Source: a virus. From it: 20,628 nt of DNA. Positions 1 through 20,628 of this stretch are shown piece after piece. Within the stretch, counting starts at the first letter, position 1. Each line of letters opens with the position of its first letter. The translations under genes were made by a program, and so were the position numbers. Where the stretch lies: positions 1 to 20,628 of the IMG/VR virus record IMGVR_UViG_3300032282_005313; one strand, written 5' to 3'. A model generated the notes under the pieces. It searched no databases. It was not told where the DNA came from and saw only the letters and a program-made list of their open reading frames with translations.

Positions 1-906
1 AATTACAGGGTAAAATGTTCCCTTTGTTGTTAATACTTTACCAGAGAGAATATCTGAACCAATTGTTTGTTGTGTGCCTCTAAGTTCGTAACCACCTTCA
101 GAGATAACAGTAGAACAAATTTGCTTTAGTGTGCTATTGCTGGCAGTAGCTCCTGTATTTTTTATTTCATATCTTAGTGGCAATGAAGCTGTTGTAATAT
201 ATGTTGATGTAATTAAGTTAGCGTGATGGAATGAATGGCAATGAATTAGTTGTCCGTTGATAAGAAAACCACAACGAACGGTACCAAGACCTAACCACTC
301 AATATCCATCCAGAAAATTTGTGCTTTTGAAATATCAAGTGTTAATAACGATGGTCCAGTGCCATCTAATTTGTCAACATTCCAACTAGATTGCGAAGCA
401 CGGGTTTCTGTTAAAGAGCCAGTGACAAAAGAACGTTCAACAAAAGATAATGTTGAACCATCTAATTCAAGATAGATGCCGTTTTGCGCTCCAAAGTAAC
501 CAACACGTTGTCTAAGGTTTGCTTTTGCAGGATTGAATACGAAAGTGTTTAAATTATTAAGCGATTTACCTGGCTGATAAGAAAAAACTTTCTTAGTTTC
601 TCGTATAATTTCTGTGTTGGCTGTTGTATTAACAGTGAGGTCAATAAGACCAGCATTTGCATTATGTTCATATGTTGAACCAGCCGTGTTTGATGTTACC
701 CAACCACCATTATCTTCATACCTATGTGATGAATCAAACAGCGTAAATGGCGTCGACATTCTAGCACGACCAAACGCATCTACAGCAACACCAGAAGGAT
801 TTCCCGGTCCAACAAGATTTCCATATTGATCAGCAAGCATAATAACTTCAAAAATAGTTTTTCCATCTTCAAGATATACGTGACGATCTTTTCTAAACTG
901 AGCCAT
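1..906 (-). CDS. virion structural protein, N-terminal part (runs off window)
   Basis: An open frame of 302 codons begins with ATG at 906-904 and continues without a stop past position 1. The protein starts MAQFRKDRHVYLEDGK and contains ADQYGNLVGPGNPSG, DAFGRARMSTPFTLFDS and, further on, DIEWLGLGTVRCGF and VISEGGYELRG. This matches my memory of a conserved structural protein of T4-like cyanophages and pelagiphages, a beta-rich particle component of unassigned position. It has no signal peptide, membrane segment or capsid-targeting tag. The ATG overlaps the stop of the upstream nucleotidyltransferase gene (TAATG), so translation is probably coupled and the gene probably belongs to the late operon led by the TATAAATA box near 4890. 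The structural class is fairly sure; the exact location in the virion is unknown. Confidence 0.8.
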   Translation of the reverse strand, partial: MAQFRKDRHVYLEDGKTIFEVIMLADQYGNLVGPGNPSGVAVDAFGRARMSTPFTLFDSSHRYEDNGGWVTSNTAGSTYEHNANAGLIDLTVNTTANTEIIRETKKVFSYQPGKSLNNLNTFVFNPAKANLRQRVGYFGAQNGIYLELDGSTLSFVERSFVTGSLTETRASQSSWNVDKLDGTGPSLLTLDISKAQIFWMDIEWLGLGTVRCGFLINGQLIHCHSFHHANLITSTYITTASLPLRYEIKNTGATASNSTLKQICSTVISEGGYELRGTQQTIGSDILSGKVLTTKGTFYPVI

Positions 907-1760
907 TATCGTTTACCTTTGATTATATTAGTAATTGCACTAACTAAAGAATGTTTTTTAACTTCAGGAATATTGGTGTGAAGTTTTTCATGAAAATTGG
1001 CTTTAGTTTTATTTAAGATTTGATCATGAGTATCAGCATCAGACGCGTTCAACGTGGCATATGTTTGTAGAGAACCACCGGGATCGCCTGTGACATAACC
1101 CATACCTCTAATTGCGCCGGAAGAAGCAAAATTTTCTTCTGATAAATTCATACCCGATCTAGTATCATTAAACAATCTACGAGCATGCTCTTCGGGAACG
1201 TGCGCTGGTATTCCTTGTTTGAAAGAATTAAAATCGTTATTAACAGCGTGTTCTCTCATTTTTGATGCTGACATACCTTCAGCCCCTTCTGCATCTGGAT
1301 CTCTATCTCCAGAAGAAACAACTTTAACGCCGTGTTTAAAATGATATAAAATGTTACCAGATTTATCAGGAATACCATTATAATTATTTACTAATTCTTG
1401 AAACTGTGGAACTCTATCAGAACCAACAACAATAGTCGCTTGATCGTGTCCGGCTGCGTTCAATCTAGACAAATGTGGTATAATTGTAGGAGCTTGTTTT
1501 GAAGCCGCTACAAAATTAGTCTGTGGAAAAAACTTTCTTGCGTGTTCTAGTTTTTGATCAATACTAAGAGGATTCTTTTTTGCATCTTGAGAATGACTTA
1601 ATATAATTTCGTGTGGAGCATTTTGCTTATCTGCTAATTCTTGTACTTTATTAATAAGTTTTTCATGACCTATAGTTGGTCCAGGATTCATTCTAGCAAA
1701 AGATAAAACAACTGGATTTTTAGTTTCTTCTTCTTGTAAGAAATTTAAAAATTTAAGCAT
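906..1760 (-). CDS. HxGH-type nucleotidyltransferase with N-terminal capsid-targeting-like tag
   Basis: 284 residues. After a 10-residue leader (MLKFLNFLQE) comes a nucleotidyltransferase fold: VVLSFARMNPGPTIGHEKL (residues 17-35) carries the T-x-G-H form of the nucleotide-binding HxGH motif, VVGSDR lies at 111-116, and SASKMREH at 164-171 resembles the C-terminal (I/S)SxTxxR motif of NMN adenylyltransferases and cytidylyltransferases. The family transfers an NMP group to a phosphate acceptor; the substrate here cannot be read. NMN, a phospholipid head group or a nucleic-acid end are all possible. The leader ends in Leu-Gln-Glu, the form recognised by T4 prohead protease, so the protein may be packaged in the head and trimmed. 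The ATG overlaps the upstream gene by 8 bp. The fold assignment is solid; the role is inference. Confidence 0.8.
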   Translation of the reverse strand: MLKFLNFLQEEETKNPVVLSFARMNPGPTIGHEKLINKVQELADKQNAPHEIILSHSQDAKKNPLSIDQKLEHARKFFPQTNFVAASKQAPTIIPHLSRLNAAGHDQATIVVGSDRVPQFQELVNNYNGIPDKSGNILYHFKHGVKVVSSGDRDPDAEGAEGMSASKMREHAVNNDFNSFKQGIPAHVPEEHARRLFNDTRSGMNLSEENFASSGAIRGMGYVTGDPGGSLQTYATLNASDADTHDQILNKTKANFHEKLHTNIPEVKKHSLVSAITNIIKGKR

Positions 1761-2988
1761 TTTCTTGAGCCTGTTGCGCTTGTTGTTGTCTAAATTTACC
1801 GGCTAATAGATTTTGACGAGCAAATTCTCCCCTATTAACAAATTTACTCATATTACCGGCTTTGTCAACAACGACAGCTCCTTCTGGATCTGTGGCTTCT
1901 CCTGCAATACTGTGACCATATGGATTGTTCTTAGCCATAATTCTTGTCAGAACGTTTTTGGCTCCTTGTAGATGGCCATGGAGTTGAAAAGCTTTATCAA
2001 AATGATCTCTGTTATCGGAGATATGTTTCATTAGAGCGGCATGCTGTTGTATATATTTCTCTTTGCCTTTTTCTGTTTTCAACGCTTCAATTTTTTTGTT
2101 AGTTTGATCTGTTAACATATTAGCATAGCCTTCGGTAGAAGGCAATCCGCCTGCTCTGACCATTTGATTTACATGCTGTTCCATTGCAGCGCCATGGCCA
2201 GCCAATGCATCAGGAGCTTCTGGTTTCATTTTCGAATACGCTATTCTAGCATTTTCCATATGATTTAAAAATTCTTTTTGTTCTTCTGGTGTGTAGTTGG
2301 AAGGATTGATGTCTATTCTTGGGTCCACATGATGTACATCCGGATGATCTTTGAATTGTTCTCTAGTTTTATCATCTAATGGAGAAGCAGACATACTAGT
2401 CAAATCGCCTTTACCAGTGTATTTTGTGTGTGTGACTATCCCCAAACTAGAATTTTTAATTTTTTTACCTTCAGGACTATTTGTGTCCTGGGAATATGTT
2501 ATAGTATTTGGTGTAAAATTATATCTACCATTTTTACTTTGTATATCTTCTGGAGTATGTAAAACATCGCCTTGATAAACTCCACCATTTTTTGGCATTA
2601 TTTTTGGTAATTCTCTCAAAGCGACTTTTAATTTTTCTGCTAACCCAGGTGCATGACCATGGTTAGCGTCTATATCTTCTTCTGTATAATTAATTTTGGG
2701 AGTTTTATTAAAAGCTCCTTTAGTTGCTACGAAAAATTGTTTAGTTGTTGGATGAACACCATAAACAATTGATGGCGCTCCATCCCATTTTGTTGAAATG
2801 TGTACATCGCCTTTTTTACCAAGTAATGCATTATGCACAGAATTTAAATGTTGGTCGGCTAAAGCAACTCCTTCATGACCATCATATATGGCATTATCTT
2901 CCAAATGCCTTAGATGCTTTAGTTTTTGACCTTCTGAAGGAGCTTGTGGTTCTTCTAAAATAAATTGTCTAAAATTAAGAAGACTCAT
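1753..2988 (-). CDS. ligase-like (KxDG) protein, DUF6267-type, with capsid-targeting-like tag
   Basis: 411 residues. STKWDGAPSIVYG (residues 65-77) matches motif I of the covalent nucleotidyltransferase superfamily (DNA/RNA ligases, capping enzymes), with Lys67 as the candidate adenylylated residue. FVATKGAF (about 85-92), VYQGDVLHT (about 140-148) and SLGIVTHTKYTG (about 180-191) could be the following strands, but canonical motifs III-V are weak, so activity is uncertain. I recall similar phage proteins annotated as DUF6267. The C-terminal half is helical and charged and ends in a Gln/Ala-rich tail. The start reads MSLLNFRQFILEEP: the tag ends in Ile-Leu-Glu, a gp21-like cleavage site. The ATG shares one base with the stop of the gene before it. 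It is likely a late, head-packaged protein. Confidence 0.7.
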   Translation of the reverse strand: MSLLNFRQFILEEPQAPSEGQKLKHLRHLEDNAIYDGHEGVALADQHLNSVHNALLGKKGDVHISTKWDGAPSIVYGVHPTTKQFFVATKGAFNKTPKINYTEEDIDANHGHAPGLAEKLKVALRELPKIMPKNGGVYQGDVLHTPEDIQSKNGRYNFTPNTITYSQDTNSPEGKKIKNSSLGIVTHTKYTGKGDLTSMSASPLDDKTREQFKDHPDVHHVDPRIDINPSNYTPEEQKEFLNHMENARIAYSKMKPEAPDALAGHGAAMEQHVNQMVRAGGLPSTEGYANMLTDQTNKKIEALKTEKGKEKYIQQHAALMKHISDNRDHFDKAFQLHGHLQGAKNVLTRIMAKNNPYGHSIAGEATDPEGAVVVDKAGNMSKFVNRGEFARQNLLAGKFRQQQAQQAQENA

Positions 2989-4214
2989 TATATTTTTCCT
3001 TCTCCTGGACCATAAAAAGAAGTTCCTCCATGTTCTCCAGAAGGAATTAAATTTTTTTGATCGTTTTTTGTTTCTCTTATATGTGTATCTATATGTTTTT
3101 TAAATTCTTCAGCATGAGAAGCGTCCAATAAATTTCTGTGATTTTCTGGATCATTTGTATGTGCTGCTGCATATTCTCTCATTCTAAAACTATTTGGTCT
3201 ATGGAAAGCCAAAGATCTACCATTGGTAGTTTTGCCCACAGCAATAGTTCCGTCCATATTAGCCAAATCTTCGGGGGTTAAATGACTTAATGCAGTTTTT
3301 CCTTTTAACTCATTCCCAACAGTAAATGTTGTTCCTATATCATTTTTCATATCATGGACATGAACAACATTAGATTTAATTGAATCGAAATATTTTTTAG
3401 TCATACCAGTTGGAGCTTTGGCAGAAAATCCTTTTAAAATTTTACCATTTCTGTGTTCTCTGTTCAAATATTGAAGTATAGGCTCTCCATTTACATGAGC
3501 TTTTTTCATATGTTCAGCAATTTCTGGGTCAGAATGAGAAATGTTCCAAGAACCTTCCTCTGGATTGTTTTCTTTTGGAGTCCAAAACAATTTCGCGTTT
3601 CCCATAACTCCTTTATCAGCTTTCGATTCACCTCGTACAATTGGTTGCCATTGTTCTTCTTCATCTTCGTCGGTAGTTTTTAATACTCCTTTGGCGCTTG
3701 GACTTTTTTTAACCTTTTCCCCTTCAACTAAAGGGGGATATGCAAAGTCGTGAGATTCTTTACTGGAACCAGCGCCAGCTCCGCCAAGATTTTCTGCAAG
3801 TTTATTTTCAATGTCAAAAGCTTTTTGTGTAACTCTAGAGCGTTTCAAATGCTGAGGTTTTGCTAACCTAGACATAGGAATATCTCCATGATGAGCTGTT
3901 TGAACCATGACTCTACCATTATCGATATGCGCGCCAACAGCTTTAATTGGTGTTCCTGGAGCTAAATCTCCATGTTTCTTAGCTAAAACGTGAGAATATT
4001 CTGAGTCTGGTTCTTGATTATGACTAGAGAATATTCTTTCAGGTTTTGTGATATTATCGCCCATATTAATAATTGCTTTATGCAACTGCTCTTTATTTAA
4101 AAAAGGAGCAACATAGGCTAAAAGATGACTGATAGTTTTATACGAATCTGCTCCTTGCAGAGAACCTCTCATTGCAACTTCTTGTTCAGTAAGATACTCT
4201 AAAAAACCTCTCAT
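2988..4214 (-). CDS. unknown late protein with capsid-targeting-like tag
   Basis: 408 residues, function not recognised. It opens MRGFLEYLTEQEVAMRGS, the same tag seen in its three neighbours, ending in Leu-Thr-Glu. The rest is polar, His- and Lys-rich and lacks membrane segments. A Gly/Ala-rich stretch (GGAGAGSS, about 143-150) and an acidic Asp/Glu run (about 181-187) look like linkers between an N-terminal domain and a C-terminal one holding NAKLFWTPKENNPEEGSW and DGTIAVGKTTNG. The dipeptide KT within the latter does not make a Walker A motif. T4-like phages carry comparable long proteins of unknown role beside the ligase-like gene. Single-base overlaps on both sides place it in one translationally coupled operon. 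It could be a substrate-binding or DNA-binding partner of the packaged enzymes. Confidence 0.65.
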   Translation of the reverse strand: MRGFLEYLTEQEVAMRGSLQGADSYKTISHLLAYVAPFLNKEQLHKAIINMGDNITKPERIFSSHNQEPDSEYSHVLAKKHGDLAPGTPIKAVGAHIDNGRVMVQTAHHGDIPMSRLAKPQHLKRSRVTQKAFDIENKLAENLGGAGAGSSKESHDFAYPPLVEGEKVKKSPSAKGVLKTTDEDEEEQWQPIVRGESKADKGVMGNAKLFWTPKENNPEEGSWNISHSDPEIAEHMKKAHVNGEPILQYLNREHRNGKILKGFSAKAPTGMTKKYFDSIKSNVVHVHDMKNDIGTTFTVGNELKGKTALSHLTPEDLANMDGTIAVGKTTNGRSLAFHRPNSFRMREYAAAHTNDPENHRNLLDASHAEEFKKHIDTHIRETKNDQKNLIPSGEHGGTSFYGPGEGKI

Positions 4215-4861
4215 TATACTTTCCTTGTCGTAATACTAGTCTTTCCTGTTTCTGGATCATGCTGAACGTGATGAGCGTGAAATTCTACGTCTGGGTATTT
4301 CTTTTTTAAAGACAACATTGCGTTTAAATTATCGATTGAATCGTCGTATAAATGAACCTTATTATACCCATTAGTATCTATAGCATTTGCAATTACTGTT
4401 TTTTTATTCTCGGCTGGACTTTTACCGCCAAGATTACCTGCTCTTCTAACATGCATGTTACCGGGACTTATATCAATTCCATATTTACCCATATGTTGAG
4501 CAAATTTATCTTTATTGTCTAGATCGCTTCTGGCAGTAAGTAATTCTACCTTACCACCATTTTTTTTAATAGCCTTTAATTTAGCTAACATTTTGCGAAT
4601 TGGCTTGGCCGACTGACCAAAAACATCCGATGATTGAAATTCTCCAAAATCGTAACTATGACCAGCTGGTAATTTATGAGTGTTAAATTCTTGATTTGTT
4701 AGAGTTCTGACTCTATTACCTTGTGGATCTTTTACATGAACACGCAATTTGCTGTGATCATGAGCAAATAATGTTTCGTCTATGTCCGAATAATGTATAG
4801 TGTTAGGTTCTGATTTCGGAGCTTTTTCTTCTTCGAACAAATATTCTTTAAAAGATTTCAT
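4214..4861 (-). CDS. HAD-superfamily phosphatase with capsid-targeting-like tag
   Basis: 215 residues. HAD motif I is HYSDIDETL (Asp26 nucleophile, Asp28 general acid), motif II is ELLTAR (Thr109), motif III is probably Lys147 or Lys153/154 in KSPAENKK, and motif IV is LYDDSIDNL (Asp173, Asp174 for Mg2+). All four catalytic elements are present. The arrangement resembles the 3'-phosphatase half of phage polynucleotide kinases, but there is no kinase domain, so a nucleic-acid end, a nucleotide or another phosphoester are all possible substrates. The first residues MKSFKEYLFEEE form the tag shared with three downstream genes and closely resemble the T4 internal-protein leader. It is the first gene of the late operon, 26 nt after a TATAAATA box. 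Confidence 0.82.
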   Translation of the reverse strand: MKSFKEYLFEEEKAPKSEPNTIHYSDIDETLFAHDHSKLRVHVKDPQGNRVRTLTNQEFNTHKLPAGHSYDFGEFQSSDVFGQSAKPIRKMLAKLKAIKKNGGKVELLTARSDLDNKDKFAQHMGKYGIDISPGNMHVRRAGNLGGKSPAENKKTVIANAIDTNGYNKVHLYDDSIDNLNAMLSLKKKYPDVEFHAHHVQHDPETGKTSITTRKV

Positions 4862-4886
4862 TGTAATTCCGTTTTGATTTATACAA

Positions 4887-4894
4887 TATTTATA
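4887..4894 (-). promoter_or_regulatory. T4-type late promoter box
   Basis: On the minus strand the box reads TATAAATA, the exact T4 late promoter -10 element used by gp55 with the gp45 clamp. It lies about 26 nt before the ATG of the HAD phosphatase gene and has no -35 element. It follows a rho-independent terminator, so the tagged-protein cluster would be a separate late transcription unit. Confidence 0.75.
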
Positions 4895-4900
4895 AAATAG

Positions 4901-4927
4901 AAAAAGGCGGAGATTGCTCCCCGCCTT
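4901..4927 (-). terminator. rho-independent terminator
   Basis: Minus-strand AAGGCGG (4927-4921), a 10-nt loop, CCGCCTT (4910-4904) and then T-rich sequence. The 7-bp GC-rich stem followed by TTT, C, TATTTT fits an intrinsic terminator for the replication operon or for the putative small RNA upstream. Confidence 0.75.
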
Positions 4928-5043
4928 CTATGACTTGTTAAACGTGTATCGGGAGAAACCCCAACCTATACCCCGACTGTTCCTTCGCCTTGTTAAAGAC
5001 ACTGTGCCACATGCGCTGCAGGCGCAAAACACGCTCAACCTTG
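4901..5043 (-). ncRNA. candidate small late RNA between a late box and a terminator
   Basis: The stretch between a TATAAATA box (5049-5056) and the terminator at 4901-4927 has no convincing gene: the only frames are 24-36 codons without a ribosome binding site. It is more GC-rich than its surroundings. It contains possible hairpins, TGCGC/GCGCA around a CTGCA loop near 5010-5025 and GGG/CCC near 4955-4967, and a repeated CTTGTTAAA on the plus strand. A transcript of about 145 nt is predicted. It could instead be a leader, a short-peptide gene or a plain spacer. Confidence 0.3.
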
Positions 5044-5048
5044 TGCAT

Positions 5049-5056
5049 TATTTATA
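5049..5056 (-). promoter_or_regulatory. second T4-type late promoter box
   Basis: TATAAATA on the minus strand, 3 nt after the stop of the 57-aa gene and about 120 nt before the terminator stem. The match to the late consensus is perfect, but no recognisable gene follows before the terminator. Confidence 0.55.
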
Positions 5057-5059
5057 TAA

Positions 5060-5233
5060 TTATTTTTTCTCAAGGATAAAATTAGGGGTCCATCCACCCC
5101 ATCCACCCCCTAAATTTAGGAATTTCAGGTATTCCCTAGCCTCTGATCTCGTTTTAAACATTCTTACAACCTGGCTTGTTTGTTTTTCAAACACTAGATG
5201 TTGGCTTTTAGTAGAAATAATTTTGTAATTCAT
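5060..5233 (-). CDS. small conserved phage protein (GGGWGGWTP)
   Basis: 57 residues. The N-terminus is MNYKIISTKSQHLVFEK, followed by FKTRSEAREYLKFLNLGGG and a C-terminal WGGWTPNFILEKK. I recall similar short proteins with a TRxEAR..LxFLNxGGGF.G(F/W)TP core in T4-like marine phages; their function is unknown. The ATG shares a base with the TGA of the helicase gene (TGATG), so translation is coupled to gp41 and the gene is the last of the replication operon. Two aromatic GGW repeats and a basic helix suggest a nucleic-acid or protein-binding adaptor, but that is only inference. Confidence 0.75.
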   Translation of the reverse strand: MNYKIISTKSQHLVFEKQTSQVVRMFKTRSEAREYLKFLNLGGGWGGWTPNFILEKK

Positions 5234-6633
5234 CACTTGAACTCCGCAAATTTAGAACGATCGAACTTTGATTTTGGCTTTGAACGCTCAAAATCCTCTT
5301 CACCAAACTTAGTTTTGTCCATTACTGGCCTATCATCAACGATATCCTCCTGCGCTGATTGTTCTACATCAAAAAGCCGCATTTTACTACGATCAATCCC
5401 AACAACAAACCTACGATGAAACCCTGGATCAGAATAGCGATTTTTGAGCTGTTTAACCATAATTTGACCGAGCTGGTCCAATTCTTCGGAGGAGATGAGT
5501 GCAAACATAAAATCAGCTGTGGCTGGGAGTCCAAAGGATTCTGATGTATCTTCCAATCCCACGTCGCTGCTCGAATATCCGCTTCTAGTTGTTTGAGTCG
5601 CAGAGACGATAGGTACATTGTACTCCACCGCAAGTCCTCGTAATTCTTCTGCGATTGATTTGATATAGGTATAAGAATTGACGTTGGCTCCATGCTTAAT
5701 CCTCGATGATGCACAAATGTTAAGATAATCAATAAAGATAATATTGGGAACGAAGTTTTTCTTAATTCTCAATTCATTGAGAAGATGACGAAAATTTGCG
5801 GAACCAGCAGAAGCAGTTGGATATTCTTTGATGAGAAGTTTTCCAACGGTTTTGGTCCTCAACCTTTCAATTTTTTTCTCATAGATTTCTTTTGAAAGCA
5901 TGGTAAGCTCATCAACCTGAACGTCAAGAAGATTTGCATCAATACGTTCAGCAATTCTTTCTTCGGCCATTTCAAGTGTAATATAAAGAACATTCAACCC
6001 TTTAACTAAAGCAGCTGATGCACAATGACACATAAACAAAGACTTGCCAACTCCAGTTCCTGCCAATGCAATATTGAGTGTTTTATTTGGCAATCCACCT
6101 TTTGTGATGAGATTAAAAAGTTCTAGATCAAACGGAACCCTTACCTCTTTCTTATGATAAAATTCGTAACGACTTTCAAAATCTTCAATAAAGTCGTGAC
6201 CAATATGACTATCAAAAGTAACTCCAAGAGCTTCAGTCAATAACTGAGGAATAGCTCCTTTAGTTGTGCTGCCTTTTTTGTCATCAATAATCTCAATTGA
6301 TTTCATAATTGCATTATATAATGCTTTATCTTGACACCACTTTTCTGTTTCGTCAATCAACCATTCTAATTGAGAATCGTCTTTCTGTAAATTTTCTAGA
6401 ATATTTTTACAATTTTCAAATATTGTTTGATTCATCGAAGCATTAGACAAATCAATGGCCAACGCTTCAATCGAAGGAAGATTGTTATATTTTTTAATAT
6501 AAGAATCAATTAATTCAAAAGACGTTTTTTCAGCTGTGTCTTTGAAATATTCTGGCTTTAAAAAGGGTATTACTTTGCGTGTAAAGGCTTCATTAAAAAC
6601 TAAATTGTTAATAATTAATCTTTCGATGCTCAT
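5233..6633 (-). CDS. 41: replicative DNA helicase, gp41/DnaB family
   Basis: 466 residues, close to T4 gp41 (475). The N-terminal helical domain spans about 1-150. The RecA-like motor has Walker A LAGTGVGKS (190-198), an ITLEMAEERIAERIDANLL segment after strand 2 (218-236), Walker B PNIIFIDYLNI (296-306) and a late SATQTTRSGY segment carrying the DnaB-family Gln and arginines. The protein forms a hexameric ring that unwinds the fork 5' to 3' on the lagging strand and couples to primase gp61. It sits downstream of uvsX and a small gene, the T4 uvsX-40-41 order, with a 4-bp overlap with the small gene. All motor residues look intact. Confidence 0.95.
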   Translation of the reverse strand: MSIERLIINNLVFNEAFTRKVIPFLKPEYFKDTAEKTSFELIDSYIKKYNNLPSIEALAIDLSNASMNQTIFENCKNILENLQKDDSQLEWLIDETEKWCQDKALYNAIMKSIEIIDDKKGSTTKGAIPQLLTEALGVTFDSHIGHDFIEDFESRYEFYHKKEVRVPFDLELFNLITKGGLPNKTLNIALAGTGVGKSLFMCHCASAALVKGLNVLYITLEMAEERIAERIDANLLDVQVDELTMLSKEIYEKKIERLRTKTVGKLLIKEYPTASAGSANFRHLLNELRIKKNFVPNIIFIDYLNICASSRIKHGANVNSYTYIKSIAEELRGLAVEYNVPIVSATQTTRSGYSSSDVGLEDTSESFGLPATADFMFALISSEELDQLGQIMVKQLKNRYSDPGFHRRFVVGIDRSKMRLFDVEQSAQEDIVDDRPVMDKTKFGEEDFERSKPKSKFDRSKFAEFK

Positions 6634-6833
6634 ACATGATCCTTCAGTGTTTCTGGGTTTCGAAGATAATCCTCAACTATATTTTCAACTTCGTGCAATT
6701 TTTTTCCGGTTATAAGGAAAGAGCAAGTATACTCCTTTATTTTATAAATTTCAAGCGAAAAACCTCCAATATCTGCAGCGCAGACATAAACGGCTGTTTG
6801 ACCATCTTCGCTATAAAATTCACTGAGTTTCAT
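6630..6833 (-). CDS. small conserved protein between uvsX and helicase
   Basis: 67 residues, starting MKLSEFYSEDGQTAVYVCAADIGG. A compact alpha/beta protein is suggested: alternating beta-rich segments (FSLEIYKI, YTCSFLI) followed by a helix (LHEVENIVEDYL). It occupies the gene 40 position of T4 but is shorter and I see no similarity to gp40. I recall short proteins of this type between uvsX and 41 in cyanophages. It overlaps the uvsX stop by 14 bp and the gp41 start by 4 bp, so the three genes are co-translated. A role near recombination or helicase loading is suggested only by position. Confidence 0.75.
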   Translation of the reverse strand: MKLSEFYSEDGQTAVYVCAADIGGFSLEIYKIKEYTCSFLITGKKLHEVENIVEDYLRNPETLKDHV

Positions 6834-7866
6834 CTTCCGATTCCATTATTGAACCAGTAGCCATCTTATATTTGTTTTCTATGAATTTTGCAAAGTCAGT
6901 TGTCTGGAACATTTTGAGCCAAAATTCTTTATTGTCTTCAATATCTGATGCTCTCATATTTGGTGCAAGCAATTCACCTGTAGACCTATCAACAAGACAA
7001 TACCAACCAACTTTTGGTTTTGCTACATAGTTACCTTCAACAGCAAGCTCAAGCAAACCAGACCAACGATTAATACCGCCGTTGAAAGATACCGAGACAG
7101 GGATTTTTGCTTTTTCTTTAACATATCTTGATTTTTCTACATTGATAATGAAATTATATCCCATGATTTCTGTTCCGTCTTTATCTTGTTGACGCCCCAG
7201 AATGAAAATATTATCTGCTGAATAATATGATCCTGTGCCACCACCAACAATATCCTTGGGAAACATACCAATTTCTTTGTATGTATGATTTACTACAACC
7301 ATAGGAATATCTTTAAGCGTAAGATGTGGAGTAATCATACGAAACAAAGATTTCAATTGTTTGGCTCTTGACATATCCGCAACTGATTTTTCATTCAGCG
7401 CATCTTCAACTTCTTTCTTCGAAGCCAGATTACCAATTGAATCAATAACGATCATAACCTTTTCGCCACGTTCAATGTTTTTAAGTTGGTTCATCATATC
7501 AAATTTAAGTTCCTCAACATCTGTAATTGGAGTATGAATCACAGAATCAAAAGGAATATTGAATGTTTTAAAATAATCTTGAGGTGTGCCAAATTCCGAA
7601 TCATAAAATAAAACAATACCATCAGGATATTTTTTTAGATATGCAGACGCCATTAGGAGGCTGAAACCAGTCTTAAAATGTTTTGATGGACCTGCAAACA
7701 TTGTAAGCCCTGGTGTAATTCCACCATCAACAGAACCAGAAAGAGCAACATTGATCATCGGAACGGTTGTGGGAATCATGTCCTTTTTAGAATAAATCTT
7801 ACTATCAGCAAGAGTTGATGTAAGATCAATCGTTGAATTTTTAATTAGTTTGTCGCGTAAACTCAT
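6820..7866 (-). CDS. uvsX: UvsX RecA-like recombinase
   Basis: 348 residues. Walker A is the UvsX-type GPSKHFKT (59-66). It is followed by YPDGIVLFYDSEFG, VIHTPITDVEELKFDM and ERGEKVMIVIDSIGNLAS (Walker B), and then the strongly conserved SKKEVEDALNEKSVADMSRAK and GGGTGSYYSADNIFILG blocks. These match T4 UvsX nearly block for block. It forms filaments on ssDNA with UvsY help and drives recombination-dependent replication and repair. The C-terminus is acidic, as in T4, but shorter. AAAGGA lies before the ATG, and a sigma70-like promoter stands upstream at 7894-7922. Confidence 0.96.
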   Translation of the reverse strand: MSLRDKLIKNSTIDLTSTLADSKIYSKKDMIPTTVPMINVALSGSVDGGITPGLTMFAGPSKHFKTGFSLLMASAYLKKYPDGIVLFYDSEFGTPQDYFKTFNIPFDSVIHTPITDVEELKFDMMNQLKNIERGEKVMIVIDSIGNLASKKEVEDALNEKSVADMSRAKQLKSLFRMITPHLTLKDIPMVVVNHTYKEIGMFPKDIVGGGTGSYYSADNIFILGRQQDKDGTEIMGYNFIINVEKSRYVKEKAKIPVSVSFNGGINRWSGLLELAVEGNYVAKPKVGWYCLVDRSTGELLAPNMRASDIEDNKEFWLKMFQTTDFAKFIENKYKMATGSIMESEDETQ

Positions 7867-7893
7867 TAGTTAATCCTTTCATATTTAACCATT

Positions 7894-7922
7894 ATCATAA
7901 TATAGTTCAAACCATTAGTCAA
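7894..7922 (-). promoter_or_regulatory. sigma70-like promoter for uvsX
   Basis: Minus strand TTGACT (7922-7917), a 17-bp spacer, TATGAT (7899-7894). The start point would fall about 20 nt before the uvsX ATG. The -35 overlaps the stop codon of the upstream 78-aa gene. Confidence 0.55.
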
Positions 7923-8155
7923 ATTTTGTTTTTGTTGCCCTCAATATATTCATCCATCTTTTTGATGAATTGTTTTATTTTCTTTTCTCTGTTGGGCCAT
8001 TTGATATATTCTTGTTCTGGATTCTTCATAAGATTATTTAACAGCGGCATAATCATTTTTCTTAATCCCAGAAGTTTTTCATAATTATCAATTTCTCCCG
8101 CTTTTATTTCAACCTCGTCCATGGTAGTAAAACCAAAATCGTCTTCATCATCCAT
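7919..8155 (-). CDS. small acidic conserved protein downstream of DNA polymerase
   Basis: 78 residues from the ATG at 8155, chosen because GGAGG lies 8 nt upstream; the frame is open 15 codons further, but those codons overlap the polymerase end. The sequence begins MDDEDDFGFTTMDEVEI and continues with helices containing KLLGLRKMIMPLLNNLMKNPE and YIKWPNREKKIKQFIKKMDEYI. I recall relatives in the same place behind gene 43 in T4-like cyanophages; their function is unknown. The acidic FGF-containing N-terminus followed by a helical hairpin looks like a protein-protein adaptor. It overlaps the polymerase C-half by 8 bp. Confidence 0.8.
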   Translation of the reverse strand: MDDEDDFGFTTMDEVEIKAGEIDNYEKLLGLRKMIMPLLNNLMKNPEQEYIKWPNREKKIKQFIKKMDEYIEGNKNKI

Positions 8156-9254
8156 TAAAGAAATCCTCCAATGTTGAAGTTTTCTCAACCTGCCAATCAA
8201 TTACTTCTGTTATTGATTTAAGAGGTTCAAGAAAAGCTTTTGTGAATTGTAATTCTCTGTCAATATACTTATCAAGGTTAAATTCTTCTGGTAAATAATC
8301 AGCAACAGCAATAACAGTATCCTGAATTGGATTAGGAATTTTTAAATAGGCAAATTTAATTTTGTCGCCGTCCTGAATTGGTGGTATGTTTTTGATACCA
8401 TATTTGTTTAACATATGATTGAAGAGTAATGCTCCTTTAACTTGTATTGGAGTTCCTTTTTCATAAATGTTTTGTTTGTCGCGATATTTTGCAAGTCCTT
8501 TTATTCCTCGAGGAAATGCTACATCTTCAAATGGCAGGGTTAAAAACTCTGTTTTGGTTTCAGAAATATATTTCTGCAGTTCTTCTTCAGTACCATTCAT
8601 AATGATATTCAACGCTTCTTTAATAGCCTTTCGGCATGCATATGGAGTTGAAGAACGAACAGCCTCAATACCCTGCATTTTTAATTTGGGTTCGTTATAT
8701 TGCACCCCTTCAATATTCCATGCATTCAGGATATACATTTTTTTCGCTTTCCAAATGCCTTTGTTGGCAATTGTTTCGCGTTTCATCTGCATTTTTTGCT
8801 GATATGCATTCATATATTCTGCTAACTTGGCATAGCAAGAATTTATGTATGGTTGTATTTTACTTTCAACAAATTTATCAATTATAGAAACAATTTCTTT
8901 TTCATGTAAATTTGAACCAATAGAGGCAACAAGAGGTTCAAATGTGACATAGATTGAATCTGTATCTGAGGCAATAACATAATCAACATCATCAGTTTTC
9001 ATAACTTTGTTCATGAACAAATTCATATCGCGTTCAATCCAACGAATTGAGAGCTGACCAGAAGTTGTAATTGCCTCTGCGTGATTAAAATTGAACCAAC
9101 GGAAATATTCGTTTCCCAAAGCACCATAGGCAGAATTTAACTGAATTTTTTTACTTAATTGAAAATTGTGATGTCTAGAAGCTTCTTTTATTTTAACTTC
9201 CCGCAATTTCAATAATTCTTGTGTGCTCATATTTTGAATTTCTATTTCTTGCAT
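8148..9254 (-). CDS. 43B: DNA polymerase gp43, C-terminal half (split gene)
   Basis: 368 residues if the first ATG is used; ATG 9230 is another candidate and neither has a clear ribosome binding site, so coupling to the HNH gene is possible. It carries family B motif B, LSKKIQLNSAYGALG (33-47), and motif C, IASDTDSIY (94-102, Asp97 and Asp99), then the thumb. It ends EKTSTLEDFFNG, a sliding-clamp-binding peptide like the gp43 C-terminus of T4/RB69. The exonuclease domain and motif A (catalytic Asp387 of the N-half) are encoded in the separate upstream gene at 9754-11220. The break falls in the fingers helices between motifs A and B. The two polypeptides would have to associate to make an active enzyme, as reported for the split gp43A/gp43B of some Aeromonas phages. 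Confidence 0.92.
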   Translation of the reverse strand: MQEIEIQNMSTQELLKLREVKIKEASRHHNFQLSKKIQLNSAYGALGNEYFRWFNFNHAEAITTSGQLSIRWIERDMNLFMNKVMKTDDVDYVIASDTDSIYVTFEPLVASIGSNLHEKEIVSIIDKFVESKIQPYINSCYAKLAEYMNAYQQKMQMKRETIANKGIWKAKKMYILNAWNIEGVQYNEPKLKMQGIEAVRSSTPYACRKAIKEALNIIMNGTEEELQKYISETKTEFLTLPFEDVAFPRGIKGLAKYRDKQNIYEKGTPIQVKGALLFNHMLNKYGIKNIPPIQDGDKIKFAYLKIPNPIQDTVIAVADYLPEEFNLDKYIDRELQFTKAFLEPLKSITEVIDWQVEKTSTLEDFFNG

Positions 9255-9729
9255 GTCTAATCTTTGCTGCCTCGCTCATTCTCTTTCTTGATTCAATTGA
9301 TCTTTTTTTACCTCTGTTACTTTCAGCAACTGAAGCAATATGACTTTCATTTTTTCTTTTACCAGATAAAGCTTTTTTAATTTTTTCTCTGTGTTCTTGA
9401 GAAAGAATTTTACCTGTTTGCGCTTTTCTATTATTTTCAATATGTTCCTTAGAATGTTTGACGCCTTTTTTGGATATTGAAATTTTTTTCCTGGTTTCTT
9501 CACTCATTAATTTACCAGTGTTTGCTAATCTAGAAGCTTCTCTAGCAACTTCCTCGCATTTTATTCTTTTTAATAGACCATTCCAGGCCAAATAATCTTG
9601 CCATTTACCATAGGTTTCCCAAAGAACTCTATGAGCTTCTGCATGTTCTTCAATTGTTAATTCTACAATATTTTCTTTATCAGCAGAACCACCCATATGT
9701 TTTGGAACAATGTGATGTTTGTGTTTCAT
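9193..9729 (-). CDS. HNH homing endonuclease with NUMOD3 repeats, inserted in gene 43
   Basis: 178 residues. The HNH core is KHHIVPKHMGGSADKENIV (His5/His6, Asn20) with LTIEEHAEAH (His29, His33). Three or more NUMOD3-like DNA-binding segments follow: MSEETRKKISISKKG, LSQEHREKIKKALSGK and RSIESRKRMSEAAK. It has its own AGGAG before ATG. The frame runs about 60 bp into the polymerase C-half, so its last residues (after about HARNR) are polymerase sequence read in another frame. No room exists outside the frame for a group I ribozyme core, and an intein is excluded by the stop before it and its own start. A free-standing homing gene that splits gene 43 is the best reading. Confidence 0.88.
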   Translation of the reverse strand: MKHKHHIVPKHMGGSADKENIVELTIEEHAEAHRVLWETYGKWQDYLAWNGLLKRIKCEEVAREASRLANTGKLMSEETRKKISISKKGVKHSKEHIENNRKAQTGKILSQEHREKIKKALSGKRKNESHIASVAESNRGKKRSIESRKRMSEAAKIRHARNRNSKYEHTRIIEIAGS

Positions 9730-9753
9730 TTTAAATAACTCCTTGTTTGCTAT

Positions 9754-11220
9754 CTAGAAGTTATTTATTCCTCTTTTTCTCAATTCGTTTTCTATTTTTT
9801 CTATATCTTTCTTAGATTCAATCATCATTTTCTTATATACATTTCTATCCTCATACATCTTTTCCATCAGGCTTGGAAGAAACCCCTGACGTTGTTTGAA
9901 ATATCTACAGCCATTTGCAGCCGCTGCTGTTTTTTCATCATGATTGACGAATCGACCTTTAAGAAGATCGTCAATTGATGGGAAGTTTTGTTCGCGGCGG
10001 CTGAACATTTCTGGAGAAATATTATATTGCATAATCAGATGTGGATATAGACTGTTGAGGTCAAAAGAAACAACCCATTTACTCAAACCAATCTTTGGTT
10101 CCTTGACATATCCACCAACGAGAGATTGATCCATTGATTGTTTTTTCATTTGTGGAATGACAAAACTGTTATCAAGAAGATAATTGTGGATAATAATATC
10201 CCATGGCCTGACAGTAGTCATAGTATCGTTGTAATTGACTTTGGCGTCATAAGCCAGAGCTAATACAAGTTCTATAAATTTGAGTTTATCTTCTAAACGA
10301 TCAACAAGAGTACAATCATGAATATTATATTCTACGAATTTTTGATAATTGTTTTTATATAGTTCTAATAGATTACCATATTCAGAATAATCAATTTTCT
10401 TTTCACCAAGCTCTTCTTGTGCAATAAAGTCCAGTTTGTAAGATTCTTGATTGCCAAATGTAAATTTACGATACAAATGATAATAATCTAGAATAGAAAT
10501 ACCAGCTGGTGTATAACTTTGATTCTCTTTACCCTTAAATTCTACTGTTTTTTCATCAAGAATACCCCATGGAGAAAGCTTTTTTGCTTCTCGTTCTCCA
10601 AGAATATTTTTGATTCGATTAACAATATAAGGAATGTCAAAAAACTCAATGTTCCAGCCAGTGACAATATCTAAGTCAAGAGACTGCCATCGATCAATAA
10701 ATTTTGTTAGAAGTTCGTATTCGTCTTTACAATGAAAGTAATATACGTTTTCGTCTTTGGTTGAAAATTCTCCACAACCATACACGTAATATTTGTTTCG
10801 ACATTTAATTGTAATGGCAGTGATTTCCTTATCAGCCTTTGCGATGTCAGGAAATCCTTCGTCAGCCGCACATTCAATATCAATTGTTGCAATACGTACG
10901 ATACTTGGATCGTAGTTTAATTCGCCTTTAAAATTATCATAAATGTATGTGTATAGGAAATTTGTTAGACCATAAATTTCCATATTGGCGACACCATCAT
11001 ATTTCTTTACGAAATTACGAGCATCAGAAATGCTATCAAAATCAATTTTTGAAACTTGTTTACCGTCTAACGTAAAATACTTGTATTTACTTTGCTTGGG
11101 GCTTTGAATAAAAAGATATGGTTTATACAGAACAATATCTTTTACGCGAGATCCTTTTGAATAACCCCTGACGTAAACTTTATCTCCTCTAGAAAAAATA
11201 TTTGTATAGAAATCTATCAT
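9754..11220 (-). CDS. 43A: DNA polymerase gp43, N-terminal half: 3'-5' exonuclease and palm motif A
   Basis: 488 residues from ATG 11220, chosen because GGAG lies 5 nt upstream; a TTG seven codons earlier is less likely. The exonuclease motifs are Exo I ATIDIEC (Asp114, Glu116), Exo II GWNIEFFDIPY (Asn190, Asp195) and Exo III VEYNIHDCTLVDRL (Tyr298, Asp302). Polymerase motif A is SFDLNSLYPHL (Asp387). The frame then enters the fingers (MYEDRNVYKKMMIESKKDIEKIENE) and stops after LRKRGINNF, where the HNH gene begins. The normal continuation reappears at about 9245. All catalytic residues of the exonuclease are intact. A sigma70-like promoter and a 14-bp inverted repeat lie around the start. Confidence 0.94.
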   Translation of the reverse strand: MIDFYTNIFSRGDKVYVRGYSKGSRVKDIVLYKPYLFIQSPKQSKYKYFTLDGKQVSKIDFDSISDARNFVKKYDGVANMEIYGLTNFLYTYIYDNFKGELNYDPSIVRIATIDIECAADEGFPDIAKADKEITAITIKCRNKYYVYGCGEFSTKDENVYYFHCKDEYELLTKFIDRWQSLDLDIVTGWNIEFFDIPYIVNRIKNILGEREAKKLSPWGILDEKTVEFKGKENQSYTPAGISILDYYHLYRKFTFGNQESYKLDFIAQEELGEKKIDYSEYGNLLELYKNNYQKFVEYNIHDCTLVDRLEDKLKFIELVLALAYDAKVNYNDTMTTVRPWDIIIHNYLLDNSFVIPQMKKQSMDQSLVGGYVKEPKIGLSKWVVSFDLNSLYPHLIMQYNISPEMFSRREQNFPSIDDLLKGRFVNHDEKTAAAANGCRYFKQRQGFLPSLMEKMYEDRNVYKKMMIESKKDIEKIENELRKRGINNF

Positions 11221-11268
11221 GTCAACTCCAAGAAAAATCAAAGAATATTATAAACTAGAGGAGATAAA
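11179..11268. repeat. 14-bp perfect inverted repeat flanking the polymerase start
   Basis: TTTATCTCCTCTAG at 11179-11192 and its exact complement CTAGAGGAGATAAA at 11255-11268, 62 bp apart. One arm lies in codons 10-15 of the polymerase N-half; the other lies in the spacer of its promoter. A read-through transcript from the upstream DUF1127 gene could fold so that the ribosome binding site and start codon sit in the loop, whereas a transcript from the local promoter would lack one arm. Confidence 0.7.
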
Positions 11269-11275
11269 AAATCAA
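11247..11275 (-). promoter_or_regulatory. sigma70-like promoter for DNA polymerase
   Basis: Minus strand TTGATT (11275-11270), a 17-bp spacer, perfect TATAAT (11252-11247). The start would be near 11240, about 20 nt before the polymerase ATG. The spacer contains one arm of the inverted repeat. Confidence 0.65.
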
Positions 11276-11419
11276 CTAAGATTTATGCATAATCCTATAA
11301 TATAATTCAGAACGATTAAGACCCATATCTCTTAGTTCTAGATCAGAAAGACGTTCAAGGTCTGTTAGTTCTCTACGTCTTTGCATTGCTTCTTTAATTG
11401 CAGAAAATACTTTTATCAT
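11276..11419 (-). CDS. DUF1127-like small protein
   Basis: 47 residues. The C-terminal half, RRRELTDLERLSDLELRDMGLNRSEL, has the DUF1127 signature of a helical pair with the pattern R-x-L-x-x-L-(S/D)-D-x-x-L-x-D-(I/M)-G-(L/I)-x-R. The start is supported by GAGGT six nt before the ATG. Bacterial DUF1127 proteins are short, often stress-linked and, in alphaproteobacteria, some bind RNA or affect phosphate and carbon metabolism; phage copies are less known. It lies between the Hsp20 terminator and the polymerase promoter, so it may be read alone. It could be a host-derived regulator. Confidence 0.75.
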   Translation of the reverse strand: MIKVFSAIKEAMQRRRELTDLERLSDLELRDMGLNRSELYYRIMHKS

Positions 11420-11438
11420 TTTTACCTCTTTATTTTAA

Positions 11439-11463
11439 TAAGAAAGGGAGCCTTTCGGCTCCC
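11439..11463 (-). terminator. rho-independent terminator after hsp20
   Basis: Minus strand GGGAGCC (11463-11457), GAAA tetraloop, GGCTCCC (11452-11446), followed by TTTCTTATT. The 7-bp GC-rich stem with a GNRA loop lies 9 nt after the hsp20 stop. The plus-strand reading is followed by AATTTTTG, so it may work both ways. Confidence 0.8.
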
Positions 11464-11471
11464 AATTTTTG

Positions 11472-11948
11472 TTACTCTGTTAAGAGCTTACTATTACTTT
11501 TTTTGTCTGTATCTTTGATATCAACCTTACGAACTTTTTTCTCTTCAGGAATCATATTTTCAAGCCAGACCTTCAACATACCATTAATTAACTCAGCGTC
11601 TTTAATTTCAACTGTATCAGCGAGAGTAAATTTGCGAGTGAAAGCTCTATCTGCAATACCTTTGAAAATATAATTAGCTGGATTTGATTCGTCAACAGAC
11701 ACTCCACCTTTGATTGTCAAAACTTTATCTTGAATCTCAATATCAAGATTTTGTTTGCCAAAGCCAGCAACTGCCATTTCGATGACATATTTGTTTTCGT
11801 CTACTTTGACAATGTTGTAAGGGGGATAATTTGCTGCAACAGTATTTGCAAACATTTGTTGAGCTTTGTTAAAATTTTCTAATATTTTATCAGCGCCAAC
11901 AATATGTTTCATGAAGTTGTCTGTTGTGAACTTGTAAAAATCTGTCAT
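11472..11948 (-). CDS. hsp20: Hsp20/alpha-crystallin small heat-shock protein
   Basis: 158 residues. The alpha-crystallin domain spans roughly 45-145: YNIVKVDENKYVIEMAVAGF, then IEIQDKVLTIKGG, FTRKFTLADTVEIKDAELINGMLKVWLEN, with the conserved A-x-x-x-n-G-(M/V)-L-x-(V/I) strand, and a C-terminal tail with VRKVDI. This is the IbpA-type holdase found in many T4-like cyanophages. It probably keeps phage or host proteins soluble during late assembly or stress. AGGAG precedes the ATG. It is the last gene of its cluster and is followed by a strong terminator. Confidence 0.93.
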   Translation of the reverse strand: MTDFYKFTTDNFMKHIVGADKILENFNKAQQMFANTVAANYPPYNIVKVDENKYVIEMAVAGFGKQNLDIEIQDKVLTIKGGVSVDESNPANYIFKGIADRAFTRKFTLADTVEIKDAELINGMLKVWLENMIPEEKKVRKVDIKDTDKKSNSKLLTE

Positions 11949-12007
11949 TTTTTTCTCCTTTAAAAGCGAGTTTTATTGTGTGAACCCATTAGGCATTCAC
12001 GATTTTA

Positions 12008-12031
12008 TTTATTTCGCGTTGGCGAAATAAA
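12008..12031. other. 10-bp perfect stem-loop downstream of the 76-aa gene
   Basis: TTTATTTCGC (12008-12017), loop GTTG, GCGAAATAAA (12022-12031). It lies just after the minus-strand stop at 12047 and before hsp20. Neither flank has a good T-run, so it may be a weak terminator, a processing site or an mRNA 3'-end stabiliser. Confidence 0.5.
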
Positions 12032-12046
12032 AAGTAATAGCTGATA

Positions 12047-12280
12047 TTAATGTAGTTGGTAGTTTACCAGCTCTTTTGCAGTAACTGTCATACTAACATT
12101 GTCTTCGTTTAAGACATAAAGAGGTGTTAGTCCAGCTTTTCTGTATTCTTGACCTTGCTCCAACAATCTGCCAAAACTGTTGTCTTCTTCGCCGATAACA
12201 ACACACGCTTCGTTTGCATCAACAATGATTTTTTCTGGAACAATTTTTAAATTGATAATTTGTCTCATGTCATATTCCAT
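12047..12280 (-). CDS. unknown small protein
   Basis: 76 residues from ATG 12280, preferred because AGGA lies eight nt upstream; the frame is open further but overlaps the preceding gene. MEYDMRQIINLKIVPEKIIVDANEACVVIGEEDNSF and PLYVLNEDNVSMTVTAKELVNYQLH suggest a small alpha/beta fold with no cysteine pairs beyond one residue, no signal and no membrane segment. I do not recognise it. The ATG at 12265 (MRQIINLK) is an alternative start. It follows the conserved 217-aa gene and leads to the stem-loop before hsp20. Confidence 0.6.
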   Translation of the reverse strand: MEYDMRQIINLKIVPEKIIVDANEACVVIGEEDNSFGRLLEQGQEYRKAGLTPLYVLNEDNVSMTVTAKELVNYQLH

Positions 12281-12299
12281 AAGGGTTATCCTATATTTA

Positions 12300-12953
12300 T
12301 CAATTCCACAAACTGTTGTAGTATTTGGCAAAGAGTCGGCGACCATTTTCCATTCTCAGGGCATGTTTCTTCATATTCTCATGGTCGACCTCGAAGGTAT
12401 CATTTGGACCGCGAACGATCCTGGAGTTAGTGGACCCCTCGATCTTTTCAATTTGAATGTCTGCCTCGCCGCTGTAAAACTGGTGTTCCCAATCTTCCAG
12501 GGCATGCTGCTCAAACGTCCAGATCATCTCGTCCAACGCCCAATCCCAACGTTTGAACCAATTCTCATCGGTTTCGCCGTTGTCTATTTGCTCCTCGCTT
12601 AGAGCGGCAGCAGCCGTCGTACGAAGCTCTTCCGGAACGTCTTCATCATCGACGTTGGGCGAGCCGTGCTTAGTGTCTTTCAGCAGCTTCAACATTGGAA
12701 CAATTATCATAGCCATTGTTTGACTAGCATCCCAAATGTCATAGCCATGGACTTTAATTTTTATGCTACGTTTACGTTTGTTATAAACCCAGTGGCAAAA
12801 TTTTGCCAATCCTGGAATTTTATTAAATTTGTTTCCCAGTTCGTGCATCTGATCGTGATCGGCGCCGTTCCAACGATCTTTCCAGAACATCATTTTCTCG
12901 GCGATCTGGTATGGACCTATCCATTCTTTACGCGGTCCGATGTAAATTTTCAT
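12300..12953 (-). CDS. conserved phage protein (MKIYIGPxK..W.GPYQ) of unknown function
   Basis: 217 residues. It opens MKIYIGPRKEWIGPYQIAE and has a tryptophan-rich middle: YNKRKRSIKIKVHGYDIWDASQTMA, LLKDTKHGSPNVDDEDVPEELR, WDWALDEMIWTFEQ, WEHQFYSGE. I recall this signature, including the KHG(S/A)P.VDDEDVPEELR block, in many uncharacterised proteins of large phages, apparently virion-unrelated; no function is known. The acidic VDDEDVP strip and paired W-D-W suggest a binding surface. The C-terminal half (12300-12670) is noticeably GC-richer than the N-terminal half, which suggests a recombination breakpoint within the gene. Confidence 0.7.
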   Translation of the reverse strand: MKIYIGPRKEWIGPYQIAEKMMFWKDRWNGADHDQMHELGNKFNKIPGLAKFCHWVYNKRKRSIKIKVHGYDIWDASQTMAMIIVPMLKLLKDTKHGSPNVDDEDVPEELRTTAAAALSEEQIDNGETDENWFKRWDWALDEMIWTFEQHALEDWEHQFYSGEADIQIEKIEGSTNSRIVRGPNDTFEVDHENMKKHALRMENGRRLFAKYYNSLWN

Positions 12954-13101
12954 ATTTGAACACCCTATTGAAATAATAAAATTTTGCTAGATCAGAAGAA
13001 TAATACCAAAACCTTTGTTTAGAAACAGAATCTAATTCATCAAACCATTTCCAAAAAGTGTTTTGAAATTCGTCTGTTTTGATCGCTTCTTCATATTCCA
13101 T
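12928..13101 (-). CDS. small aromatic-rich protein upstream of the 217-aa gene
   Basis: 57 residues: MEYEEAIKTDEFQNTFWKWFDELDSVSKQRFWYYSS, then LAKFYYFNRVFKYENLHRTA. It is rich in Trp, Tyr and Phe and mostly helical by pattern, with no signal peptide. AGGA lies 7 nt before the ATG. Its last 26 bp overlap the start of the next gene in another frame, a typical translational coupling. I do not recognise a family. The promoter reading below would place transcription at or just past the ATG, so either the start or the -10 element is misjudged. Confidence 0.6.
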   Translation of the reverse strand: MEYEEAIKTDEFQNTFWKWFDELDSVSKQRFWYYSSDLAKFYYFNRVFKYENLHRTA

Positions 13102-13104
13102 AGT

Positions 13105-13133
13105 ATTATCCTATAAATAGATCGAAAAGTCAA
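13105..13133 (-). promoter_or_regulatory. sigma70-like leftward promoter, overlapping the start of the 57-aa gene
   Basis: Minus strand TTGACT (13133-13128), 17-bp spacer, GATAAT (13110-13105). It is the only candidate for leftward transcription here, since the flanking genes run the other way. The predicted start falls within a few bases of the ATG, so the message would be leaderless or the gene starts later. Confidence 0.45.
13112..13119 (+). promoter_or_regulatory. T4-type late promoter for the spanin genes
   Basis: TATAAATA on the plus strand, 39 nt before the inner-spanin ATG. It lies inside the spacer of the leftward sigma70-like promoter, so leftward early and rightward late initiation would exclude each other. 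Confidence 0.7.
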
Positions 13134-13158
13134 TCTCTTTTTTATTTGCGAGGGAAAA

Positions 13159-13512
13159 ATGTTTGGATTGGGTAAAATACAACTATATCTAATTATTGCT
13201 GTGATAGTCATATCTTCTTTGACTGGCATATATTTATCTTGGAAGTCTAAAATAGAGACACAGGCTCTCATGGAATTTAATGCCAAACAAATGGATCAGC
13301 TAATAGAAGATCAAAAGAAATTTAATGAGCAATTATCTCAAATAAATCAAAATCAACAGCAAATAATTGACGATATGAAAAGAAAAAATGACGAGCTTGA
13401 TCGTAGATTGGGCGATCTAAATGGATATCTTTCTTCTGAACAAGCAAAACGCGAAAGCAGACCATCATCAGAAGTTTTGAAAAGAACATTTAGACAACTA
13501 TCGGGGAAATAA
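13159..13512 (+). CDS. inner-membrane spanin (i-spanin, Rz-like)
   Basis: 117 residues. One N-terminal membrane segment (about 8-27, LYLIIAVIVISSLTGIYLSW) is followed by a long periplasmic coiled coil (about 35-90) rich in Gln, Lys, Glu and Asp. The topology is N-in, C-out, as in T4-type and lambda Rz spanins. GAGG precedes the ATG. The lipoprotein gene follows 1 nt later. The pair would bridge the two membranes and fuse them after holin and endolysin act. No holin or endolysin lies in the window. Confidence 0.8.
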   Translation: MFGLGKIQLYLIIAVIVISSLTGIYLSWKSKIETQALMEFNAKQMDQLIEDQKKFNEQLSQINQNQQQIIDDMKRKNDELDRRLGDLNGYLSSEQAKRESRPSSEVLKRTFRQLSGK

Positions 13513-13513
13513 T

Positions 13514-13804
13514 ATGAAAAATGTTTTACTTTCAATATTTGTATTTTCAACGCTATTTTTCGTGGCTGGATGTGCTTCTACAAAAAAAGAAGTAGTTGTC
13601 TCAACAAAGAACGTTGTAATTACTCCAGACGCTGGATTGTATAATTGTCCCATGATTCAAGAATTTCCTGATTGGAAAACTCTGGATGATAGACAAGTAG
13701 CAGAAACGATTGTTAAGATGTATAAAAACAATGTTGCATGTTTTAATTCAAACGAAGCTATTCGTAAATTTCTAGAGGATGCAAAAAAGAAAGTCGCTGA
13801 GTGA
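13514..13804 (+). CDS. outer-membrane spanin lipoprotein (o-spanin, Rz1-like)
   Basis: 96 residues. A type II signal ends in the lipobox FFVAGC with Cys20 as the lipidated residue, followed by Ala-Ser, which does not signal inner-membrane retention. The mature part contains LYNCPMIQEFPDWKTLDDRQVAETIVKMYKNNVACFNSNEAIRKFLEDAKK, a pattern (one Cys-Pro, a second Cys, helical C-terminus) I recall from phage outer spanins. The two cysteines may form a disulfide. GGGGA precedes the ATG. Its last codons and stop overlap a minus-strand terminator. Confidence 0.82.
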   Translation: MKNVLLSIFVFSTLFFVAGCASTKKEVVVSTKNVVITPDAGLYNCPMIQEFPDWKTLDDRQVAETIVKMYKNNVACFNSNEAIRKFLEDAKKKVAE

Positions 13805-13817
13805 CCAACTCAGCGAC
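13783..13817 (-). terminator. rho-independent terminator overlapping the o-spanin stop
   Basis: Minus strand GTCGCTGAGT (13817-13808), loop TGGTC, ACTCAGCGAC (13802-13793), then TTTCTTTTTT (13792-13783). A perfect 10-bp stem and strong U-tract end the leftward small-gene operon. The same DNA encodes the C-terminus of the o-spanin, so two convergent genes share it. Confidence 0.85.
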
Positions 13818-13869
13818 CAACTTTCTGACCAACATGTTGACCAACTAAATGACCAACTGAACGACCTAG
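13803..13869. repeat. 12-bp tandem array, GACCAAC plus 5 variable bases
   Basis: GACCAAC occurs at 13803, 13815, 13827, 13839 and 13851, with a diverged GACCTAG at 13863, an exact 12-bp period. The first two units also form the terminator stem. In the plus frame it reads Asp-Gln-Leu-x, akin to the Asp-Gln-Val-x arrays at 16584 and 20490. It lies in the 3' UTR of the leftward operon. Confidence 0.85.
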
Positions 13870-13964
13870 ACTGGTTCCTTACCTACCACGATAAACCTTG
13901 TACCAACATAATAACCAACAAGCCATATATTACTCTGAATATCATAACGGCGAATAGTCTTCAT
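13866..13964 (-). CDS. small unknown protein (32 aa)
   Basis: 32 residues: MKTIRRYDIQSNIWLVGYY, then VGTRFIVVGKEPV. GGAGG lies seven nt before the ATG and the start overlaps the previous stop (ATGA), so it is probably translated. It looks like a small beta-hairpin protein; short phage proteins with an IRYYD..S..W.VGYY pattern are familiar to me but have no function. The GTTGGT motif, the complement of the nearby array, also occurs twice inside this gene. Confidence 0.6.
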   Translation of the reverse strand: MKTIRRYDIQSNIWLVGYYVGTRFIVVGKEPV

Positions 13965-14128
13965 TGCTCTACCTCCACTAGTGGTTTACCAACAAGAGAA
14001 ACAGTGTTTGCTACAGAACGAGCAAAATCCAAAGCATCTTTCAAAGTATAAAAAGAATCGGTCTTTTTTGTTAAGTATCCGTCTTTACTACTTCGAAACT
14101 CATAGGTCACAGTAAATTTAGATGTCAT
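13961..14128 (-). CDS. small unknown protein (55 aa)
   Basis: 55 residues: MTSKFTVTYEFRSSKDGYLTKK, then TDSFYTLKDALDFARSVANTVSLVGKPLVEVEQ. A beta-beta-alpha layout is suggested. It has an excellent ribosome binding site (GGAGG, five nt from ATG) and a sigma70-like promoter 30 nt upstream, so expression is likely early. It has no signal, metal motif or recognised family. It overlaps the next small gene by 4 bp. Confidence 0.7.
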   Translation of the reverse strand: MTSKFTVTYEFRSSKDGYLTKKTDSFYTLKDALDFARSVANTVSLVGKPLVEVEQ

Positions 14129-14157
14129 CTAAACCTCCTTACGTTGAGAACGCTTAT

Positions 14158-14185
14158 AGTATATAGGTTTTGAGGGAAATGTCAA
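14158..14185 (-). promoter_or_regulatory. sigma70-like promoter for the two small genes
   Basis: Minus strand perfect TTGACA (14185-14180), a 16-bp spacer, TATACT (14163-14158). The predicted start lies about 23 nt before the ATG at 14128. Confidence 0.7.
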
Positions 14186-14207
14186 GACATATTTTTAGTC
14201 AAATTTT

Positions 14208-14330
14208 CTAATAACCTTTCTTGTTCTTACGGGTATAAGAACCTTTACCCTTTTTGGGTTTAACAATTCGTTGAGCGAACAACTTGTTCGCCAGAGCTTT
14301 AGCGAAGATGTTTTTTGGCTTAACCAACAT
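14208..14330 (-). CDS. ArfA-like alternative ribosome-rescue factor
   Basis: 40 residues: MLVKPKNIFAKALANKLFAQ, then RIVKPKKGKGSYTRKNKKGY. The core L-F-x-Q-R-(V/I)-x-K-x-K-K-G-K-G-S-Y-x-R-K matches the ribosome-binding half of E. coli ArfA (LFRQRVEKNKKGKGSYMRK) over about 20 positions. ArfA enters the empty mRNA channel of a stalled ribosome with its basic tail and recruits RF2. AGGAG precedes the ATG and a strong promoter lies upstream. The N-terminal section is shorter than in E. coli and there is no C-terminal hydrophobic tail to be degraded. A 7-bp hairpin (GTTCTTA/TAAGAAC) covers codons 30-36. The match is by eye but highly specific. Confidence 0.78.
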   Translation of the reverse strand: MLVKPKNIFAKALANKLFAQRIVKPKKGKGSYTRKNKKGY

Positions 14331-14366
14331 CTTTTATCTCCTGATTAATCAGATTTGAACAGTGGA

Positions 14367-14394
14367 ATTATACTTATACCGTGGAAAAAGTCAA
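14367..14394 (-). promoter_or_regulatory. sigma70-like promoter for the ArfA-like gene
   Basis: Minus strand TTGACT (14394-14389), a 16-bp spacer, TATAAT (14372-14367). It diverges from a rightward promoter at 14417-14445, which makes 14345-14470 a bidirectional control region. Confidence 0.65.
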
Positions 14395-14416
14395 ACACTT
14401 TTTTTGAAGATATCTG

Positions 14417-14445
14417 TTGCTTTTTGATTCAACTTAGGGTATACT
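14417..14445 (+). promoter_or_regulatory. rightward sigma70-like promoter
   Basis: TTGCTT (14417-14422), a 17-bp spacer, TATACT (14440-14445), about 28 nt before the ATG of the next gene. The -35 is weak (3 of 6); the -10 is good. Confidence 0.5.
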
Positions 14446-14473
14446 ACCTCTCTAATCAGTTGGGAGCTGTCCT

Positions 14474-14791
14474 ATGGCCTACGCGCCTATCTCGACCCAC
14501 TTCGATCACGATGGCACGATCCTCGGGTCTTTCACCGAGAAGGATCACGGTCACGCGTTTGAGTTTAGCAAGAACCCCGAGATGACCCTTTCTCCGCTCG
14601 CCCACGGCGGTCGGAACGTGGAGTTCCCCCACCTGGTCTGGGTGACCACTCCGGTCTCTGGGCGCGACTGTGGCTACCGCCGTGCCTTGGTAGGAGCGAC
14701 CGTGGCCCACGTCATCGTCGACGAGCGAGCTGACGGATCCTGGGTCGTCGAGAAGTGGAGCATCAAAAATCGCCGCTTGTATCAAAAATAA
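14474..14791 (+). CDS. unknown protein, GC-rich gene
   Basis: 105 residues: MAYAPISTHFDHDGTILGSF at the N-terminus, a middle with SPLAHGGRNVEFPHLVWV, and a beta-rich C-terminus ALVGATVAHVIVDERADGSWVVEKW. It has no cysteine cluster, signal or membrane segment. GGGAG lies seven nt before the ATG. Codon usage is strongly GC-ending (GTC, GAC, CGC), unlike the AT-rich replication genes, which suggests recent transfer from a GC-rich source. The function is not recognised. It is flanked by its own promoter and by the promoter of the AAA+ gene. Confidence 0.7.
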   Translation: MAYAPISTHFDHDGTILGSFTEKDHGHAFEFSKNPEMTLSPLAHGGRNVEFPHLVWVTTPVSGRDCGYRRALVGATVAHVIVDERADGSWVVEKWSIKNRRLYQK

Positions 14792-14794
14792 TCC

Positions 14795-14823
14795 TTGATT
14801 TTTGGGCCAAGGTGGGGTAGAAT
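14795..14823 (+). promoter_or_regulatory. sigma70-like promoter for the AAA+ gene
   Basis: TTGATT (14795-14800), a 17-bp spacer, TAGAAT (14818-14823), about 31 nt before ATG 14854. It keeps the same -35 form and spacing as the promoters at 16514 and 17433. Confidence 0.6.
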
Positions 14824-14853
14824 ACTACTTGTCTGAAATGAGGAGATGAGTTT

Positions 14854-15720
14854 ATGTGTCCCAAGGGTGTTTACGATCGTTCTAAGACCGCTGGCCAGCG
14901 TCGCCTGGAGCGGTTTGCTGCTATGACCGGCGCCACCTTCGAGGCTCCGGTCGAGACACACGAGACCGACGCGGAGATCGAGGCTCGTATCGCCGAGCGG
15001 TTTGATATCATGAACGTTCTGACCGAAGCCTGCATCGTTGGTGACGCCAATGCCACAATTATCTCCGGTCCTGCCGGTCTTGGTAAGTCTTTCGACGTCG
15101 AGAAGCAGTTGGCCGCTTACGACCCCGACGGCCAGCTTCACACGATTGTGAAGGGCTACGTGCGCCCGACCGGTCTGGTCAAGCTCCTCTACCAATATCG
15201 CCATCCCGGTAATATCATTGTGTTCGACGACGCCGATTCCGCGTTCCAGGACGATGTCGCCCTCAATCTGATCAAGGCGGTTTGCGACACGACTGAGACG
15301 CGTCGCGTCAGCTGGCTGTCCGAGGCCAAGCTGGTCGACGAGGAGACCGCCGAGCTCCTTCCCCGCACCTTTGAGTTCCATGGTTCTATCATCTTCATCA
15401 CCAATATCGATTTTGAGAGCGAGATGGCTCGTGGCTCCAAGCTATCCCCTCATCTTGAGGCCATGATGTCTCGTTCTCATTATATCGACCTGACGCTGAA
15501 GACCCGCCGAGATTACCTGGTCCGTATCCGCCAGGTTATTGCTTCCGGTATGCTGGATAAGCTCAACGACAACGAACGCCAGGACGTTGTTGGGTTTATC
15601 GAGGCCAATTATAAGATTATGAAGTCTCTCTCGCTTCGCGAGGCTATTAAGCTGGGTAATCTCCGCCGCGCCAATCCCCAGAAGTGGGAGCGGATTGCCA
15701 AGATTACAATGTGCCGATAA
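14854..15720 (+). CDS. AAA+ family ATPase
   Basis: 288 residues. Walker A is SGPAGLGKSF (71-80), Walker B is IIVFDDAD (121-128), sensor 1 is IIFITNID (179-186, Asn184) and an arginine-finger candidate is Arg207 in MMSRSHYIDL. The N-terminal 60 residues are basic then acidic. The C-terminal part (about 235-288) is a helical lid with SLSLREAIKLGNLRRANPQKW. It resembles stand-alone AAA+ proteins common in T4-like marine phages, whose partner is unknown; MoxR-type chaperones and clamp-loader-like enzymes are possible relatives. Ribosome binding site GGAG. The gene is GC-rich. The SWIM-domain gene follows nine nt later, so they are probably co-transcribed. Confidence 0.88.
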   Translation: MCPKGVYDRSKTAGQRRLERFAAMTGATFEAPVETHETDAEIEARIAERFDIMNVLTEACIVGDANATIISGPAGLGKSFDVEKQLAAYDPDGQLHTIVKGYVRPTGLVKLLYQYRHPGNIIVFDDADSAFQDDVALNLIKAVCDTTETRRVSWLSEAKLVDEETAELLPRTFEFHGSIIFITNIDFESEMARGSKLSPHLEAMMSRSHYIDLTLKTRRDYLVRIRQVIASGMLDKLNDNERQDVVGFIEANYKIMKSLSLREAIKLGNLRRANPQKWERIAKITMCR

Positions 15721-15729
15721 GAGGTCGCA

Positions 15730-16107
15730 ATGGAACGTATTCAAATTCGCAATGAGATGTTCCAGGTTCGTGAAAGGTATTTCTTTCACGTTCCTGAATT
15801 TGAGGAATTTGAAGGAGATATCGTTCCAAATCCTTCATGGGTTGCAAATGATTGTATAACTATGACTACCGGGAATTCCATTGTTCCCTTTCGCATCATA
15901 CGCAAAGATTTGATTGTTGGGAATGTTGAAACAAAAAAGAACTTGACTTCTGACCGTGAAACAGTTATAATTACTTCTAGTAATGGGAAAGGTTCCTATA
16001 CTGTCGTCAGGGACAAGAACCATTGGACGTGCACTTGTACTGGGTTTGCTTTTCGTCGTAGTTGCAAACATATCACGGAGGCTAAAAATGCATGTAGTGC
16101 AGCGTAA
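15730..16107 (+). CDS. SWIM zinc-finger protein
   Basis: 125 residues. A C-terminal SWIM motif is clear: Cys101-x-Cys103, eight residues, Cys112-x-His114 (WTCTCTGFAFRRSCKHI). It is preceded by the usual strand SYTVVRDKNHW. SWIM fingers bind DNA or proteins and occur in phage and recombination-linked proteins. The N-terminal 85 residues have a beta-rich pattern without known motifs. AGAGG lies upstream of the ATG. Composition shifts back to AT-rich at this gene, so the junction with the GC-rich AAA+ gene may be a mosaic boundary. The final 20 bp overlap the next gene. Confidence 0.82.
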   Translation: MERIQIRNEMFQVRERYFFHVPEFEEFEGDIVPNPSWVANDCITMTTGNSIVPFRIIRKDLIVGNVETKKNLTSDRETVIITSSNGKGSYTVVRDKNHWTCTCTGFAFRRSCKHITEAKNACSAA

Positions 16108-16297
16108 TTTTCCCGGCAAATATACCAGCATCATCATCCATAATCGTTATCAGATTATGGAGGCTTGGTTAAGCGACCAGTTCTATGTTTTTGATCACAA
16201 GTTTGACGATCAAATCCGCACTCGTGGCGGAGAAATTATGTACTTCAATTCCTTCAGCGAAGCAAAAGCATATATTGATCAAAGTAAGAGGAAATAA
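16088..16297 (+). CDS. unknown small protein (69 aa)
   Basis: 69 residues from ATG 16088, chosen because GGAGG lies six nt upstream within the SWIM gene; the frame is open for 35 more codons upstream but those lack a start signal. The sequence contains MHVVQRNFPGKYTSIIIHNRYQIMEAWL and FSEAKAYIDQSKRK. A beta-sheet followed by a helix is likely. The ending SFSEAKAYID resembles the F-xx-(K/E)-A-xx-(Y/F)-(I/L) tail of many tiny phage proteins that fold as a strand-strand-helix unit. The function is unknown. Confidence 0.7.
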   Translation: MHVVQRNFPGKYTSIIIHNRYQIMEAWLSDQFYVFDHKFDDQIRTRGGEIMYFNSFSEAKAYIDQSKRK

Positions 16298-16302
16298 TTT
16301 AA

Positions 16303-16509
16303 ATGAGTAAGAATTTAATTGTTCATGATTTCTCTAAAGTATATCGTAATGATATTGACAATATCGCGTGCAACACATGCGATATGATTGAAGAATTTGT
16401 CAATAAACATAACAAAGAACTTTCTATTGCGCAGACTAATAAGATCTTCGAAACTGTTGAACAGGTTTTGTTGGTTGTTTTTGATTATCCAGATTTTCGT
16501 GATAAATGA
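16303..16509 (+). CDS. unknown small helical protein (68 aa)
   Basis: 68 residues: MSKNLIVHDFSKVYRNDIDN, CNTCDMIEEFVNKHNKELSI, FETVEQVLLVVFDYPDFRDK. It is predominantly helical and acidic, with a Cys-x-x-Cys pair (CNTC) but no second pair, so zinc binding is doubtful. AGAGGA lies about ten nt before the ATG. It is the last gene before the promoter of the repeat gene. No family is recognised. Confidence 0.6.
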   Translation: MSKNLIVHDFSKVYRNDIDNIACNTCDMIEEFVNKHNKELSIAQTNKIFETVEQVLLVVFDYPDFRDK

Positions 16510-16513
16510 GGTA

Positions 16514-16542
16514 TTGATCTTTCTCCGCTTTTAGAGTATAAT
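16514..16542 (+). promoter_or_regulatory. sigma70-like promoter for the DQV repeat gene
   Basis: TTGATC (16514-16519), a 17-bp spacer, perfect TATAAT (16537-16542). The predicted start is about 19 nt before ATG 16569, with GGAG between. The repeat gene therefore has its own promoter and looks expressed. Confidence 0.7.
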
Positions 16543-16568
16543 TGGAATACTAAAAAAAGGAGACTGAC

Positions 16569-16919
16569 ATGAACAACGTCAAAGATCAAGTCAGAGTTCA
16601 AGTCTATGATCAAGTCTGGTATCAAGTCTGGCATCAAGTCGGGGATCAAGTCGTGAATCAAGTCTGGGATCAAGTCTGGGATCAAGTCTATGATCAAGTC
16701 GACGATCAAGTCTTGAATCAAGTCAGGGATCAAGTCTATGATCAAGTCTGGGATCAAGTCTTGAATCAAGTCAGGGATCAAGTCTGGGATCAAGTCTGGG
16801 ATCAAGTCGACGATCAAGTCTTGAATCAAGTCAGGGATCAAGTCAGGGATCAAGTCAGCAATCAAGTCTGGCGTCAAGTCTTGAATCAAGTCTATAATCA
16901 ACTAAGAGAAATGACATGA
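16569..16919 (+). CDS. Asp-Gln-Val-x tetrapeptide repeat protein
   Basis: 116 residues made of 26 x-Gln-Val-x units (Asp or Asn usually before Gln; Trp, Arg, Leu, Tyr or Asp after Val) between a short MNNVK start and an end reading VYNQLREMT. There is no signal, membrane segment or known fold. A period of four does not suit a coiled coil; a beta-solenoid or disordered array is more likely. Every Gln codon is CAA, every Val in a unit is GTC, and nearly all units begin with GAT or AAT, so the repeats are young or held at the DNA level. I recall similar DQV repeat proteins in uncultured phages, all of unknown function. The gene has its own promoter and ribosome binding site. A truncated relative starts in its stop codon. 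Confidence 0.8.
   Translation: MNNVKDQVRVQVYDQVWYQVWHQVGDQVVNQVWDQVWDQVYDQVDDQVLNQVRDQVYDQVWDQVLNQVRDQVWDQVWDQVDDQVLNQVRDQVRDQVSNQVWRQVLNQVYNQLREMT
16584..16895 (+). repeat. 26 tandem 12-bp units, nATCAAGTCnnn
   Basis: Exact 12-bp periodicity with an invariant CAAGTC core, and a GATC (Dam-type) site in most units. Higher-order repeats occur: the triplet of units reading LNQVRDQV appears three times and DDQVLNQVRDQV twice (near 16703 and 16811), which points to unequal crossing-over or slippage. There are no spacers and the units are too short for a CRISPR. Confidence 0.9.
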
Positions 16920-16963
16920 ACAGCGTCAAGAATCTTTTTGATGGACTATCACAACACCAATAG
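16916..16963 (+). pseudogene. truncated start of a second DQV-type gene
   Basis: The ATG overlaps the stop of the repeat gene (ATGA) and encodes MNSVKNLFDGLSQHQ. The opening MN(N/S)VK matches the start of the intact repeat gene, and the 38 bp across this junction (16893-16930) match 32 of 38 positions at the junction of the downstream copies (20452-20489). The repeat body is missing. It looks like the remnant of a tandem copy whose array was deleted. Confidence 0.55.
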
Positions 16964-17114
16964 ATTTATCGTGAGTAATTTTACACATGAAGACCAAGAA
17001 AAAGTCTTTGATAAAGTAGACAAGCCATGTTACATAACTATTTGGCGAAATGTTCGAGACGAAACTACATTTGAGTTGGTTGTTCGTGTGGCTGTTCAAT
17101 CACGTGAGCTTTAG
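16941..17114 (+). CDS. unknown small protein (57 aa)
   Basis: 57 residues: MDYHNTNRFIVSNFTHEDQE, KVFDKVDKPCYITIWRNVRD, ETTFELVVRVAVQSREL. A beta-rich C-terminal half is likely. The start overlaps the truncated DQV copy in another frame and has no good ribosome binding site; a GTG at 16971 is an alternative. Codon usage and lack of stops support it being real. No family is recognised. Confidence 0.5.
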   Translation: MDYHNTNRFIVSNFTHEDQEKVFDKVDKPCYITIWRNVRDETTFELVVRVAVQSREL

Positions 17115-17128
17115 TTGGAGCTAGGGTG

Positions 17129-17323
17129 ATGACGTTTAAGGTAATTGGTCCACGCAGCATAATTTACACACTAAGTAATAAGGTAAGGGCTGACGCTTAT
17201 GGTCACATCCAGGAATTAACGACGTACGGAATACGTAACTTCATGTTCGAGAGTGAAATACGACCAGTTCCTGTAGACGAGTTGGTGGCGGCTGTAATCC
17301 GTGAGTTGAGAGAAAACCCGTAA
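17129..17323 (+). CDS. unknown small protein (64 aa)
   Basis: 64 residues starting MTFKVIGPRSIIYTLSNKVRADAYGH from ATG 17129, with GGAG eight nt upstream; a GTG directly before it (17126) could also serve. The middle has YGIRNFMFESEIRPV and the end is a helix, VDELVAAVIRELREN. A small alpha/beta protein is likely, function unknown. The stop overlaps a further tiny frame at 17323. Confidence 0.6.
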   Translation: MTFKVIGPRSIIYTLSNKVRADAYGHIQELTTYGIRNFMFESEIRPVPVDELVAAVIRELRENP

Positions 17324-17400
17324 TGAATAAAGTGGTGGATGAGCTCTCTTATAGAGTAAGACGTACGATGCCGCTCTGGCCTTCGTCATGGCCAGTCTAA
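17323..17400 (+). CDS. possible 25-aa peptide
   Basis: The ATG overlaps the previous TAA (TAATG) and encodes MNKVVDELSYRVRRTMPLWP, then SSWPV. Its only support is the overlap. The 3' part includes a 6-bp hairpin (CTGGCC/GGCCAG, about 17373-17392) that might instead be a weak terminator. It may not be a gene. Confidence 0.3.
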   Translation: MNKVVDELSYRVRRTMPLWPSSWPV

Positions 17401-17432
17401 TCTCACCTCGTCTTGAAGTCGAGAAAAAGGTA

Positions 17433-17461
17433 TTGACTTAATTCTCTAAATGTAGTATAAC
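17433..17461 (+). promoter_or_regulatory. sigma70-like promoter for the GHxH/DUF6745 pair
   Basis: TTGACT (17433-17438), a 17-bp spacer, TATAAC (17456-17461), about 38 nt before ATG 17500. Confidence 0.65.
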
Positions 17462-17499
17462 TACAACCGTTGGTAAACCTAAATAAATGAGACTACACT

Positions 17500-17850
17500 A
17501 TGAAGACTTTCAACAAGATGGCTGCCCAGGGCGACTTCATCATCATCCGGATCGACGAGATCCCGGACGGCGTTGAGCTGCAGCAGCCCGAGAACGGCAA
17601 AATCGTCGTCGCCCACAGCGAGACGGGACACAACCACGTGATGGAAGCCGAGCGCGTCACCGCGTACAAGCCCAAGGACGTCAAGGAGGCCGACCTCTAC
17701 GAGCTGTTCTTGAGCGTCGACGCTCCGACGACCATCGATCATCTGCGTAGCTTCGACACACACGAGACGCTGATGGTGCCGACAGGCAAGTACAAGATCC
17801 GTCGCCAGCGCGAGTACGTGGCCGAGGGCTTCCGCCGCGCTCAGGACTAG
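17500..17850 (+). CDS. conserved GHxH-type protein paired with DUF6745
   Basis: 116 residues. Recognisable blocks are MAAQGDFIIIRIDEIPDGVE, KIVVAHSETGHNHVMEAE (GHNH, residues 43-46, a possible metal site) and the C-terminal VPTGKYKIRRQREYVAEGFR. I recall this layout (beta-rich, alpha-free core, GHxH, and a P-x-G-x-Y-x-(I/V)-R-x-Q-R-E-Y end) in bacterial and phage proteins that sit beside a DUF6745 gene, as here; the biochemical role is unknown. It is strongly GC-rich with GC-ending codons. It appears co-transcribed with the DUF6745 gene 84 nt downstream. Confidence 0.75.
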   Translation: MKTFNKMAAQGDFIIIRIDEIPDGVELQQPENGKIVVAHSETGHNHVMEAERVTAYKPKDVKEADLYELFLSVDAPTTIDHLRSFDTHETLMVPTGKYKIRRQREYVAEGFRRAQD

Positions 17851-17934
17851 TCGATTGATTGTGGAGGGGTTGTGGCAGCAATCCCACCACTACCCTTTCT
17901 ACCCTTTCTTTTTTATATCATGGAGACTGTGACT

Positions 17935-18825
17935 ATGGCCAAGGCCGCTAAGACTGCTACCAAGAAGATCGAGAAGCTGACCCCGGAACTGGAGGCTCAG
18001 ATGGAAGTCTATCATGACCGATGGATCGACATCGGTCTGAGCACCGCCAACATCGAGCGTGAACGCGCCACCGATGCCGTCAAGCTCATGTACAAGTGTG
18101 GCGGTCTGGAAGCTCCAGACGAGCTCGTGTTCGTCAATGGTCCAATCGAAGCGTTCAAGCTTCTCAAGGATCGTAAGGTCGTCAAGAACGTGGACGACTT
18201 CCTGAGTTCCATTGTCTTCGGCTCCAACGAGGCCGGTTGGCTTTCCTTCTACAACTACTTCCAGGAAGTCTGCGACATCCGCGAGTGCGACAAGCTGAAC
18301 GGTTTGTTCGAGGTCGCCAAGACCTGCGGTTGGGTGTCGGTGTTCGACAAGCTCGCCGTGGTGCAGGAGCGTCCTCTCCACATCAAGATGGACGAGCAGA
18401 ACCGTCTGCACTCTGAGAATGGTCCTGCCATCCTCTTCCGTGACACGTTCTCGGTCTACGCCTGGCACGGCGTTCGTGTCCCTGCCGAGTGGATCCGCGA
18501 TAAGAGCCTGGACGCCAAGACGGCTCTGACCTGGGAGAACATGGAGCAGCGTCGTGCTGCCTGTGAAATCCTTGGTTGGAACAACGTTCTCAAGGAACTC
18601 AAGGCTAAAGTCATCGACGAGGACGAGGACCCGATGATTGGCACCCTGCTGCGCGTCAACGTGCCCGACATCGGTGAGGAGCAGTTCCTTCGCGTGCTCT
18701 GTGGTACCGGTCGTGAGTTTGCCATCCCGGTGCCGCCGACGGTCAAGACGGCATTGCAGGCAAATGCCTGGACTTGGGATATGTCTCCAGTAGAATTTGG
18801 TGAAGGTCCTGAAATCAGAACCTAG
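17935..18825 (+). CDS. DUF6745-like protein with a replaced C-terminus
   Basis: 296 residues from ATG 17935 (GGAG 9 nt upstream); an in-frame GTG at 17872 would add a Pro/Phe-rich leader without an obvious signal. The domain is marked by RLHSENGPAILFRD (about 157-170), YAWHGVRVPAEWI (175-187) and a later FLRVLCGTGREFAIPVPPTVKTALQANAWTWDM. These blocks match my memory of DUF6745; its function is unknown. The last 17 codons (from about 18774) are AT-rich and differ from the rest, while a displaced, GC-rich alternative tail occurs at 19446-19520 after an endonuclease gene. The protein remains intact because the insert supplied its own tail. Confidence 0.75.
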   Translation: MAKAAKTATKKIEKLTPELEAQMEVYHDRWIDIGLSTANIERERATDAVKLMYKCGGLEAPDELVFVNGPIEAFKLLKDRKVVKNVDDFLSSIVFGSNEAGWLSFYNYFQEVCDIRECDKLNGLFEVAKTCGWVSVFDKLAVVQERPLHIKMDEQNRLHSENGPAILFRDTFSVYAWHGVRVPAEWIRDKSLDAKTALTWENMEQRRAACEILGWNNVLKELKAKVIDEDEDPMIGTLLRVNVPDIGEEQFLRVLCGTGREFAIPVPPTVKTALQANAWTWDMSPVEFGEGPEIRT

Positions 18826-19378
18826 GTTTTCTCCCTCTTATAAAACCAGACGGACAAATTTTTGATTTTATTTCTATTTGTCCGTCTGTCCACCAATAAT
18901 ATCCCTTATTTTGTTCACTTTTAATTCTTTTTGATTCTTCGGTATGATGTTTTCCATAAAATGAATTTGTAGAACCAGTTTGGCGTTCAGATATAAATTT
19001 TCTTATTTCTGGTCGTTTGCTAGCATTATTTCTTTTCATCTTTTCTATAGTTTCTGGCCTATGTTTTCGAATAATATATTGTTCTCCTCCTATGTTAGCA
19101 TTTAACCAACGATCTGATTTAAGAACTTTTAATCTTCGTAGAACTTTGGTTTCCCAACTCTTGGCCATTTCTTGGGTATCGAATATTTTTCGTATCTGAA
19201 TAATATCTGGTTCGCCGTATTGCTTACGAAATTCTTTAACTATATAGGATGAAGTAAAATAAGTTGTCCACAAATCTTTTGTAGAACAATTTTTAGCATA
19301 TCTAGAACCATAATAATGTCTATCGATTCTAGACCATGATATATAATATGTGTAGGGTTTATAAATAATATTTGACAA
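18815..19378 (-). CDS. GIY-YIG-like homing endonuclease with NUMOD3
   Basis: 187 residues, beginning with TTG (AGGAG 7 nt upstream); no ATG lies near. The N-terminal domain PYTYYISWSRIDRHYYGSRYAKN (8-30) is a divergent GIY-YIG core (Y-x-Y-Y-I ... Y-Y-G-S-R), followed by DLWTTYFTSSYIVKEF and MAKSWETKVLRRL (Glu77 as the likely metal ligand) and WLNANIGGEQ. The NUMOD3-like segment TGSTNSFYGKHHTEESKRIKSE binds DNA. I recall this family in many T-even-type phages. It overlaps the DUF6745 tail by 11 bp in the opposite direction. A perfect 12-bp inverted repeat lies in its 3' end. Confidence 0.85.
   Translation of the reverse strand: MSNIIYKPYTYYISWSRIDRHYYGSRYAKNCSTKDLWTTYFTSSYIVKEFRKQYGEPDIIQIRKIFDTQEMAKSWETKVLRRLKVLKSDRWLNANIGGEQYIIRKHRPETIEKMKRNNASKRPEIRKFISERQTGSTNSFYGKHHTEESKRIKSEQNKGYYWWTDGQIEIKSKICPSGFIRGRKPRF
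18847..18888. repeat. 12-bp perfect inverted repeat inside the endonuclease 3' end
   Basis: CAGACGGACAAA (18847-18858) and TTTGTCCGTCTG (18877-18888), 18 bp apart. On the minus strand it is followed by GTTTTAT, so it could terminate leftward transcription within the last codons of the endonuclease. On the plus strand it could form a 3'-end hairpin for the DUF6745 message. Confidence 0.6.
19360..19367 (+). promoter_or_regulatory. late-promoter-like box inside the endonuclease gene
   Basis: TATAAATA on the plus strand, antisense to the start of the endonuclease gene. A terminator at 19530-19554 lies between it and the next plus-strand gene, so a role is uncertain and a chance match is possible. 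Confidence 0.25.
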
Positions 19379-19410
19379 GCTGTTTCTCCTGAGTTAAGAT
19401 AAGAAATAGA

Positions 19411-19441
19411 GTGGATGGGAATTGAGAGTTCCGCGATCCAC
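19411..19441. other. nested hairpin upstream of the endonuclease
   Basis: GTGGAT...ATCCAC with an inner GGAA/TTCC pair, between the endonuclease ribosome binding site and the displaced DUF6745 tail. The structure could lie in the endonuclease leader RNA. It is short and may be incidental. Confidence 0.35.
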
Positions 19442-19445
19442 ATAG

Positions 19446-19520
19446 TATTTAGTAAATCTGTATGCCTGGACCTATGGTATGGACCCGAAGGAGCTGCGTG
19501 ACCTCGAGGTTCGCACCTAA
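19446..19520 (+). pseudogene. displaced original C-terminus of the DUF6745 gene
   Basis: After an in-frame TAG this GC-rich frame encodes YLVNLYAWTYGMDPKELR, then DLEVRT and stop. It aligns with the current end of the DUF6745 protein: ANAWTWDMSPVEFGEGPEIRT versus LYAWTYGMDPKELRDLEVRT, sharing AWT, M, P, E and the final R-T. The nucleotide match is strongest at the first 10 bp (19462-19471). There is no start codon or ribosome binding site upstream, so it is probably not translated. It is followed by the terminator that would have ended the original gene. Confidence 0.65.
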
Positions 19521-19529
19521 TCAATATGA

Positions 19530-19554
19530 GGAGGGTTCAGCCCTCCCCTTTTTT
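19530..19554 (+). terminator. rho-independent terminator
   Basis: GGAGGG (19530-19535), loop TTCAG, CCCTCC (19541-19546), CC and six T. It lies ten nt after the stop of the displaced DUF6745 tail, consistent with being the original terminator of that operon. Confidence 0.85.
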
Positions 19555-19565
19555 GGAGCCATAAG

Positions 19566-19940
19566 ATGAACAACCTCTCTATGCTTATCTACATTGCTAA
19601 TGTCTGTGAATCTCTGAATTCTGCACTAACCGGTTTCTTTGCTGTCTTTATGATGCTCACCGGTGCGCTAAGTATCATTACGGTATTGGCTTTTATTGAA
19701 GATGAACCAGAAGTAGCGGAGCAGACTAAGAAGTGGGCAATCAAGTCTGGTATCGTTCTTGGTATCGTAGCAGCTATCGGGACGTTCGTGCCAAATAAGA
19801 ACACGGTGATGATGATTGCCGCTTCCGAATACGCCGAGAAGTTTGTCAAGTCAGAACAGGCGCAGCAGGTCATTGATCCCTCCATCAAGCTGCTTCATGC
19901 TTGGATCGAAAAGCAGATGATAGACTTGGCTAAGAAGTAA
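19566..19940 (+). CDS. conserved phage membrane protein
   Basis: 124 residues with two predicted membrane segments, about 21-43 (LTGFFAVFMMLTGALSIITVLAF) and about 60-78 (SGIVLGIVAAIGTFV). After them comes the motif FVPNKNTVMMIAASEYAEKFV, then an amphipathic C-terminal helix. I recall a widespread phage protein with two membrane helices and a (I/V)P-(S/N)-K-x-T-(V/M)-x-x-I-A-A-S block; its role is unknown. The two helices and short length allow a holin or superinfection-exclusion role, but nothing here supports either. GGAG lies 7 nt before the ATG. Confidence 0.78.
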   Translation: MNNLSMLIYIANVCESLNSALTGFFAVFMMLTGALSIITVLAFIEDEPEVAEQTKKWAIKSGIVLGIVAAIGTFVPNKNTVMMIAASEYAEKFVKSEQAQQVIDPSIKLLHAWIEKQMIDLAKK

Positions 19941-19961
19941 ACGGTTAGGGCGCGTGGTGAA

Positions 19962-20057
19962 ATGGCTGGTCCATACTATGAAGAATTGATTGCTGCCTAT
20001 AAGGACGGTGATGATGGTCCTGATACATATGAATGGGATGAGGGGATTGCTCCATGA
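19962..20057 (+). CDS. small acidic unknown protein (31 aa)
   Basis: 31 residues: MAGPYYEELIAAYKDGDDGP, then DTYEWDEGIAP, very acidic. The stop overlaps the next start (ATGA), which supports coupled translation. The ribosome binding site is weak. A short acidic peptide such as this could act by mimicking DNA, but that is only a guess. Confidence 0.5.
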   Translation: MAGPYYEELIAAYKDGDDGPDTYEWDEGIAP

Positions 20058-20269
20058 TTAATGGCGTTGTCGTGCTGATGTTAGAAACACAATTACCGTT
20101 TAAGTTGCGCGGCAAGATGTATGATAGCGCTGGTTCTGTGCTTTGTTCGTTTAATGAAACGAGACCTGGCAAGCACAACGAATTGAAATTTCACGTCTCT
20201 GATGAGAAATTTCAAGAATTTGTAAGTGTTATTTTAACAGAATACATACTCAATTATTATCTAAAATGA
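20054..20269 (+). CDS. unknown small protein (71 aa)
   Basis: 71 residues: MINGVVVLMLETQLPFKLRG, KMYDSAGSVLCSFNETRPGK, HNELKFHVSDEKFQEFVSVI, LTEYILNYYLK. A beta-rich N-terminal half followed by a C-terminal helix is likely; the hydrophobic run at the start is too short and polar for a membrane segment. GAGGGG lies eight nt before the ATG. No family is recognised. Confidence 0.65.
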   Translation: MINGVVVLMLETQLPFKLRGKMYDSAGSVLCSFNETRPGKHNELKFHVSDEKFQEFVSVILTEYILNYYLK

Positions 20270-20281
20270 AGGAATTGCTCC

Positions 20282-20478
20282 TTGAACAGAGTTAGGGGTC
20301 AAATCAAGACTCAAATAGAGGAACAAGTTTGGTGGAACAAGTTTGGTTTGAAATATTTGATCAAATACGTAATACAATTTGGCAACAAGTCTCAGATCAA
20401 ACAAAAAATCAAGTTGGGAACCGAGTTGGGAACCGAGTTGGAATGAGTGTTTATAATAAACTAAGAGAAACGGCATGA
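20282..20478 (+). pseudogene. frameshifted, diverged DQV repeat gene
   Basis: A TTG with AAGGA upstream begins a frame encoding NRVRGQIKTQIEEQVW, homologous to the MNNVKDQV... start. At 20333-20334 a TG dinucleotide separates two copies of GAACAAGTTTGG and shifts the frame. The continuation EQVWFEIFDQIRNTIWQQVS...VYNKLRETA ends at TGA 20476-20478 and aligns with the VYNQLREMT end of the intact copy. Units here use CAA GTT and are more diverged than those of the two perfect arrays. The unshifted frame would end at 20446 (54 aa). AAGGA and the TTG also sit in a small hairpin (AAGGA/TCCTT). Confidence 0.65.
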
Positions 20479-20628
20479 AGAACGTCAATGTTCAAATACT
20501 TGATCAAGTCTGGGATCAAGTCAGGGATCAAGTCAGAGTTCAAGTCGAAGATCAAGTCTGGGATCAAGTCTGGGATCAAGTCAGGATTCAAGTCTGGGAT
20601 CAAGTCGGGCGTCAAGTCAGAGTTCAAG
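20475..20628 (+). CDS. second Asp-Gln-Val-x repeat protein, N-terminal part (runs off window)
   Basis: 51 codons are visible. The ATG overlaps the stop of the frameshifted copy (ATGA). The protein starts [20 protein letters not shown] and continues with at least ten x-Gln-Val units on the same 12-bp pattern as the 16569 gene, again with invariant CAA and GTC codons. It would be translated by coupling to the upstream copy or from its own weak signal. It is the downstream member of a tandem family whose junction cassettes (16893-16930 and 20452-20489) match at 32 of 38 positions. Confidence 0.75.

Follow-up and report, generated by a model that had tools for sequence, protein, structure and literature searches.

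A T4-type head tag on four neighbouring phage genes suggests that a set of nucleic-acid enzymes is probably loaded into particles and injected with the DNA

Results

Four consecutive genes form a predicted late operon

We analyzed a 20,628-nucleotide stretch of viral DNA (IMG/VR record IMGVR_UViG_3300032282_005313), hereafter called the window. Its minus strand carries four consecutive open reading frames whose ends touch or overlap. They encode a HAD-superfamily phosphatase (4214..4861, 215 aa), a protein in a hypervariable position (2988..4214, 408 aa), a DUF6267 protein (1753..2988, 411 aa) and a cytidylyltransferase-like nucleotidyltransferase (906..1760, 284 aa). Downstream on the same strand follows a gene for a virion structural protein (1..906; PHROG 1645, 2.5e-110), which is truncated by the window edge and does not carry the leader described below. 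The T4-type late promoter sequence TATAAATA is matched exactly 33 nt upstream of the first gene (4887..4894, minus strand) and once more in the same intergenic region (5049..5056, minus strand), and a hairpin resembling an intrinsic terminator (4902..4929, minus strand; 12 pairs and a T-run) lies between the replication genes and the operon. Because of the promoter match directly upstream of the first gene, we regard the four as late genes with a predicted promoter of their own behind a terminator. In the related contigs L001-L004, L143, L148, L150, L135, L136 and L179, the same TATAAATA precedes the first tagged gene by 30-35 nt; it is missing at the matching position in several other relatives checked.

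All four proteins start with a probable T4-type capsid-targeting sequence

The four N-termini read, from the HAD protein to the nucleotidyltransferase, MKSFKEYLFEEE, MRGFLEYLTEQE, MSLLNFRQFILEEP and MLKFLNFLQEEE, and all fit the pattern M-x(2-4)-F-x-x-[YF]-[LI]-x-E (in summary form F/Y-x-x-F/Y-L/I-x-E). The leaders themselves, all encoded on the minus strand, are MKSFKEYLFE in the HAD protein (4832..4861, with a predicted gp21 cut after E10), MRGFLEYLTE in the second protein (4185..4214), MSLLNFRQFILE in the DUF6267 protein (2953..2988, predicted cut after E12) and MLKFLNFLQE in the nucleotidyltransferase (1731..1760). A signal peptide was considered as the identity of the leader and rejected since a hydrophobic run is absent. 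The motif is short and degenerate, and a chance or compositional likeness of the N-termini would be conceivable on that ground. However, shuffled N-termini match at a rate of only about 2e-4 per gene, compared with four of four consecutive genes here, and the leader columns are conserved among diverged relatives, which already contradicts this explanation and makes it negligible. Of all 25 putative genes in the window, none but the four operon genes matches, and a six-frame scan from every start codon again returned these four. The original prediction of a tag shared by four consecutive genes was thus confirmed by the ORF list, the shuffling and the six-frame scan.

The 10-12 residue leader closely resembles the N-terminus MKTYQEFIAE of the T4 internal proteins IPII and IPIII. 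Mutagenesis in T4 assigned residues 4 and 7 of this capsid-targeting sequence (CTS) to targeting and residues 8 and 10 to processing (PMC9026906), and the window leaders carry aromatics at 4 and 7, L/I at 8 and E at 10. In 58 leaders picked by a regular expression that also permitted L/I at position 7 and V/F/M at position 8, these positions were F/Y in 58, F/Y in 58, L/I in 56 and E in 58, respectively, while the remaining positions varied. The DUF6267 alignment (n=16), to which this filter was not applied, gave F in 14/16, F/Y in 13/16, L/I in 15/16 and E in 15/16, with the leader columns followed by a gap-rich linker. Among 11 relatives, at least 90% retain F4 of the HAD leader, and the leaders of close HAD relatives include MIKFSQFIVE, MQTFKDFILE and MKSFKSFLTE. 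In relatives, the leader is retained while linker and body diverge. The reading of the leader as a T4-type CTS of the IPII/IPIII kind is therefore well supported: its key positions are those identified by mutagenesis in T4, gp21 accompanies it in relatives, unrelated proteins retain it and enzymes detected in virions bear it.

The gp21 gene is present in relatives, and the tag can be separated from the enzyme

The cognate protease gene was also sought. No gp21 (S77 prohead protease) is encoded within the 20.6 kb fragment; in contrast, gp21 (PF03420) was found in 14/14 named phages and in 12/24 relative contigs, including every one tested that exceeds 100 kb. Homologues that lack the leader, named beforehand as an outcome that would speak against the proposal, do occur: DUF6267 is leaderless in the marine cyanophages Syn1, S-PM2, S-SZBM1 and S-SM1, as are many marine cytidylyltransferases. 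Our claim is limited to the lineages that carry the tag; these homologues also show that tag and enzyme can be separated. As a gp21-free control we had chosen the cytidylyltransferase of fEgEco12, an Escherichia jumbo phage. It has no leader, but the phage encodes an S77 protease, so that this case shows only that the tag is optional.

Leader-bearing enzymes have been detected in virions of related phages

Orthologous cytidylyltransferases have been detected by mass spectrometry in the virions of four relatives (PMC3037559, PMC9146016, PMC9602691, PMC10665884), and in 4/4 of these phages the protein carries the leader: MKKFSAFLNE in S-SM1_190, MRFRQFIIE in S-SZBM1_140, MKNFSSFLTE in S-CREM2 gp154 and MKSFLQFLKE in S-SCSM1_91. 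Other virion proteins do not have such a leader. In S-CREM2 the motif as originally proposed matches 3 of 219 CDS (0.05 expected), and all three, the SAM lyase gp6, the kinase gp14 and the cytidylyltransferase gp154, belong to the set of 52 proteins detected in virions (P 0.013). A slightly broader expression, fixed before the genome part concerned was read, gave 4/5 virion-detected matches (P 0.012); gp199 matches this pattern and was not detected in virions. A still looser tag pattern was discarded as it lost specificity in S-CREM2 (9 matches, 5 of them to virion proteins against 3.5 expected by chance). Three leader-bearing proteins (S-SZBM1_191, S-SZBM1_192 and S-SCSM1_30) have no record as virion proteins, and DUF6267 is missing from the S-SZBM1 virion list. 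The cyanophage virion papers searched do not discuss a targeting leader, and a cleaved N-terminus has not been reported for these protein families.

The S-CREM2 authors caution that the enzymes may be co-purified contaminants. We wondered whether the leader might instead be a docking helix that joins the four enzymes in the infected cell, with their occurrence in virions being contamination or incidental. The presence of the leader on all four proteins of one operon and the occasional DUF6267-cytidylyltransferase fusions would be in line with this idea. Yet the leader is also found elsewhere in other genomes on a SAM lyase, a kinase and an ATP-grasp protein, it is carried by T4 internal proteins whose packaging is proven, and it marks virion-detected proteins in S-CREM2. 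We consider a mere docking function very unlikely.

Three of the predicted cargo proteins resemble nucleic-acid or nucleotide enzymes

The HAD assignment derives from a Pfam match to Acid_phosphat_B that is barely above the cut-off (1.8e-6), together with a match to PHROG 415 (polynucleotide kinase, 2.5e-6). Its catalytic residues D26, D28, T30, T109, K153, D173 and D174, which make up the DxDxT, T/S, K and DD motifs of the superfamily, are invariant in 11 relatives. A tblastn search of 50,697 phage records with this protein returned no match.

The DUF6267 protein (Pfam PF19782, E 6.6e-92), for which no publications were found in the literature searched, has motifs of ligase-like covalent nucleotidyltransferases. 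K67-x-D69-G70, E369-G370-x-V372, K382 and R386 are invariant in the alignments, and motifs I (KxDG), IV (EGxV) and V (K382) of that superfamily are so in both sets of 13 and 16 sequences. Its structure model reached a pLDDT of 89.3, with residues 1-23 alone below 50. Foldseek found no match at E <=0.001; T4 RNA ligase 1 and other RNA ligases stood near the top at non-significant values (E 0.14-1.2).

The nucleotidyltransferase matches phage cytidyltransferase families (PHROG 3041, 1.7e-56; PHROG 395, 1.9e-40) and contains PTIGH and SASKMRE motifs. T29, G31, H32, S164 and R169 are invariant in the alignment, consistent with the (H/T)xGH and SxSxxR motifs of the HIGH superfamily. In relative L222 the protein runs on into a P-loop kinase-like region, and in L168 it is fused to DUF6267. 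Sequence searches of the PDB gave no relevant match for any of the proteins.

What might these enzymes do together? The ligase-type motifs of DUF6267 and the intact HAD catalytic set would fit an end-healing or anti-defence role, but NAD+ synthesis is an equally possible task for the nucleotidyltransferase. For end-healing, the cargo would repair DNA ends or cut RNA, for instance tRNA cut by anticodon nucleases: the HAD protein would remove 3' phosphates, the P-loop kinase of relatives would phosphorylate 5' ends and DUF6267 would seal. Besides the invariant KxDG, EGxV and K motifs, the ranking of RNA ligases in Foldseek and the polynucleotide-kinase PHROG match, a zeta-toxin/AAA_33-type P-loop kinase is added in relatives, and RNA repair sets of ligase, kinase and phosphatase have been described in jumbo phages (PMC7824862). 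Compared with an RNA end-repair set of the T4 Pnkp and Rnl1 type, the window encodes phosphatase-like and ligase-like proteins, whereas the kinase is present in relatives only. The fold match of DUF6267 is non-significant, however, the HAD match is weak and a HIGH-type nucleotidyltransferase is not known in RNA repair sets. End-healing is thus a possible but doubtful function.

Alternatively, the packaged nucleotidyltransferase might be an NMN adenylyltransferase, accompanied in relatives by a NadR-like kinase, that restores NAD+ depleted by host defence; the other tagged proteins would then be separate cargo. The intact TxGH and SxSKxR motifs, the kinase-like continuation in L222 and the NMNAT annotation of the S-SCSM1 orthologue point in this direction, as do the HIGH nucleotidyltransferase-kinase fusions of jumbo phages that serve NAD+ synthesis (PMC7824862). 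NAD+ synthesis does not explain the DUF6267 fusion in L168, though, no solved structure matched that would indicate a substrate, and nicotinamide phosphoribosyltransferase was not found in the window. We regard such a rescue function as conceivable and rather unlikely.

The second gene occupies a hypervariable slot

The protein encoded by the second gene has relatives in L148, L222 and L002. Slot proteins received no family assignment in Pfam, PHROG or PADLOC, and tblastn of the window protein against the 50,697 phage records gave no match. A weak PADLOC match to UzuA (6e-4) for the slot protein of L202 was not relied on. Since scans of viral contigs with the protein and with its alignment yielded no new relatives, slot proteins were gathered by their position in DUF6267 loci. 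Between L143 and L148, identity is 96.3% for the HAD protein, 98.3% for DUF6267, 96.6% for the cytidylyltransferase and 99.0% for the next gene, but 25% for the slot protein. Other phages have an unrelated family B protein at this position, and when profiles of slot families A and B were compared, only the leader aligned (E 4.7e-4). By these comparisons the second gene is a swap slot. Structure prediction (pLDDT 44) was too poor for a fold reading. The window and L148 proteins share HDF...GESK (HDF ... RGESK in the window), with a similar arrangement in L222, and family B has the invariants E27, D159 and S174-x-K176; tentatively, the slot protein is a PD-(D/E)XK nuclease-like candidate.

Discussion

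The four are probably internal head proteins, representing enzyme cargo delivered by the CTS, and the phage is an aquatic, T4-like one related to the Kyanoviridae. The original prediction had them packaged, trimmed and injected. Its reading of the tag is backed by the virion proteomes of relatives and packaging is likely, while we infer cleavage by gp21 and injection. Late in infection, the operon would be transcribed from its own late promoter, and the leader would dock each enzyme into the prohead scaffold core, where gp21 would cleave after L/I-x-E. The enzymes would remain in the head during DNA packaging and enter the next cell together with the DNA. The constant cargo would comprise the HAD phosphatase, the ligase-like DUF6267 protein and the HIGH-type nucleotidyltransferase, and the slot a rapidly exchanged, probably nuclease-like protein. 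Counter-defence or repair of nucleic acids or nucleotides in the first moments, before phage gene expression, would be the most likely role.

We further speculate, with slightly less than even confidence, that freshwater and marine T4-like phages share a capsid-loaded multi-enzyme counter-defence set in which constant enzymes and a hypervariable nuclease-like slot, joined by one transferable tag, are injected together as protein. The targeting mechanism itself was established in T4. What this analysis adds is its extension to an operon of enzymes that includes a hypervariable slot, together with a reason why otherwise puzzling enzymes appear in the virions of cyanophages. The leader would account for the virion cytidylyltransferases, SAM lyase and kinase, about which the S-CREM2 authors were undecided between cargo and contamination. 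The leader also offers a sequence rule for predicting head-loaded proteins of T4-like environmental phages and points to unstudied effectors, among them a hypervariable slot of the kind seen in arms races, and to the DUF6267 family with its ligase-like motifs.

Comparison with known systems

The closest parallel is provided by T4 IPI, IPII and IPIII, which bear a CTS and are processed by gp21, IPI being an injected anti-restriction protein. They have the same leader type (MKTYQEFIAE compared with MKSFKEYLFE and others) with the same key positions 4, 7, 8 and 10, a body that diverges while the leader stays, and late expression. Unlike the small, basic T4 proteins with their scattered genes, those described here are large and enzyme-like, and a single operon that includes a swap slot encodes them; their cleavage and injection are predicted. 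T4 Alt, an ADP-ribosyltransferase, is likewise an enzyme in the head that is N-terminally processed, injected and acts on the host at once, but it is a different enzyme and its leader has 7 residues. The cyanophages S-SM1, S-SZBM1, S-SCSM1 and S-CREM2 carry the orthologous leader-bearing cytidylyltransferase in their particles; in contrast to the window, marine cyanophage relatives lack the HAD and slot proteins, and their DUF6267 is untagged. The RNA repair and NAD+ restoration sets of jumbo phages similarly use a ligase, a kinase/phosphatase and a HIGH nucleotidyltransferase as counter-defences, but are described as expressed after infection and not as tagged capsid cargo (PMC7824862).

Four late genes share a T4-type N-terminal leader

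The replication genes of the window (gp43, uvsX and gp41) are T4-like and lie on the minus strand, with gp43 split by an HNH-type ORF (9193-9729, minus strand) that separates DNA polymerase parts at 8148-9254 and 9754-11241 and is likely a homing endonuclease insertion. Near the far end, a minus-strand ORF (18815-19378) resembles, by eye only, a GIY-YIG-type homing endonuclease. A plus-strand gene (16569-16919) encodes a protein consisting of little but short DQV(W/R/Y/L) repeats, and an open frame of DLIPDLI repeats runs antisense to it.

Downstream of gp41, a terminator-like hairpin (4929-4902, minus strand) lies ahead of the tagged operon, and a predicted late promoter that matches the T4 type exactly, TATAAATA (4887-4894), is located 33 nt upstream of the first gene's ATG. 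Next come four genes whose ends abut or overlap, encoding a HAD phosphatase (4214-4861), an orphan (2988-4214), a DUF6267 protein (1753-2988; PF19782, 6.6e-92) and a cytidylyltransferase-like protein (906-1760), and then a virion structural gene (PHROG 1645). The original prediction that these four consecutive genes share a leader, M-x(2-4)-F-x-x-[YF]-[LI]-x-E, was borne out: no other gene of the window matches, and shuffling the N-termini yields about 2e-4 matches per gene.

The proposed kinship with the T4 capsid-targeting sequence (CTS) held as well. According to a review of Black's work, the first 10 CTS residues are enough for packaging, with targeting chiefly via residues 4 and 7 and processing via residues 8 and 10 (PMC9026906). 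Among 58 collected leaders, F/Y occupies both targeting positions in 58/58, and the processing positions are L/I in 56/58 and E in 58/58, with variable residues in between; this set was regex-selected, with E fixed and F/Y permitted at the first position; the regex also admitted L/I at 7 and V/F/M at 8, options that were hardly used. Sixteen DUF6267 proteins aligned with no leader filter gave F in 14/16, F/Y in 13/16, L/I in 15/16 and E in 15/16, with a gap-rich linker after the leader. AlphaFold modelled DUF6267 at pLDDT 89.3, with values below 50 confined to residues 1-23, as a removable tag would be expected to show.

Leader-bearing enzymes are detected in virions of relatives

In cyanophage S-CREM2 (52 virion proteins among 219 CDS; PMC10665884), the predicted motif occurs in three CDS, with 0.05 matches expected by shuffling. 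All three are virion proteins (P 0.013): the SAM lyase gp6 (Pfam S-AdoMet_lyase, 2.3e-19), the kinase gp14 and the cytidylyltransferase gp154. A wider regex, chosen in advance of reading those sequences, gave five matches, four of them virion proteins (P 0.012); the fifth, gp199, matches this regex only. Capturing gp13 (MKDLHSFLTE) required a looser pattern, at the cost of specificity. The S-CREM2 authors regarded the virion-detected enzymes as possible contaminants (PMC10665884); the leader that these enzymes share argues against this reading. Virion-detected gp12 (L094, 7704-10313, minus strand), carries a Cas9-like annotation, with a leader-like stretch, LRFASFMAEA, that spans about residues 17-26 and not the start; it neighbours gp13 and gp14 (VKRFDAFLTE), tagged virion proteins too.

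Virion-detected cytidylyltransferases start MKKFSAFLNE in S-SM1 (PMC3037559), MRFRQFIIE in S-SZBM1 (PMC9146016) and MKSFLQFLKE in S-SCSM1 (PMC9602691). S-SZBM1_191, S-SZBM1_192 and S-SCSM1_30 bear leaders yet have no virion record, and the untagged S-SZBM1 DUF6267 is absent from that phage's virion list. The protease gp21 (PF03420), to which cleavage had been ascribed, was not found in the 20.6 kb fragment; it is present in 14/14 of the named phages examined and, among 24 contigs of relatives, in 12, which include all those above 100 kb. That the window's phage encodes gp21 is strongly, if not directly, indicated. We consider the predicted packaging of all four proteins via a T4-type CTS likely, with cleavage and injection as predicted later steps.

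The tag is modular

At DUF6267 loci of relatives, the position between this gene and HAD is a slot, occupied by family A (to which the window protein belongs), by family B, by unrelated proteins of other kinds, or left empty. When the profiles of the two families were compared, the alignment was confined to the leader, residues 1-17 (E 4.7e-4). In two related contigs, L143 and L148, HAD, DUF6267, cytidylyltransferase and the next gene are 96.3%, 98.3%, 96.6% and 99.0% identical, whereas the slot proteins belong to different families (25% identity overall) and have the leader and a C-terminal tail in common. This tail, SGEHGGTSFYGP..., can be common to slot proteins of both unrelated families and is a second common element beside the leader (77% identity over 53 aa in L143/L148); it occurs at window 2988-3040, at the C-termini of L148 and L143, and in L141 (2777-4123).

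Leaderless homologues, which were to count against the original prediction, exist for DUF6267 in Syn1, S-PM2, S-SZBM1 and S-SM1, and others keep the leader. The strict motif is found on DUF6267 in 29/39 sampled contig loci and on the cytidylyltransferase in 4/20, the other cytidylyltransferases having looser versions (MKSFLERLQDE) or none; the P-SSM2, S-SSM7, ACG-2014a and S-CRM01 cytidylyltransferase orthologues also bear leaders. Marine cyanophages have an untagged DUF6267 and, often, a tagged cytidylyltransferase, whereas both are tagged in the window's lineage, so tags were gained or lost one gene at a time.

Putative cargo functions

The HAD catalytic residues are invariant, and the cytidylyltransferase retains TxGH and SxSKxR motifs. 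DUF6267 has invariant KxDG, EGxV and later K and R, a covalent nucleotidyltransferase pattern. Foldseek returned no significant match for its model; the non-significant ranking places T4 RNA ligase 1 first, then other RNA ligases (E 0.14-1.2). L168 carries a cytidylyltransferase-DUF6267 fusion, the L222 cytidylyltransferase runs on into a P-loop kinase-like region, and in Pelagibacter phage HTVC008M the same cluster also includes a zeta-toxin/AAA_33-like kinase as a protein of its own. With D...E-S-K in the window protein and invariant E, D and S-x-K in family B, the slot proteins look by motif like candidate PD-(D/E)XK nucleases. The enzymes had been read as an end-healing or nucleotide-modifying kit. 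End repair and NAD+ rescue are known phage counter-defences (PMC7824862); both would fit the cargo, and we give each a similar, fairly low probability, and a mixture of independent effectors the same.

A Dps-like protein (HFHWNV/GFHWNV), perhaps another packaged DNA-protecting protein, is encoded further down the late block in relatives (L136 11195-11641, L143 10300-10749, L002 11970-12407). Melnitz-3 gene 2 (L090, 82-1131; TTG start), a RimK-like ATP-grasp protein with the N-terminus MTQKFSQFITEEP, is possibly a tagged enzyme outside the tagged operon.

Relation to T4

In searches of an open-access library, we found no paper applying the CTS to cyanophage-type enzymes or describing DUF6267. 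The targeting mechanism itself is already known from T4, and a T4 review proposes that T4-like phages can use the CTS to package a range of proteins (PMC9026906). T4 IPII and IPIII both start with MKTYQEFIAE, a CTS that shares its key positions with the window leaders.
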